This document shows, piece by piece, positions 1 to 64,000 of a stretch of DNA of 64,000 nt; position 1 is the first letter of the stretch, and every line of letters begins with the position of its first letter. Under the pieces are notes generated by a model, which had not been told where the DNA came from, made no database searches, and saw only the letters and a list, made by a program, of their open reading frames with translations. The translations under genes were made by a program, and so were the position numbers. Source of the DNA: Planctomycetia bacterium (GTDB taxonomy: Bacteria; Planctomycetota; Planctomycetia; Pirellulales; Thermoguttaceae); assembly GCA_030539295.1 (NCBI GenBank), contig JAUNSJ010000008.1:62001-126000 (forward strand), in the 5' to 3' direction.

Positions 1-1590
1 GGTCAGTTTAGCCGACTCGCGAATTGTCCAGCCGGGGATGCGAAGATACCAATTACCACCTTTTTTGCACGTTATATCAAGACGACCGTCCGCTGCGGAA
101 TAGGACGTGAGCTGGCCCCATTCGGAATCGCGGGTCAGAGCAAAGTTCACATAAATTCCATCGTCTCGGGCTTCGATCGCCGCGCGCCACCAGGCCCACA
201 ATGCCTGCATACCCGACGGCGGACAGCAGCCCATCATCTGAATTCCGTTTGTGTACATGCCGGTTGTTCCCATCTCCGCGGGAAAGGCAACCCAGTCGCC
301 ATAAAAACTGCTCTGCGCGACAAAGCCCCCTTCCAGCCGTCGCACTTGATTAAGAGCTTTTTGAATCTCTTCCTCCGATACATTTTTATGCAATGAACGA
401 AATAATGATTCAAATTCTTTTGTGACTGTGAACTGCGATTTGACCAGCGTATTGCGCACAATGCGGTCCACGCGGTCATACCAATACGGGCCGACAGTCT
501 TTGCCAGGTAGAGTGAGGCCGGAACGAAATCGCCGAGTACACAAATTTCATTTGCGCCGCTATCCGGTGAATATTCCGGAATCCATCCGAAATCCGTGCC
601 TGTCTCCCACATTTTTTCGCATGCAATTTTCGCCCAGTTCGTATACTTCGCCTGACCCGTTACTTCTCCCAAATGGGCCATGCCCCAAAACACGTTGGAG
701 TGCATGTGGGAATGACCGCGAAAGGAACCGGTTTCCGGGTCAACTCGCAATTCATTCATATCTTTTTGCACGGTTGCGAGAATGCCGTCGGCGTAGGCAC
801 AAGCAAGAGTTAATGCCTCGGCCTCGTCGAACGTCTCCGCGTAATCAACCAGCGATTCAATCAGTTGCGGATATTGACGCGCGTGTTCCTGACACCAGCC
901 TACACGAAGCCAGACGCCGTCCCGCCAAGGCGCGATACCAGGAACATAAGCGAGTTCATTCTCATACAAGGTGATTTTTTTAAAGCCTTCGATGAGTTCT
1001 CTTGCTGCTGTACGTGCAGTCTCTGCATGCGTGCGTCGAAATTCATCGCACAGACTTCGCAGTTCAAATTGCATAGCCCAGGTCATGACCCAAAGGCCTT
1101 CGACTTTTGTCCCGGTCGCTGCGGAGGGATTGCACCAGCAGAATCCATCGTCTTTCTGATACGCGCGGACAAGATTGCGCACGCCACGCTCCGCATCCGT
1201 CTCTTCCGTGCGGCCGCACATCTCTTTCATGTGCGAAAATTGCAATTCCATGCGAAGATCTGTATCGCCCAGTGAAACCGGGTCAACGCCGAACTCATTC
1301 GCCGGAACAATGGGTGCCAGACAGGGTATGCCCAGCGGCCCCAGTGAAAACTGACATTGCCAGTTATGCTCCGGCATGGGATTGCCATTAAGATACCCCA
1401 GGGCACGGCTCGCGCACTCGGCAGGATTTACGGTATCAGCAACAGGGGCTTCATCACGCTGCGTAAACGATACGTTGTCAATAGTACCGCGAAACATGTC
1501 AAGGAACGTCCCTTTCACATCTTCGGCACTGGTCATCGTATTCGTTGCAAAAAATGCAAAAGCTAAGCCCATTAGTATCTGTTTTAACAT
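1..1590 (-). CDS. GH127/DUF1680-like secreted glycosidase, N-terminal 530 residues (gene cut by window edge)
   Basis: The frame is open from the ATG at 1590 to base 1, so the C-terminus lies outside the window. A signal peptide (MLKQILMGLAFAFFATNTMTSA, cleavage probably before EDV) predicts export. The order of motifs resembles the six-hairpin GH127/DUF1680 family (beta-L-arabinofuranosidases): a Trp/Cys/His-rich helical region, then GCCPPSG, then DGIYVNFAL, then WYLRIPGW. The assignment rests on this motif order only, so substrate is unknown. The start has a good ribosome site (GGAGAAAGGAA). It is the fifth gene of the leftward operon that begins with an ECF sigma factor, 17 bp after the lipoprotein gene, so it is probably the enzymatic output of that operon. 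Confidence 0.7.
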   Translation of the reverse strand, partial: MLKQILMGLAFAFFATNTMTSAEDVKGTFLDMFRGTIDNVSFTQRDEAPVADTVNPAECASRALGYLNGNPMPEHNWQCQFSLGPLGIPCLAPIVPANEFGVDPVSLGDTDLRMELQFSHMKEMCGRTEETDAERGVRNLVRAYQKDDGFCWCNPSAATGTKVEGLWVMTWAMQFELRSLCDEFRRTHAETARTAARELIEGFKKITLYENELAYVPGIAPWRDGVWLRVGWCQEHARQYPQLIESLVDYAETFDEAEALTLACAYADGILATVQKDMNELRVDPETGSFRGHSHMHSNVFWGMAHLGEVTGQAKYTNWAKIACEKMWETGTDFGWIPEYSPDSGANEICVLGDFVPASLYLAKTVGPYWYDRVDRIVRNTLVKSQFTVTKEFESLFRSLHKNVSEEEIQKALNQVRRLEGGFVAQSSFYGDWVAFPAEMGTTGMYTNGIQMMGCCPPSGMQALWAWWRAAIEARDDGIYVNFALTRDSEWGQLTSYSAADGRLDITCKKGGNWYLRIPGWTIRESAKLT

Positions 1591-1607
1591 TACGGTTTCC
1601 TTTCTCC

Positions 1608-2063
1608 TTATTCAAGTTCGAAATCAAATGTATTCTTTCCTTTGACAACCTGCGCCGAAAAACCGCTTTGCTCCGGGTCACCCCATTTTTCAGGGAGAAG
1701 ATTCTTTAAAACGGGAGGCCGGCTGTTTGTCGGTTTCGCGGGGTTATAAGGCGTGGCCTCTTCCTTTTTTTCTGACGCGTTTATATTGACCACTTTTTTT
1801 ATCGCGACCCGATAGTTACCGGGCATGGCGCCGTTCGTGTCGGTGCCTGCCGTATAAATATTGTATACGCCGTTGGCATCGGTGGTTCCACTACAGCTCC
1901 GTTGGTCAGTCTCGGCGTAGAATAAAACGGCGGCTCCTTCCAGCGGTTTTCCCTGATATAAAACCCTGCCGGTTACTTCGACGACAGGCAGCGATTCTTT
2001 TCCGCATCCGGTCGCGAGTATTATCATCGCTGTAGTCAATACAAAAAATGTGATACGTTGCAT
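1608..2063 (-). CDS. Lipoprotein with carboxypeptidase-regulatory-like (transthyretin-type) domain
   Basis: 151 residues. The N-terminus MQRITFFVLTTAMIILATGC is a lipoprotein signal with lipobox LATGC. The mature part has the beta-sandwich signature VEVTGRVLYQGKPLEGAAV, then TTDANGVYNIYT, then PGNYRVAIKKV, as in the small lipoproteins that planctomycetes usually encode directly after DUF1559 pseudopilins. It lies 31 bp after such a gene. The ATG at 2063 was chosen over an upstream in-frame ATG at 2183 because it has a GAGGT ribosome site and starts exactly at the lipoprotein signal. Role is unknown; a periplasmic or outer-membrane partner of the pseudopilin or glycosidase is an inference. Confidence 0.8.
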   Translation of the reverse strand: MQRITFFVLTTAMIILATGCGKESLPVVEVTGRVLYQGKPLEGAAVLFYAETDQRSCSGTTDANGVYNIYTAGTDTNGAMPGNYRVAIKKVVNINASEKKEEATPYNPAKPTNSRPPVLKNLLPEKWGDPEQSGFSAQVVKGKNTFDFELE

Positions 2064-2094
2064 AATTTTACCTCGTTTGCAAAAATGTGTATGT

Positions 2095-3246
2095 TTAGAA
2101 GGACTTCGTTTCACCACCATTAATGGAACCATAGGCTCCCCAGACGCCAAACAGACTTTCACCTGTTGGACATTGATCAACATCGGGTCCTACTCCAATG
2201 ACACTTGCCAGCGTATCGCCGCAGTCTACGGTGTTTGAAACGAAACGTACACTTCCGTCGACCAATGCCACGTTGGCTCCTCCACTATGTTGACTTGATG
2301 CTGATGCAAATATATGCCAAAACTCTTCAAATCTGCCTGATTTATATTGGCAGTTGGGACCGTTAGGAGGGACAATAGTAAAAAATCCTGCAGACCAAAC
2401 GGAACCTTCACACCATCGACGCCCCATGTAGCTCCACGCCGTTGCCCCGGCGGCCTTCGGAAAATTGATACAATCGGATATACTCGGGACCGACCATTCG
2501 CCGAAAATAAGATTCGCCCGATTCTGTACGTCGCTACCTGGCGGACTGACAAGTGCTTCAGAAATACAAATCGTATTGCTCGTACCGTCGAGAATAGCCG
2601 AAAAATCACGCCCTTTAATCTTCATGAAAACTCCTCGTGAGCGAGCGTCAAGTGTGCCATTGTTAAAATACGTATCGCCCAGACACGCTCGATAATTCGC
2701 GCAGCCGGGAAAATCTTTTTCCGGCTCTATCGTTCCGGAAATATCCGAAGGGCAGAATCGAATGGAGAATTTATGCCCCCAAGGTTTGTAATCGTTGACC
2801 CAGGTCCAGGCGGCACGCGGGTCATCCATGGCACCGTGACAAAAAGGATAATAGTCAACCGTTCCGGAAACGGAGGCCGCGGTTCCTCCTGCGGCAATCA
2901 TCTCATAAGCCGATTGTTGTTCAATATAAGGGAGCAGCATAACCATCCAGGAAAAACGATAAACATCGCTATTATAGCCCATCGGCGGCATTTGCGAAAC
3001 GACATCATGATAATTTTGCAATCCGAGTGCCCACTGTTTAAGGTTGTTCGTACATTGCATGCGTCGGGCCGCCTCACGCGCCGCTTGAACCGCTGGTAAG
3101 AGCAGCGCGATCAGGATACCGATAATCGCAATGACCACCAGTAGTTCAACGAGCGTGAACGCCAGAAATCTTCTTACAGACCCCAACACGCCCCTCCTTT
3201 TCATGTTCACATTTTCGTAATTTAAAAACATTGTCATTTTCGTCAT
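2095..3246 (-). CDS. DUF1559 pseudopilin-like protein (H-X9-DG C-terminal motif)
   Basis: 383 residues. Residues 29-50 carry a type IV prepilin-like signal (AFTLVELLVVIAIIG, Glu at +5 of the predicted processing site), followed by the planctomycete hallmark PAVQAAREAARRMQCTNNLKQ region. The C-terminus has H-X9-DG at residues 320-331 (HSGGANVALVDG). These proteins are very abundant in Planctomycetota; they probably use the pseudopilin or type II secretion route but their function is not established. The ATG overlaps the stop of the FecR gene by 4 bp (ATGA), which suggests translational coupling. There is a second possible start at Met15 (MKRRGV). Confidence 0.9.
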   Translation of the reverse strand: MTKMTMFLNYENVNMKRRGVLGSVRRFLAFTLVELLVVIAIIGILIALLLPAVQAAREAARRMQCTNNLKQWALGLQNYHDVVSQMPPMGYNSDVYRFSWMVMLLPYIEQQSAYEMIAAGGTAASVSGTVDYYPFCHGAMDDPRAAWTWVNDYKPWGHKFSIRFCPSDISGTIEPEKDFPGCANYRACLGDTYFNNGTLDARSRGVFMKIKGRDFSAILDGTSNTICISEALVSPPGSDVQNRANLIFGEWSVPSISDCINFPKAAGATAWSYMGRRWCEGSVWSAGFFTIVPPNGPNCQYKSGRFEEFWHIFASASSQHSGGANVALVDGSVRFVSNTVDCGDTLASVIGVGPDVDQCPTGESLFGVWGAYGSINGGETKSF

Positions 3247-5102
3247 TGTTCTTTCTCCTTTTGGTTGTTATGGGATGAGGGTCGTTCGACGCCTGTCCCG
3301 CGAAACATGTTTTGAGCCAATTCGTTACGCTTGAGCGGACGATCGAAAATCATAAATTCCGAAATGGCTCCGTTAAAATTACGCATCTGTACGCCTTTGG
3401 CAGCGCCGAGAAAATTACCGATACTTCCTCGCCCAGGGTCAATTTTGACCGGGTTCGGCCAAGGCACTTCCCCCCGCAGATTGCCATCGACAAAAAACTG
3501 AATCGTTTTCGCCTGCGCGTTCGCTACGACCGCAACGGTTACCCATACATTAATATTCTTGCGGGAGAAAACGACTGGCGAGGTATATTCTGTCAATTCA
3601 TCCGAATTTTGTGGCGTTATATGAAACTGCACCGCGCCGGTTGTGAGTACCTGCCATAAAATGGTACCGGGCATGCCGCGAAATTCATCACTGGCATAGA
3701 TTACATTGGTCGTTTGCTCCAGGCTTTTTAGTCGCACCCGGGCCACAAAAGTCATCGACTTGTACCCAGCGGAAAAATCCCCAGTTATGGCATCATTGTG
3801 TTTCGTAAACTTACGCGCTGTTGTGCCGGGAATCGGGCCATTGTCCTCTTCAGTTCCGAGTACCTGAACCGTAGTCGGACCGAGACTGTTCGACGCATAA
3901 TTCGTGAATCTTTTATTCACAATTTGTGAAAACTCCAGTCGCGTTACCAGACCTGATATGTCATCAACCTGGGAGTCAACGGCAATTTTTTCTGTCTGCA
4001 ATTCCTTGCCCCAGGCATCGAGTTGTGACTGAAATTCGGCAGTGCTAATATAGTTACTATGGGCTGAAAATACCTTTTTTACGGGCGGAATCGATAACCC
4101 GTACTGTATATATTCGTTGGCCAGGAGAGAGAAAAAATCTTCGCCAGATGTAAAGAAATCAATTTTTCCCTTTTTGACTTCAACTTGTGTTACGTCTTTT
4201 ACCACATCGACAAAAAAATCAGTACCACGATCGACGACAGAGCCGTACGGCGTGGTAATCTTATAGCCGTGGCCTGCTTTGGGAACGTGAACGCTGATTT
4301 TTCCTGACTGACACATTGCCGTCATGGCACTATTAACCGAGAGATCCACAGGACCTTCGAGAACCAGGGTCGTACCATTCTTCATTTCCAGTTGGACCAG
4401 GCCGCTTTTGATCTGGAAATGACTCTCGTCGATCAATTGACCCGACTTGTATTCTTCTGCATCCTTTTCCCAAATAACGTCGATCGTTTCATTGACGCGT
4501 GCCATGGTCGTAATAGGGTCAGCAGGCCCACGCGTCATGGCCTTGCCGACAAAAATAATAATAGTCGTAGCGAGAACCAAAAAGACCGTAATAGCTGTAA
4601 CCACGGGCGCGACCGATTCTTCATAATCCGCACGACTGGGCCAGAAACATTTCTTTGCAAAGCGACCGACTTTGCGCCATACCTGACGCGACAGTTTTTG
4701 TTCCTCTCGCAGTGCCCGAAATTCATCGACCATTGCCGCAATAGGGCGTTCCGCGTTTTGCAAGCGAATGAGTTCGTCCCAATCTGGTTCCACTGCCGTT
4801 GTGTACGCGTCTGCGTCTGAGTCAGTCCCAGTTGCTATCGTTCCTGTGACTGATACTAAAACTTCGGACGCATTCTTCGCAAGTGTATCAAGTGCCAGAG
4901 AATGAAGTTCGCGGCTCTCTTGCTGTTCACTTTTTTGGTAGAGTTCACACAGCAGCAGTTCCGTCACAAGCGAGGCGAGAACATGTGATTCGGCTGTCTT
5001 GTCACTCTTAACAAGGTCAGTTAAAATTTTTGCATTCTCGGGACTTATCGTTCCGTCCAAATATTGACTGGTCAGTACGGCAATGGAAAGTTGTTCAGAC
5101 AT
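3243..5102 (-). CDS. Membrane FecR/LamG protein, probable regulator of the adjacent ECF sigma factor
   Basis: 619 residues. Residues 1-160 are cytoplasmic and helical, with a YLDGTIS motif typical of planctomycete FecR proteins. One membrane span lies at about 164-186. Residues 230-315 are a FecR-like domain (GTTLVLEGPVDLSV, then YKITTPYGSVVDRGTDFFVDV). Residues 425-600 look like a LamG/concanavalin-type beta sandwich (WVTVAVVANAQAKTIQFFVDG, ISEFMIFDRPL). It overlaps the sigma gene by 8 bp. The layout suits a receptor that senses a polysaccharide outside the membrane and controls the sigma factor inside. That role is inferred from gene order and domains, not shown. Confidence 0.85.
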   Translation of the reverse strand: MSEQLSIAVLTSQYLDGTISPENAKILTDLVKSDKTAESHVLASLVTELLLCELYQKSEQQESRELHSLALDTLAKNASEVLVSVTGTIATGTDSDADAYTTAVEPDWDELIRLQNAERPIAAMVDEFRALREEQKLSRQVWRKVGRFAKKCFWPSRADYEESVAPVVTAITVFLVLATTIIIFVGKAMTRGPADPITTMARVNETIDVIWEKDAEEYKSGQLIDESHFQIKSGLVQLEMKNGTTLVLEGPVDLSVNSAMTAMCQSGKISVHVPKAGHGYKITTPYGSVVDRGTDFFVDVVKDVTQVEVKKGKIDFFTSGEDFFSLLANEYIQYGLSIPPVKKVFSAHSNYISTAEFQSQLDAWGKELQTEKIAVDSQVDDISGLVTRLEFSQIVNKRFTNYASNSLGPTTVQVLGTEEDNGPIPGTTARKFTKHNDAITGDFSAGYKSMTFVARVRLKSLEQTTNVIYASDEFRGMPGTILWQVLTTGAVQFHITPQNSDELTEYTSPVVFSRKNINVWVTVAVVANAQAKTIQFFVDGNLRGEVPWPNPVKIDPGRGSIGNFLGAAKGVQMRNFNGAISEFMIFDRPLKRNELAQNMFRGTGVERPSSHNNQKEKEQ

Positions 5103-5643
5103 CGTTCAGCTCCTGACTGAGAATTTGTTCAATACATTCCCGTAATGCGGTCCGAACACGATCGATTCGTGAATAAAGCGTATTCAAATTCTCGCCATCC
5201 TCTTTCGCAATTTCCGTCAGTGGAGTATGCGCATAATAATGACGCTCCAGAAGTTTTCGGCATCGTGGCGTCAGTTTTTGAATACAGGCCAGGAGCGCCG
5301 AAAGTTCACTATTTAAATCGGCCAGACCAGTCGCGGATTCATGCTGACACATAAGCTCCTGCAGATGGTCCGCCAGCCCCAGCAGATATTCCGGTAGCGT
5401 CTTGCGATGACGGCGCCATGCGTCAATTGCAATATCATGGGCCAGTTTACTCAAAATGGGACGAATATCGGCACTGAAATCCCATTGTTCCACTTTCTGT
5501 ATGTAAACAATGAAAACGTCGTTGACAATGTCATCCAGGAGAGAAACAACAGGCGCGGCCGACAAGGCGGCCTTGCGTATGATGCCGCGGTTCGCCATAA
5601 ATAGCTCGATGGCTCGCTCACGTTCTTTTTCCGATATTGCCAT
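5095..5643 (-). CDS. ECF sigma factor (Rhodopirellula/Verrucomicrobium type)
   Basis: 182 residues, the size usual for ECF sigma factors. Region 2 is at about residues 15-75 (DDIVNDVFIVYIQKVEQW, DIAIDAWRRHRK). Region 4 is at about 120-175, with a helix-turn-helix PLTEIAKEDGENLNTLYSRI. It is the first gene of a five-gene operon with FecR/LamG, DUF1559, lipoprotein and glycosidase genes, with overlaps or gaps of at most 31 bp. The start has GAGGAGAT eight bases upstream. It probably directs transcription of its own operon and other glycan genes; the target promoter cannot be told from this window. Confidence 0.9.
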   Translation of the reverse strand: MAISEKERERAIELFMANRGIIRKAALSAAPVVSLLDDIVNDVFIVYIQKVEQWDFSADIRPILSKLAHDIAIDAWRRHRKTLPEYLLGLADHLQELMCQHESATGLADLNSELSALLACIQKLTPRCRKLLERHYYAHTPLTEIAKEDGENLNTLYSRIDRVRTALRECIEQILSQELNDV

Positions 5644-5985
5644 TGATTAAATCTCCTCACAATCTATGCTCCGGGTTATCGGTCTCGGTCCAATTTCCTC
5701 TCTGTCGGGTTTTTCTCGTGACGCGACTTAAGATTCCCGTTGAGAAAAAGCGGCTGCCCCGATCTCCATTATAACCATCGGCACTATAACATGAACCGCA
5801 CAGAGACCGAAATCCTTGCATAAAAAATGAGTTTTTTTTCGTCAGAAGGTCATTTTTGGCAAAAAAAGAGCGAAATAAGGGGAAAGAGGTCGCAAAACAA
5901 GAAGGTCGCAAGGTCGTGTGAACGATTTTAACGCAGCGCACGACCTCGTTTTTGAGATTCGAGAAATTCTTCTGAGAGAATCCCG
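5644..5985. other. Intergenic region with possible hairpin and -10 box
   Basis: No gene is supported here. AGGTCGTG (5911-5918) pairs with CACGACCT (5939-5946) and could end leftward transcripts from the oxidoreductase gene, although no T-run follows. On the minus strand, TATAAT at 5773-5768 lies 125 bp before the sigma gene, but no good -35 box is seen at 16-18 bp. The GCGACC motif is repeated three times around 5888-5917. Confidence 0.4.
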
Positions 5986-7197
5986 CTACAGTTTAAATTC
6001 CGGAATCGTCATGGTTTCGCCGTCTTTAAGGGCACTTTGGTGCGCGAACCAGCCGGGAGCGGTCATATTCAGCGCGGCAATAATGTCGACGTTCGGGGCG
6101 GTCTTGTTTATTATGGCTTGAGCGAAATCATGGCAGAGGTAGCCGTGGGATTCGCCGTGACCACCGGGTGCAACGCCTGGCGGCAATTCCGGCTTGAGAA
6201 TGGTATTGCCAAGTTTTTTCACAATTCGTTTGCCGTCATCGGTTCCGACGTATTTTCGGGTAAACTCATCGTAACCGCCAATTTCACCGCGAACGCGTCC
6301 AGCTTCCAGATAGGTACCGTAGGACGGACTGACCATAATTCGGGCAAGTCCCTTCTCCTGTGTACGAAAAAGGCCAATTTCCGACGAGAACGGGTTCCCG
6401 GTCGGGTCTTCCGCAGGTTTATCGAAGTCGCTGTACGGAATTCCTTCACAACTGACATCGACCAGACGCTGACCCGTCACGCCAACATAATAGGCAGAGG
6501 CATGCGTCACATACCACATCGGCGGCATATTCTTGCGCCAGCCATTATAGGAATCAATCGGCGGTAATTTCGGGTCGCGCGAATGGCAATATTCGCCTTC
6601 CGAATAGAGAATGCGACCGAAGCCACCGGCGGCATAGATCTGCTTCATGGCGTAGAGGTCGGCGTGAAAGGTGGACGTCTCGAACATGGCGTAGACAAGT
6701 CCGCGATTCTTCCGAACACACTCGAGCAATTTTTCTGCGTCTTCATAGTTGCCGAAGAAAGCCGGGACAGCCGTTGCCACATGCTTACCATGTTCCAGAG
6801 CGAGAATGGCATGTCGCGCATGACTCGGCGCATCCGTTGCCAGAAAGACTGCCTCAATGGAATCATCTTTAACAAGTTCCTCAAGAGAGGGATACGTTTT
6901 TTCGCAATGAACGACTTCGGACAGAGCGGAGCAGCGTTCGGGAATCAGGTCACTGACCGCCGCAATTTCAAAGTTCGGATGATGCTGAAATTCAAATTGC
7001 GCGGAGAACTGACAGACACCATAACCGACCAGACCGACACGGATTTTTCGGTCGGAAAAAGGCGTGTAAGGAGCCGGGGTGAGCTGGGGGCCCGCGTTCT
7101 CCTGCGCCGCGACAGACGCGAATTCTGCTGTACTGGCCAGCCCAAGTGCGGATAGTGTCCCCAAAAACGAACGACGCGTAAATTCAACTTTTTTCAT
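5986..7197 (-). CDS. Tat-exported Gfo/Idh/MocA-family oxidoreductase
   Basis: 403 residues. The N-terminus has a twin-arginine signal (TRRSFLGTLSALGLAS). The Rossmann fold starts at IRVGLVGYGVCQF (GxGxxx), followed by the usual SLEELVKDDSIEAVFLATD and HGKHVATAVPAF. In this family the last motif is normally GKHVxxEKP, with a lysine important for catalysis. Here EKP is replaced by AVP, so activity may be altered or lost. The C-terminal half (about 160-400) is the GFO_IDH_MocA_C-type sheet domain. A GAGGAAA ribosome site supports the start. It lies 22 bp after the lipoprotein gene and is likely co-transcribed with the GntR regulator. A sugar or cyclitol substrate is likely but unidentified. Confidence 0.85.
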   Translation of the reverse strand: MKKVEFTRRSFLGTLSALGLASTAEFASVAAQENAGPQLTPAPYTPFSDRKIRVGLVGYGVCQFSAQFEFQHHPNFEIAAVSDLIPERCSALSEVVHCEKTYPSLEELVKDDSIEAVFLATDAPSHARHAILALEHGKHVATAVPAFFGNYEDAEKLLECVRKNRGLVYAMFETSTFHADLYAMKQIYAAGGFGRILYSEGEYCHSRDPKLPPIDSYNGWRKNMPPMWYVTHASAYYVGVTGQRLVDVSCEGIPYSDFDKPAEDPTGNPFSSEIGLFRTQEKGLARIMVSPSYGTYLEAGRVRGEIGGYDEFTRKYVGTDDGKRIVKKLGNTILKPELPPGVAPGGHGESHGYLCHDFAQAIINKTAPNVDIIAALNMTAPGWFAHQSALKDGETMTIPEFKL

Positions 7198-7219
7198 GAT
7201 TTCCTCTTTTGTAAGTTTT

Positions 7220-7729
7220 TTAGTGATTTATAAGCCGACCACTGCGGTCAACTTTTAATTCTTCCCGAACGCTCTTGCCCACGTCAAACGTCACGTTACG
7301 CTCGCTGCTGGCGGTCACCTCGAGCGACAGTGATGTTGTATCGGCGGCACCGAACGACCGGTCAATGAGTCGAAAAACCCGGATGGCAGTGGATCCAAAC
7401 GTCGAATTCTTCCCGGTGTCATCCGCATTTCCAACACGCTCCGTCTTACTGACCGTAACCTTAAAACTCCCTTCCGGACAGCCGGGAAAACCCTACGTAA
7501 AGATTTTTGCAATTCCGTTGGCGTCCGTATTGGCACCAGCGGGCCATCGCTGTAATTCCGGGTCACTTGAAATGAGTCCAACACTGGCATCGGTCAGGGG
7601 CGTGCCCTCTTGCGTTATCTTTATAGACATTGGATAGAGCTTCGGGAGTCCATCCGGGCGCGGTTCCTGAAAACAGCCTGTCATGAAAGGCAAGCAAAAT
7701 AAAATGAAAATTGGAATTTTGATCGTCAT
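7220..7729 (-). pseudogene. Small lipoprotein gene interrupted by an in-frame TAG codon
   Basis: The start (ATG 7729, AGGAGA upstream) opens a lipoprotein signal ending in FMTGC. The frame meets TAG at 7495-7493 (codon 79) but then stays open in the same frame for 90 more codons to TAA at 7222-7220. The downstream part is clearly protein-like: GFPGCPEGSFKVTVSKTER, then FDVGKSVREELKVDRSGRL. The product matches the family of the lipoprotein at 1608-2063: TDANGVYNIYT...PGNYRVAIKK there, TDANGIAKIFT-stop-GFPGCPEGSFKVTVSK here. A single base change from TAT or TAC would create the stop. It could be a nonsense mutation, readthrough, or a sequence error. Between GntR and oxidoreductase genes. Confidence 0.8.
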
Positions 7730-7819
7730 GAGGATCGTCTCCTGATTTTGCGTTGGTCTCCTTGTAAAAGACGATAAAACCGTTTTACCGAATTTTACAC
7801 AAACAAATAATCTTGTAAG

Positions 7820-8458
7820 TTACAGTTTAACTACGGTATTGCCTTCAAGTATCTTTCGCCCGGGAATGACATTCTCCAGGGGTACGGACTCATGTCGAAG
7901 AATTTTCTTTCCCAGCTCCGCCGCTTTTATACCCATCTTACGCAGTGGAAGTGGGACTATGGTTGGAATGAGCGGGTAATAAAGCATATTTATATTGGGA
8001 TCGCTGTCCCAAATAATAAAGGAATACTGTTTGGGCAACTTGATTTCATAAAGGTTAATTACCTCAAGTAGCGCCATGGCCAGCTTACAGGAGCCGAACA
8101 GTAAGACAGTAGGTTTTTTCTCTTTAAGAAATGTAATAAAGATGTCCATATATTCGGGCAGAATTTTTGTTCCGCCACACATCGTCTCAATTTCCGAAGC
8201 GGTTTTCGCAACGAACGTGCCGAGACCCGGACGACGCTCCAGCCAACCTTCCTCACGAAGTCGATCGACCGACCGACGCACAACCGATCGGCTTTTCCCA
8301 ACCAGTTCAATGAGTTCCCGGTCCGATAAAAAACGATCGCCGCTCACAAATTCCTCTTCCCGAAGACATTCTCGCAACAGACACGACAACTCCTGCTCCG
8401 CACCGTAATGCGGCAGATTTAAGGCTCTTTGTTGTATTGTCCTGTAACGCTTGTCCAT
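7820..8458 (-). CDS. GntR-type transcriptional regulator with shortened LacI-like effector domain
   Basis: 212 residues from ATG 8458. The winged helix is at about residues 22-85: FVSGDRFLSDRELIELVGKS, then RSVVRRSVDRLREEGWLERR, then PGLGTFVA. The C-terminal part (YSFIIWDSD, PLRKMGIKAAELGKKIL, ENVIPGRKI) resembles the end of LacI/GalR periplasmic-binding-like domains, but there are only about 110 residues between the winged helix and the end of the protein, whereas complete GntR-LacI proteins have about 270. Most of the N-terminal effector subdomain is absent. An in-frame TTG at 8482 lies inside the repeated leader and is less likely. The protein probably controls the leftward operon and its own leader. 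Confidence 0.85.
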   Translation of the reverse strand: MDKRYRTIQQRALNLPHYGAEQELSCLLRECLREEEFVSGDRFLSDRELIELVGKSRSVVRRSVDRLREEGWLERRPGLGTFVAKTASEIETMCGGTKILPEYMDIFITFLKEKKPTVLLFGSCKLAMALLEVINLYEIKLPKQYSFIIWDSDPNINMLYYPLIPTIVPLPLRKMGIKAAELGKKILRHESVPLENVIPGRKILEGNTVVKL

Positions 8459-8470
8459 AATTCTTCTGAC

Positions 8471-8725
8471 GATAATCCGCAATTAACACCGGTTTTTTTA
8501 CTACCGACTTCTCACCTTTCTCTTATTCGACCCAATGGCCGCCTGACAATAATCCGCAATTAACACCGGTTTTTTACTACCGACTTCTCACCTTTCTCTT
8601 ATTCGACCCAACGGCCGCCTGACGATAATCCGCAATTAACACCGGTTTTTTTACTACCGACTTCTCACCTGTCCTCAATTCGCCCCAACGGCCGCCTGAC
8701 GATAATCCGCAATTAACACCGGTTT
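8471..8725. repeat. Tandem repeat, 3.3 copies of a 76-77 bp unit, in the leader of the GntR gene
   Basis: Units start at 8471, 8548, 8624 and 8701 (periods 77, 76, 77); the last is cut after about 25 bp. Copies are nearly identical, with a few base changes and a one-base change in the T-run. Each has GATAATCCGCAATTAACACC followed by GGTTTT, including the palindrome ACCGGT. The array lies between a consensus promoter (8761-8789) and the GntR start (8458), so it is transcribed as a leader of about 295 nt. It may hold repeated operators or a regulatory RNA element. Confidence 0.95.
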
Positions 8726-8760
8726 GTGTTTACCTGGGAACGATCCCTCGCACGCACGTT

Positions 8761-8789
8761 ATTATACAGAGAGCAAAAACTTTTGTCAA
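8761..8789 (-). promoter_or_regulatory. Consensus sigma-70 promoter for the GntR operon
   Basis: On the minus strand TTGACA (8789-8784) and TATAAT (8766-8761) are both perfect and are separated by exactly 17 bp. The expected transcription start is near 8754, just before the tandem repeats. No gene was seen between here and the end of ahcY at 9016. Confidence 0.85.
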
Positions 8790-9015
8790 TGAAATTTGCA
8801 TGAGGGGTCTGCATTTTTTAAACAAAAGACTGTAACCTGTTATTATTGTTACAAAATATTCCTTTCGTGGATCGTCTCCTCGATGAGGCCATTTCTACAG
8901 ACGGCAGGAAAAAATTTTTTGCGAAAGATAAGTGATCCGAATGACAAGTAGCGGTGCGAAAGACAGGCCGCGTATACCGTGTTAATCGGAACGCGACCTG
9001 TACCGTGACTGAAAA

Positions 9016-10329
9016 TTAGTAGCGATAGAAATCGGGCTTGAACGGACCTTCCACCGGCACGCCGAGATAGTTGGCCTGCTTTTCGGTCAGCTGGGTCAGT
9101 TTAACGCCGAGCTGTGCCAGGTGCAGTCGTGCCACTTCTTCGTCCAGCTTCTTCGGCAGAACATGAACGCCGAGCGGATATTTCTCGTTTTCGGTCCACA
9201 AGGCAATCTGGGCCAAGACCTGATTCGTGAACGAGTTCGACATGACAAACGACGGATGACCCGTGGCACAGCCGAGATTAACCAGGCGGCCTTCTGCCAG
9301 AAGAATAATCGAATGACCGTCCGGGAACGTATAGCGGTCAACCAGAGACTTAATCTGAACCTTTTGAATTCCGGGATAATGATTCAGACTATCGACTTCA
9401 ATTTCACAGTCGAAATGGCCAATATTGCAAACGATGGCGTCGTTGGGCATTTTTTCCATATGCTCAACCCGAACGATATCGCAGCAGCCGGTGGTCGTTA
9501 CAAAGACGTTGCCACGAGCGGCGGCGTCGTCCATGGTCGTCACTTCAAACCCTTCCATGGCTGCCTGTAACGCACAGATCGGGTCGATTTCCGTAATGAG
9601 GACCCGGGCACCATAAGACCGCATGGAATGCGCACAACCTTTACCGACGTCGCCGTAACCGCAGACGACAACGACTTTTCCGGCGATCATAACGTCGGTC
9701 GCACGCTTAATACCGTCGGCGAGCGATTCCCGACAGCCGTAGAGATTGTCGAACTTACTCTTGGTCACAGAATCATTTACGTTAATAGCGGGTACTTTCA
9801 GCTCGCCTCGTTCGAACATCTGGTACAGACGGTGAACGCCGGTGGTCGTCTCTTCCGAAAGGCCTTTAATGCCCGGCAGGAGGTGCGAAAATTTCGGCGA
9901 ATGAACGGCAATGGTCAGGTCGCCACCATCGTCGACGATCATATTCAGCGGCTTGCCGTCCGGGAAGATGAGGGTCTGTTCAATACACCAGTCGTATTCC
10001 GCGTCGGTTTCGCCTTTCCAGGCGTAGACCGGTACGCCTGTCGCGGCAATAGCGGCAGCGGCGTGGTCTTGCGTGGAGAATTTATTGCAACTGCTCCAGG
10101 TCACATCGGCCCCAAGCTCGCGCAACGTTTCGATCAGAACCGCCGTCTGTATGGTCATGTGCAGACATCCGGCGATATGGGCACCGGCCAACGGCTTACT
10201 CACGCCATATTTCTTACGCAAGGCCATTAGGCCCGGCATTTCATGCTCCGCGAGCATAATCTCTTTGCGACCCCACTCCGCGAGTGACATATCGGCTACC
10301 TTATACGGCAGTTTCTTCTCCTGACTCAT
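9016..10329 (-). CDS. ahcY: Adenosylhomocysteinase
   Basis: 437 residues. It hydrolyses S-adenosylhomocysteine to adenosine and homocysteine using bound NAD, keeping methylation reactions running. Family motifs are seen throughout: [48 protein letters not shown], the NAD-binding [29 protein letters not shown] and the C-terminal KPDFYRY. The start MSQEKK (10329) has AAGGAGAG at the right distance; an in-frame GTG at 10350 would place that ribosome site inside the gene. It is transcribed alone from the promoter at 10460-10488. metK, the other cycle gene here, lies at 60 kb. Confidence 0.97.
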
Positions 10330-10459
10330 GACTCTCTCCTTATTCGGCACGTTCTAAATACAAACGCGCCTTAGATTTGCATTTAGCGGTATTAAACAGT
10401 GGTCGTCCACCGCCGCTCTTGTTACCCTAATGGGCCAAAGCTCTTTAACCCATTTTTTT

Positions 10460-10488
10460 ATTATAACATAAAGAGACAGGGGATTAAA
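10460..10488 (-). promoter_or_regulatory. Promoter candidate for ahcY
   Basis: On the minus strand TATAAT (10465-10460) is preceded by TG one base upstream, giving an extended -10 box (TGTTATAAT). A weak -35, TTTAAT, lies 17 bp upstream. The leader would be about 120 nt and contains a small hairpin (GTGG-ACGA-CCAC). I could not match it to a known SAM or SAH riboswitch. Confidence 0.55.
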
Positions 10489-10499
10489 GGGGGGAGGTC

Positions 10500-10690
10500 G
10501 CGACTGCTTGTTCCCGACTGCCGTTCCCGCCTGCTTGCCAGGTCGTGGACCAGCAACAACGAAAACGGAAGCCCGGCACTGCCCCGTGTCAGCGGGACCT
10601 CTGCGCTCTCCGCGTGCCACATGCTTCCTGAATATAGAACGAGTTAGAAACACCGTACCCGGGCTCAAAGGCTCTCTCTTGTGGCGGGTG
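10500..10690. repeat. Dispersed intergenic repeat cluster 1 (hairpin unit plus ATATAG/CCGGG unit)
   Basis: Contains a degenerate copy of the hairpin unit (GTTCCCG...CCTGCTTGCCAGGTCG) followed by CCAGCAACAACGAAAACGGA, then a copy of a second, longer unit (GCGGGACCTCTGCG...CCTGAATATAGAACG...ACCCGGGCTCAAA). The second unit recurs at 30660-30780 and, in reverse orientation, at 15960-16110. The rest of the gap from 10330 to 10805 shows no gene. Confidence 0.8.
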
Positions 10691-10805
10691 ATTCATTCGT
10701 TTCGTTATCGTCGCGAGCGGTTTTTTCTTAAAACTGCACATGAATCCATCCGCAAAATTTCGTCCCTTTTTATTGTAGTCACTTGCGACATGATCGCAAC
10801 GGGTC

Positions 10806-11876
10806 TTAATCCTCAATTGACGTCTCCCGCGATGTCGTGTTTTTTTGCGTCTCCGATTGAATAAGTTGGTAGAGTTCTCCCATCTTCGCCGGACTTACCA
10901 CCTGCCAATCCGGCCAGTATTCAGAATAAATGGACGCGTGACCTTCTTCCCCATCAGAGATACCAACCCCTTCCGGAATCGGGATCTGAAAATCGGCGTC
11001 TGTCGGGATGGTATCAGGGTCAAATTTTGTGACAATGTATTCGTGCACTTGATAGCGGTTGTTTCCTTCGAGGTCGTTTGGGTCGTTCCACTGCTCCACA
11101 ACAACAATTCGCTTTGGAAAAAAACGATTTTCTGAACATTGAAAAAAATCAGTCACAGCAAAATAAAATGCCGACTTACCGAATATTTCGCCGGAGCATG
11201 GGAAGAGTGTGGTGGGACAAAAGGTTGAACGAGCAACGAGACGCTCTTCGTCGTTATCGTCGCAACCAAATTCTTTTATATGGACGACATTTTTATCTAT
11301 TGTAACGATTTGTTTAATTTTTTTCACTCTCCTGATATGAGCCATCTTTTCAGTATCGCCCAAATCTTGGCCGAGAGAATCTGTTTTAAACTCCGATGTA
11401 AGAAACATGAGTAGGCAATCTTTGGGATTATAAGAGTCGGTAAGATAAAGAGGCCTGTCGGCAGGAGTTATTGCACCTTGAAAAATATCCGGCCGAATTA
11501 CCAAAGTATACTTACTGTCTGTTAAATAAATTCCTTCAGAAAAAACGAACAGAGAGGACTCGTATCTGTCAGACTTATTCGCGACATTCTCGCTGAATTC
11601 CGGATGAATCATTTTCCGATTAGCATCAAAGGTCCATTTAACTTTCACCGTTCGAACATCTTCTGCCGGGCCGCCGGCCATGGCGGATTCAATGGAAGAG
11701 GCAAATCCCTGTCGCACCTCGAACTCACAAATGGCGTGGTCGAACTGAAGATGCGGGCCAAGCTCTTTAAGAATTTGTTTTACGTCCGCCATTTCGTCAG
11801 CCGCGGCAGAGAAGTGAGAAAAGAATATCAGACAGACGCAAACCAGGGCACAAAGAATTGCAATAACTCTCTTCAT
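10806..11876 (-). CDS. Secreted protein of unknown function
   Basis: 356 residues. A clear signal peptide (MKRVIAILCALVCVCLIFFS, cleavage after SAAA) predicts export. The mature protein is acidic with no repeats or membrane spans; segments such as VRTVKVKWTFDANRKMIHPE and RIVVVEQWNDPNDLEGNNRYQVHEYIVTKFD read like a beta-rich fold, perhaps of the outer-membrane lipoprotein-sorting type, but I do not recognise the family. The start at 11876 has GGAGAAAGGA upstream and begins the signal peptide; an in-frame start 17 codons earlier does not. It stands alone between ahcY and suhB. Confidence 0.75.
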   Translation of the reverse strand: MKRVIAILCALVCVCLIFFSHFSAAADEMADVKQILKELGPHLQFDHAICEFEVRQGFASSIESAMAGGPAEDVRTVKVKWTFDANRKMIHPEFSENVANKSDRYESSLFVFSEGIYLTDSKYTLVIRPDIFQGAITPADRPLYLTDSYNPKDCLLMFLTSEFKTDSLGQDLGDTEKMAHIRRVKKIKQIVTIDKNVVHIKEFGCDDNDEERLVARSTFCPTTLFPCSGEIFGKSAFYFAVTDFFQCSENRFFPKRIVVVEQWNDPNDLEGNNRYQVHEYIVTKFDPDTIPTDADFQIPIPEGVGISDGEEGHASIYSEYWPDWQVVSPAKMGELYQLIQSETQKNTTSRETSIED

Positions 11877-12055
11877 TATAAAATCCTTTCTCCTCATTAA
11901 TTCAACATGATTTCCAGAATTTGACATGAATCCATTACGATTCTAAAGACAACGCTGTTGAGGTCGGAACGACCCCGCATATGAAACGGTCCGTCTGCTC
12001 AATATGATACTTTTCATTATTTTCGAAACGGAAATAGATTCACTCTCCGTTGAGA

Positions 12056-12874
12056 TTATTTTAATTTATCAATAACGGCCTGTTGAAGTTCAGCGGTGGC
12101 GGTGGCAAGTGTGCCGGCGCGGCCGAGGTCGAAAGGTTGGCCGTCCGGGTGACAGAGTAGTCCGCCTGCTTCCTGAACGAGCAGTGCACCGGCAGCCACG
12201 TCCCACGGATGCGCCTGACGGCATACGGCAATATCAAGTCGACCAGCGGCGACGAAGGCCAGATTGAGCGCCGTGGAGCCGGTACGACGCATGGCCTGTT
12301 GAAAGGAAATGATTTTCATAAAATCGATAAATTCCGGGTCGCTTGCCGTGACTTGCGGTGGGAGTGAAAAGGACGTGAGCGATTCCGCCGGACGCGTAAC
12401 GCGGGAAACGTGGATGGCCTGTCCGTTTACAAAGGCACCACCGCCACGCGACGCTGTAAAACATTCGCCAGTTACCGGATTATAGACGACCGCGCAGAGC
12501 AGGTCATTACCCTGTGCCAAGGCAATCGACGTACAAAACATGGGAAACTGATGCACGAAGTTGGTCGTACCATCGAGCGGATCGACAATCCAGGTCAGTG
12601 GCAATTCTTTCGTCGCACCACTTCCACATTCCGACTCCGCCAGCTGACGCATACCGATCGCCTCTTCGCCAATAAAGGCATGTTCCGGCCACTGTGTCAG
12701 GAGAATATCAGCGACGATTTTTTGCACCGTTGTATCCGCTTCGGTTACCAGGTCGGCCGGCCGCTTCTCACGCCATGCGCAATGCCCTTGCATTTCCAGC
12801 AGGACTTTACCAGCTGCGTGCGCCGCGCTCAGAGCCGTTTCAAGGTAGACCTTTGCACTGTCGTCTGTCGTCAT
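12056..12874 (-). CDS. suhB: Inositol monophosphatase family protein
   Basis: 272 residues, the normal length. Mg-binding motifs of the family are intact: GEE (residues 69-71), WIVDPLDGTTNFVHQFP with Asp98 and Asp101, and HPWDVAAGALLVQEAGG near the C-terminus. It hydrolyses inositol-1-phosphate or related sugar phosphates; in bacteria SuhB may also act in rRNA transcription, so the physiological substrate is uncertain. A strong ribosome site (AAGGAGG) supports the start. It lies 47 bp after mnmA and is the last gene of a likely efp-mnmA-suhB operon. Confidence 0.92.
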   Translation of the reverse strand: MTTDDSAKVYLETALSAAHAAGKVLLEMQGHCAWREKRPADLVTEADTTVQKIVADILLTQWPEHAFIGEEAIGMRQLAESECGSGATKELPLTWIVDPLDGTTNFVHQFPMFCTSIALAQGNDLLCAVVYNPVTGECFTASRGGGAFVNGQAIHVSRVTRPAESLTSFSLPPQVTASDPEFIDFMKIISFQQAMRRTGSTALNLAFVAAGRLDIAVCRQAHPWDVAAGALLVQEAGGLLCHPDGQPFDLGRAGTLATATAELQQAVIDKLK

Positions 12875-12921
12875 TGTTTTCCTCCTTGGACAAATTTATT
12901 TTTATTTGTATTTTGTATTGT

Positions 12922-14181
12922 TCACGGGTCAGCGGAAATTTCGTGCCCTGTTATCCAGCCCCCTCCGAGCAGGCGATCTCCATAATAGGCGACCAGAGCC
13001 TGACCAGCCGCAACGCCAAAGACCGGTGTTCGAAGTTGCGCGCAAATTTTTCCGTCTTGTGTGACGGTAATCAGAGCCGGCGTACTTCGATTCCGATATC
13101 GAATTTTAACGTCGCAGGCCACAGGAACCTCGCGCGGAATCGTAAGATGCCAGTTACTCCGCTCGGCCAGAATAACATTGGCGGCCAGGTCGCTGTACGA
13201 GCCGAGTACAACATTTCGCGTCGCCGGCTCAATTCGCTGGACAAAAGTACGTTCGCCGAATCCGATACCAAGTCCTTTCCGCTGCCCAATCGTATAGCGA
13301 TGATAACCTTTGTGCCGGCCGAGTTTTTTGCATTGTGCGTCGACGAACCAGCCGGTTGTATCAGGCAAGTCTGTCTGCTGCTCCAGGAAGTCGATATGTC
13401 GACCATTTTCCGCGAAGCAGACTTCCTGGCTGTCTTTTCGTTCGGCGACAGGCAACTGCCACAGCCGGGCAAGTTCGCGCGTTTCCGTCTTGCTCTGGTT
13501 TCCAAGCGGAAAGCAGAGTCGTTCGAGTTGCGACCGTTCAACGTTAAAGAGAATATAGGACTGATCTTTTTCCGGATGCCCGCGCTGGATCAGGGGCAAA
13601 TCGTCCGGCTGGTCCGCGAGCCAGTCGGGTAACGTCGGAACAGACGCCCTGTCTGCGGCCGGAAGTTCGCATGATACTTCGGTATTCTGACGACTGCGCC
13701 ATTCTTTTTGCCGGACGAGTTGCACGTAATGGCCCGTGGCGAACAGGTCAGCGTTCAGGAATCGTGCGGCGTCGACGAGGCGTCCGAACTTGAGCTCACG
13801 ATTGCACAGAGCGCACGGGTTCGGCGTAATGCCACGAACGAAGGACGTGGTAAAATAGTCGACGATATGTCGAAAGTGGTCTGCGGCGTCGAACAGGAAG
13901 AAGGGAATATTAAGGACGTCGGCGACCCGTTTCGCGGCTAGCGCATCTTGAGGCACAGGAAAGAGTTCCGGGGACCAAGGTCGCGAGGAAAACTTCCCGT
14001 CGGCGTCCGAGCGAACGACCGTCGCGGCGAAATCGTTCGGCATGGCACTGGGCGGAACCACAGGCTGCCATGCGTGACGCATAAAGAGTCCGAAAACCTT
14101 ATACTGCCGTCGAATCAGAATCGCGGCGGACACGGAGCTGTCGACCCCACCAGAAAGCGCGACCGCGACCGTCGTTCCCAT
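12922..14181 (-). CDS. mnmA: tRNA-specific 2-thiouridylase
   Basis: 419 residues, longer than the usual 360-370. It puts sulfur on uridine 34 of tRNAs for Lys, Glu and Gln. The ATP-binding PP-loop is SGGVDSS (residues 10-16). The catalytic cysteines are Cys126 (NPCALCNRELKFG) and Cys255 (SQEVCFAENG). Other family motifs are FATGHYVQL, KDQSYILFNV and HRYTIGQRKGLGIGFGE. The extra length is mainly at about residues 40-75 and 155-190, regions without family motifs. It starts 5 bp after the efp stop, with AAGGAAT upstream, so the two are co-transcribed. Confidence 0.96.
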   Translation of the reverse strand: MGTTVAVALSGGVDSSVSAAILIRRQYKVFGLFMRHAWQPVVPPSAMPNDFAATVVRSDADGKFSSRPWSPELFPVPQDALAAKRVADVLNIPFFLFDAADHFRHIVDYFTTSFVRGITPNPCALCNRELKFGRLVDAARFLNADLFATGHYVQLVRQKEWRSRQNTEVSCELPAADRASVPTLPDWLADQPDDLPLIQRGHPEKDQSYILFNVERSQLERLCFPLGNQSKTETRELARLWQLPVAERKDSQEVCFAENGRHIDFLEQQTDLPDTTGWFVDAQCKKLGRHKGYHRYTIGQRKGLGIGFGERTFVQRIEPATRNVVLGSYSDLAANVILAERSNWHLTIPREVPVACDVKIRYRNRSTPALITVTQDGKICAQLRTPVFGVAAGQALVAYYGDRLLGGGWITGHEISADP

Positions 14182-14186
14182 TGCGA

Positions 14187-14756
14187 TTATTCCTTGACCC
14201 GTTCGATATATTCGTCGGTACGCGTATCGACTTTAATCACATCTCCCGTCTCGACGAAGTTCGGAACGATAATTTCCGCGCCGGTCTGCAACTTGGCCGG
14301 CTTGGTAACGTTCGTTGCCGTATTGCCGCGCACAGCCGGTTCGGTGTATTCCACCTTAAGAATAACGTGATTCGGCGGGGTTATGCCAATGGGATTATCA
14401 TTGTAAAGGAGCATTTTACAAGGCATATCCGGCAGGAGATAGCGCCAAGCGTCGCCAATGGCTTCTTTCTGGAGTTCATACTGCTCGTAGGTCTCTTTTT
14501 CCATAAAGATCCACGTTCCGGTCTGCTCGTACAGGAAGGTCGTGTCCGTTTCATGAATATCGGCCGCTTCCAGTTCATCGCCACTTTTATAGGTGCGTTC
14601 CAGAACGGTCCCGCGCACCAGGTCGCGAAGCTTGCATTTGTACAAGGCCTGACCTTTGCCCGGCTTGACAAAATTACATTCAATCATAATGAAGGGATTT
14701 CCGTCAATTTGAACCTTCAGACCTTTACGAAAGTCACTTGTGTTGTATGATGACAT
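14187..14756 (-). CDS. efp: Elongation factor P
   Basis: 189 residues, full length. EF-P binds ribosomes stalled at consecutive prolines and promotes peptide bond formation. The tip loop reads FVKPGKGQALYK, with the lysine at position 34, the same number as the modified lysine of E. coli EF-P. This fits beta-lysylation, and the lysine 2,3-aminomutase EpmB is encoded divergently 66 bp away. Domain 3 ends in the family signature VPNFVETGDVIKVDTRTDEYIERV. First gene of the leftward efp-mnmA-suhB group. Confidence 0.97.
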   Translation of the reverse strand: MSSYNTSDFRKGLKVQIDGNPFIMIECNFVKPGKGQALYKCKLRDLVRGTVLERTYKSGDELEAADIHETDTTFLYEQTGTWIFMEKETYEQYELQKEAIGDAWRYLLPDMPCKMLLYNDNPIGITPPNHVILKVEYTEPAVRGNTATNVTKPAKLQTGAEIIVPNFVETGDVIKVDTRTDEYIERVKE

Positions 14757-14822
14757 AGTGTGGTTTCCTTTCTTGGTACCGACGCGACATCTGCATGATA
14801 CTAATATTTATGGGTTATACTC

Positions 14823-15866
14823 ATGGTACAAATAATAACGACGCCCGACGCGGACAGTAAGTCAAGCGGGCCCTGTGAAATGGACTCGCTGGTCACCGGC
14901 GAGAGTCTCGTGCGTGAGCTGGGACTTCCGACGGAACTCCTGCCTCAAATTAACCTTGCGGCGCAAACGTGGCCCATTCAACTACCGCGTCAGCTCCTCG
15001 ACCGAATCGAACGAGGCAACCCGGAGGACCCGGTCCTGCGACAGTTCCTGCCTGTGGCCAGTGAACTTGAGGACGTGCCAGGCTTTACGCGAGACCCACT
15101 CGAAGAGTCAGGGCAACAGTCCGGTCTGCTCCGCAAGTACGCCGGTCGCGCTCTGGTACTCACCTCGGCTCAATGTTTCGCTCGATGCCGTTATTGTTTT
15201 CGACGCTTTGCCCAGGCGGAACATGCCCTGTTTGCCACTACGCACCCGGAAGGAAAACTTCCCGATTTCGCTCGCTTTTTACAGGCGGTCACTGAAGATA
15301 CGTCCATTCGTGAACTCATCCTGAGCGGAGGCGACCCTCTGGCTGTTACCAATCTTGAGCTTAAACACCTTTTCCATTATATCAAAACTATTCCACATGT
15401 TAATAGGGTCCGGCTGCACACTCGGGCCGCTATTCTTGTCCCCGAGCGCGTCGACGACGGACTCCAGGCCCTTTTTATTGATTGGCTAAGCCAAAAAACA
15501 AAGAAAAATTCACTATTCATCGTTTTCCACATAAACCACCCCCATGAACTCTGCGACGAGGTTTATCACATGTTCGACCGGTTACGAGCTCTGGGCGGCG
15601 TGCTGCTCTCGCAGACGGTCCTGTTAAAACGGGTTAACGATTCCGCCGACGTGCTGGCAAATCTGTTCACGAGACTAACAGACCACGGCGTTCTCCCCTA
15701 TTATCTGCATCAGCTGGACCGTGTGGCCGGGGCCGCCGCCTTTGAAGTCCCGGAAGACGAAGGCCGACTTCTCATCGAGCAGTTGCGTAATCGCCTGCCG
15801 GGCTACGCCGTCCCCCGCTACGTGCGCGAGATGCCCGGCTGCCCCTGTAAGACGAGTTTGGGGTAA
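14823..15866 (+). CDS. epmB: EF-P lysine 2,3-aminomutase (radical SAM)
   Basis: 347 residues. Converts (S)-alpha-lysine to (R)-beta-lysine, which the ligase EpmA attaches to EF-P. The radical SAM cluster motif CFARCRYC has Cys118, Cys122 and Cys125. LILSGGDPLAVTNLEL and RVRLHTRAAILVPERV are typical of the KamA/EpmB family, and the length fits EpmB rather than the longer catabolic KamA. The divergent neighbour is efp, which supports this role strongly. No clear ribosome site precedes the ATG at 14823, so the start is moderately sure. EpmA is not in the window. Confidence 0.93.
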   Translation: MVQIITTPDADSKSSGPCEMDSLVTGESLVRELGLPTELLPQINLAAQTWPIQLPRQLLDRIERGNPEDPVLRQFLPVASELEDVPGFTRDPLEESGQQSGLLRKYAGRALVLTSAQCFARCRYCFRRFAQAEHALFATTHPEGKLPDFARFLQAVTEDTSIRELILSGGDPLAVTNLELKHLFHYIKTIPHVNRVRLHTRAAILVPERVDDGLQALFIDWLSQKTKKNSLFIVFHINHPHELCDEVYHMFDRLRALGGVLLSQTVLLKRVNDSADVLANLFTRLTDHGVLPYYLHQLDRVAGAAAFEVPEDEGRLLIEQLRNRLPGYAVPRYVREMPGCPCKTSLG

Positions 15867-15901
15867 GATTAAGGGAAAGAAGGGCGCCGATATGCGGCCC
15901 G

Positions 15902-16482
15902 CGTTCCCGACTGCTCACGTTCCCGACTGCTTGCAGGTCGGGAACCAGCAATAACTGCGTTCCCCCGCGCCCCCTGCGCGCTAAAAAATAATGTGTCAAT
16001 TTGAGAGGGCATTTGAGACCGGGTACCGTATTCGTAACCTGTGCTATATTCAGGAATTATATATCACGCAGGGTTCGCTGAGGAGCGCGGAGGTCCGCGT
16101 CAAAATCGGTCGCGCTCTACGCGGGGGAGCGGTTGGTCGTGGGAGCCTGTTTTGTGCTGCCCTTACAGGGCGATGTTCATTTTCTACCGCAGACCCGGGG
16201 CGTTGGTCGCTGCGCTCCCTTGCCCCGGGCTAGGTTGTGCTGGCCTTACAGGCCGCCGGTGAATGGCGATGACGGGTACATGGCGAATCCATCGCAGATT
16301 GGCTGTGCTTCCGTTTTCGTTGTTGGCAGTTCCCCAAACGTTGTTGCTGGTTCTCGGTTGTGACAGCGGTGGGGCCAATCCAGGGCGGGTGTTTTGTGAG
16401 GGTAAAATGACAAGTCACGGCGGGGTGGCAGTTCCCGAATGTTATTGCTGGGTCGGGCCCTGGCGAGCAGGCCCGACCTGTT
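15902..16482. repeat. Dispersed intergenic repeat cluster 2 (largest mosaic)
   Basis: In order: the hairpin unit (GTTCCCGACTGCTTGCAGGT near 15918-15946), a reverse copy of the ATATAG/CCGGG unit (15960-16110), the double-palindrome unit with GCCCTTACAGGGC and GGCCTTACAGGCC around a CCCGGGGCG...TTGCCCCGGG stem (16155-16258), the AATGGCGATG unit (16261-16350, diverged), and degenerate hairpin units to 16482 (GGTCGGGCC...GGCCCGACC). No coding frame here looks real. It separates epmB and glgX. Confidence 0.85.
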
Positions 16483-16536
16483 GTCGCAAGAAAATTTGGC
16501 GTGCACACTCGGGAAGGCTTTTTTACTCGCTGTGGC

Positions 16537-16565
16537 TTGAATTGTTTCCGTTTTTGACGTATAAT
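16537..16565 (+). promoter_or_regulatory. Promoter of the glgX operon
   Basis: TTGAAT (16537-16542) and a perfect TATAAT (16560-16565) are separated by 17 bp. The expected start is near 16572, about 60 bp before the glgX ATG and just beyond the repeat cluster. Confidence 0.75.
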
Positions 16566-16630
16566 AGAGGATTGTGCTAAAAGATAAAAACACAGGAACC
16601 GGAACTGCCAGAGAAAGTTGAAAAAGACCC

Positions 16631-18838
16631 ATGATTATGCGAAATCCTCCCGCGTTGCGATTTAACTACCCACTGCCCTACGGTGCGACGTGGCGCGATG
16701 GCGGTGTGTTATTCTCGCTCGTTTCGCGTGCGGCAACGGGAGTTCGCGTCCTCCTTTACGACGATGTCGACGACCGTGACCCGAGTGACGTCATTTCGTT
16801 CGATCCGAATCTGAACCGCTGGGGGGACGTCTGGTGCCTCTTCCTGCAGAATATCAAACCGGGCCAGCTCTATCATTTTCAGGCGGACGGCCCCTTTGCG
16901 CCGGAACAGGGGCATCGCTTTAACGGCAAGGCACGACTGATCGACCCGTATGCGCGTGCCTTGGCTGGGGATTTTCTACCGGGTAACGACGGTATCGTCC
17001 GGCCGCCGAAGTGCGTTGTGGTGGATAACGCGTTCGATTGGTCCACCGATCGGCACTTGCGGCACGAGCTTTCCGAGACGATAATCTACGAAGCGCACGT
17101 GCGCGGATTTACGTGCAGTCCAACCAGCGGCGTTGACGCGCCGGGGACCTACTGCGGCATGGTGGAAAAAATTCCCTATCTAAAGTCGTTAGGCATTACG
17201 GCAATTGAACTTATGCCGGTTCACGAATTTCCGACGAATCGATTTGACGGGGAAGCGAGTCAAACGCACAACTATTGGGGTTATGACCCACTGGCCCTGT
17301 TTGCCCCGCATCGGGGCTACGCGAAGAGCCGCATGCCTGGGGCCCAGGTGGAAGAGTTCAAGAAGATGGTGCTGGCGTTTCATCAGGCGGGAATTGAGGT
17401 TATCCTTGACGTCGTCTTTAACCACACCAGTGAAGGGAACGAGCTGGGTCCGACCTTAAGTCTTAAGGGGCTGGGCAATCGCGCCTATTATATGCTGGAA
17501 TGCGACGGACGCTATAAGAACTATAGCGGTTGCGGCAATACGGTCAACGGGAATCATCCGCTCATGCGTGAGTTGATTTTTAATTGTCTGCGCTACTGGG
17601 TGCAAAATTACCATGTCGACGGCTTCCGATTTGACTTGGCCTCGATTTTAAGTCGTGACCGGAACGGGCACTTAGTGGCGAATCCGCCTGTTCTTGAGGC
17701 GATTTCGGAAGACCCGCTTCTTGCCGATACGAAGATCATCGCGGAGGCCTGGGACGCAGCCGGTGCGTATCAGGTGGGCAGTTTCGGGACCTCGCGCTGG
17801 GCGGAATGGAACGGCCGATTTCGCGACGACGTACGCCGTTTCTGGCGCGGCGATTCGTATACAAGGTGCTCTTTTGCGACTCGGTTAACCGGATCGAGTG
17901 ACCTGTACCATGCGTCGGGGCGCAGTCCGCTTTCGAGTATCAACTTCATTACGGCGCACGACGGCTTTACGCTCAACGATCTGGTCTCCTACGAGCACAA
18001 GCACAACGAGGCCAATGGCGAGCAGAATCGGGACGGGGAAAACAACAATAACAGCTGCAACTACGGGGCAGAGGGTGAAACGGACCAGCCGGAAATCGAA
18101 AAACTGCGTCGGCGCCAGATACGTAACTTAATGGCCAGTCTGCTTTTGAGTCAGGGCGTACCCATGATTACCTCGGGCGATGAGGTGCGTCGCACGCAAC
18201 AGGGGAATAATAACGCATGGTGTCAGGACAACAGTATCTCCTGGTTCGACTGGTCGCTTGTGCGTAAGAATTCGGATCTTTTCCGGTTCTGCAAGTCACT
18301 GATTACGTTTCGGCGGTCGCAGTCGTCGATACGGAGGTGCCAGTTTCTTACGGGCCAGCCGGCGTCGCCGGGCGGTCTGCCAGACGTCTCCTGGTTCTCC
18401 TGCCACGGCGGGGCTGTCGAATGGGACTGGGGCGACGAGCGCACTCTCGTTGGGCTGCTGGCCGCGGACGAGGCGACGGACCCCGCTCTGGACCCGTTTC
18501 ATATTCTGTATCTGGTCAATGCCGACCGTCAGCCGCGAGAATTTTCCTTTCCGGCCGTCGCACTGCATCCGCACTTCACCTGGCGAAAATATATTGATAC
18601 CGGTGTGGAATCGCCGGGCGATATCTATCCGAACTACGACGGCCCTGCGCCCAAGCTGAATACGGTCGTAACACTTCCGTATTATTCCACGGTGGTTTAT
18701 ATCAGTCCGCGACGTCCGGGCTGGGACGGAGTTCAGGGCCAGGGCGACTCCCTGTTACAAGCGGAACTCGATTCCGCCATACCGGTCTCCAATCCTTTAA
18801 CGAATCCGGAAGACTGCGCGTCTTCCTATATGATATGA
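16631..18838 (+). CDS. glgX: Glycogen debranching enzyme (GH13, GlgX/isoamylase type)
   Basis: 735 residues. Hydrolyses alpha-1,6 branches of glycogen. An N-terminal CBM48-like domain (about 1-150) is followed by the GH13 barrel: DVVFNHTSEGN, the nucleophile Asp335 in GFRFDLAS, the acid Glu372 in IIAEAWDAAG, and FITAHDGFTLNDL. LRRRQIRNLMASLLLSQGVPM and GDEVRRTQQGNNNAWCQDN are typical of GlgX/TreX. Transcribed from the promoter at 16537. Its stop overlaps the antiporter start by 4 bp, so the three genes of this block are probably one operon. A second in-frame Met is at codon 3. Confidence 0.95.
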   Translation: MIMRNPPALRFNYPLPYGATWRDGGVLFSLVSRAATGVRVLLYDDVDDRDPSDVISFDPNLNRWGDVWCLFLQNIKPGQLYHFQADGPFAPEQGHRFNGKARLIDPYARALAGDFLPGNDGIVRPPKCVVVDNAFDWSTDRHLRHELSETIIYEAHVRGFTCSPTSGVDAPGTYCGMVEKIPYLKSLGITAIELMPVHEFPTNRFDGEASQTHNYWGYDPLALFAPHRGYAKSRMPGAQVEEFKKMVLAFHQAGIEVILDVVFNHTSEGNELGPTLSLKGLGNRAYYMLECDGRYKNYSGCGNTVNGNHPLMRELIFNCLRYWVQNYHVDGFRFDLASILSRDRNGHLVANPPVLEAISEDPLLADTKIIAEAWDAAGAYQVGSFGTSRWAEWNGRFRDDVRRFWRGDSYTRCSFATRLTGSSDLYHASGRSPLSSINFITAHDGFTLNDLVSYEHKHNEANGEQNRDGENNNNSCNYGAEGETDQPEIEKLRRRQIRNLMASLLLSQGVPMITSGDEVRRTQQGNNNAWCQDNSISWFDWSLVRKNSDLFRFCKSLITFRRSQSSIRRCQFLTGQPASPGGLPDVSWFSCHGGAVEWDWGDERTLVGLLAADEATDPALDPFHILYLVNADRQPREFSFPAVALHPHFTWRKYIDTGVESPGDIYPNYDGPAPKLNTVVTLPYYSTVVYISPRRPGWDGVQGQGDSLLQAELDSAIPVSNPLTNPEDCASSYMI

Positions 18839-20394
18839 CCCTCCATTTGCTCGCTATTGGTTTTTTCCTCTTTCTGGGTATCGTTGCCAGTAAGATATCA
18901 TCGTTTTTAAAGGTCCCGATCCTGCTGATCTTTCTGGCAATAGGTATGCTGGCGGGGATCGATGGACTGGGGATTCCGTACGACAATTTTTCGCACGCGA
19001 ATTATCTGGGGGCCATAGCTCTGGCGTTCATTCTGTTTTCGGGGGGGTACGATACGCGCTGGAGTGATGTGAAGACGGTTCTTGCCCCGGGCACGGTACT
19101 CGCGACGGTGGGCGTACTCCTGACCGCCGTGCTGCTGGGCGCGTTTGTCTGCCTGTATTTGAAGATTTCGATCTGGTGGGCCTTGCTGCTCGGTGCGGTC
19201 ATATCGTCGACGGACGCGGCGGCTGTTTTTGCCCTGTTTCGCTCGCGCAGCTTTGGGCTTCGCGGCCGGCTTCGTCCGCTTCTGGAGTATGAGTCAGGCA
19301 GTAACGACCCGATGGCCGCCTTTCTCACGCTCTTTTTTATTAGCGTTTTGAGCTATCCGGACGTTCCGATCTGGTCGATTGTACCCCTGTTCGCGCTGCG
19401 CATGTCGGTGGGAATTGTGGCCGGTTTTCTCACGGCGAAATGCTTCTGCTGGCTCTTTGACTCGCTGCATTTGGAATATGAGGGCCTGTATTACGTGCTC
19501 GGGATTGCGGTTGTCTTTCTCTCGTTTTCCCTGGCGGAGTTAACGATGGGCAATGGCTTTATGGCGGTCTACGTTTGCGGGCTGGTTATGGGCAACAGTA
19601 AATTTGTGTATAAGTACGGCTTGGCACGTTTTAGTGACGGTCTGGCCTGGCTCATGCAGGTGGCAATCTTTCTGGTTTTAGGACTGCTGGTTACGCCGAG
19701 TGAGCTTGTACCCATCGCGTGGGAGGGGTTCGTTATCGGCCTGGTCCTCATGTTTCTCGTGCGTCCGCTGGTCATTTTGCTCTGTCTGCCGGGCAGGTCG
19801 TTCAGCTTGGGTGAGAAGGCGCTCATCGCCTGGGGCGGCTTTCGCGGAGCGGCCCCGATCGTCCTGGCAACATTTCCCATGCTCGCCTTTGCGGGCACGC
19901 CGGAAGAGCAATCGGCGAAAGTCATCTTTAATATTGTCTTTTTTATTGTCATCTCCTCCATCTTTATTCAGGGAAAGACGCTCATGCCGCTGGCACGGCT
20001 GCTCAAGCTGGACAAATACGACAAGCCGCGTTCACGCGCACCCCTTGAATTCGAAGAGACCGGCAATACGAACGACCGCATGTACGAGTTCGAAATCACG
20101 GCCGAGTCGAAGCTTGTGGGTATGCGTATTGCCGATCTAGGTCTGCCTGCGGAGGTGCTCATTCTTTTAATCAGGAGGAACGGCGCGTTTGTCATACCGA
20201 GCGGGCCGACCGTCCTATGCGCCGACGACGATTTAATCACCTTTCTCGACCCGATCGCGATTCCGGAAATGGAAGCGATTCTGGCCAATGGAGCAACCAG
20301 GAAGAAGAAGGATAAGGGGGAACCGGTCGAGGGCGCGCCGAGCGAAAATGCGTCGGAACCTGACACTTCCCTTCGAGGAGATCGAGCATGCTGA
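18835..20394 (+). CDS. Cation/proton antiporter (CPA1 family) with C-terminal TrkA-C domain
   Basis: 519 residues. Twelve or so membrane spans make up residues 1-395, with the CPA1 ion-site region AVISSTDAAAVFALFR and ESGSNDPMAAFLT. Residues 415-480 form an RCK_C/TrkA-C domain (ESKLVGMRIADLGLPAEVLI, then DDDLITFLDP), as in CvrA/NhaP2-type K+ or Na+/H+ antiporters. The tail is charged. Which cation is moved cannot be told. The ATG overlaps the glgX stop (ATGA). Confidence 0.93.
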   Translation: MTLHLLAIGFFLFLGIVASKISSFLKVPILLIFLAIGMLAGIDGLGIPYDNFSHANYLGAIALAFILFSGGYDTRWSDVKTVLAPGTVLATVGVLLTAVLLGAFVCLYLKISIWWALLLGAVISSTDAAAVFALFRSRSFGLRGRLRPLLEYESGSNDPMAAFLTLFFISVLSYPDVPIWSIVPLFALRMSVGIVAGFLTAKCFCWLFDSLHLEYEGLYYVLGIAVVFLSFSLAELTMGNGFMAVYVCGLVMGNSKFVYKYGLARFSDGLAWLMQVAIFLVLGLLVTPSELVPIAWEGFVIGLVLMFLVRPLVILLCLPGRSFSLGEKALIAWGGFRGAAPIVLATFPMLAFAGTPEEQSAKVIFNIVFFIVISSIFIQGKTLMPLARLLKLDKYDKPRSRAPLEFEETGNTNDRMYEFEITAESKLVGMRIADLGLPAEVLILLIRRNGAFVIPSGPTVLCADDDLITFLDPIAIPEMEAILANGATRKKKDKGEPVEGAPSENASEPDTSLRGDRAC

Positions 20395-21401
20395 CCCGAA
20401 AGCGAGCGCGCCGACTCTCCTTCCTGCTGGCCGGACTCATAACGCTCCTGCTGCTCTTTATTCTGCCTATGACAGGTCGCAACTGGATAGGACCGGACGC
20501 GATTTTTAGTGAGCTGCCTTGGCATGGGCTCAGTGGCTTGAGTGCGGACGCACGCATCTACTGGGGCGAGCGATTTCCGAAGACCCTGCTTGCCATGGTG
20601 GCCGGGAGCGGCCTGGCGCTGTGCGGCATGGTCCTGCAAGCTGTTTTTCGTAATCCGCTGGCCACACCGTATACGCTGGGCATAGCGGGCGGTTCGGCTT
20701 TTGGCGCCTCGGTTGCGATTGTGCTCGGCGGCGCCGGCGGTGTTATGCTCCTGGGCATTCCGTGGGCGACGTGCGGGGCACTACTCGGGGCGATCCTGGC
20801 AATGTCGGTGGTATTCCTTCTTTCGGGACGCAACGATCTTGCCGGCGATCGCATGCTGCTGGCAGGGGTAGCGGTCAGTTTCTTCTTTACGAGCCTGACG
20901 TTGTGCGTGCAATATATAGCGGACCCGACGCAGTCATTCCGGATCGTGCGATGGACGATGGGCGGGATTGACCATTGCGACGCGCGGCACATTACGCTCG
21001 TTGCGACCACGGTAGGGTCAGGCGCGGTTTTTCTGGCAACGGCGTGGCGTGAACTGAATCTTATGCTGCTCGGTCGCGATGAGGCCATGTCGCTCGGACT
21101 GAATGTCACGCGATTTCGTTATCTGCTCTTCATTGTGACCTCGCTTATGGTCGGCGTTATTGTCTCCGTTTGCGGACCGATTGGCTTCGTCGGCATTATG
21201 GTTCCGCACTGTGCCCGACTACTCGTAGGCGGGTCCCATGACCGGCTCTTTCCGCTGGTCCTCTTTGGCGGTGCCCTGTTCCTCGGAGCATGCTATACCA
21301 TCTCGCGGATCATACTGTATCCGGTCATTCTGCCGACCGGGGTATTAACCAGTCTGCTCGGCGGACCCTTCTTCCTCTGGATCCTCTTCCGGAAAAAATA
21401 A
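20388..21401 (+). CDS. FecCD-family ABC transporter permease, no partner genes nearby
   Basis: 337 residues, about ten membrane spans. GLALCGMVLQAVFRNPLATPYTLGIAGGSAFGAS and GPIGFVGIMVPHCARLLVG are the family signatures of iron-siderophore, heme or cobalamin importers (FecC, FhuB, BtuC). The ATG overlaps the antiporter stop by 7 bp and has GAGGAG upstream. No ATPase, binding protein or TonB receptor is next to it, so the substrate is unknown and the partners must be elsewhere in the genome. A repeat cluster begins 16 bp after the stop. Confidence 0.92.
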   Translation: MLTRKRARRLSFLLAGLITLLLLFILPMTGRNWIGPDAIFSELPWHGLSGLSADARIYWGERFPKTLLAMVAGSGLALCGMVLQAVFRNPLATPYTLGIAGGSAFGASVAIVLGGAGGVMLLGIPWATCGALLGAILAMSVVFLLSGRNDLAGDRMLLAGVAVSFFFTSLTLCVQYIADPTQSFRIVRWTMGGIDHCDARHITLVATTVGSGAVFLATAWRELNLMLLGRDEAMSLGLNVTRFRYLLFIVTSLMVGVIVSVCGPIGFVGIMVPHCARLLVGGSHDRLFPLVLFGGALFLGACYTISRIILYPVILPTGVLTSLLGGPFFLWILFRKK

Positions 21402-21416
21402 ACGTGACCTACGTTC

Positions 21417-21510
21417 ACGTTCCCGACTGCTTGCAGGTCGGGAACCAGCAACAACAGTCCGACTGCTCGCAGGTCGGGAACCAGCAACAACGGCCCGACT
21501 GCTTGCCACA
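21417..21510. repeat. Three tandem 36 bp hairpin units
   Basis: CCGACTGCTTGC-type units start at 21423, 21459 and 21495, exactly 36 bp apart. The first is a near-perfect inverted repeat, GTTCCCGACTGC...GGTCGGGAAC (21419-21445). There are no variable spacers, so this is not a CRISPR array. Confidence 0.9.
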
Positions 21511-21569
21511 TTGGGACCCAGCAATAACGAAAACAAGAACCACCCATAACAAAAGGCGACGCCGTGGTT

Positions 21570-21778
21570 TGTGCTGCCCTTACAGGGCGATAGATGATTC
21601 TTATCCCTAACCCGGGGCGCCGGTCGCTACGCTCCCTTGCCCCGGGCTATGTTATGCTGGCCTTACAGGCCGTCGGTGAATGGCGATGCTGGGTAAATGG
21701 CGAATCGATCGCAGATTAGCGGTGCTGGGCTTCCGTTTTCGTTATTGCTGGTTCCCGACCTGCGAGCAGTCGGGAACG
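21570..21778. repeat. Dispersed intergenic repeat cluster 3
   Basis: The double-palindrome unit is at 21573-21672 (GTGCTGCCCTTACAGGGC, CCCGGGGCGCCGGTCGCTAC, CTGGCCTTACAGGCC). The AATGGCGATG unit is at 21677-21778, ending in the inverted hairpin unit GTTCCCGACC...GTCGGGAAC. It lies between the convergent ends of the permease and secretin genes. About 120 bp further to the secretin stop hold nothing recognisable. Confidence 0.9.
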
Positions 21779-21901
21779 GAGGCCGTCGTGAGCACAAGAA
21801 AAGAAAAACCGGGAATGAAAGGTGAATTTCATTCCCGGCGGAGTGGCCGGTTATGGGAGACCGGCGGGTCAGGGTACACTCACAAAGGGTGGCCGTCGAA
21901 C

Positions 21902-24900
21902 TTAGTTCGCGTTTCCGGTTCCGAAGACGAAGCTCTCTTCCTCTTCCTGGATAATGATACGCGGAGTAACGAGCATCATGAGGCTGGTTGTTTCGCGACC
22001 AATAGCGGAGTTGGAGAAGAGTCGTTTCAGGTACGGTATCTTGCTAAGGATAGGCACGCCACCTTCGTTACGCCCTTCGTTGAGTCGTTTAATACCACCA
22101 AGGAGAACGGTTCCGCCGTCGGGTACTTTAACCGTGGTTTGCACGGAGAAGGTCGAGATAATCGGCTGCTGAATGGTCGTACCTGTACTGACGTATTCCA
22201 CGGCTTCTGTATCTTCCCGTTCGTCGGTTATGCTGGACGTACTGTCACTTCCCTTGGAGGCAGTTGTCCGGTCGGTCGAGACCGTATCGGTTCCTTCGAA
22301 CTTAAAGGTACGGTCGGGTTCCGTAATTTCGCTGAAGTACGGAGCGACGGTCATACGCACGAAGCGTCGGTCCTGCGAGGCCACAGCCTGTACGGTCATG
22401 AACTGCCCTTCGTTGATAACGGTAACCACCGGCTGCTGGGCAACGGCGAATTCACCGACGACCGGGATAACCGTATAGACGTAAGGAACTTCCATATCGT
22501 CACGGACGTACGCCCACTGGCCATTGAACATAACGACTTTCGGTGCCTGTAAAATATTGGACCGGCGGTCGCTTTCGGCGGCGTTCATAAAGAAGTACGA
22601 TTCAATATCGCTGAGAATCGCAAATCCCATCTGGGCACCGACGCTCGGGTCATAGTTACCGAACTGGGGAATAGCCAGTCCGTAGCTGTTTTGCGAGAAG
22701 TCAATGTTCAGGTTATCGGTGAACGGCTTATCGCCAGCGGCATCGGAAACGGCCAGGCCGTAGATTCCCTTGCCAGCGGGAGTCAGTCTTCCGCCATCTT
22801 CCGCGGCCGGGGCATCCGATTGAAAACTCACATTGAAGTTCACGCCGATTCGTTCGAAGTATTCATCGCTTATCGTTATGAATCGGACTTCGACCGCAAT
22901 CTGGAGGTCCAGCATGGAGCGGATTTTTTCGAGCAGATCGCAAATCTCTTCATGGTTCTCTTCCGTCTGACGAATAATCAGAGACTGCGAGAGATTGAAG
23001 TATTGCGGTTCGCCCACTTCTTCCCAGGATTCCGGGTCAACGACACTGACGATCAGATTGATCAATTCGGACGGGTCGCTCATACCACCGGTTGCCGAAT
23101 CCTGATTCTTACCGAACGGCGTATTGCCGCCAGCCGAGGCGATCTGGGCCACGACGTCAGGCGAAATCATTGTATTGGCACCGAGCGGATTATTTCCGAG
23201 TCCGGAGATGGTCGCCGCCGCACTGCGATTATTACCGCGGTTATTGACCATATTAAAGGCCCGGTTGAACGACGACTCCATAGCCCAAGGCGACTCCGTT
23301 CCGTTAAAGTTCGGAATCGGGCAGACCAGGTCGGCCACGGAATAGACCACGCTCTTAATCTTCCCGTTTACCTTATTCTTGTTCGTAATCTTGAGCACTT
23401 CGTCATCGACGATGTAGGTCAGATTATACGGTTCAAGGATATGTTTCAGGTAGTTCTTAAGCGTTATGTTCGACAGTTTCGTTTCGACGGTCATATCGGA
23501 CGTGATTCCGGCTTCGGCCAAAGCGGCATTGTCGATGAGGATATTCATATCGGTTGAACTCTGAATGAACTCCATAACGGTCGCCAGCGGCATGGGCTGG
23601 TCGAACGGCAGAGTAATCTGCATGTTCAGCTTGTTCAGGATTTCCATATCGGCTTCGCTGCGGGTCGCTCCGGTATCAATAGCCGTTCTGTTCTTGACGC
23701 GGTCCCAGAGGGGTCCGAAGTTGACCGGACTCTCGTCGCTCACGTTTATAACCGACGCGGATTCCACGTCATTCATACCCTGGAGCCAACCGGCCTCTCG
23801 CTGCTCTTTCAGGTTGTTATTAAAGGCAACCTGTTTCGCCGTTCGGGCCTTATGGAACATCTGAATCGAGACGACGTCGTTCTGCGAGTAATCCTGGCAC
23901 TTCTTCGCCAGAATAATCGCTTCGTCGTACTTCCCTTCTTCCAGGAGTTGATTGAACGTTTCCGTATCTTCCGCCAGACGATTCTGGATTTGCAGATCGG
24001 CCTCACGATTCAGTCGGACCTGCTCCTCGACGTCCTTGTTCTGATTATCCAGCTTGATTAAAGCTCCGTTTTCGGCAATGAACCGATTCGTTTCGTTAAT
24101 CGCCATATCAATGGAGTAGCTGAAATGTCCTTTAACGCCCGCTTCCAGAGACGAGGCCGCCAGTTCATCACGCAATTTCTCCAGCATGGCCAGAGCTTCT
24201 TCCGGGTTCGTATTACGTACTTGATGCGTCTTGGTTATGAACGCGCTGATTTCGCTTTGGATCTGTTGCGGAGCCTGGTCGAAATTGATTCCGGTTCCGG
24301 CTACTTCCTGCTTGACCTCTGGTGCAGCAGGAGCGGTACTCAGTTTGGCTATGCTCTCATTTATATGACGCACAGCCTGGGCATCCATTTCCGCGGCGTA
24401 ACGAAGAGCGTCTTTGAAATTCTTAAGAGCCGCATCGTTATTACCGGCACGAAGAGCCGCTTCCGCTTCCTGTATGTAGAGGTAGCCATTGCTCTGGCCG
24501 AGCGACGGAAGAAGTTCCGTGCCTTGCACCTGACGTATGGCCCCCGCATTGACTTCTTCGGTCCGGGCGGAACCACTTCGCGTCACGGCAATATCGCCGA
24601 GCAAACGAGCGGGCGAATCACCGCCAACGAACGCGTTCTCCGGAATACCGAGCGCGGCCATATCGCGGCCAAGTTTTTCCGCCTGATCCATCTGACCCGC
24701 CTGGAGCAGTTGTCGCCCTTGGGCAAGCTGCTGCTGAACTTGAACGACCTGACGTCGCATGCCCTCAGAGATATTCTCAAGAGGGGCCACGGCTGTCGTT
24801 GCGGCCAGTGCGGCGTGTGCTGCCATGCGGTCGTCCTGGATTCGCTGCTGTACACTCTCGGCATCCATACCGCTCTGAAGTGTCTTCGCATCCAGGACGA

Positions 24901-25393
24901 TGTTGAGTTTCTTCGCTTCCAGAACGAGAGCCTCCGCACTGTCGTAATCGCGACATCGCCGAAGGGCTTCCGCCTGATGAAGGTAATTTTTCGCCAAATC
25001 ACGACGCACGGATTCCGTAAAGCCGTGTGTGCGGGCCGCTTCTTCAATCTCCTTATAGGAATTGACCAGCGGCAGAACGTACTCCGGACGGTCACTGGCG
25101 TCCGAGTAGACTGCGTTTAATGCGGTGGCCTCGTTGACAAACTTCACTGCCGACGCCGTATCACGCCCCATGAGCGCTCGACGGGCTCGCAGAAGAAGTT
25201 CCTGACTCCGGGCAAGAGTATCATTCGGAGTAACCTCCCCTAAGCCCGTGGCAGACGCTGCCGTGACAACACTCTGCTCCTGACCTTTGGCGTCTGTTAC
25301 GACCAAACGGTCCAATCCGTCCGAAGTTAACAGCGTCGAGAAACCTAACGCCACCAATAACAATCCGGTTTTGATTCTTCTCGTTGATTCCAA
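21902..25393 (-). CDS. Large secretin with N-terminal repeat region (PilQ/GspD-like)
   Basis: 1163 residues from a TTG start at 25393, chosen because AGGAG lies seven bases upstream and the signal peptide (RIKTGLLLVALGFSTLLTS) begins there; the frame is open further upstream without coding character. Residues 40-600 are helical and Ala/Gln/Glu-rich, probably TPR-like. STN/N0-like and N-domain motifs follow (ILIDNAALAEAGI, LKHILEPYNLTYIVDDEVL). The C-terminal secretin core reads PDGGTVLLGGIKRLNEGRNE, then GVPILSKIPYLKRLFSNSAI and TSLMMLVTPRIII. It should form an outer-membrane channel for type II secretion or type IV pili. No other secretion gene is adjacent. Confidence 0.93.
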   Translation of the reverse strand: MESTRRIKTGLLLVALGFSTLLTSDGLDRLVVTDAKGQEQSVVTAASATGLGEVTPNDTLARSQELLLRARRALMGRDTASAVKFVNEATALNAVYSDASDRPEYVLPLVNSYKEIEEAARTHGFTESVRRDLAKNYLHQAEALRRCRDYDSAEALVLEAKKLNIVLDAKTLQSGMDAESVQQRIQDDRMAAHAALAATTAVAPLENISEGMRRQVVQVQQQLAQGRQLLQAGQMDQAEKLGRDMAALGIPENAFVGGDSPARLLGDIAVTRSGSARTEEVNAGAIRQVQGTELLPSLGQSNGYLYIQEAEAALRAGNNDAALKNFKDALRYAAEMDAQAVRHINESIAKLSTAPAAPEVKQEVAGTGINFDQAPQQIQSEISAFITKTHQVRNTNPEEALAMLEKLRDELAASSLEAGVKGHFSYSIDMAINETNRFIAENGALIKLDNQNKDVEEQVRLNREADLQIQNRLAEDTETFNQLLEEGKYDEAIILAKKCQDYSQNDVVSIQMFHKARTAKQVAFNNNLKEQREAGWLQGMNDVESASVINVSDESPVNFGPLWDRVKNRTAIDTGATRSEADMEILNKLNMQITLPFDQPMPLATVMEFIQSSTDMNILIDNAALAEAGITSDMTVETKLSNITLKNYLKHILEPYNLTYIVDDEVLKITNKNKVNGKIKSVVYSVADLVCPIPNFNGTESPWAMESSFNRAFNMVNNRGNNRSAAATISGLGNNPLGANTMISPDVVAQIASAGGNTPFGKNQDSATGGMSDPSELINLIVSVVDPESWEEVGEPQYFNLSQSLIIRQTEENHEEICDLLEKIRSMLDLQIAVEVRFITISDEYFERIGVNFNVSFQSDAPAAEDGGRLTPAGKGIYGLAVSDAAGDKPFTDNLNIDFSQNSYGLAIPQFGNYDPSVGAQMGFAILSDIESYFFMNAAESDRRSNILQAPKVVMFNGQWAYVRDDMEVPYVYTVIPVVGEFAVAQQPVVTVINEGQFMTVQAVASQDRRFVRMTVAPYFSEITEPDRTFKFEGTDTVSTDRTTASKGSDSTSSITDEREDTEAVEYVSTGTTIQQPIISTFSVQTTVKVPDGGTVLLGGIKRLNEGRNEGGVPILSKIPYLKRLFSNSAIGRETTSLMMLVTPRIIIQEEEESFVFGTGNAN

Positions 25394-26116
25394 CTTGATA
25401 CTCCTTTCACGGTTTATCCCTCGTGTTTCTCCAAGGGTAAACCCCACCTTTTGTCGTCCCTGACCTTTACGAACGCAAGAAGGTTTCTCCACAATAATGT
25501 TTAATTTGGTTGATCGCTCTGTTTCGTCTGTCCTTGTGCCCTTTGCGACTTCTCCGACTCGCGGATGCGCTTGCCCAATCGGACTTATCCGAACCAGAGG
25601 CGGAATCCTCCTATCCGTTATATCCTTAAATCGTATTACAATCGTAATTTCATTAGGAAAAATTTCCTGTAATCGTTTAAAAAGCCCTTTTTGGCAAAAT
25701 CGTTGCCAGTTGCACAATTGTTATCTTTAACTATTTTATCCATATTAACAAATAAGCCCATTTCACGCGTTTCTTTGTCCGCTCGTCCTTTTGACCATAC
25801 CGGGCAGGCCACGCCCCACGGGACGCGTCCGGGCTCCCATTTATTTTTATCATTTTTTGCTTGTAATATAAATAGTCCTTGACGAACGGTCTGTTTGCTT
25901 CTACAATATATGATATACCGGTTCCGCGTGGTGTCTCGCGCCGCAGGGCTTGTCGGAGATGGGGGCACACGGGAATCTGTTTTAGTCCGAGGGCGCAACG
26001 GGCGTCATGCCCGGAATGCCTTTCAGGGGCGAAAGTTACGTTCGCATTAACCGCGTTGCAGGCTCGGGACGAAGTTCTGCCCTCGCCAGACGCAAGAGAC
26101 GAAAAAGGAGAGATGA
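25394..26116. other. Long divergent intergenic region between secretin and lemA
   Basis: 720 bp, AT-rich in its middle (25620-25740, 25840-25920). It holds the lemA promoter (25879-25907). A frame continues in phase upstream of the secretin start but has no ribosome site and an atypical composition. No gene, tRNA or known riboswitch was seen. Confidence 0.5.
25879..25907 (+). promoter_or_regulatory. Promoter for the lemA-M48-kinase group
   Basis: TTGACG (25879-25884) and TACAAT (25902-25907), each one base from consensus, are separated by 17 bp. The leader to lemA would be about 200 nt. Confidence 0.65.
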
Positions 26117-26728
26117 ATGAGTGGAATTGGTATGTCGGTCCTTGTTGTTGGTGGCGCCATTGTCCTGGTCGGATTGGTTCTATTCTCTTTGGTGGTCAGT
26201 ATTTACAATGGACTTGTCCAGCGTCGTAATCAGTACAAGAACGCGTATAGTCAAATTGACGTCCAGCTGAAGCGTCGGTATGACCTGATTCCGAATCTGG
26301 TCGAGACGGCCAAGGGCTACCTGAAACATGAGCGGGAAACGCTGGAAGCGGTGGTTCAGGCGCGAGGCGCGGCCGTGGGTGCCGGTAAAGAGGCGGCGGC
26401 CAATCCGGGCGACCCTGCGGCCATGAAAGCGCTGGCCGGGGCCGAGGGTGAGTTGGGCGGCGCCTTGAGTCGCCTTCTCGTCGTGTGCGAAGCCTATCCC
26501 GACCTTAAGGCCAATCAGAACATGCTCGCGCTCCAGGAAGAGCTTACCTCGACGGAGAACAAAATCGCCTTTGCACGCCAGGCTTATAACGACAGTGTTA
26601 TGAACTACAACAATTCGCGGGAGGTTTTCCCCTCGAACATAATCGCCGGCATGTTCAATTTCGCCGCCGCCGCACTATTGGAAATCGAAAACGCGGAAGA
26701 ACGCAATGTGCCCAAGGTCAGCTTCTGA
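26117..26728 (+). CDS. lemA: LemA family protein
   Basis: 203 residues. One N-terminal membrane span (about 5-28) is followed by the long helical LemA domain: YNGLVQRRNQYKNAYSQIDV, then LKRRYDLIPNLVETAKGYL, then YNDSVMNYNNSREVFPSNII. The bulk probably faces the periplasm. LemA is often encoded beside M48 proteases, as here (91 bp downstream), but its biochemical role is not established. AAGGAGAG precedes it; an ATG four bases earlier is in another frame. Confidence 0.95.
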   Translation: MSGIGMSVLVVGGAIVLVGLVLFSLVVSIYNGLVQRRNQYKNAYSQIDVQLKRRYDLIPNLVETAKGYLKHERETLEAVVQARGAAVGAGKEAAANPGDPAAMKALAGAEGELGGALSRLLVVCEAYPDLKANQNMLALQEELTSTENKIAFARQAYNDSVMNYNNSREVFPSNIIAGMFNFAAAALLEIENAEERNVPKVSF

Positions 26729-26819
26729 ATCCGGCGGCTGTCCGTTCGCGTTGCCTGTTTCGCGGGGCACGTCCCTGTGACGGCCATGCCGAGTCGATCG
26801 ACCACATCAGGAGCATACG

Positions 26820-28874
26820 ATGAATTTTTTTGAACGACAGGACCAGGCCCGGAGTAAGACGTCGCGACTCGTCTTACTCTTTATTACGGCGCTGCTGTGC
26901 ATTTTTTTGGCCATACACACCGTAGTCGCCGGGGTTATGTATGTTACCGATAAAGATGCCTTGTTCATGGCCACCTGGCTCGACCCCGGACTCCTGCTAC
27001 TCGACTTCTGCGCCGTCTCGCTCCTTATTGGCGGTGCCTCGCTCCTGAAAAGTTTGCAATTGTCTTCGCTCAAGGGCAGTGGCGTGGCCGAACTCTATGG
27101 CGGGACCCGCGTCGAACGCAATACGTCCGTCCTGCAGGAGCGACAGCTCTTGAACGTCGTTGAGGAGATGGCCATAGCGTCCGGCGTTCATGTCCCCGAC
27201 GTCTATATATTGCGGGACGAGCCTTCGATTAACGCCTTTGCCGCAGGGGCAACCCCGGAAACTTCGGCCATTGCCGTAACTCAAGGTTCCCTCGACTACC
27301 TTACCCGCGACGAACTGCAAGGCGTAATCGGCCATGAATTCAGCCATATTCTGAATCACGATACCCGCATTGACATGCGCTTTATTGGCATTCTCTTTGG
27401 TCTGCAGATGATTATGTTCCTGGGTATATTCCTCTTTCGCAACAGTATCTACCTGACCAACAGCAGGAGCAGTGACAGTCGCGATAATGGCGCCGCACTT
27501 GGCCTTGTAATCATGCTGGCCGGGGCCGCTCTTTCCATTATTGGCTTTATTGGTGTTATTTTTAGCAACATAATCCAGGCGGCCGTATCGCGTCAGCGAG
27601 AATTTCTCGCCGATGCCTCTTCGGTTCAGTTTACGCGTAACCCGTCCGGGCTGGCCGGCGCTTTCAAAAAAATTGGATGTCCCAACGTCGGCTCAACCAT
27701 CAATAACACAAGCAGTATAGAGGCCTGTCATCTCTTCTTCGGGAGTATCTTTTCGCCGGGCTTTCTGTCGGCTCTGTACAATACGCACCCGCCTCTGGAG
27801 CAGCGTATCCGTCAGTTAGATCCTTCGTTCGACGGAACGTTTCCGGAGATGATCGAACGGATCAATTGGGCCGACCGCTATTCCACCGTTTCCGCAACGG
27901 GCGACGCGTCTCAGGGCGACAAGGTTGCCCAGGTCATAACAACCGCCGCCTTACTCACGGCAGGAGCCGCCGGTGACTCCGTTTCCGTCTCCAACGCGAC
28001 GCTGCCCCTTCAAGAGAAGCCCTCTCAAGAGAAGAAAACGCCCACGATTAAGGTTGAGCAGCAGATTAAGTCGATTGGCGAATTGACCGACGCGAAGTTG
28101 AAATGTGCGTTGTCTCTTATAGCTGCGCTCCCGGCGAGTCTGGAGGAAGCGGCGCGCACTGTACGTGGGGCGAAGTGCCTTGTCCTGGCCCTGCTCATTG
28201 ATCGCGACTGGGAACAGCGTAAGAAGCAGCTCGCCTGGCTCATTGGTAAACTGTCACCGGAAGAGGGGCCTCTGGTGCGGCAAGATTTAACCGCTATTGA
28301 CGAGATTCCTGTTGCGGCCAAGGTTCCACTTCTGGAACTCGCCTGGCCTTCGCTCAAAGAGTTGGAAAGAACGGAGTATATCGCCTTTCGTGACTATGTC
28401 AACGAGCTGGTACGCAGTGACGGACGGGTCGACCTGTTCGAATTTACCTTGCAGCAGTATCTCCTGGGTGGCCTTGACCGGCATTTTGGTTTGGCGCGAC
28501 ATCCTCAAAGTCGCTACCGTGCCATTAGCAGTGTCCTTGATCCCTACACAATTGTCCTTTCCTATCTGGCGTATGCGGGCAGTGACGACGCCGATGGTAG
28601 CGAGTCGGCGCGACATGCGTTCAATACGGGTGCCGCGGCTCTGTATATACGCCCTGACATGAAGCCGAAGGAAGAATGTACGCCGGCCGCTTTTGGCCAG
28701 GCCCTTATGCTGCTGACGCAAACGAGTCCGACTCTGAAAGAGCATATTCTCCGATCTTTCTATCTTTGTGTGGCCGATGACGGGGTCGTTACGGAAGAAG
28801 AAGGAGAACTCATGCGTGCCATTACCGCGGCGCTCGGATGCCCCATGCCTTCCTGGTCCGGAACTCCTGCCTGA
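26820..28874 (+). CDS. M48 family membrane metalloprotease with long C-terminal extension
   Basis: 684 residues, more than twice HtpX (about 290). Two membrane spans at about 15-40 and 57-78 precede the protease domain. The zinc site is HEFSH (His172, Glu173, His176), with EFLADASSVQFTRNP as the third-ligand region, and two more spans lie between them. Residues 360-684 are an extra cytoplasmic region with two TerB-like segments (YVNELVRSDGRVDLFEFTLQ; LCVADDGVVTEEEGELMRAI). It probably degrades or processes membrane proteins together with LemA. Confidence 0.92.
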   Translation: MNFFERQDQARSKTSRLVLLFITALLCIFLAIHTVVAGVMYVTDKDALFMATWLDPGLLLLDFCAVSLLIGGASLLKSLQLSSLKGSGVAELYGGTRVERNTSVLQERQLLNVVEEMAIASGVHVPDVYILRDEPSINAFAAGATPETSAIAVTQGSLDYLTRDELQGVIGHEFSHILNHDTRIDMRFIGILFGLQMIMFLGIFLFRNSIYLTNSRSSDSRDNGAALGLVIMLAGAALSIIGFIGVIFSNIIQAAVSRQREFLADASSVQFTRNPSGLAGAFKKIGCPNVGSTINNTSSIEACHLFFGSIFSPGFLSALYNTHPPLEQRIRQLDPSFDGTFPEMIERINWADRYSTVSATGDASQGDKVAQVITTAALLTAGAAGDSVSVSNATLPLQEKPSQEKKTPTIKVEQQIKSIGELTDAKLKCALSLIAALPASLEEAARTVRGAKCLVLALLIDRDWEQRKKQLAWLIGKLSPEEGPLVRQDLTAIDEIPVAAKVPLLELAWPSLKELERTEYIAFRDYVNELVRSDGRVDLFEFTLQQYLLGGLDRHFGLARHPQSRYRAISSVLDPYTIVLSYLAYAGSDDADGSESARHAFNTGAAALYIRPDMKPKEECTPAAFGQALMLLTQTSPTLKEHILRSFYLCVADDGVVTEEEGELMRAITAALGCPMPSWSGTPA

Positions 28875-28937
28875 CCCGGCCGGGCAGCGACTTTCCGGTC
28901 CGACCTTAACGCCCCTTAACCCAACTACCGCAGATTT

Positions 28938-30617
28938 ATGGTTCCTTCGCTTAAAATGGTTTCGTACCCAGAAAATGACTTGACCGGCTTCCAGATCGGC
29001 GACTACGAACTCTTGCAGCCTATCGGTTCTGGCGCCATGGCCGACGTCTACCTGGCGCGTCAGAAATCACTTGACCGACAGGTGGCCATGAAAATTCTGC
29101 GCTCGGAATGGGCGGAAAACGAAACTTACGTACAGCGGTTCATCCAGGAGGCCAAAGCCGCCGCACAACTTGAGCATCCGAACATTGTCCACATTTACGA
29201 AGTGGGAACGCGCGACGGCCGACTTTTATCGCCGACTTCCTTCATACCCAGACTGCTCTTGCGCTTGGTCCCGTTCCTGACACGGTCGAAGACTCACTCG
29301 CACGAGGCGACCCTGTACTTTATAGCCCAAGAGTATGTGCCAGGCGTTAATCTGCGGGAATACCTGCGCACCTGTAAGCAGGTCTTGCCCTATCACGCTT
29401 TGAGTATTGCCCATAAAGTTGCCTTGGCTCTGGCCCGTGCGGAGGAGTCGGGAATTGTCCATCGCGACATCAAGCCGGAAAATATCCTTCTAAGCGAGTC
29501 GGGCGACGTTAAAATTGCCGATTTTGGGCTCGCTCGTATCGATACGGATTCGGCCGTCCGAGGCGATCTGACCTCACTATCGCTAACGCAAATGGGTATG
29601 GCGCTCGGTACCCCCTTATATATGAGTCCGGAACAGGCGCGTGGCCTCCCGCTCGATTCTCGCAGTGACCAATATTCCTTGGGCGTGACCCTCTGGCACA
29701 CGCTTGCCGGGCGTCCGCCTTTTTCCGCGCCTACGCCTCTGGCCGTCGTTATGGAGCATATTCATACCGCGCCCGAACTTTTACACGAGATACGGCCCGA
29801 GGTCCCCGCGTCGGTGTCCCGGCTCGTTGACCGTATGATGGCCAAAGCGCCAGGCGACCGGTACCCCTCATTCCGCGCTCTGGACGATGCCATTGTGAAG
29901 ATTATCAAGGAAGAAGGGTCCGGGAGTAAGCGGGACGCCTTCGCCTCGCTCTTGGGCGGTCAGGCCGGGTCTATAACTCCGCTTGCGGGGCAGGACACCG
30001 CTCTTAACGACTCCATGAATCTTTCTCGCGTTTCGCAAACGCTCTCGTCGACCATGCACAGCATGCGCCGGTTAGACGTTCATCGCAGGGAGCGTCGTCA
30101 GCGTAAGGCGACTCGCGCCGTCATACTCCTTTTGGCACTGCCTGCCGCCGCTTTTCTGGGGACCGGGCTTGGCTATCTGCAGTCGACTCGTTGGACTCGT
30201 TCCTTTTCCTCGCCGGTGGCCATTGAGCGTCTGGCCTCTGTTGAGGAGCAGTGGGTCTTCGCCTCGCAGACAGGCACGGCCGCCGCGTGGCAGAGTGTGA
30301 TCGATTATTTTCCTGACCAGCCCAGTTGGGTCCTGCACGCAAAGGAGCAGCTCGCGCGAACCTGCATGCTCGAAGGCAAGGAAAAAGAAGCAAAAGCCTT
30401 ATTTCTCCACTTCTCCGAGAGTAACCCAAATGACTCGCCGGTGCATCATTTCGGCGTGGCGGGCCTGGCTTGGGTCCTGGCCAACGAAGGCAACGTGGAC
30501 GAAGCCGCGTTCCTCCTCTCATCACTTCGCAGTAACCGCGAGTCCGGTTATGACCGCCTGACAGAAGACGCCATAAGCCGTGCCCAGGCCGTCATCCGTG
30601 CCTCGGCCGCGGACTGA
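28938..30617 (+). CDS. Membrane-anchored serine/threonine protein kinase
   Basis: 559 residues. The kinase domain is complete: glycine loop GSGAMADVY (31-38), Lys52 in AMKIL, HRDIKPENILL with Asp178, DFG at 196-198 and YMSPEQARG. An insert of about 30 residues between strands 4 and 5 (about 95-124) contains a hydrophobic, basic segment (SFIPRLLLRLVPFLTR) not usual for Hanks kinases. One membrane span near residue 400 (VILLLALPAAAFLGTGLGYL) is followed by a 140-residue, TPR-like C-terminal part. It may be co-transcribed with the M48 gene (63 bp gap). Substrates unknown. Confidence 0.94.
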   Translation: MVPSLKMVSYPENDLTGFQIGDYELLQPIGSGAMADVYLARQKSLDRQVAMKILRSEWAENETYVQRFIQEAKAAAQLEHPNIVHIYEVGTRDGRLLSPTSFIPRLLLRLVPFLTRSKTHSHEATLYFIAQEYVPGVNLREYLRTCKQVLPYHALSIAHKVALALARAEESGIVHRDIKPENILLSESGDVKIADFGLARIDTDSAVRGDLTSLSLTQMGMALGTPLYMSPEQARGLPLDSRSDQYSLGVTLWHTLAGRPPFSAPTPLAVVMEHIHTAPELLHEIRPEVPASVSRLVDRMMAKAPGDRYPSFRALDDAIVKIIKEEGSGSKRDAFASLLGGQAGSITPLAGQDTALNDSMNLSRVSQTLSSTMHSMRRLDVHRRERRQRKATRAVILLLALPAAAFLGTGLGYLQSTRWTRSFSSPVAIERLASVEEQWVFASQTGTAAAWQSVIDYFPDQPSWVLHAKEQLARTCMLEGKEKEAKALFLHFSESNPNDSPVHHFGVAGLAWVLANEGNVDEAAFLLSSLRSNRESGYDRLTEDAISRAQAVIRASAAD

Positions 30618-30639
30618 ACCAGGAAGGAACGCCGCGAAT

Positions 30640-30951
30640 CCGCGTCAGCGCGACCGATTCCGAAACGGGACCTCTGCGAACTCAGCGTGATATATAAATC
30701 CTGAACGTAGAACGGATTACGGACACCGCACCCGGTCTCAAATGCCCTAACCTTGTGATGGATTATTTTTTAGCACGCAGGGGAACGCGGAGGCGGGTCG
30801 TGCCCGGGTTCGGAGGTGACCGGCCTGTGCTGCCCTTACAGGGCGCCGTGGAACAGTCATGATGGGTAAATGGCGAATCGGTTGCACATCGGCGGTATTG
30901 GCTTCCGTTTTCGTTTTTGCTGGTTCCCGACCCGCGAGCGGTCAAAACGGG
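30640..30951. repeat. Dispersed intergenic repeat cluster 4
   Basis: The ATATAG/CCGGG unit is at about 30655-30800 (GGGACCTCTGCGAACTCAGC, CCTGAACGTAGAACGGATTA). A GCCCTTACAGGGC palindrome is at 30833-30845 and the AATGGCGATG-type unit runs from about 30856 to 30943, with TTCCCGACCCGCGAGCGGTC at its end. It fills the convergent gap between the kinase and LysM genes; the TAG stop of the LysM gene (30955-30953) is within about ten bases of its edge. Confidence 0.85.
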
Positions 30952-30952
30952 G

Positions 30953-32368
30953 CTATAGTACGAGTACGGTTCCTGCCGGGAAGGTGCCGTCGGGGGCGAG
31001 TTTGCGGCGATTTCGTTCGAGGAGTTGCTCCGTCTGCTCCGGGCTGTACTTGTGGCGTGCGGCGATGGCGTCGAGCGTTTCCGGCTGCGTGAGCGTTTCC
31101 GTCCGAACCGGGGTGGGGAGCGGGAGAACGAGAGGGCCGGTGGGAGCGGACGGCTCGGGTGTTGCGGCTGCTTGGGCCGTGTCGGGGACGCCGCCTGTGG
31201 TGGGACGGGCAAGGACATTCTGAATCCCGGGCTGGACTCCGGGCGTCGGTTCCGCGTTGGCGATAATGAGCTTGCCCATCTTGAGCGGCTGCGGCGTCGC
31301 GGCCAAAGGAGCGATCGCCACGGCCTGATCGCCCCGGCTCGTCGACTCGGTCAAAGCGGACGGCGGCACGGAATCACGAACGACCAGCCCAGGCGACTTA
31401 CTCACCTCCGGCGTTGCCAGCGGCTCCCAATGATTGACCGGAACAGCCTCTTTCTGATTGGGGTCGACCGTCGTAGCGATCGGAACTTCCGCGGATTTCT
31501 TATCCGTTAGCGGCGGGTTCGCGTCGGCGGCCGTGCTCTCGGTAACGGCCTCGGCGAGCGGTTTGGCCTGGGCATAGGCCGCGACCACCTCGCCAGACGA
31601 CTGCGGTTCATCCGGACCGGCGGGGGCCGCTGCTTGTGTTGGTTCTATAGTACCCTCTTGTGCACGCGGCGGTTGCGACATTTTAGACGCTTCTTTTACC
31701 GGGTCGAGAATGAGCGAATCGAGGTCTTTCCAGGCGGGTGCGGCGGCACTGCGGACTTTCGGTTCTTCCAAGGGGGTCGTTTCCACCTCTGTGGCCCATT
31801 CCTTTTCCTCCTGCTGACGCGCGACGCCATTACCTTGCGGCTCCCAGTTGCCGGTCATTGTGGCGTCAGCCGGTTCCAGGGACGCGTCGGCCGTTTGCTC
31901 CGGGTCACCAGGGCGTGACGACTCGGGGCCCCCTTCCGGCGACTCCAGATTGCGGACACTCTTCAGAGCAGCCGCTGTCACGTCCGAACTCTCTTGCTTG
32001 GGGAATCGGTCGGGGGTGTAATCGACATAACCGGACTCGTGGCCTGTAGGCGTCTTATCCTCGGGCGGACTTCCGGGCGAGGTCGAGGACTGATTCGCGG
32101 CCGCGGCCTCGGACGGGAGCAGATCGGCAACGAACGGGCCCGATTTCGCACCGGGCGGCCCCGCCTGACTTTCCGGCTGACCATGGAGCGTGCCTCCCCC
32201 GTCGAGCGACCAGGCGGGCGCCGGGCGTTCGGGCGTGCGCAGAGGAATTCGCCACCCTTGGGCAAGGGGCGAATTCAGCGGGACCATAATCGCGAAGAGC
32301 CATCCTAAAAGCAGGACAACTCCGGCCAGCGTGATTTTGAGTCCCCGAGTCATGGGAGCGTGGGCCAT
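30953..32368 (-). CDS. Membrane-anchored LysM-domain protein with long disordered linker
   Basis: 471 residues from ATG 32368. One membrane span (GLKITLAGVVLLLGWLFAIM) near the N-terminus is followed by about 380 residues rich in Pro, Ala, Glu and Ser, probably unfolded. The C-terminal 50 residues are LysM-like (TETLTQPETLDAIAARHKYS, then TEQLLERNRRKLAPDGTFPAGTVLVL), a peptidoglycan-binding fold, ending directly at the stop. No good ribosome site is visible; the frame is open upstream to 32629. It probably links the inner membrane to the cell wall. Confidence 0.8.
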   Translation of the reverse strand: MAHAPMTRGLKITLAGVVLLLGWLFAIMVPLNSPLAQGWRIPLRTPERPAPAWSLDGGGTLHGQPESQAGPPGAKSGPFVADLLPSEAAAANQSSTSPGSPPEDKTPTGHESGYVDYTPDRFPKQESSDVTAAALKSVRNLESPEGGPESSRPGDPEQTADASLEPADATMTGNWEPQGNGVARQQEEKEWATEVETTPLEEPKVRSAAAPAWKDLDSLILDPVKEASKMSQPPRAQEGTIEPTQAAAPAGPDEPQSSGEVVAAYAQAKPLAEAVTESTAADANPPLTDKKSAEVPIATTVDPNQKEAVPVNHWEPLATPEVSKSPGLVVRDSVPPSALTESTSRGDQAVAIAPLAATPQPLKMGKLIIANAEPTPGVQPGIQNVLARPTTGGVPDTAQAAATPEPSAPTGPLVLPLPTPVRTETLTQPETLDAIAARHKYSPEQTEQLLERNRRKLAPDGTFPAGTVLVL

Positions 32369-32382
32369 GGGTTCTGTCGGTT

Positions 32383-32619
32383 CTACGGTTGTTGCAATAA
32401 ATTCTGGTAACGACGCGCGACGCTTGGCGGTACGGTACGGGTCAGGGCACGCGCGAGACGCGTTTTTAACGCGTAATCGTCGCGTTGGGCAGGCCTGCCG
32501 CGACCGGGACGGGCCTGAAACCGCCGCGATTGTGTCCTCCGTCGGCGTTCTTTTCGACGCGGAACTTCGCCCCGAGGCGACCCTTGCGGCCGGCCGAGCG
32601 GAGCACTCGCTTTTCTCAT
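32383..32619 (-). CDS. Possible small basic protein upstream of the LysM gene (weak)
   Basis: 78 codons, Arg-rich (RRKERRRRTQSRRF), ending RRYQNLLQQP with its stop 14 bp before the LysM start. Against it: GC-rich DNA keeps two frames open here by chance, its ATG overlaps a TATAAT box (32623-32618), and there is no strong ribosome site. I list it only because the region of 240 bp otherwise has no explanation. Confidence 0.25.
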   Translation of the reverse strand: MRKASAPLGRPQGSPRGEVPRRKERRRRTQSRRFQARPGRGRPAQRDDYALKTRLARALTRTVPPSVARRYQNLLQQP

Positions 32620-32737
32620 TATATCTCATGGCGCAGAAACTTCAATTAAAATCTGTAGATTTGTCCCGGTTCTGTAAAATATTTTGAACGTGAATCACTA
32701 CAATCCCAATAATTCCTTATTCTAACCTATTTACCCT

Positions 32738-32766
32738 ATTTTAACAAGGAGTACCACTAAAATCAA
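32738..32766 (-). promoter_or_regulatory. Promoter candidate for the LysM gene
   Basis: On the minus strand TTGATT (32766-32761), 17 bp, then TAAAAT (32743-32738). A second candidate, TTGAAG - 16 bp - TATAAT, is at 32645-32618. The AT-rich 32630-32886 stretch separates the LysM gene from the divergent autotransporter; no convincing rightward promoter was found. Confidence 0.5.
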
Positions 32767-32886
32767 AATAATCGGTAAATTCTACGCACTTTGAGCCTTT
32801 TTAATTAAAATACCGTGTAGTTTATTCCGATAATAACGATTGGAGAACGTTTTTTTGTCCCTGTGGTCCCTTCATGGAGAAACATG

Positions 32887-35800
32887 ATGAAAACCCCTTT
32901 GCGTTTATTTTTGGCGTTAGTCGCCTCCTTTGCGGCTTGCAATTTTGACAGTACGATTATGGCCGCGGACGGGCCTGTTGCGGTCAGTTCCTATACCGAA
33001 CTTGCCACCGCCATTGCGAGCTACAATTCGAGCACGGCCGACATGACCATATCGATCACCGGTACGATTACCCTGACCGGTGAGCTGCCGACGATCAAAG
33101 GACTTGACGGCACAACGCTAACGATAACCGGCGGAACGATTAACGGAGCGGGCGTCTGCCGCGGTCTGGTCGTGGATACGGCGAAAGAGGATCGCACGGA
33201 AGACTGCAAGCTGGTCGTTAATGGAACGACGTTCAAGTCGTGCGTGGCTACCGGCGGGAACGGGGGAAGTGGAGCCAACGGAGCCGGAGGCGGTCTGGGG
33301 GCCGGCGGCGCGATTTATGCCCGTACCGGGGCCGTGGAGCTGGTCGATGTGCAATTTGAGGGGAACAAGGCGCAAGGCGGGAACGGCGGTCACGTTCTTC
33401 AGGGGAGTACGGCCAACGGAGCTGGTGGCGGACTCGGCGGTGACGGTGCCTCGGGCACAGCGGGCGATGAAACGACGTATCCGGACGGACGCGGCGGCAA
33501 CGGAGGCGGTATGACCGCGGATTCCGATGGAGCTATGGCCAATGTGGTGGCCGGTAGTGGCGGCGGCGAAAGTTACGACCCTTATACAGACGCCAGCGGT
33601 AAGGAGTGGAATCAGTCGGCGCACACCGAAGGCGGATTGACCGGTCTGGTGGGCGGCGATGGGAATTATGGCGGCGGCGGTGCCGGCAGTACGTATATTG
33701 GTGGCGACGGCGGTCTGGGCGGTGGCGGCGGTGCTGGCGCGACGGCCGGAGGCGTCGGCGGCTTTGGTGCCGGTGGTGGCGGCTCGACTTCTGTAACGAC
33801 CTCGGGACTCGGGGGCTTTGCCGCGGGCGACGGAGGCTATCAGGAGACGATCACCAGTACGAAATTCGCCAATCTTGAAGGCGGCGGCGTTGGCGGCGGT
33901 GGGGCTGCTCTTGGCGGGGCCGTTTATATTGAGGAAAATGCTTCGGTTACGGTGAGCTATACCAAGGACACAACCCTTTCGGGGAACACGGTCCAAGGCG
34001 GTAACGCTGGCGTCATTGACGGGACGACCTTTTCCGGCAGTGCGCTGGCCGGCGACGGCGTTGGACAGGCCTTCTTCCTGAAAGATGACCTGACGGTCAA
34101 CGTCGACGAAAATGCCACGGTCACAATGAACGACACCCTCGGCGGCTATGCCGGCTCGGAAAAGAACGCTCTGGATATTAACAAAGGCGGGCTGATTAAA
34201 GAGGGCGAGGGAACACTCCTGGTCAATGGCCTTTCCACTTATACCGGCAATACGGTCGTTCGGGCCGGAACACTCGGCGCGACCGGGACAGGGGCCTTGA
34301 GTCAATATTCTTCCTTGGTCGTCGATGGTGGTATTGTCCGCATTGACACGGACCAGACGGTGGTCAATCTGTTCAGTTCGACGAACGACAATGTCTTTGG
34401 CGTCGTCAATCTTTACTCGAAGAAGCTGACCATTTCCGAAGGGGGCGACGGCAGTGACATTTACTACGGGCAGATTCTTTCCGACGGCTACGAAAAGGGG
34501 ACCGGAGGCGTTTTAATTAAGAATGGTGACGGCATTCTCGCTCTGGCTGGTGACTCCCGCGGTCGTGCCATTATTGACCCGGCAACCGGCGAGCCGAAGA
34601 CGGATTTCGTCAATAATTTCACGACTTGGGTTAATAATGGTTCCCTTTGGCTTGGCAACGACGGGGCACTCGGCGATGGCATTCTCTGCTACGGACGAAC
34701 CGATGTGAACGACGCCACACACGCCTTGCTCTTCGGCGAGCGTGTCGAAAAAATTGACAACGAAATTATGCTCTATGGCAACGCGACCGCCATGCGAATC
34801 GGGACCGCAAGCGATAACACCGATGCCAACTACAGCGTCGAACTGGCCGGACGCATTTCCACCAAAGAGAGCGGCTCACCGGCGATGATTGTCCAGATGG
34901 CCGACGCCAACCAGACGGTCCTGTTCTCTAATACCGGTATTAACGATGAAGGCTCATGGAGTCAGTCCCGGTCGAACGCCTTTAACGAACTCCAGATTAA
35001 GAAGGGCACGGTCAATATTGTCACCGAGAAGATCGCCGGCGCCACGCCAGAAGCGGATCAGTGGTACACCGGCCTGGGCAATACGAGTCTGGTCAATTTG
35101 GCCGACGGCAATACGCTGGTCATTTCGGGCGAGGAAGCCGAAGAGACCCTCTTCCTGCACAACACGATTCATTTTAATGATGGACTGCTCCGTATAACCA
35201 ATGCGATCGAGGGTCAGGATATTGCGTTAACCGGCATTATTGAAGGTGCCGGCGGCATGAACGTCGATTTACTGGACGCCGACGACCGTTTGAGTCTGGT
35301 TCGCGCTACCGCCACGTACACCGGCAAAACCCTTTTGACCAATGGAATTCTGGACATTTCCCAGGCGAGTGGTAAGGCGGTCCATTTGGGCGGACTTATG
35401 ACCAACGAGCAGACGCAATCGGCGGTCCTCGTTGTGGGCTCGAAGACGCTGGCCGTCTCCTCCGATGAAAATCTCACTTTTATTGGCAAGATAACGGACA
35501 GTCTTGACACGCCGAGCGCCGAAAATCCGGTGACAATTGCCAAAGCGGGGACCGGAACCTGGAATCTTGGTCTGGCCGAGGGCAGTAACGTCGCGTCTGT
35601 TACCGTGAATAAGGGCTTCTTGAGCGATGCCGACGGCAGTCTGCAGGACACCGTAATCTATCTTTGTGCCGAAGGCGGCTTTACGACAAACGGCGATGAA
35701 ACCTCTCGTTATCGCGTTCTGGATAAGCTGAACGCCTCGACCGCCGGGAGCAAACTGCAGGTTCTCGCAGACGACATCCTTGTTCTGTCGGATCAGAATG

Positions 35801-38319
35801 CGAGTACGAAAATCGCCTCTTCCCTCTATGGGGCCGGAATTTTGCAACTCGATAAAGCCGCAACCGACTGGTCACTCACCGGAGATAACAGTAACTGGAC
35901 CGGGACCATTTCCGTTGCTGACGAAACGCACTTAATCGCGGACAACGTCAATGCATTTAACGCCAACACGACGGTTGCCCTTAATAAAAATGCCGTTTTA
36001 GACGCGAAGAAATCAACGACGCTTGGTACGCTTAAACTTTATGACGACGCGGAGCTATCCGCCGGACAAGGGGCGACCCTCTCGCTGAACAAGATTGAAG
36101 AAGTTGACGCGACCAACGTGGCACTTAAGGTGACCGGCCAAGGGGTCGTTGCCCTGAATCAAAACGCGGCCGCTCAATATCACGGGACAACATTCGTCGA
36201 GGACGGCACGCTCAAAATCAATGGCGACAATACGCTTCCGCCAGATGCCGGGACGCGCGGCGAGACCATCTTAAAGAACGGTACACTCTGGCTGAACTAT
36301 AGCGGAATGACGCCGGTCGACGGGGCTGCCTTTAATTCCATCTGGGGCGATGAAACGCTTAGAATCGTCGGCGCCGGGGCCGAGCTGAAAGTGACCGGGG
36401 GACCCCAGGATGTGTCTCTCGACACGCCGCTGGCATTCGAGGCCGATACGACCGACCCGGAGAATCCCGTCGGCGCCGCTCTGAACGTCAATACAAATCT
36501 GCATGACCTGATGCTCACCGGCGAGATTACCGGCACCGGCGCGATGAGCAAGACAGGCCTCGGAAAGCTCATTCTGGCCAATACTTATGCCGCACTGACT
36601 CCCATCGACGCCCCGCTGCCCGCGGGTGGTTCGGAGCCACTTGATGGTCCGGGCGTGCCTGATTTCACACCGGCCAATATCACGTCCTTTACCGCTAAAG
36701 AGGGCACAACGCAACTCGGCGACGGGGAAACCAGCAGTACGCTTTTTGCCAATACGGACGTTACGATTTTGCAAAACGCAACGGTGACCGGTATGGCCGA
36801 CAGTCTCGGCAGCGTCGTGCTCCTTGGCACGTTGAATATGACGAATCGCTCACCCATTACGCTGACCGCCGATGAAGGCGAGAACGCGTTCGTCATGGGC
36901 CCGGACAGTAAGCTCAACCTCTACATGCAGGACGCCGAAAATTACACGCAGTATGAGACGACCAATGGTAGAATCCAGATCGCAGGCGGAACAATGAATC
37001 TGACCGTTGATGATGACTATAAGATCAGAATCAAACTGGGCGATTCACTGGACGTTCTGAAAACGGAAAATGGAACGCTCTCGGCCGATCTGAACAATCT
37101 TCTGCTCACCGATAATGTCGAAGGGAAAAGTCTCGTTGCCAGTATGAAAGATGGCATTCTGACGTTAGTGTTCAAGAAAGTTGACTTTACAGAAACCGCC
37201 GTTGACGAAACAGGAACCTCGGTGGGTGAGTACCTGAACGACGCTTCCGAAGAATTCCAGGGCGACCCGGACAAGACAGATACGTTCAATCTTCTGGAAA
37301 ATTCCATGGCGGTCAATCCGAACATGCAACGGGAACTGTCGGGAGAAGTCTATATGTCGGCCGTGAACGTGCAGGTTAATACGCACATTACACTGCGTGA
37401 AGTGATCCGCGAGGAGTCCATGCCGTCAGGCGAGCAGCAATACACGGGCTGTCTGCGTGGGCAGATGGCGCCCCGAACCGGACTGGCCACCTGGGGGACC
37501 ATGCTCGGTGCCACTGGCGACGTCTCGCCCGATAATAGTGCCGCTGGCTATGACTACGGTATGCTCGGACTCGTGGCCGGCGTTGCGGTCGGCTCCTCGG
37601 AAACCATGCAGGCGGGTGCCTATTATTCCTATATGAACTCGGATATTAAGACCGGGTCCAATATGGGCCACGTCGATATGGACCAGAATATCTTCGGCGG
37701 CTTCTTCCGCTGGAACGATCCGTTTGGCTACGGTCTGGTCCTTGCCAATGGTGGCTTAACCGGCTACGAAGGTGGACGCGGTGTCCAGCTCTATAAGAGC
37801 TATGGGGCGTTCGACGGTGAGCAAAACGGCAAGACGGCAAACGTCTATCTTGAACGCGGTGCACGATTCATGCTGGGCAAGGCCATGCTCCAGCCCTATC
37901 TCGGACTCAGCTATACCTGGATACAGCAGGATGGAATTGACGAACAAGGCAATATCGCCGACCTTCGACTCCGCAGCGACGACCTGAATTACGACAGTTT
38001 TCAAGGTGTGCTCGGCGTTCGACTCGCTCGCGACTTCTGCCTGGCCGGACGCAGCAGCAGGGGATTCCTCTATGCCAATTACGCCCATGAGTTCCTCGAT
38101 ACCGCGGCCGAAGGCGAGTTCACCATGGCCGGATTCGGTCAGGAAGTGGCGCCCTTTAGAGTCGTCGGGGCTGACCTCGGCTCCGAATGGTTCTTCGCCG
38201 GCCTTGGCGGACAGATCCAGCTTTCCGACCGATGGGAACTCTTCGGCAGTGTCGATACGCAGCTGAACTCCTGTGCCACCTTCGTCAGCGGCAACGGCGG
38301 TGCCCGATTCCGCTGGTAA
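32887..38319 (+). CDS. Giant autotransporter with glycine-rich passenger and C-terminal beta-barrel
   Basis: 1810 residues. The signal peptide is MKTPLRLFLALVASFAAC, with possible cleavage after TIMA. Residues 110-330 are strongly glycine-rich (GGNGGSGANGAGGGLGAGGA and similar), then parallel beta-helix repeats of the autotransporter-associated type (LIKEGEGTLLVNGLSTYTGN, TVVRAGTLG) run to about 1450, with a Pro-rich linker near 1240. The last 280 residues are an autotransporter barrel that ends in FRW, as outer-membrane proteins do. The passenger is probably displayed on the cell surface as an adhesin or matrix protein. The start at 32887 has GGAG at seven bases; an ATG directly before it is also possible. 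Confidence 0.92.
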   Translation: MKTPLRLFLALVASFAACNFDSTIMAADGPVAVSSYTELATAIASYNSSTADMTISITGTITLTGELPTIKGLDGTTLTITGGTINGAGVCRGLVVDTAKEDRTEDCKLVVNGTTFKSCVATGGNGGSGANGAGGGLGAGGAIYARTGAVELVDVQFEGNKAQGGNGGHVLQGSTANGAGGGLGGDGASGTAGDETTYPDGRGGNGGGMTADSDGAMANVVAGSGGGESYDPYTDASGKEWNQSAHTEGGLTGLVGGDGNYGGGGAGSTYIGGDGGLGGGGGAGATAGGVGGFGAGGGGSTSVTTSGLGGFAAGDGGYQETITSTKFANLEGGGVGGGGAALGGAVYIEENASVTVSYTKDTTLSGNTVQGGNAGVIDGTTFSGSALAGDGVGQAFFLKDDLTVNVDENATVTMNDTLGGYAGSEKNALDINKGGLIKEGEGTLLVNGLSTYTGNTVVRAGTLGATGTGALSQYSSLVVDGGIVRIDTDQTVVNLFSSTNDNVFGVVNLYSKKLTISEGGDGSDIYYGQILSDGYEKGTGGVLIKNGDGILALAGDSRGRAIIDPATGEPKTDFVNNFTTWVNNGSLWLGNDGALGDGILCYGRTDVNDATHALLFGERVEKIDNEIMLYGNATAMRIGTASDNTDANYSVELAGRISTKESGSPAMIVQMADANQTVLFSNTGINDEGSWSQSRSNAFNELQIKKGTVNIVTEKIAGATPEADQWYTGLGNTSLVNLADGNTLVISGEEAEETLFLHNTIHFNDGLLRITNAIEGQDIALTGIIEGAGGMNVDLLDADDRLSLVRATATYTGKTLLTNGILDISQASGKAVHLGGLMTNEQTQSAVLVVGSKTLAVSSDENLTFIGKITDSLDTPSAENPVTIAKAGTGTWNLGLAEGSNVASVTVNKGFLSDADGSLQDTVIYLCAEGGFTTNGDETSRYRVLDKLNASTAGSKLQVLADDILVLSDQNASTKIASSLYGAGILQLDKAATDWSLTGDNSNWTGTISVADETHLIADNVNAFNANTTVALNKNAVLDAKKSTTLGTLKLYDDAELSAGQGATLSLNKIEEVDATNVALKVTGQGVVALNQNAAAQYHGTTFVEDGTLKINGDNTLPPDAGTRGETILKNGTLWLNYSGMTPVDGAAFNSIWGDETLRIVGAGAELKVTGGPQDVSLDTPLAFEADTTDPENPVGAALNVNTNLHDLMLTGEITGTGAMSKTGLGKLILANTYAALTPIDAPLPAGGSEPLDGPGVPDFTPANITSFTAKEGTTQLGDGETSSTLFANTDVTILQNATVTGMADSLGSVVLLGTLNMTNRSPITLTADEGENAFVMGPDSKLNLYMQDAENYTQYETTNGRIQIAGGTMNLTVDDDYKIRIKLGDSLDVLKTENGTLSADLNNLLLTDNVEGKSLVASMKDGILTLVFKKVDFTETAVDETGTSVGEYLNDASEEFQGDPDKTDTFNLLENSMAVNPNMQRELSGEVYMSAVNVQVNTHITLREVIREESMPSGEQQYTGCLRGQMAPRTGLATWGTMLGATGDVSPDNSAAGYDYGMLGLVAGVAVGSSETMQAGAYYSYMNSDIKTGSNMGHVDMDQNIFGGFFRWNDPFGYGLVLANGGLTGYEGGRGVQLYKSYGAFDGEQNGKTANVYLERGARFMLGKAMLQPYLGLSYTWIQQDGIDEQGNIADLRLRSDDLNYDSFQGVLGVRLARDFCLAGRSSRGFLYANYAHEFLDTAAEGEFTMAGFGQEVAPFRVVGADLGSEWFFAGLGGQIQLSDRWELFGSVDTQLNSCATFVSGNGGARFRW

Positions 38320-38336
38320 GACCGTTCCCGACTTGT

Positions 38337-38363
38337 GTTCCCGACCTGCTTGCAGTCGGGAAC
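38337..38363. repeat. Single hairpin repeat unit, 18 bp after the autotransporter stop
   Basis: GTTCCCGAC (38337-38345) pairs with GTCGGGAAC (38355-38363). A partial unit precedes it. It may act as a terminator or mRNA-end structure, though no T-run follows. The rest of the gap to 38665 holds the pfkA promoter and no gene. Confidence 0.8.
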
Positions 38364-38410
38364 TTGGCAAAAGGGATAAAAAGGTGTCCCCTCCCAAGGG
38401 GGAGGAACTG

Positions 38411-38419
38411 TGGTATAAT
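38411..38419 (+). promoter_or_regulatory. Extended -10 promoter candidate for pfkA
   Basis: TGGTATAAT: a perfect TATAAT (38414-38419) with TG one base upstream. No -35 box is evident. A small hairpin (CCTCCC-AAGG-GGGAGG, 38388-38403) lies just upstream. The leader would be about 240 nt. Confidence 0.5.
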
Positions 38420-38665
38420 AGCAAGCAGCGCCGGTGGTTTCCGAGGCTGCGGTTTGTCCCTGATTCCGCGTTTGAGGGGTGTTGGGTCAATAGGCGGGCG
38501 AAATGGCGAGTCATGCTCAGAACAGGGCGCGTATGCCCGATGCGGGCAGTTGCGTGTTGATTGGCTGTAACGGGTGAGCTGACGGGAAACCGGTGGACCG
38601 CAAAGTGTGGCCGGGGTGCGTAAGTCGAACGAGTTCGAGAAGAAGGAAAAAGACGGAGAAGGGTT

Positions 38666-39655
38666 ATGAAAATAGGTGTCTTGTGCAGTGGTGGCGATGC
38701 GCCTGGCATGAATCCGGCGCTGCGAGCTATCGTGCGAACGGCGGGGTATTTTAAAGATGAAGTGGTCGGGATTCAGCATGGGTATCAGGGACTGTTGGAC
38801 GAGGAGTTTTTGACCGGTGATAATATGCCGCGCGATATAGGCGTTCGTGCCGTTTCCGGACTTACCAGTAAAGGCGGAACCATTCTGCACAGTAGTCGCT
38901 GTAAGGAGTTCATGACGGAAGCAGGCGTGCGCAAGGCGGCGGATATTCTTCGCAAGCATAAGTTCGACGCGCTCATTCCGATCGGCGGAAACGGTACGCT
39001 CGCCGGCGCACTTGAGCTTTCCAAGTATTGGGATGGTCAAATTATTGGCCTGCCTGGCACTATTGACAATGACCTGCTCGGTACCGATTACACGATCGGA
39101 TTCGCAACAGCGGTGCAAACGGCGGTCGAGGCAATCGATAAATTGCGTGATACAGCCGGGAGTCACGATATGATGTTTATCGTTGAGGTTATGGGTCGCC
39201 ATTGCGGGGACCTGGCTCTGACGACCGCTATTGCCGGCGGCTGCGAGGTGGTCGCGGTTCCGGAGATCCCCACGTCGATCGACAATATTATTGCCAGCCT
39301 GCATAAATTCAAAAATCTTGGTAAGAAGTCCATGATTATGGTCGTCGCTGAAGGCGATGATCTGGGCGGCGCGATCGAAATGCTCGCCCGACTCAAGGAG
39401 GCAGGCAGCCCCTATGAAATGCGCGTTGTCGTTCTGGGCCATGTCCAGCGTGGCGGCTCGCCTGTCCCTGCCGATCGCGTTCTGGCAACGAAACTCGGAT
39501 GCTTTGCCGTCGATTCCCTGCACAAGGGCGAGACCGGGAAAATGGTCGGCGAAATTGGTAATCAGCTCGTTCTTACCCCGCTTAGCGACGTCATAGTCGA
39601 TCATCGTCAGGTCTCTCCTGCCATGCTCGACCTGCTGGAAGTTATTGCCAGTTGA
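38666..39655 (+). CDS. pfkA: 6-phosphofructokinase
   Basis: 329 residues. Phosphorylates fructose-6-phosphate in glycolysis. Active-site motifs: GGDAPGMN (9-16), IGGNGT (106-111), and PGTIDND (130-136) with the catalytic Asp134. Gly110 and Gly131, in place of the Asp and Lys of PPi-dependent enzymes, point to ATP as donor. EVMGRHCGDLAL and VLGHVQRGGSP are family signatures. First gene of a group with dapF (23 bp gap) and a transporter. Confidence 0.95.
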   Translation: MKIGVLCSGGDAPGMNPALRAIVRTAGYFKDEVVGIQHGYQGLLDEEFLTGDNMPRDIGVRAVSGLTSKGGTILHSSRCKEFMTEAGVRKAADILRKHKFDALIPIGGNGTLAGALELSKYWDGQIIGLPGTIDNDLLGTDYTIGFATAVQTAVEAIDKLRDTAGSHDMMFIVEVMGRHCGDLALTTAIAGGCEVVAVPEIPTSIDNIIASLHKFKNLGKKSMIMVVAEGDDLGGAIEMLARLKEAGSPYEMRVVVLGHVQRGGSPVPADRVLATKLGCFAVDSLHKGETGKMVGEIGNQLVLTPLSDVIVDHRQVSPAMLDLLEVIAS

Positions 39656-39678
39656 TCTTGTTTTGAAGGGAATTTTCG

Positions 39679-40530
39679 ATGCGATTCACAAAAATGCAAG
39701 GTGCCGGTAATGATTATGTCTACGTCGACTGCTTTAACGAGACCTTACCGGACTCGCCTGACGTTCTGGCCGGGAAAGTGGCTGATCGTCATTTTGGCAT
39801 CGGGAGCGACGGACTCGTACTGATCTGTCCTTCCGAGTTGGCCGATGCCCAAATGCGCATGTTCAATCCGGACGGGTCCGAAAGCGAAATGTGCGGAAAC
39901 GCGATACGTTGCGTGGCCAAATACCTCTTCGATCATCGTATTTGCCAAAAAGAGCAAATGACCATCCAGACAGGAGCCGGCCTGCTGACAATAACAGTGG
40001 AAGTGGAACGCGGACGCGTTGTGCGAGCAAGGGTCGATATGGGTGAACCTGTCCTTCAGGCAGACTTGGTACCGACCACGCTGCAATCGTGTTCGGGAGA
40101 AGGACCGGTCGTCCTTGTGCCTCTTCTTGTTGACGGTGCCGTTTTTAATGCGACGTGTGTTTCAATGGGTAATCCGCACGCGGTTTTTTTCGTCGACGCG
40201 ATTACCGATCGTCATATAACGGAGTACGGACCGAAAATAGAGACGCACGCGAGTTTTCCGCGTCGGACGAACGTTGAATTTGTCGAGATTTTAACTCGTG
40301 GTGAACTTCGTATGCGGGTCTGGGAACGCGGGACCGGCGAGACGATGGCGTGTGGAACCGGCGCTTGTGCGACAGCGGTCGCTGCGGTTCTGGCCGGGGT
40401 CGCGGACCGTCATGTAACGATTCATCTGCGCGGGGGCGATCTGGAAATCGACTGGAATGAGCAGACGAATCATGTCATTATGACCGGACCGGCCGTGGAA
40501 GTTTTTTCCGGTGAGATAGACTTCGAATGA
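39679..40530 (+). CDS. dapF: Diaminopimelate epimerase
   Basis: 283 residues. Interconverts LL- and meso-diaminopimelate for lysine and peptidoglycan synthesis. The two catalytic cysteines are Cys72 ([14 protein letters not shown]) and Cys225 ([16 protein letters not shown]). The N-terminus [15 protein letters not shown] is typical. Its presence agrees with the view that planctomycetes make peptidoglycan. It overlaps the next gene by 4 bp. Confidence 0.97.
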
Positions 40531-41435
40531 GACAGATTCGATCGCTGGGTTTGATTCTTGCGTTTTTGGTCGGCTTTTCCGTACCGGGGCTGCACGAATG
40601 GATTTGGCTGGTTCCCTGGTTCGTCCGACTTATGCTCTTTACGGTTTTTGTGGAATGCCGTTTGGACCTGATTCGCATACGCAGGAGTCACTTCGCGCTG
40701 CTCTTTGCAAATCTTGCAATAGGCATGGCCGGCTGCGCACTTTTTAGAATGTTTAACTGCGAAACGCTTGCGCAGACGGCCTACTTTCTCGGCATAGCGC
40801 CAACGGCGATCAGTGCCCCGGCGATTATGGAATGTCTCAAAGGCAAGGTGGAATACGTTATAACAGCATTTCTTTTGAGCACGGCGGCCGTTGCTGCTTC
40901 ACTGCCGTTCTGCCTTCCGTGGGCGGTCGGTTCCGCGACGCCGGGCGCGTTCCTGGCCGTCTGCGAACGAGTGGGGTCTGTTATTGTCCTGCCGGTTGTG
41001 GCGGCTCTTCTCCTCCGCTTCTTCGTTCCTGCGTCCATACATTATTTAAAAAAGTTGAATAGTCTCATACTCGTTTTGTGGATGCTCACGGTTGCCATAA
41101 TCTGTTCCGGAGCTTCTGCGTTTATGCAATCGGAAGTGAACGTATCACGACTTGTCCTGCTTGTGACAGCGGTCGTTTCCATGGTTTTTTGCCTGTTGCA
41201 GTTTTCACTCGGCTATCTTTTGGGAGAACGGGGCTACCGTCGTGAGGCGAGTCAGTCGCTCGGCCAGAAAAATACAAGTATTTGCATTTATCTGGCGCTT
41301 ACCTTTGCGAATCCTCTGGTCGCGCTCGGTCCGACGTTTTATGTCGTCTGGCACAATTTATGGAACGCGTGGCAAATGGGTTTTAATACCATAGACAAGC
41401 CAGACGTGCAGCGGGAAACGCGTCCAGGTCGTTAA
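40527..41435 (+). CDS. BASS-type (bile acid:sodium symporter family) transporter
   Basis: 302 residues with about nine or ten membrane spans. The late motif [36 protein letters not shown] and the early [20 protein letters not shown] fit the BASS/SBF superfamily, which moves organic anions with sodium; bacterial substrates include pantoate and keto-acids. The actual substrate is unknown. The ATG overlaps the dapF stop (ATGA), suggesting co-translation. Confidence 0.8.
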
Positions 41436-41478
41436 AACGGGCCGGAAGACGCGTGTGTTTTACCCCGTAAACAGCTTT

Positions 41479-43389
41479 TTATTTCACTTTTTGCAATGTG
41501 GATTCCAGCTCATCGACAAGCTCCGCAAACCGCGTCATTGCAGCGTCAATAGCGTCTGGTCGGGTCATGTCGACGCCTGCCCTGGCAAGTATTTCCAGCG
41601 GCGCCGCGGCACAACCGCCGGTTAAAAGTTCAAAATATTCCTGACGCTCTTTCTCGCCGCCACTACGAACACGTAGGGCAAGCGTCATCGCCGCGGAAAG
41701 TCCCGTTGCATACTGATACACGTAATATGGACGGTAGAAATGCGGTATGCGGAAGCATTCAAGTTCCAGTTCCGCATCAATAGTGAAGTTGGGACCAAAC
41801 CATTCTTCAAGCAAAGCGCGATAAAGCTGGCGAAAGGTTACGGCGGTGAGCGTTCCGCCCTGTTCGATAATTTCGTGTGATTGACGTTCGAATTCGGAGA
41901 ACATGGCCTGGCGGAAAATGGTCGCACGAATCGCGTCTATCTCGCGACAGAGCAGATTGGCACGTTCCAGTGGGTCACGTGCCTGTTCCAGCAGCATGGC
42001 CGAAAGCAACTCTTCATTAAACGTGCTGGCAATTTCCGCGAGAAAGATTGGATAATCGTAATACTGATACAATTGCGATTTGGCGGAATACCAGCTGTGC
42101 ATGGAATGACCCGCTTCGTGCGCGAGCGTAAAAACGCTGTCGAGCAGTTCCGGCGTGTAATTCAACATGAGATACGGCGAAGCATCATAACTCGGATAGC
42201 TGAATGCACCTGACTGTTTATTTTTATTTTCGTAACGGTCACACCATCGTTCTGTGGTCAAGCCTTTCTGCAGAGTCCGAATGTACTCTTTTCCGAGCGG
42301 CTGCAAAGCTTGAAGAACGAGCTGAACTCCCGCTTCCCAGGGGTACAATTTTTGAGTCGTCGGGATAAGCGGGGTATTGGCGTCGTAAAAATGAATGTTT
42401 CGCAGACGGAGTCTCTTTCGCCTTATTTCATAGTAGCGATAGAGTGTCGGAAGAGTACGACGTATGGCTGCAATGAGGTTGTTATAAACAGTGTGTGGAA
42501 TCTCATCGGAAAAGAGTGAGGCATCCAGCACGGTGGGAAAATTCTTCGCGCGAGCGTAGAAAACATCCTTCTTAATCGAACCGGCCAAAAGTGCGGCCAG
42601 CGTATTCTGATGTTGATCGTAGCCTTCATATAAATTAAAAAAAGCCTGTTTTCGTACATCACGATTCGGTGCATGGAGAAAAGTCTGAAACGTTCCACTG
42701 GTGAGCGGACGTTCAACGCCTTTGGCGTCCCGTACCGGTTTAAATGTGAGGTCGGAATCGTTGAGCATGGAGAATGCGTGCGAAGCCGTACCTGCCATAT
42801 CGCCGGTCGCGGCGATCAGTTTTTCCTCTTGTGCCCCGAGCGTGTGCGGTTTCATTCGCCGAACGCGTGCCAAATGTACTTGCCACGTTTGCAGGCACGG
42901 ACTGCTTACAAGACGATTCCATTTCGCATTGGAAAGGGCAAGTAATTCCGGCGTAACGAAGCTGGTCAGTTTACGCAGCTGAATAAAGGACGTTTGCATA
43001 CGACCGCGAAAATCCTGATATTTTGGATTTGTGACGTCTTCTGTCATTTTGAGGTACGCGTAGAGTATGAGACGTTCGGCGCGGCGTGTCAAGTCCGATT
43101 CAAAAGAGAGCCAGGCAGCGAGTGTGTCCGCGTCGTGCAACTTTCCCTTGTATTCCGAAATGTGTTCGAACTCGTTGAGCCATTGCTTATAGGTACGTTC
43201 CCACGCGGCGTCGGAGGAAAAGACCCGGGTCAGATTCCAGGTCTCAGCACGTGGAACGCTCGCTCGCGGGCGGGTCGCCATTTCCAATTCCGTGCTTGCG
43301 GCTCCGGCTTTGCGTGAGAGAACCGGACGGAAAGAGGCGTCGCCATTGCTATTTATGTGCATAAAATGATTTTTTCTGTTAGGTGTCAT
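41479..43389 (-). CDS. pepF: Oligoendopeptidase F (M3 family)
   Basis: 636 residues. A cytoplasmic zinc peptidase that cuts short peptides. The zinc motif is HEAGH (His424, Glu425, His428) in FTLAHEAGHSMHSWYS; the family N-terminus RAETWNLTRVFSSDAAWERT starts at about residue 46 and ASTFNEELLSAMLLEQA gives the third ligand. The first 36 residues are not conserved in character and no ribosome site is clear, so Met37 (43281) may be the real start. Confidence 0.93.
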   Translation of the reverse strand: MTPNRKNHFMHINSNGDASFRPVLSRKAGAASTELEMATRPRASVPRAETWNLTRVFSSDAAWERTYKQWLNEFEHISEYKGKLHDADTLAAWLSFESDLTRRAERLILYAYLKMTEDVTNPKYQDFRGRMQTSFIQLRKLTSFVTPELLALSNAKWNRLVSSPCLQTWQVHLARVRRMKPHTLGAQEEKLIAATGDMAGTASHAFSMLNDSDLTFKPVRDAKGVERPLTSGTFQTFLHAPNRDVRKQAFFNLYEGYDQHQNTLAALLAGSIKKDVFYARAKNFPTVLDASLFSDEIPHTVYNNLIAAIRRTLPTLYRYYEIRRKRLRLRNIHFYDANTPLIPTTQKLYPWEAGVQLVLQALQPLGKEYIRTLQKGLTTERWCDRYENKNKQSGAFSYPSYDASPYLMLNYTPELLDSVFTLAHEAGHSMHSWYSAKSQLYQYYDYPIFLAEIASTFNEELLSAMLLEQARDPLERANLLCREIDAIRATIFRQAMFSEFERQSHEIIEQGGTLTAVTFRQLYRALLEEWFGPNFTIDAELELECFRIPHFYRPYYVYQYATGLSAAMTLALRVRSGGEKERQEYFELLTGGCAAAPLEILARAGVDMTRPDAIDAAMTRFAELVDELESTLQKVK

Positions 43390-43464
43390 AATGATTGTGT
43401 TTGTTGAAAACTTTCTTTGCGCGAACTTTTTACAGGGTTAGGGAACGGACCAAAGTCGCTGAAA

Positions 43465-44010
43465 CTATTTTTCCGGCTTGGACGAAAAGCCGACGGACGC
43501 GGCGCCAGGCGGCTCTTCCGGCTTGCCGAATCGTGCGTTCATGTCCTCACACGGGGGCGGACACGGCGTTACGACTTTAATTCGGACCCGTACCGGTTCA
43601 TACCAGTATTCCCCGGGCGTGGGGACGCGAACCGGCATCAGCTCCAGTTGCCCTGTGCACGGATTGTATTGTTCCCGCTGCTCGATCTGAAACTGTTGGT
43701 CCGGCGGAAGATTTGTACGCAGTTGCATTTGCGTTTCTTCGCGGAAGTAAAAGGAATAGCACTGACCATCGGACCCGCGCACGGTTAGTGCGGTCTCCGG
43801 AGAAACCGCGAGACGTTCGAGGTCGGCAGGAGTTTTTGCGCTCTGTTCCAGGACCGGTACGTGCGGAGCCATCCCGGGGCAGTAGGGGCGCTGATACGTG
43901 GTCCGCTCCTTTGCCCCGCCCCAGAGACAGTCGCCGGCGTCTTCCGCAGTGAAACCCGGACCTGTTGCCAGGATCACTGTGAAGATCATTATTGTCGCCA
44001 TTTGCCGCAT
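43465..44010 (-). CDS. Secreted hypothetical protein
   Basis: 181 residues. The N-terminus (MATIMIFTVILATGPGFTAED) is a short signal peptide. The mature part has five cysteines and Pro-rich stretches (YCPGMAPHVPVLE, CPPPCEDMNARFGKPEEPPG), which suggests a periplasmic or surface protein. I do not recognise the family. A weak ribosome site and a second Met four codons in leave the start uncertain. It stands alone between pepF and DUF502. Confidence 0.65.
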   Translation of the reverse strand: MRQMATIMIFTVILATGPGFTAEDAGDCLWGGAKERTTYQRPYCPGMAPHVPVLEQSAKTPADLERLAVSPETALTVRGSDGQCYSFYFREETQMQLRTNLPPDQQFQIEQREQYNPCTGQLELMPVRVPTPGEYWYEPVRVRIKVVTPCPPPCEDMNARFGKPEEPPGAASVGFSSKPEK

Positions 44011-44132
44011 GTATCTGCTCTTTTACACTTTTTTGTGCATAAAAATAAAAACCTGTCCAAATGCGCCAGTATACGTTCGACTTGTCACACTTTTTTTATT
44101 CCTGGACAAATTACCCTGTCGCGATTACGCAA

Positions 44133-44765
44133 TTATTTCTTGGACGTTACTCCCATGGAAACATAGAGGCTGATGAGCGATTCAATACTCATCTCGGCCG
44201 GAACAACATCGTCGCAAGGCACGTAGACCATCGCACCGCCGAAGGGAACCGGCGCCGTTGGTATAATAACCAGATTATAGCGACCGCCGGCAATTTCATA
44301 AACGTTTCCGTTGGGCATAAGCGCAAGGAAGAGAGAGCCAGGCGCGGAGCCGAATCGGCAATAGACCGGCAGCATATTTTTCATGTCCTGATTCCCATCC
44401 TTGTTCATCAGGTCGGTAAACTGTCGGGCGGTTCCGTAGATAGGGCCAACAATCGGGATCCGCTTAATCAGGGCGTCGAACCAGTGCACGGCCATTTTGC
44501 GCGTAATGACGTCGACGAAAACGCCGAGTGCAAAGACGATAAAGAGCACAATGAGCCAGCCGAACAGGTAAGCGAGCACACCGCCGGACGAGAATCGTAT
44601 GCCGATCGCGCTGAGCATACGTCCGGTTACCGTTTCCGGACCGAACCAGGTTATAAAAAAGTTTGAGCACCATGCAACGATGGCAACCGTTACGACGAAG
44701 GGCAGGATAAAGAGCACTCCTGACAAAAAGTAGCGAAAAAGTTGCTTGATCAGTGACGTTTTCAT
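44133..44765 (-). CDS. DUF502 family membrane protein
   Basis: 210 residues. Two membrane spans (about 9-33 and 60-87) are followed by the DUF502 signature IPIVGPIYGTARQFTDLM and GGAMVYVPCDDVVPAEMSIE. Function of the family is not established; it occurs widely in bacteria and plants. A good ribosome site (GAGGAG) precedes it. It lies 39 bp after the gene at 44805-45389, so the two may be co-transcribed. Confidence 0.92.
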   Translation of the reverse strand: MKTSLIKQLFRYFLSGVLFILPFVVTVAIVAWCSNFFITWFGPETVTGRMLSAIGIRFSSGGVLAYLFGWLIVLFIVFALGVFVDVITRKMAVHWFDALIKRIPIVGPIYGTARQFTDLMNKDGNQDMKNMLPVYCRFGSAPGSLFLALMPNGNVYEIAGGRYNLVIIPTAPVPFGGAMVYVPCDDVVPAEMSIESLISLYVSMGVTSKK

Positions 44766-44804
44766 TGTGTTGTCTCCTCGCAGGTTGCGTTGTGTGAAAA
44801 AAAA

Positions 44805-45389
44805 TTAATCCATCGCGCAGCCGGGCAAATGACGGCGGCATGGTGGTGTGAGTTTGGGAGGAAGCTGTCCCTCGTGCGTTTCCTGCCAAAGGTCACGGTC
44901 TTCTTCCGAGGCATAATACATCAGCCAGAGCTCTTCGTTATCGATATCGCTCCGATTACAGCAGTCCCAGTGATGATACAGGGAAGGGTTGTCGATTTTC
45001 TTTTCACGAATGGGTAAGATATCCTTAACAATCATTTGATACAGTTCGCGGTCGCTCAAGTGGTCGGCGTAGTCGAGGATAATCCCCTTATCGAAGAGGC
45101 GATTAACGACATCGGCGAGTATTTCTGAAACCTGACTCTCGGACAGGAGGGAAGCCGGCGGCAGGTTCAAAGGCGGATTGAACCAGTCGCGAATCGGCAG
45201 TTCCGGGGCACGCTCCCAATCGAGCATGGACGCGAGAAAATCGTTTACGCTTTCCAGCGGCCAGCTTTGTACATTGACACGCGAAATGGCTTCATCGTAG
45301 TACGGCTCCAACTCCGTGCGAAGCTCGGCATTGCGGATCAATTCCTCGACGTCGTCTATCGGACGCACTGTATTGCAAAAAGTGTCCAT
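44805..45389 (-). CDS. Hypothetical cytoplasmic protein
   Basis: 194 residues, acidic, no signal or membrane span. Segments PYYDEAISRVNVQSWPLESVNDFLASMLDWERAP and SDRELYQMIVKDILPIREKK look like a helical domain; WDCCNRSDIDNEELWLMYYASEEDRDLW follows. I do not recognise a family. Placement before DUF502 with AAAGGG upstream of the ATG supports a real gene. Confidence 0.65.
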   Translation of the reverse strand: MDTFCNTVRPIDDVEELIRNAELRTELEPYYDEAISRVNVQSWPLESVNDFLASMLDWERAPELPIRDWFNPPLNLPPASLLSESQVSEILADVVNRLFDKGIILDYADHLSDRELYQMIVKDILPIREKKIDNPSLYHHWDCCNRSDIDNEELWLMYYASEEDRDLWQETHEGQLPPKLTPPCRRHLPGCAMD

Positions 45390-45947
45390 GCGGTTTGACC
45401 CTTTTCGTTGTAAAAAAGGCGGTTTTTCGGGTTGTGATTTGTTGTCTGCTTCGACTCCGGAATACGTTTCGGGGCCGCGGCAGGCGCCTCCCCAATCCGT
45501 GGGGAGAACGGGACAATTTTGGCTCGGGACAACTTCCAGTTCCCCCTGAACCTTTTACTATAAATTTAATTCGATTTCCCAAAACTTCAAGTAATTTTAT
45601 GATATTTATTCAGATTCTTTTAAAAACTTTCCTTTTCTGTCCACAGAAATCCTACAATCCCTACAATTCCACCCCTCAACTCGGGACTCGCCATGCTTTC
45701 TTGCCAGGATACGTATCTTGGCACCAAGACGTCCTGAAGACTGGGACCAAGGTCCATGATTTTCTCTCGCTGGCGGGGCGGCCGGTAATCTTTTCACCGT
45801 AATTTCACGCGGGTTGCCCACTTCCGACTTATTCTTTTGCGACGTCCGGCCGATTTTTCCTTCTGACGAGGGAGTTACCTTTTGCGACCGTGGTACGAAC
45901 GAGGTACTCCTTTCACAACACAAGAGCCAAACGGAAACAGGTTACTT
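45390..45947. other. Intergenic region, no gene recognised
   Basis: 558 bp between divergent genes. AT-rich at 45550-45660; contains two near copies of CTACAATCCCTACAATTCC-like sequence at 45650-45670. Possible frames here lack ribosome sites and protein-like composition. It should hold promoters for both neighbours, but none is clear. Confidence 0.4.
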
Positions 45948-47081
45948 ATGGCAGAAAAAACAGCGAAAAATCAAAGTCCTCAGCCGGAAACGCGACGCAT
46001 CTTCTGTCCGTTCGCCGAAAAGAGTTGTCTGTACACAACTTGCGAACAGACGCCGAAGCCCGCGACGCCGTCGAAGAAAAAAGGGGGCGCGTCCTCTCGC
46101 CTTTTCTTTCTCCTCGTTTTACTCCTCGTTATTCTGGGCCCGCGGGTGCTTCGCGACCGGAATCTCCCCTTCAACGTGGGGCGTTCGAGCCCCGGGCCTG
46201 ACCCGCAGGTGGCTACCGGGACAGACGCCCGGTTACGCATTGCCACGTGGAATCTTGACCCGCTTGACTACAAAAAAGTATCCAATCCGGTAACATGTGA
46301 GCGAATTGCGACGGTTGTCAGCCAGTTTGATCTCATTGCTTTAGGCGGGGTTCGGGCCAGGAATGAGACGGTGGTCGAGACTCTCTTAACCGAATTGCAG
46401 CGTCAGGGGTACGTGTACGAAGTCGGGTCACTTCCGCCGCCGGGACTGACAGTCAGTCACAGTCTGTTTCTCTTTCGTCCGCAGTCGATTGTGATGGACC
46501 CGTCGACGCTGTTTAACGTGATTCTTCCGGACAGGGAAGGCACGCCGCTTTTGTGTGCGTCATTTCGCGCGGCCGCTGCGGAACCGGAGCGTGCCTTTAC
46601 GTTTACGTTGGTTCATTTCGGCTCTTGTTTAAGGAACGAACTGCCTGCCTGGCGTGTCTTGCGTGAGGTATGGGAGCAGGCGGGCGGTCGGGCAGGGCGG
46701 CACGGGAGCGCGGAAGACGACCTCCTTCTGCTCGGATGTTTTGGCGTCTCGCCCTACGAATTTGGCGATTTGATTTCGGTCAATGGCTTGGCCGTGGTGC
46801 ATTACGACGTGAGCACTTCGCTGACCGGCATACCGTGTAACAATCTGATTTTTAATGAGCGAGCCACGACGGAGTACACGGAGCGATTCGGCGTTCTATC
46901 GCCACTGGAATACTTTCGCATGACCCCGCGTGAGGCGAAGGAGCTATCGCTGTGCGAGCCGTTTTGGGTGGAATTCACCGCGTGTGAGACCTCATTTGAT
47001 TCGCATTACGGAGGTCATGCGGTTATATCAAGCGAGCCGCCGACCTGGCCGAACGGGTCTTTTTCCGCCGGTGACGATTGA
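45948..47081 (+). CDS. Membrane-anchored endonuclease/exonuclease/phosphatase-like protein with degenerate active site
   Basis: 377 residues from ATG 45948. One membrane span (RLFFLLVLLLVILGPRVL, about 43-60) is followed by an EEP-fold pattern: RLRIATWNLDP, then FDLIALGGVRARNE, TLVHFGS, LLLLGCFGVSP and DSHYGGHAVIS. In active enzymes these positions read WN, LQEV (metal-binding Glu), H, GDFN and SDHxP. Here the Glu, the GDFN and the SDH are changed, so the protein is probably not a standard nuclease or phosphatase. The last 67 bp overlap the opposite gene at 47015-47353. Confidence 0.7.
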   Translation: MAEKTAKNQSPQPETRRIFCPFAEKSCLYTTCEQTPKPATPSKKKGGASSRLFFLLVLLLVILGPRVLRDRNLPFNVGRSSPGPDPQVATGTDARLRIATWNLDPLDYKKVSNPVTCERIATVVSQFDLIALGGVRARNETVVETLLTELQRQGYVYEVGSLPPPGLTVSHSLFLFRPQSIVMDPSTLFNVILPDREGTPLLCASFRAAAAEPERAFTFTLVHFGSCLRNELPAWRVLREVWEQAGGRAGRHGSAEDDLLLLGCFGVSPYEFGDLISVNGLAVVHYDVSTSLTGIPCNNLIFNERATTEYTERFGVLSPLEYFRMTPREAKELSLCEPFWVEFTACETSFDSHYGGHAVISSEPPTWPNGSFSAGDD

Positions 47082-47353
47082 CCCTGACCCTTGCCGCGGC
47101 CCCGCTGGTCGGATGAATCCGCTTGACCCGGGCGCCAGGAGCCGTCGCCTTCCTTGTCCTGAAACGTCTTTTGTGCCTCGTTTTCCACGGACCCGGCTTC
47201 TGTTGCCGCCTGAGCCCGCTTCTGACTCTCTTTCATTTGAGCCAGTGCCGTTGTTCGCGCGGAAATTTCGGCCGTTTCTGCTCCGGTCCGTTGCGCTACC
47301 GTAGACCCGGCCAGTCCCGCCGCTGCTATGGATGGAAAATTCCCCTGACTCAT
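47015..47353 (-). CDS. Small hydrophilic protein, function unknown
   Basis: 112 residues, no signal peptide, rich in Ala, Gln, Ser and Gly. A strong ribosome site (GGGAGGTTATT) precedes ATG 47353. The composition (SQKRAQAATEAGSVENEAQK, then PGQADSSDQRGRGKGQGQ) and the end GSLDITA look like a small disordered planctomycete protein type, but I cannot name it. It converges with and overlaps the EEP-like gene by 67 bp. Confidence 0.6.
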   Translation of the reverse strand: MSQGNFPSIAAAGLAGSTVAQRTGAETAEISARTTALAQMKESQKRAQAATEAGSVENEAQKTFQDKEGDGSWRPGQADSSDQRGRGKGQGQSSPAEKDPFGQVGGSLDITA

Positions 47354-47386
47354 AATAACCTCCCGGGCGTAAGAAAGCAGATGGAT

Positions 47387-47418
47387 AAAAAAAACACCCC
47401 ATTCGAACGAGTGAGGTG
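47387..47418 (-). terminator. Intrinsic terminator after the small lipoprotein gene
   Basis: On the minus strand CACCTCACTCG pairs with CGAATGGGGTG (stem of 11 with one mismatch and one G-U pair, 2-base loop), followed by eight Ts (47394-47387). It ends the leftward transcript of the gene at 47479-47721. Confidence 0.85.
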
Positions 47419-47478
47419 CTTTTCAGTATTCAAAAACGCATTGCGTCTAATTGACAACTCGAATTGTCTTGTTTAAGC

Positions 47479-47721
47479 TCAGGTTGCGGGGGCTTCTTCA
47501 GCAGCCGGAGCTTCAGCCGGGGCTTCTGCGGGAGCGGCCTCTTCGGCGGGGGCAGCCTCCTCGGCAGCCGGAGCGGCTTCGTCCGTAACAGCGGCTTCTT
47601 CGGTCACGGTTTCGACGACGGAACCAGCGGGCGCGGCGGCACCATTGTCAGCCGGCTTGCAGCCGAGTGCGAAACAGCAAATACCAACAACAACGAGGGT
47701 CAGTGCAACAAACTTTTTCAT
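47479..47721 (-). CDS. Small Ala/Glu/Pro-rich lipoprotein
   Basis: 80 residues. The signal MKKFVALTLVVVGICCFALGC ends in lipobox FALGC. The mature 60 residues are low-complexity repeats of EEAAPAEEAAPAEAPAEAPA, with no folded domain. A ribosome site (AAAAGGTGAAG) precedes the ATG, a promoter lies upstream and a strong terminator downstream, so it is a single-gene unit. It may be an abundant structural or spacer lipoprotein of the envelope. Confidence 0.85.
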   Translation of the reverse strand: MKKFVALTLVVVGICCFALGCKPADNGAAAPAGSVVETVTEEAAVTDEAAPAAEEAAPAEEAAPAEAPAEAPAAEEAPAT

Positions 47722-47844
47722 TCTTCACCTTTTCTTCTTCTACTTTGGGTTACATTACCTGAAACTTCAGGAACAAACGGGGTTACAAGACGACGGAAAG
47801 AACTTGCGAACCTTAGCCAATCGCCCCCCCAATACTTTGTTTTA

Positions 47845-47872
47845 ATCATAGAAAGTTTTTTCTGTAATGCAA
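47845..47872 (-). promoter_or_regulatory. Promoter for the small lipoprotein gene
   Basis: On the minus strand TTGCAT (47872-47867), 16 bp, TATGAT (47850-47845). The leader would be about 115 nt. Confidence 0.5.
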
Positions 47873-48013
47873 GAGCCACAAGACCTTGAATATGAAAATT
47901 TTCGGTTTTTTTTGAGATTTTATCAAGTTTAACCGAAAGAACCCGGAAACTTTTACCGCCATCTGTTAAAATGGGTAATATGTGAGATTTACTGCCCCGC
48001 GGTCAATCCACAC

Positions 48014-48127
48014 TAACAGGCCGCCGCTTAATGGCGATGCTGGGTAAATGGCGGATCCATCACAGACTGGCGGTGCTGGGCTTCCGTTTTCGTTATTGCC
48101 GGTTCCCGACCTGCGAGCAGTCAGGAA
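48014..48127. repeat. Dispersed intergenic repeat cluster 5
   Basis: Contains the end of the double-palindrome unit (AACAGGCCGCC) and a full AATGGCGATG unit (AATGGCGATGCTGGGTAAAT, then GGTGCTGGGCTTCCGTTTTC), ending in the hairpin unit (GTTCCCGACC...GTCAGGAAC). It runs up to the TAG stop of the MlaD-type gene (48130-48128), with no spacer. Confidence 0.9.
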
Positions 48128-50035
48128 CTATTCAACACCTGGAATAACGAGCATCGGGAGGCCGTCGTCGACGAAGTTCGTTTCCGGACGCGGAAGCGGA
48201 CTCGGCGTGACCGGGCGCATAACGGACGTAGGGAGTTCCTCCACGTTGCCCTGCGCGTTGGGCAGGGTCTGAATCGGTAACTCACTTGGTGCTGCGACTT
48301 GCGTTGGGCGTGACGTCGGGGCGGCCTTCTGCGTGGCGGGTCGGGACGTGTAGGGCGTCGCGCTGACCGGGGCCATGTCCGTGGCGTAGAGTTCGGAGCC
48401 GTCGTCGCCGACATAATACACGCCGCCGGCCACGATTTCTTCCGCGACTTGAGAGGCATGCCCTTGGCTCCGCGATTTCAGGAGTCCGCCCATGGGGCTT
48501 TTAAGGGAAAACTTCATGCGACCGCTCTGCTCCTGGTTCGCAGCCAGGCCCATCGGCACGGCACTACTTTCGGTGAGGACCGGCCTGGCCGACATGGGAG
48601 TAACGGCGTCGGTTCCGTAGAAGGGGGTCCCGTAATAATTTGTTGTGTCGATTTGCGGTTCTTTCCCCTTGTGGAACAGACTGCATTTCAGACCGCTAGC
48701 CCCGGCAAACCCGGATCGCAGTGAGGCGGCCGACTTATACCGATCGCTTTCGAGTGAACTGCCGTAGAGTGCCTCGTAAGAATCGGGATTCCGGTCGCGG
48801 TATCCTGTGGGCCGATAGAGCGAGCTGGACAACCCGCCGGTTGGCGACCCGGTCTGGAAATTAAACGCGTAGCCGTCACTTCCGGTAGGCGTATAGCCTT
48901 TATGGGTGGCGCCGCCCCAGAGGAGGGAACTCGGTTTGTGCGCTATCTTGTTCGTAAAGACTTCCGCGTTATCGACGACCGGCTTGAGTTTCAGTGAAAT
49001 CTCTTCGGCGTTACTGATAATACCGCGTAGCGAAGCGCCCACTTCTTCGTCGGTCAGCATACCCAGCGGCGTACTGTGGTCGTTCATGGACGTTTTGAGT
49101 TCTTCGGCCAGAGAGGCAATATTAGCGACCATTTCACGAATGTCGCGTGAACTTTCGGTCAGCGAGCCGAGGAAATCCGGTCCCTGTTCCGCCAGGGCCG
49201 TGGTGAACTGACTGACGTTGTCCAGGTTCTTGTCGAACTGGTCGAACGTATGATGCGACCGGTCGATTGCGGCACGAAAATCTTCAGTAAGTGTATTCGC
49301 ATTGGTCATGAGTCCGTCGACCTTTTCCAGAATCGTTGGAATTTGCGACGCTCCTTTGCGGATATTTTCACGCAGTTCGCTGTCCGCGAGCAGGGTATCC
49401 ATATTGGTTGTCATGCTCTTGATGGAGACGAGTGTATCGTTCAGTTCGGTGAAAATATTTTGCAAACGAATTTTCTTTTCGTTCAGTTCGTCGGGCGTGC
49501 CAAGGAAGTTGTTCAGGTTCTCCATGAAGAGGGTCAATCCGGACGCGGCGTCCGTAACTTTCTGGAGGGCTTTTGCCAGGTCGCCTTCGATATTACTGAC
49601 CGTCGACTGCAAGTCACCGCCGGCCGCTCCGTAGATTTTTTCGCCTGCCTGTAATTCGACAACTTCCCCTGTATAGCCAGTGTTCTTGACGAATTCGACG
49701 GCGGCGTCGCCGATGAGATTGCGACTTATGCGTGCGTATTCATTGGAGAATATTTTCACGCCTGGATTCAACTTGAAGTCGACCAGCACTTCACTCTTGC
49801 TCCCATCGTCGACGAGTTCCCGTTTGTACACGCGTCCGATCTCAACACCACTTTTAATGACTTGGGAATTATTCGTGATACCATTGGCTTTTTCGAAGAC
49901 GATGGTCATGCGCTGGCCACTGCCGCGAAAGACGAGTCCTCGCTCCGGGCCAAAGAGAATCGTCATAATCGCGACGGCACCGAAAATGACCAGGACGGTC
50001 ATACCGATTAAAAACTCCATTCTGCGATTTGCCAT
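48128..50035 (-). CDS. mlaD: MlaD-type (MCE domain) lipid transport protein with long C-terminal tail
   Basis: 635 residues; E. coli MlaD has 183. One N-terminal membrane span (about 7-27) and an MCE domain at 36-118 (MTIVFEKANGITNNSQVIKSGVEIGRVYKREL; FSNEYARISRNLIGDAAVEFV). A helical region of about 150-370 (repeated Leu/Asn/Thr stretches) resembles the tunnel-forming helices of longer MCE proteins. The last 250 residues are Ser/Pro-rich and probably unfolded. It should form the periplasmic ring of a phospholipid transporter. It follows mlaF by 10 bp. Confidence 0.9.
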   Translation of the reverse strand: MANRRMEFLIGMTVLVIFGAVAIMTILFGPERGLVFRGSGQRMTIVFEKANGITNNSQVIKSGVEIGRVYKRELVDDGSKSEVLVDFKLNPGVKIFSNEYARISRNLIGDAAVEFVKNTGYTGEVVELQAGEKIYGAAGGDLQSTVSNIEGDLAKALQKVTDAASGLTLFMENLNNFLGTPDELNEKKIRLQNIFTELNDTLVSIKSMTTNMDTLLADSELRENIRKGASQIPTILEKVDGLMTNANTLTEDFRAAIDRSHHTFDQFDKNLDNVSQFTTALAEQGPDFLGSLTESSRDIREMVANIASLAEELKTSMNDHSTPLGMLTDEEVGASLRGIISNAEEISLKLKPVVDNAEVFTNKIAHKPSSLLWGGATHKGYTPTGSDGYAFNFQTGSPTGGLSSSLYRPTGYRDRNPDSYEALYGSSLESDRYKSAASLRSGFAGASGLKCSLFHKGKEPQIDTTNYYGTPFYGTDAVTPMSARPVLTESSAVPMGLAANQEQSGRMKFSLKSPMGGLLKSRSQGHASQVAEEIVAGGVYYVGDDGSELYATDMAPVSATPYTSRPATQKAAPTSRPTQVAAPSELPIQTLPNAQGNVEELPTSVMRPVTPSPLPRPETNFVDDGLPMLVIPGVE

Positions 50036-50045
50036 AATCTGTTCC

Positions 50046-50957
50046 TCAATTCATATTTTTGTGATGCTGCGCCATTTCCATAACCCGGTCACCTGCGTAA
50101 CCGAGCACGAACTGTCGCACACGTTTGTCAGGGCATGTTTCCACGGCGTCCGGCGGACCATCGTAAATGATTTGCGGAGCGTCTGCCGCCAGGCGACTGG
50201 TCGGATACATCATAACAATGCGGTCGGCCACCTTCTTGGCACTCTTCATGTCGTGCGTGACGAGTATGCCTGTCACATGATGATTGTCGCGGGCACCGAT
50301 AATCAATTCATTGATGACGTCGCTCATAATGGGGTCCAGCCCGGTCGTGGGCTCGTCGTAGAGCATAAGCTCCGGCTCCATAACCAGTGCCCGTGCAAAG
50401 CCGACCCGCTTACGCATACCGCCTGAAAGTTCCGCGGGCATGCGATTGATTATACCGGGACTCAGCCCGACCTCTTCGAGTAAATGACAAATACGGTCCC
50501 GTATTTCCGCCTTGGTCAGTTGCGTTTGACGCTGACGTATTGGGAACGAAATATTTTCGCCGACTGTCATACTGTCAAAGAGCGCCGCCTGTTGAAAGAC
50601 GAACCCATACTGTAAACGTGTTTTTGTAAGGTCACGCATGGAAAGCCGTGCCAGGTCTTTACCGCCGAACCAGACGCGTCCGCTGGTCGGCCAGATCAGG
50701 CCAATGAGCGTCTTAAGCAGGACGGTCTTGCCGCAACCGCTCTCCCCGATGACCGCCACGGTTTCGCCGCGTCGCACTTTGAGATTAATGTCCCGAAGCA
50801 CATTAGCCGAGCCGAACTGGACCGAAACGTCCTCCATCTCCAGTAGCGAGCGGCGTCGACGCACCACCTGCTGCCGCCCGTCCTCGGTCGTTACGACCTG
50901 ACCTTCGACCGGTTCGCCGGGGTCCGTCGTGATTAATTTCGTTTCGTTTTCCGTCAT
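50046..50957 (-). CDS. mlaF: Mla-type ABC transporter ATPase
   Basis: 303 residues. Walker A is GESGCGKT, the Q-loop is GFVFQQAALFDSMTVGENISFP, the signature is ELSGGMRKRVGFARAL, and Walker B is LMLYDEPTTGLDP. A short N-terminal extension (about 30 residues) precedes the ATPase domain. The order permease-ATPase-MCE and the GTGLDP-type Mla signature fit lipid transport. Two bases separate it from mlaE. Confidence 0.94.
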   Translation of the reverse strand: MTENETKLITTDPGEPVEGQVVTTEDGRQQVVRRRRSLLEMEDVSVQFGSANVLRDINLKVRRGETVAVIGESGCGKTVLLKTLIGLIWPTSGRVWFGGKDLARLSMRDLTKTRLQYGFVFQQAALFDSMTVGENISFPIRQRQTQLTKAEIRDRICHLLEEVGLSPGIINRMPAELSGGMRKRVGFARALVMEPELMLYDEPTTGLDPIMSDVINELIIGARDNHHVTGILVTHDMKSAKKVADRIVMMYPTSRLAADAPQIIYDGPPDAVETCPDKRVRQFVLGYAGDRVMEMAQHHKNMN

Positions 50958-50959
50958 GG

Positions 50960-51823
50960 TCAGACAACGCCTCCCGGTCCGCCGAAGAAAAGGTGCTGAA
51001 AATTATCCAGCGCAATTCCCAACAGGAGGTCCAGTAAGAGGATCATAACGAAGGAGATAACGAACGAGCGAGTCGCCGCCTTACCGACACCTTCGGCACC
51101 AGCCCCGCAATTGAACCCCTGATGACAGCAGATCAACGCAATGGCCCCGCCGAAAAATATACTCTTAAACATACCCGCGAAGACTTCGTACAGGCCGACC
51201 GCATGCCGCGAATACTCCCAGTAGAAACTCCAGTCGATTCCCAGCACATGGATGGAAAAGAAGGCTCCGCCCAAAATCCCCATAATATCGGCCATAACGG
51301 TCAGGCCCGGAATAAGGATCAGACAGGCAAGGAACCGCGGCACAACGAGATAGTGGATCGGGTTGGTGCCCATACTCGTAATCGCGTCGATCTGCTCGGT
51401 GACCCGCATCGTCCCCAGTTCGGCCGCTATGGAGGACCCGACGCGGCCGGCCAGCATGGTCGCCGCCAGAACCGGACCCAGCTCCTTGACCAGCGACAAA
51501 TTGATGGCCGCACCCAGTCGCGTTTCCAGACCCACCAGCTTAAACTGCGGAAACGACTGCACCGCCAGGACCATGCCGATAAAGACCCCGGTCAGCATAA
51601 TAACCGGCAGACTCAAGACCCCTATATTATAAAAGGAGGTCGTAAGTGTCTCACGCTTCGGACCTTTCGTAAAGAGCCAGAAGAGCGTCGCAAAGGAAAA
51701 CAGGGACAGATCGCCTGCCGCCGTGATACGACTGGAGATTGCCTCTCCAATATCGCATATCCGGTTGACGAATCGTTCCCGAAACGTCAAGTCATGTATC
51801 TTCCATTTGTTATCTTCGGTCAT
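50960..51823 (-). CDS. mlaE: MlaE-type ABC transporter permease
   Basis: 287 residues from ATG 51823, with about five membrane spans. Family motifs: GVFIGMVLAVQ, LVKELGPVLAATMLAGRVGSSIAAELGTM, TEQIDAITSMGTNPIHYLVVPR and GGAIALICCHQGFNCGAGAEGVGKAATRSFV. I preferred 51823 over an in-frame ATG at 51901 because a promoter (51890-51861) lies between them. First gene of the mlaE-mlaF-mlaD operon, probably maintaining outer-membrane lipid asymmetry. Confidence 0.93.
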   Translation of the reverse strand: MTEDNKWKIHDLTFRERFVNRICDIGEAISSRITAAGDLSLFSFATLFWLFTKGPKRETLTTSFYNIGVLSLPVIMLTGVFIGMVLAVQSFPQFKLVGLETRLGAAINLSLVKELGPVLAATMLAGRVGSSIAAELGTMRVTEQIDAITSMGTNPIHYLVVPRFLACLILIPGLTVMADIMGILGGAFFSIHVLGIDWSFYWEYSRHAVGLYEVFAGMFKSIFFGGAIALICCHQGFNCGAGAEGVGKAATRSFVISFVMILLLDLLLGIALDNFQHLFFGGPGGVV

Positions 51824-51860
51824 GATCTCACACGGCGAGGCGTGGCTCTGTCTTCTTTGT

Positions 51861-51890
51861 ATTTTAACTATCTTTTGTGGTTTCTGTAAA
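51861..51890 (-). promoter_or_regulatory. Promoter candidate for the mla operon
   Basis: On the minus strand TTTACA (51890-51885), 18 bp, TAAAAT (51866-51861). Expected start near 51854, about 30 bp before the mlaE ATG at 51823. Confidence 0.45.
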
Positions 51891-51901
51891 TTGAGACTCA
51901 T

Positions 51902-52307
51902 TCCACTTTTCTGATGGAGAGTCCCCCTAAAAGGTTATCGACCCGGAATGATCGTTACTTTAAGAATAATCCGTAAAACCGCATTATTTCTCTTGTTTTG
52001 TCTATTTTAACATTCTCAAACCTGCCCCGCCGCGTCAGACGGTCCTTCCCGGGAAAATTTTGGCCTTTTTTCACCATTTTTATTAAGAAAGTCCTTTTCT
52101 ACCGTTAGGGGGCTCTTGTAATAGGGATAAAAGGGAGTATTTTTTTATTTTTAGAAGATTTTCCTGCCGTTCCTGTAAGGAGTGGCCGCGGTTTGCATAC
52201 AAGTCAGAGTATGTAGCTGTCCCCCTTCGGCGTTTTCAGGTTGGCCGAAGCGGAATTTTGGGAATTTACCAACCTTTCCTTGAACCTCCGAACTGGATTG
52301 GAACCTC
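51902..52307. other. Intergenic region between mla and RND operons, no gene recognised
   Basis: 406 bp, AT-rich to about 52160, then GC-rich. CTTCGGC (52225-52231) can pair with GCCGAAG (52244-52250) just before the RND operon. Nothing else is supported. Confidence 0.4.
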
Positions 52308-53417
52308 ATGTCCCGTATTTGTCTGATGTTGGCTGTTGTGTTTTTGACGGTAACCTCGTTCGCCGTGGCCCAGATGCCCACCGGCCCCAAGGAATTGCCG
52401 CGGGTCTCTGTGGAAACAGTGCAAGACCGGGCGTCCGTTACCACGAAAAAATATGTCGGCTCGGTCGACCCGATTGAGAAGGTCGTTTCTCTGGCTCGAA
52501 TCTCCGGTGATATTCTGGAAGTGGCCTTTAAAGAGGGTGACATTGTAGAGCAGGGGCAACTCCTGTTCGTTATTGACGATATTCGCTATCAGGCGGCGGT
52601 CAAATCGGCCGAAGCGGAAATCAAGAAGACCAAGGCGAAAATCGAATACGCCATGAATACGTACAACCGTAACCTGGAGCTCTACGAAACGAAAGCGGTC
52701 TCCAAGGACGAGGTGGAGAATACGAAGAGCGTCTTGAGTGGTCTTGAGGCCGAACTTCAGGCGAATGAAGCGGCTCTTGCCCTGGCCCAGGACGATTTGG
52801 CACACACCCGCATCTTCTCTATGATTACCGGTCGCTCCGGTCGTATAACGTACACCAAGGGGAACTACATAACGCCGCAAAGTGGCGATCTGGTCACCGT
52901 GGTTCAGGTCAGTCCGATTTACGTCCGGTTCTCCATGAGCGAGAAGGACCTTTTTTCTCTCTTTTCCTGTCAGGAAGAACTGTGTGAGAAGGCCAAGATA
53001 AAGATTATGCTTTCCGGCGATGTGCTCTACGAAGAAGAGGGGCAAATAACCTTTATTGACAACGAAATCAAGACGACGACCGACTCGGTCCGGTTGTGGG
53101 CGACGTTCCCCAACGCGAAGCACCGCCTTCAGCCGGGAGGCGCCGTTACGGTCTATCTGTCTCGGGAAGATACGGAGAAGAAGCCGGCAGTTCGCCTTAG
53201 CGCGGTCATGTTCGATAATACAGGGCACTACGTCTATATCGTGAACGAGAAGAATATAGTCGTAAAGCGGGAAGTGTCGCTCGGTTCCAGTGACGGCACG
53301 TTCCGGACACTCCTCTCCGGCGTTAAGGCAGGCGAGGTGGTAATCGTCGACGGCACGCATAAAGTCATGCCCGGCGATGAAGTCGTCCCGGTGGAACGGG
53401 AAGGGGCCGCCCAATGA
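52308..53417 (+). CDS. RND efflux periplasmic adaptor (membrane fusion protein)
   Basis: 369 residues. Signal peptide [21 protein letters not shown]. The biotinyl-lipoyl-like halves are [26 protein letters not shown] and [31 protein letters not shown], with a helical hairpin between them ([20 protein letters not shown]). It links the pump to an outer-membrane channel. It overlaps the pump gene by 4 bp. No TolC-type gene is in the window. Confidence 0.94.
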
Positions 53418-56400
53418 TTTCTCAACTCTTTATTAACCGACCCAAACTGGCCATTGTGATCAGTCTGGTCATGATGCTCGCCGGCGCGATTTGCCTGACC
53501 CGACTCCCCATTGCGGAATATCCGGAAATTGCGCCGCCTACGGTACGCGTTTCGACAACCTACGTCGGCGCCAGTGCCCAGGTCGTGGCCGATACCATTG
53601 CCGCGCCGATTGAGGCCCAGATTAACGGGCTGGAAGACCTCCTCTACTACAGCTCGACCAGCGACAATAGCGGTATGTACAGTCTCGAAATTACCTTTAA
53701 GTACGGGACCGACTCCGATATTGCCCAGGTTAATGTGCAAAATGCGGTCAAAAGGGCGGAGCCGGTGCTCCCTCTGGAAGTGCGTACCCAGGGCATTCAG
53801 GTCATGAAACGCTCAAGCGATATTTTGTGCATGGTGGCCTTTCTGGCCGACCCGAAAAAAATGTCCGTACTTGAACTTGGCAATTATCTTCGCACGAACG
53901 TTAAGGATGAACTGGCGCGAGTCGACGGGATCAGTAGTGCGGAAATTATGGGGACCCAGGACTACAGTATGCGTGTCTGGCTCGACCCGCTCCGCATGTC
54001 CTCCATGGGCATTTCCACGTCGGAAATTTCCGCCGCGATCAGTCAGCAGAATATTCAGGCCGCGACCGGTTCGGTGGGCGTTGAGAACAGTAACGAATAT
54101 GTGCAGTTCAAGATCAACGTACAAGGGCGACTTAAGACGGCCGAGGAATTCGGTAATATAGTCGTGCGTTCCGACGGCGAAGGAGGCATCGTTAAATTGA
54201 GCGACGTGGCCCGGGTTGAACTGGGCGCGGAAACCTATAGTGCCGCGGCGACTACCGGCGGTAAAGAATGCGTCGCCATTGGTCTGTACCGGAATACGGA
54301 AGCCAACGCTCTGGCCGCAATTAAAGCCGGTAAAGAGAAGCTGGCCGAATTGTACGAACGTTTTCCCGACGGCGTTACCTACGACATTCGCTACGACCCG
54401 ACCGAATTCATCTGGATTTCGCTCAAAGAAATTACCATGACCCTCATCGAGGCGCTCGTGCTCGTCGTGGCCATAACCTATCTCTTCCTGCAGGACTGGC
54501 GCGCTACGCTCATTCCGGCCGTTGCCATTCCGGTCTCGCTCATTGGGACATTTCCGTTCCTCTATATGCTCGGGTTCAGTATTAACATTTTGACTATGTT
54601 TGGCCTGATTCTTGTCATAGGCTCTTTAGTCGACGATGCTATTGTCGTCGTCGAAAATGTTATGACGTTAATAGAAGAAGGGCATTCGCCGAAAAAAGCG
54701 GCCTCTATCGGCATGCGTCAGATCACCGGTGCTGTCATTGCCACGACGCTTGTGACCGTGGCCATTTACATTCCGATTTGCTTCTACGGCGGTATGGTTG
54801 GGCAAATCTACCTGCAGTTCGGGGTAACGATGTGCATTGCCTTGTGCTTGTCAACGGTAAACGCGCTAACCTTGAGTCCGGCACTCTGTGCGCTCCTGCT
54901 GCGTCGGCACAAGAAGAAAAAATGGGACCTCTTCCTCCCCTTTAACGCCGCGCTGACCGGAACGCGAAAAGTCTACTTGAGCTTTACCGCCATTCTGGTC
55001 CGACGCTCTCTTATTACCCTGGTCCTGTTCGCCGGAATCTTATTCCTGAATTGGTCCTTCTTTACGAAGATGCCAACGTCATTTCTGCCGGAAGAAGATA
55101 AGGGTGCGCTCATGTGCGCTATTGAACTTCCGCCGGGTGCGACCCTGGCGCGAACCGCACACGTTATGGACGAATTCAGTGACTCCATTCTTCAGGTGCC
55201 CGGCGTTAACGATATTATGACCGTAAGCGGATTCAGTATGCTCGGGTCCGGTGAAAACGTGGGTATGGCCATTGTCCAGCTTACCAACTGGGACGAGCGG
55301 AAGTCGCCTGAACTTCAGATTCAGCCTATTCTTAACGACATCAAGAGTCGCTGCGTGGCCATCCCGGAGGCCAAGATTACCTGCATGGCCCCGCCGGCTA
55401 TTATGGGGCTGGGTATGGGGACCTCCTTCATGCTCTGCGCCTCGGGTGAAGTCGACCCGCAAGAGCTTTCGAAAGAGACCCGCCGGTTCGTCGGTGAGGT
55501 CAATAAGCTTAATGAATGTATGTTTGCAACGAGCAGTTACAACGCCGATACGCCCCAGCTTACCCTGATCGTCGACCGGGACAAGGCAGAGACCATGGGC
55601 GTTCCGATCAATCGGATTTTCACAACGTTGCAAAGTAAACTCGCGTCCTATTATGTGAACGATTTTAATCTTATGGGCTATACGTTCAAGGTCAAGATAC
55701 AGGCCGAAGCGAACGAACGTGGTATGCTGGAAGATATTTACAATATCAATATTCCGAACGACCGCGGGGAAATGGTCCCGTTCAGTTCGCTGGCCAAGGT
55801 CACCTATACGGTCGGCCCGCAGCAGATTCAGCGGTTCAATCAGCAGACGTGTGCCAGCATAACGGCCGTGGCCAAGCCGTGGGAGAGCACCGGCGAATTC
55901 ATGAAAGGGATTGAAGCGATTCCCTTACCGAAGAATATGCACATTGAGTGGACCGGTATGGCATTTCAAGAGAAAGGAAACGAAGGCCAAATCGTTTATC
56001 TTATGATCCTGGCACTTATTTTTGCCTATCTGTTCCTCGTGGGCCAGTACGAAAGCTGGACGATTCCGGTTCCGGTCATGCTCTCGGTGGCGGTCGGTAC
56101 GCTCGGCGCGGCGCTCGGCCTGCTCTACGCGGGCCAGTTCCTTAGTATCTACGCGCAGCTCGGTCTGATTATGCTCATCGGCCTGGTCTGTAAGAACGCC
56201 ATTCTCATGGTTGAGTTCTCGAAAGTGGAGCGCGAAGGGGGTAAGAGTATCTTCGACGCGGCGCAAAGCGGAGCCAGTAAGCGATTTCGTGCTGTGCTCA
56301 TGACCGCCTTGTCCTTCGTCTTTGGTGTTTTGCCGCTGGTGACCGCGACCGGGGCTGGCGCCGGAAGTCGTAAGGCCATCGGTATTACAACCTTTGCCGG

Positions 56401-56539
56401 CATGGTCCTGGCGACCGCGGTCGGTATTATCTTTATACCCGCTCTGTATGCCTTGTGCCAAAAGACGCGGGAGTTCGTGACCGGCGGAGGACGACCCGCC
56501 GAACTGTATCAAGAGGACGACGAGGAGGATCTCGCCTGA
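53414..56539 (+). CDS. RND efflux pump (HAE1/AcrB type)
   Basis: 1041 residues, full length. Twelve spans in two halves. The proton-relay residues are in place: Asp407 and Asp408 in [12 protein letters not shown] (the same numbers as E. coli AcrB) and Lys927 in [14 protein letters not shown]. The start [20 protein letters not shown] and [11 protein letters not shown] are typical of hydrophobe/amphiphile pumps. Exports drugs, bile-like compounds or lipids; the specific substrate is unknown. Confidence 0.96.
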
Positions 56540-56672
56540 CTTTTTAACAAGAAAATAACTTCACTTTCCGCCTGGGGTTCCCACTTGCGGCTTGAGCGAA
56601 CCGAACGACCTTGCTCTTCTTCGCTCTTGCAGAGAACCCCTGGTGGATCGTCCTTTTTTGAGAGGAGACCCT

Positions 56673-58085
56673 ATGTCCAACGACCCGTTTAAAAATTCCT
56701 TCGACAGTTTTTCCGGCAGTGAGTCCTTTGGCTCGCCTGACCAATCGTTTAACACCGGCGACGCCTTTTCCGAAGCCACGCGGAAGAATCATCTCTCCGC
56801 CTTGCCTTTTGCACTGCTTGGCGGGCTGATCACTTCCGCGCTCGTGCTCCTGATCGTGTTCCTTTGTGCCCGGCGGTTCGAGACCGATCTCCTTTCTTTA
56901 CTGCTCGGACCGCTACCGGTCGGGGCTATTCTTTTGGGCGGACTCGCCGGGTGCGGGTATGCCATTGTCTGCCGATGCTGCCATTTTCGGCTCGCGGTCG
57001 GCTGGATTTTACTCGTCTTTCTGCTTCAGGCGGGCCTCTTTCTCGGTGGTCGCTATCTGGAATACCTGTCGTTCCGCAACGACTTCAATAAGGTCGCGCA
57101 GACCGTCCTGACGCAACTGCAGCAAATGGAGAATGCCCCTCTGGCCGAAATGGAGAATCTCACGCCGGCCACCGACGAAAACGCCGCTGCAGATGACGCC
57201 GCTGCTCAAGACAATGCCCCTGCGGAGGATGCCGTTGCGGAAGACGATGTTTTTTCTGCCCCGTCCGGCGTCGCGCAAGGGGAACCCGCAGCGGATAGGC
57301 CGTCTGCCGATGCAGAGATTGCGATCAATGACGACGAATTTCTTGTCTTTGGCATTCCCACCTTTTGGGAATATTACAAAGGGTCCCTGGAGAGTACGGC
57401 CCTGGGCGAAATTGGGGAAGAGCAAGACCCGGACGAGGCTCTGGGTAGCTTTGGCTATTTGTTCGAAGCCTGTATTATGCTTTCGTTCTGCCTGGCCTCT
57501 ATTGTTGGCCTGATGATCGTCTACTCGCAGCCTTATTGCGATACCTGTGGCCGCTATTTACACAAGTCGCGCAGTTTTTTAGTCCCGGCTCGTATCCCTT
57601 ACGAAAAGATCAAGAAGAAGGATCTTGTTGCCCGGGCCGAGTTCGACCGTCTGGACTGCGAATGCCTGCATCAGGCCTTGGACCGGTTTGAACAGATTGC
57701 CGATTTGGTCACGGACACCGCCAGTCGCCCGGCCGCCACGTGCGAGGAACTCGACCGCGCTCTGGCCGACTGGGAAGATGAAGGCATTATCCTTCTGAAA
57801 GATTGCCGGCAGTACGCGAACTGGCTGCTCGTCGACTGGCATACCTGTAATCAGTGCGATAACTGGCACTTGCAAATTTCAATTCAAATGAGTCCGGACA
57901 GTCATATTCCGAACCGAATTAGAGGGAAATGTCTTCTTAAAGCCGGACGGGACCAGGTCGTCAAGCGGGACTCCGTCGATACCACGACCGTTGACAATGT
58001 CGCCGCGAAGTCGTCGCTTGCCCTTGCCACGTCGGCCAAGAAAGACGCCGCGTCCGAGTCCGACGACGCCCGCTTTCAAGCCTGA
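56673..58085 (+). CDS. Multi-span membrane protein with two CxxC pairs, function unknown
   Basis: 470 residues from ATG 56673 (GAGAGGAGA upstream); the frame is open earlier but without a ribosome site. Three membrane spans are at about 43-70, 78-105 and 107-130, then an acidic Ala-rich linker (about 155-215), a fourth span near 285, and a cytoplasmic part with CDTC and CNQC pairs that could form a zinc ribbon. It is 133 bp after the RND pump. I do not recognise a family. Confidence 0.75.
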   Translation: MSNDPFKNSFDSFSGSESFGSPDQSFNTGDAFSEATRKNHLSALPFALLGGLITSALVLLIVFLCARRFETDLLSLLLGPLPVGAILLGGLAGCGYAIVCRCCHFRLAVGWILLVFLLQAGLFLGGRYLEYLSFRNDFNKVAQTVLTQLQQMENAPLAEMENLTPATDENAAADDAAAQDNAPAEDAVAEDDVFSAPSGVAQGEPAADRPSADAEIAINDDEFLVFGIPTFWEYYKGSLESTALGEIGEEQDPDEALGSFGYLFEACIMLSFCLASIVGLMIVYSQPYCDTCGRYLHKSRSFLVPARIPYEKIKKKDLVARAEFDRLDCECLHQALDRFEQIADLVTDTASRPAATCEELDRALADWEDEGIILLKDCRQYANWLLVDWHTCNQCDNWHLQISIQMSPDSHIPNRIRGKCLLKAGRDQVVKRDSVDTTTVDNVAAKSSLALATSAKKDAASESDDARFQA

Positions 58086-58105
58086 TTTATGAAAGTCGCA
58101 GAATC

Positions 58106-58546
58106 ATGACCGAATTAGTACCGCTTGAAGTGACCGATGGACTTCGTGGTTTAACGCTTCACGGGCCTTGGGGCTGGGCCATTATGCAGGGGCATAAGCG
58201 AGTGGAGAATCGCTCCTGGGAGACTCCCTTTCGCGGGCGGTTCGCCATCCACGTTGGCAAGTCGCAGACGTCCGATGCGCAGGCCCTTGCCGACTTTCAA
58301 GCGCTGGGCCTGGACTATCCGGAAGTTTTTCCACGCGGCGCTATTATCGGCACGGTCGAACTGGTCGATATCCTCCCGCTCGACCGCTTCCTGGCACAAT
58401 TCGGGCAGGAGGAAATGGACCGCACGTTCGCGCTAGGACCCTTCTGCTGGGTCCTGCGGCGCCCCGTGCCCTGTATTCCCGTGCGATGCCCCGGGAACTT
58501 TCAGCTTTGGCGCGTGCGCGACCAGCTCGCCCGACTGCAACGTTGA
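58106..58546 (+). CDS. ASCH-domain (PUA-like) protein
   Basis: 146 residues. The motif HGPWGWAIMQGHKRVENRSW, then ETPFRGRFAIHVGK and GAIIGTVELVDILPLD fit the ASCH superfamily, which is thought to bind RNA or nucleotides; some members are RNases or amidohydrolases. It starts 20 bp after the membrane protein gene. Its last 114 bp overlap the 3' end of uvrC on the other strand. Confidence 0.85.
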   Translation: MTELVPLEVTDGLRGLTLHGPWGWAIMQGHKRVENRSWETPFRGRFAIHVGKSQTSDAQALADFQALGLDYPEVFPRGAIIGTVELVDILPLDRFLAQFGQEEMDRTFALGPFCWVLRRPVPCIPVRCPGNFQLWRVRDQLARLQR

Positions 58547-59974
58547 CTTATCACGCAAAAGATGGTGATAATGCTGCGCAAAGCGGTGCGATTCGTCCCG
58601 CACATATTGCAAAAGGCGCAAGGCAAACGAATGCCGACTCAAACGAATCGGATCCGCCTGACCCGGTACAAAGACTTCTTCCTCTTTCTTGGCCAGTGAA
58701 ATGATCATGCCCGGCCGGGTCGGACTGTGCTCCAGGGCACCCAGTGCCGCGTGCAGCTGCCCTTTACCCCCGTCGATGAGCAGAATATCCGGCGGCGGTA
58801 TGTCCGGGTCCTCCATGGCAAAGCGTCGCGCGACGACTTCCGCCATGGACGCAAAATCGTCGACCCCCGCCACGGTGCGAATGCGGAACCGGCGATAACC
58901 GCTTTTAAACGGCATACCGTCGAGAAAACGTACCAGCGACGCCACGGTTTCCTTGCCGCTTAAATGCGCTATATCCATTCCTTCAATGACCCGCGGCACA
59001 TGGTCCAGATGAAAAACCTTCTGCAAGCCGAGCACGCCGCGACGCGGGTCCACATGAAAAACCTCCGGCTGAACATGAACGTCCAGCTTGCCTCGCTCTT
59101 TGAGTGACTTCAAGGCAAAGATCTGGTCCCGTATCTCCGCCGCTCGCTCATAATGCCGGTCGCGTGCCGCCTCTTCCATCTCCTTTTCGAGTTCCGCGTA
59201 CAAATGCTTCCGGCGCCCGGATAAAAAATCGCACAGACGCAGGATGTTCGTACGGTACACCTGCTTCGCCACACGGCGATTGCACGGACCGGTACAGCGC
59301 CCGATCGACGCCAACAGGCAAGGCCGATAGTGCCGCCATTTCTCCTCCTCGTCACTAATATGCATATTACAGGTGCGGAATTTGAAAATCTTCTGTAAGG
59401 CGCCCATCGCGCTACGCAAATGAATCGCGCTGGGAAACGGGCCGAACAGCCGCACTCCATGCTCACGCGGCTGTCGCGTGATTTCGACAAAAGGAAACGG
59501 CTCACGCGTAACCACCTGAAGATACGGAAACGTCTTGTCGTCTTTCAGGTCACGATTGAATTTCGGCTGGATATCCTTAATTAAACGGGCTTCCAGCAGA
59601 ATGGCGTCGATCTCGCTTTCCGTGGCGATAAAGTCAATATCGCGGACCTCACGCACAATCGGCAGTGTGCGACTGTCGTCAAGAGCGGCGGCCAGAAAGT
59701 AGCTCCCCGCTCGCGAACGCAAATTCTTCGCCTTACCTATATAGACGACGCGCTGCGCATCGTCTTTCATGAGGTAGACACCACTCGTATGCGGAAAGGA
59801 CCGGACTTTCTCCGCTGCCTTCGCATAGCCCTTAACGATTTCGGACCGGTCGACCCCGGTCAGTGGCGTCGCCAGTTCCGAGGCATCGGCAACAGCACTG
59901 CCGTCCGGGCGCAGAAACTCCCCGGACGTCAATTCCGGCGACTCGTTGGATTCTGAATGAGGGGGATTAAGCAT
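58433..59974 (-). CDS. uvrC: Excinuclease ABC subunit C, lacking the C-terminal HhH domain
   Basis: 513 residues; about 600 is usual. The GIY-YIG domain is at about 60-135 (SGVYLMKDDAQRVVYIGKAK), the UVR motif near 255-290, and the RNase H-like domain with IEGMDIAHLSGKETVASLV and LLIDGGKGQLHAAL follows. The protein ends soon after RDESHRFAQHYHHLLRDK; the helix-hairpin-helix pair that normally follows is absent. The last 40 residues are encoded opposite the ASCH gene and look random. A promoter lies at 60026-60054. Confidence 0.93.
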   Translation of the reverse strand: MLNPPHSESNESPELTSGEFLRPDGSAVADASELATPLTGVDRSEIVKGYAKAAEKVRSFPHTSGVYLMKDDAQRVVYIGKAKNLRSRAGSYFLAAALDDSRTLPIVREVRDIDFIATESEIDAILLEARLIKDIQPKFNRDLKDDKTFPYLQVVTREPFPFVEITRQPREHGVRLFGPFPSAIHLRSAMGALQKIFKFRTCNMHISDEEEKWRHYRPCLLASIGRCTGPCNRRVAKQVYRTNILRLCDFLSGRRKHLYAELEKEMEEAARDRHYERAAEIRDQIFALKSLKERGKLDVHVQPEVFHVDPRRGVLGLQKVFHLDHVPRVIEGMDIAHLSGKETVASLVRFLDGMPFKSGYRRFRIRTVAGVDDFASMAEVVARRFAMEDPDIPPPDILLIDGGKGQLHAALGALEHSPTRPGMIISLAKKEEEVFVPGQADPIRLSRHSFALRLLQYVRDESHRFAQHYHHLLRDKSTLQSGELVAHAPKLKVPGASHGNTGHGAPQDPAEGS

Positions 59975-60025
59975 GGTTTATGTCATTCTTTTCATACTCA
60001 CGTTGCGGTGAAAAAACCTCTTTTC

Positions 60026-60054
60026 ATTATATAATGGGACAGGCGATTCTTCAA
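60026..60054 (-). promoter_or_regulatory. Promoter of uvrC
   Basis: On the minus strand TTGAAG (60054-60049), 17 bp, TATAAT (60031-60026). The leader is about 45 nt. Confidence 0.7.
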
Positions 60055-60272
60055 CGGGACGGGCGGGAATTACCCGGTAAAAAAGGAAAAAAGGTAAAAA
60101 AGCAGGCGATCGGGGCCGAAAATTGATTAAAAAAGGGTTAGCTCTCCTTGCCATGATGAAGAAATTGGAGTACCATATCTTTATTACAGGTTCGTACACG
60201 TTCGGCCGGCTGTCGCAAGTAGCGAGCGTCCGAAAAGGAACGACATGCATTCAGAGAATTAAGGAGAGAGAA

Positions 60273-61424
60273 GTGTCGAAGAAATTTTTTACCAGTGAAG
60301 CGGTCAGCATGGGTCATCCGGACAAATTGGCAGATCGCATTTCCGATACCGTTCTGGACAATTGTCTGGCTCAAGACCCGGGCAGCCGCGTCGCTTGTGA
60401 AACCCTCGTAACCACCGGCGTGGCTATGGTTGCCGGCGAAATCACGACCAATGCCCAATTCGACTATCAGTCGGTCATACGCAAGGCCATTCGCGAAGTC
60501 GGCTATACCGACGACGAATGGGGTATCAATGCCGATACGTGTGCCGTTTTTGTCTCCCTCGACCGTCAGAGTCCCGACATAGCCATGGGCGTTAACTCTT
60601 CTGACCAGAAGGACATCGGGGCAGGGGACCAGGGCCTCGTCTTCGGTTACGCCTGTAATCAGACCCCCGAATTCATGCCGCTTCCCATCGCGATTGCTCA
60701 CCGGATTACCAATCGACTTACCGAAATGCGTTTCCAGAACAAGGTCGATTGGCTTCGGCCCGACAGTAAGAGCCAGGTTACCATTGAATATGATAACGAC
60801 AAGCCGCTCCGCATCGATACCGTCGTCGTTTCCACGCAGCACGCGCCTCAGATCGAACAGCGAAGTATTGCCGATTTCGTCGTTCCGAACGTCATTCTGC
60901 CCTGTCTCCCCGAAGAGCTTATGAACGACGACATTATTTACCACATTAATCCGACCGGGAAATTCGTCGTTGGCGGCCCGCACGGCGATTGCGGTCTGAC
61001 CGGGCGAAAGATTATTGTCGATACGTACGGCGGCTGGGCACGTCACGGCGGTGGTGCCTTCTCCGGTAAAGACGCCACCAAAGTCGACCGTAGTGCCGCC
61101 TATATGGCACGTTACGTCGCGAAAAATATCGTTGCCGCCGGTCTGGCCGATGCCTGTGAAGTCCAACTGGCCTATGCCATTGGCGTTTCGGAACCCGTGA
61201 GCGTTCTGGTCGACCTGGAACGGACCGGCCGCGTCGACGAAGAGAAGCTCGTTCAGGTTATCCGCGAGGTCTTTCCGCTCAATCCACGCGGTATTATCGA
61301 CCATCTCCAACTGCGACGACCCATCTTCACCAAGACGTCGTCCGGGGGCCACTTCGGCCGGAATGAACCTGAATTCACCTGGGAAAAAACCGATAAGGTT
61401 GAAGCGCTCAAGAGCTTCTTTTAA
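60273..61424 (+). CDS. metK: S-adenosylmethionine synthetase
   Basis: 383 residues from a GTG start at 60273 with AAGGAGAG upstream; the frame extends to 60123 but conserved sequence begins at [20 protein letters not shown]. Makes SAM from methionine and ATP. Signatures: [65 protein letters not shown] hairpin terminator follows. I could not identify a known SAM riboswitch in the 300 bp before it. Confidence 0.97.
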
Positions 61425-61446
61425 GCAGACGTTATGAAATTATTAG

Positions 61447-61489
61447 GGCCGCGATGCCTCCGTGTGCACTCGCGGCCTTAAGAGTTTTT
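61447..61489 (+). terminator. Terminator after metK
   Basis: GGCCGCGA (61447-61454) pairs perfectly with TCGCGGCC (61470-61477), followed after six bases by a run of five Ts (61485-61489). It lies 23 bp after the metK stop. Confidence 0.65.
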
Positions 61490-61571
61490 CCGTGCGTGAG
61501 CGCGATTCGCGAACACGCACTCTCCCCGGCGGAAAGCCAAAAATTAACACTTTCCCCAATTTTGCCCGGGT

Positions 61572-61727
61572 TTACCACGACGGCTTGTCCGCCGAAAGGA
61601 ACTCCTGCAGCGTTGCGTTGTCTTTCTCTTTTTTCGGGGCCGTTTTGCATCCGGAAAACGATATGCTTCCCACAATCGCCGCCGTCAGTAGTAACAGCAC
61701 AACCCCTTTGCGTAACAGTGTCGTCAT
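61572..61727 (-). CDS. Very small lipoprotein
   Basis: 51 residues. MTTLLRKGVVLLLLTAAIVG continues to lipobox FSGC. The mature part (25 residues, KTAPKKEKDNATLQEFLSAD) is charged. An in-frame start 15 codons earlier would give a non-signal N-terminus, so 61727 is preferred. The style matches the other short lipoprotein at 47479. Function unknown. Confidence 0.6.
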   Translation of the reverse strand: MTTLLRKGVVLLLLTAAIVGSISFSGCKTAPKKEKDNATLQEFLSADKPSW

Positions 61728-61949
61728 TGGTTTTCTCGTTTGTTTTTTATGTTGACTTGCCTGACAGTACAATAAGGCCGTCCGCGACTCCGGTCCGGGA
61801 CCTGCCTGTATTGTCTAATATCGGTTTTTATGGTTGTAGAGATTAGTTAAAATAGACCAGTTATATTGGTTTTATCGTTTTTACCGTTTTTAACCCTGCG
61901 GTTTGCGGTTAAAACCAGAAAATGTGTAATATTAAAAAGGAGAGCTAGA

Positions 61950-63206
61950 ATGGGTAAAATGGAAAAATTGTATAATCTCGCTCGCGAGCGATATGCCGCG
62001 CTGGGCGTCGATGTGGACAACGCTCTTGCACGACTGGCCGGCGTTAAAGTCTCGCTGCACTGCTGGCAGGGCGACGACGTTTGCGGCTTCGAGTCTGCCA
62101 GCGGACTGACCGACGGCGGAATTCTCACGACCGGCAACTATCCCGGTAAAGCTCGCACGCCCGACGAGTTACGTCAGGACGCGGAAAAGGCCTTCTCACT
62201 CATTCCAGGCAAGCACCGTTTTAATCTGCATGCGATTTATCTGGAGAACGGTGGTAAGAAAGTCGACCGGAACGAAATTGCCCCGAGTCATTTTCAGGGC
62301 TGGATCGACTGGGCCAAAGAGAACGGATTGGGCCTTGATTTCAATCCAACCTACTTCTCGCACCCCAAGGCCAGCGATGGATTCACCCTGGCGTCGTCGA
62401 ACGAGCGTATCCGCAAATTCTGGGTCCAGCATGGAATCTGCTGCCGCCAGGTGGCCGAGGCGATGGGCAAGCAACTGGGTACGCCTTGCGTTGTAAATCA
62501 CTGGATGCCCGACGGTTACAAAGATATTCCAGTTGACCGACTCGCCCCGCGACGCCGAATGCAGAAGTCGCTCGACGAGGTCTTGAGCAAAAAGATTAAT
62601 AAGCGTTACGTTCTCGACGCCGTTGAGTGCAAGCTGTTCGGAATCGGGAGCGAAAGTTACGTCGTCGGTAGTCATGAGTTCTTTATGGGCTACGCCTTAA
62701 AGAATAATCTTGTCCTCTGTCTCGACGCAGGCCATTTTCATCCCACCGAATCCATCGCCGACAAGCTGACCGGCATGTCGCTGTTCGTCGATGAGTTCCT
62801 GCTCCACGTCAGTCGCGGCGTCCGCTGGGACAGCGACCACGTTGTTATTTGGAACGATGAACTGAAAGCCATTGGTGAGGAACTGGTCCGCAACGACCTG
62901 CTCAAACGCACACATATTGGTCTGGACTATTTCGACGCAACGATCAATCGCGTCGCCGCCTGGACCATTGGTACGCGTGCCATGCTCAAGAGTCTGCTTA
63001 TGGCCATGCTGGAGCCGACGGCCGACCTGCGACGCCTGGAAAAAGACGGCGACTATACCAGCCGACTGGCACTGCTCGAAGAACTGCGAAGTATGCCCTT
63101 CGCCGCTGTTTGGGATTATTACTGCGAGGCCAACGGTGTTCCGGTCGGCGAAAAATGGCTCACCGAAGTCAAAAAGTACGAAGCCAACGTCCTGGCCACT
63201 CGCTAA
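61950..63206 (+). CDS. rhaA: L-rhamnose isomerase
   Basis: 418 residues, almost exactly the length of E. coli RhaA. Converts L-rhamnose to L-rhamnulose, the first step of rhamnose use. Family motifs: VSLHCWQGDDVCGFE, LTTGNYPGKARTPDELRQD, NLHAIYLENGG, GLDFNPTYFSHPKA, and the metal-site region LCLDAGHFHPTESIADKL with WDSDHVVIWND. The start at 61950 has AAGGAGAG. rhaB and rhaD are not in the window; the next gene is a DUF4838 glycan protein. Confidence 0.96.
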   Translation: MGKMEKLYNLARERYAALGVDVDNALARLAGVKVSLHCWQGDDVCGFESASGLTDGGILTTGNYPGKARTPDELRQDAEKAFSLIPGKHRFNLHAIYLENGGKKVDRNEIAPSHFQGWIDWAKENGLGLDFNPTYFSHPKASDGFTLASSNERIRKFWVQHGICCRQVAEAMGKQLGTPCVVNHWMPDGYKDIPVDRLAPRRRMQKSLDEVLSKKINKRYVLDAVECKLFGIGSESYVVGSHEFFMGYALKNNLVLCLDAGHFHPTESIADKLTGMSLFVDEFLLHVSRGVRWDSDHVVIWNDELKAIGEELVRNDLLKRTHIGLDYFDATINRVAAWTIGTRAMLKSLLMAMLEPTADLRRLEKDGDYTSRLALLEELRSMPFAAVWDYYCEANGVPVGEKWLTEVKKYEANVLATR

Positions 63207-63219
63207 GGACTTCGCACTC

Positions 63220-63252
63220 GCCTGACCGGAACCGCAACACTTCCGGTCAGGC
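63220..63252. other. Strong hairpin between rhaA and the DUF4838 gene
   Basis: GCCTGACCGGAA (63220-63231) pairs perfectly over 12 bp with TTCCGGTCAGGC (63241-63252), 9-base loop. No T-run follows, so it may set mRNA stability or act as a weak terminator within the operon. Confidence 0.75.
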
Positions 63253-63335
63253 CCGTCACCCGCCCTACGTGAAAAAGACGCCCCACACGCTACTAATACC
63301 ACACACCAACCCACGCCCCCCAGGAGAATTTTTCC

Positions 63336-64000
63336 ATGAGAACATTATTCCGTTTTTGTTGTCTGGCTCTGCTCGCATGTTCACTTCTGACCCCGCTTAA
63401 CGCTGTTCAGGCAGAAGAACTCATTCTGGCCGCCGGCGGCGTGAGCGACTACGTTATTATTCTTCCGGCAAGCGCGACTCCGGTTCAGCAGTCGGCTGCC
63501 CGTGAATTACAGACCGTTTTTAAAGAGATGAGCGGGGCCGAACTCGCCATCGTTCCGGAAACGGAGCATGCGGCCACCGCAAACGATAAGGTCTTCGTGA
63601 TCGGTCCGGGTAAAGCGTCTGCCGCCCTGCTTGGCTCGGTCGATGAATCGGCGTTCCCCTACGATACAATTTGCATTAAGCGTGCCGGCAACGCTATTGT
63701 TCTAACCGGCCACGCGACCCGCGGCCCGATCTACGCGGTCGATACGTTCCTGGAAGAGACGCTCGGTTGCCGCTGGTGGACCAGTACGGAAGCTTTTATT
63801 CCAAAACTTGCAACCGTCACTGTCGATACGTTCGACAAGATTTATACGCCCAAGCTGATCTATCGTGAGTCGTACTATCGCATGGCACACGAAGGTCAAT
63901 TCGCCGTTCGCTCCAAATGTAATGGCAACGACTGCCGCATTCCCGAAGAATTGGGCGGCCACCATCAGTATCAATTTTTTGTCCACTCCTTCTACCGGCT
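63336..64000 (+). CDS. Secreted DUF4838-type glycan-related protein, N-terminal 221 residues (cut by window edge)
   Basis: The frame is open to the edge. Signal peptide MRTLFRFCCLALLACSLLTP, cleavage after AVQA. The region YVIILPASATPVQQSAAREL, then FVIGPGKASAAL, AIVLTGHATRGPIYAVDTFLEETLGCRWW resembles the N-terminal, alpha-glucuronidase-like domain that precedes DUF4838 in many planctomycete and Bacteroidetes proteins. AGGAG lies nine bases before the ATG. Location 130 bp after rhaA suggests a rhamnose-containing polysaccharide as target, which is inference. Confidence 0.75.
   Translation, partial: MRTLFRFCCLALLACSLLTPLNAVQAEELILAAGGVSDYVIILPASATPVQQSAARELQTVFKEMSGAELAIVPETEHAATANDKVFVIGPGKASAALLGSVDESAFPYDTICIKRAGNAIVLTGHATRGPIYAVDTFLEETLGCRWWTSTEAFIPKLATVTVDTFDKIYTPKLIYRESYYRMAHEGQFAVRSKCNGNDCRIPEELGGHHQYQFFVHSFYR

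Follow-up and report, generated by a model that had tools for sequence, protein, structure and literature searches.

A recent nonsense mutation probably explains an in-frame amber codon in one member of a large planctomycete lipoprotein family

Introduction

Young bacterial nonsense pseudogenes with a single lesion carry one in-frame stop in a gene that is otherwise intact, have redundant paralogues, and have a stop that is not common to their relatives. Functional genes can also contain in-frame stops: Belinky et al. 2021 (PMC7918605) reported bacterial in-frame stops under purifying selection, and these stops are common to several species. In E. coli, TAG leaks less than TGA, and reporters show that a G directly after TAG raises leakage (PMC11126739). 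The DUF1559-associated lipoproteins of planctomycetes are recognized by a lipobox and by the motifs PDGLPKLYP and EG(S/T)(F/Y)KV, and they are found with ECF/FecR genes or a full-length regulator; in ten relatives, a GFO/IDH/MocA oxidoreductase adjoins the lipoprotein gene.

Here we analyze a lipoprotein gene with an in-frame TAG in a 64,000-nucleotide stretch of planctomycete DNA (the window). The gene has the lipobox, both motifs and the adjoining oxidoreductase of the DUF1559-associated lipoproteins; in contrast to these relatives, it is truncated at codon 79, there is no DUF1559 gene beside it, and the regulator upstream is a shortened GntR-LacI type. It resembles the genes described by Belinky et al. 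in having an in-frame TAG followed by an uneroded frame; however, its stop is a single occurrence. We found nothing that distinguishes it from young bacterial nonsense pseudogenes.

Results

The frame is open on both sides of the amber codon

Minus-strand translation of positions 7220-7729 placed the frame and its TAG exactly where the earlier note had put them: 78 codons precede the amber codon, 90 open codons follow it, and a TAA at 7222-7220 closes the frame (Table 1). The upstream segment begins with an ATG at 7729 and has an AGGAG ribosome-binding site 5' of this ATG, both of which are intact. Reading the sequence shortly 3' of the TAG, we found no codon suitable for restarting translation, and the first in-frame ATG, GTG or TTG past the TAG is a GTG far into the downstream segment. 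We therefore rejected translation restart after the TAG. An AlphaFold2 model of the read-through protein together with one relative was poor (mean pLDDT 44); the TAG would fall after the fourth of seven strands predicted in this model, a placement to which we give no weight.

Table 1. Positions in the window of the amber codon, the two parts of the lipoprotein frame and the neighboring features
Feature	Position	Strand	Evidence
In-frame amber codon, codon 79 of lipoprotein frame	7493..7495	-	translation; family alignment
78-aa 5' part of lipoprotein gene, encoding signal peptide, lipobox FMTGC and first half of domain	7496..7729	-	translation; homology
3' part of lipoprotein frame, 90 open codons before TAA, with homology to the C-terminal region of intact paralogues	7220..7492	-	translation; homology
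GntR-LacI type regulator, 212 aa, part of ligand-binding domain missing	7820..8458	-	PF00392 1.4e-10; PF13377 C-terminal part; alignment
GFO/IDH/MocA family oxidoreductase, intact, 403 aa, ends in TAG at conserved C-terminus	5986..7197	-	PF01408 2.2e-15; congeneric homologues 52-67% identical
Tandem repeat of a 77-bp unit (3.4 copies), located between regulator start and promoter-like site	8466..8725	.	repeat analysis; nowhere else in genome
Perfect sigma-70 consensus TTGACA-17-TATAAT, promoter-like, upstream of regulator-lipoprotein-oxidoreductase	8761..8789	-	sequence match

Both halves of the frame belong to one lipoprotein family

When the lipoprotein frame was searched with its stop masked as X, it had 58 matches in its own genome, and homology places the gene in a paralogous set of about 58 DUF1559-associated lipoprotein genes in this planctomycete. 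Both halves of the frame have full-length homology to the family: the nearest paralogue, L002 (G000:C27:82300-82770), aligns with residues 3-157 at 55% identity (E 1.6e-51), and past the stop 41 of 87 residues are identical to L002. Because the whole length aligns to intact relatives, chance does not account for the open frame past the TAG, and these identities agree with the earlier note, which had proposed that this segment had been coding sequence until recently. The gene at 1608-2063 that served as the comparison in that note is related to the window copy; however, it is remote (26% identity), and L002 is far closer. At the stop, the window copy reads IFT-stop-GFPGCPEGSFKVTV and L002 reads LYTYGYPGCPEGSFKVTV; the stretch flanking the stop is IFT-stop-GFPGCPEGSFKVTVSKTE in the window copy and LYTYGYPGCPEGSFKVTVTKTE in L002. 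We found no orthologue or paralogue more than 55% identical to the lipoprotein, and it had no match when we scanned the contigs of other assemblies or searched a plasmid collection. In Pfam, the family shows only sub-threshold similarity to CarboxypepD_reg.

To compare the codon across relatives, as had been suggested, we aligned 62 family members, 20 from the same genome and 42 from relatives. Tyr is the commonest residue in the stop column (25 sequences); His is next (15), then Met (7), and a few other residues also occur. Only the window copy has a stop in this column, and it alone of the set is truncated; none of the 61 other aligned members has a stop there, so that the premature stop stands where relatives have sense codons, as in a nonsense pseudogene. 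Stops had also been flagged inside other matches (TAG in L011, TGA in C85, TAG in L083, and L028, L037 and others); those we inspected are ordinary terminal stops that the alignment had overrun, with the exception of L150 (see Discussion), and we rejected a recurrent amber in the family.

TAG is an ordinary stop codon in this genome

Of 73 long ORFs taken from the window and from three further stretches of the genome, 16 end in TAG; this set was compiled mechanically and may include a few spurious frames. The next in-frame stop lies a median of 18 codons beyond a terminal TAG and likewise 18 codons beyond a terminal TAA. The oxidoreductase of the same operon ends in TAG at the point where its relatives end. 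RF1 is present (455 bits, over the cut-off), and none of 42 tRNA genes found in this 88% complete genome has a CUA anticodon (genes identified by Rfam, anticodons by ARAGORN). Internal stops are absent from the DUF1559 copies among the matches listed (153 were found) and from all 42 GFO_IDH_MocA domains in the genome; the stop counts for the whole genome come from the searched families and the sampled stretches. Both the statement that amber is a normal stop here and the judgment that genome-wide recoding is unlikely, made originally from a few genes of the window, are borne out by these counts.

The operon departs from the usual arrangement

The stop lies in an operon whose genes all run in one direction (minus strand): the GntR-LacI regulator, the broken lipoprotein gene and the oxidoreductase. 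The locus had been described as a regulated operon, and a regulator gene does head it; however, that description overlooked the missing part of the ligand-binding domain. The regulator has 212 residues compared to 394-416 in its relatives, and the alignment shows its ligand-binding domain to be shorter by about 165-190 residues. The gap covers the first portion of this domain, and only positions 72-164 of 167 of PF13377 (Peripla_BP_3) are matched. This comparison is with a related locus, since the regulator relative in genome G001 adjoins the G001 orthologue of the oxidoreductase (67% identity). The regulator is still an open frame and, judging from its sequence, could have decayed or could be a short form that acts constitutively.

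The oxidoreductase gene, on which the earlier note had thought a polar effect possible, is intact and carries a ribosome-binding site of its own (GAGGAA, with a 22-nt gap). When we scanned other assemblies with the oxidoreductase, we found only homologues of at most 60% identity, and the window lipoprotein is beside none of them. The occurrence of an oxidoreductase of this type next to the lipoprotein in ten relatives indicates that the pairing is old. In the 4.1 Mb genome, we found 153 DUF1559 matches in addition to the roughly 58 family lipoproteins, and DUF1559/lipoprotein modules carry genes for an ECF sigma factor and FecR-like proteins, for example at 1608-5643 in the window. Among the 20 aligned paralogues from this genome, 19 have a DUF1559 gene at a distance of no more than 1.5 kb, as do 38 of the 42 sequences from relatives; the window copy is the one exception in its own genome. 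By sequence, the window lipoprotein is a family member, but one that stands outside the usual DUF1559 module. The locus departs from the usual arrangement in three ways, namely the stop in the lipoprotein gene, the shortened regulator and the missing DUF1559 partner, and these departures fit relaxed selection on the operon, which we infer here.

Upstream of the regulator, each unit of the 77-bp repeat carries ACCGGTGTTAATT, which is possibly a repeated operator.

The downstream half is not visibly eroded

To look for decay past the stop, we asked which sequence carries the residue that is rarer in the family at each position that distinguishes the window copy from L002. Past the stop, the counts are equal (21 in the window copy and 21 in L002); before the stop, they are 14 and 7. 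Measured against outgroups, nonsynonymous divergence past the stop in the window copy is about that of L002. We detected no excess of change past the stop, which may mean that the stop is too recent to have left one or that the saturation of synonymous sites hides it; because of this saturation, the sequences set only loose limits on the age of the stop. In the TTPL motif, the window copy has Ser in place of a conserved Pro, which may be a weak hint of erosion. Since the segment past the TAG has no excess divergence, the stop appears to be recent, and the downstream half bears no sign of prolonged neutral decay.

Discussion

The earlier note had left nonsense mutation, readthrough and sequencing error open. 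We think it probable that the amber codon is a recent, ordinary nonsense mutation affecting a single copy within a large and redundant paralogous family. A single-base change at codon 79, a column that is mostly Tyr or His in relatives, would have truncated the gene, and RF1 would terminate translation at the TAG to leave a 78-residue lipoprotein fragment without the second half of the domain. Such a fragment is probably non-functional. Loss of the gene would be tolerable because many paralogues are left, this locus lacks the DUF1559 partner, and much of the regulator's ligand domain is gone.

The main rival is an error in the assembly consensus or a strain polymorphism; in that case, the predominant strain would have a sense codon here, and the base in the contig would be wrong or come from a minority. 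The genome is a draft assembly of 88 contigs (87.9% complete), and the downstream frame, the ribosome-binding site and the start are all intact, as this explanation would have it. However, about 190 genes from two large families in the same assembly have no internal stop among the matches listed, and a base error leaves both the truncated regulator and the missing DUF1559 partner unexplained. We consider this explanation unlikely, and we infer that the stop is present in the organism and not merely in the assembly.

Functional readthrough, by which a fraction of ribosomes would pass the TAG at a low level and so tune the output of full-length lipoprotein, is in our judgment very improbable. 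The open and uneroded downstream frame and the intact ribosome-binding site and start are consistent with it, as are the G that follows the TAG, a favorable base in E. coli reporters (PMC11126739), and the precedent of in-frame stops under purifying selection (PMC7918605). However, the stop occurs in only 1 of 62 family members and lacks the conservation expected of programmed readthrough; RF1 is present; no suppressor tRNA was found among the 42 tRNA genes of the 88% complete genome; and in E. coli, TAG permits less readthrough than TGA (PMC11126739). The RNA 3' of the TAG folds no better than shuffled sequences (z 0.21), and we found no stimulatory structure there. Nothing in the sequence around the TAG suggests programming. 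Amber recoding, genome-wide or conditional, would fit an in-frame TAG with a homologous open frame past it, but with RF1 present, no CUA tRNA gene among 42, TAG in normal use as a stop and no internal stop among the matches listed for the roughly 190 other genes, it is excluded within the limits of a genome that is 88% complete.

The codon-79 amber is most likely an ordinary inactivating mutation, rather than a novel reading of the genetic code. As a nonsense mutation, it carries little weight beyond annotation, where automatic callers would report a lipoprotein of 78 aa and overlook the remainder of the frame. It offers one example of the loss of a member, alongside parts of its operon, in the large lipoprotein families of planctomycetes.

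A further damaged copy was found in a relative. In L150:424-696 (G034:C165), a TAG likewise interrupts the frame, which is broken further on. As this TAG is at another site and the frame after it is broken, L150 is an independent pseudogene, which suggests that the loss of family members by this route is not unusual.
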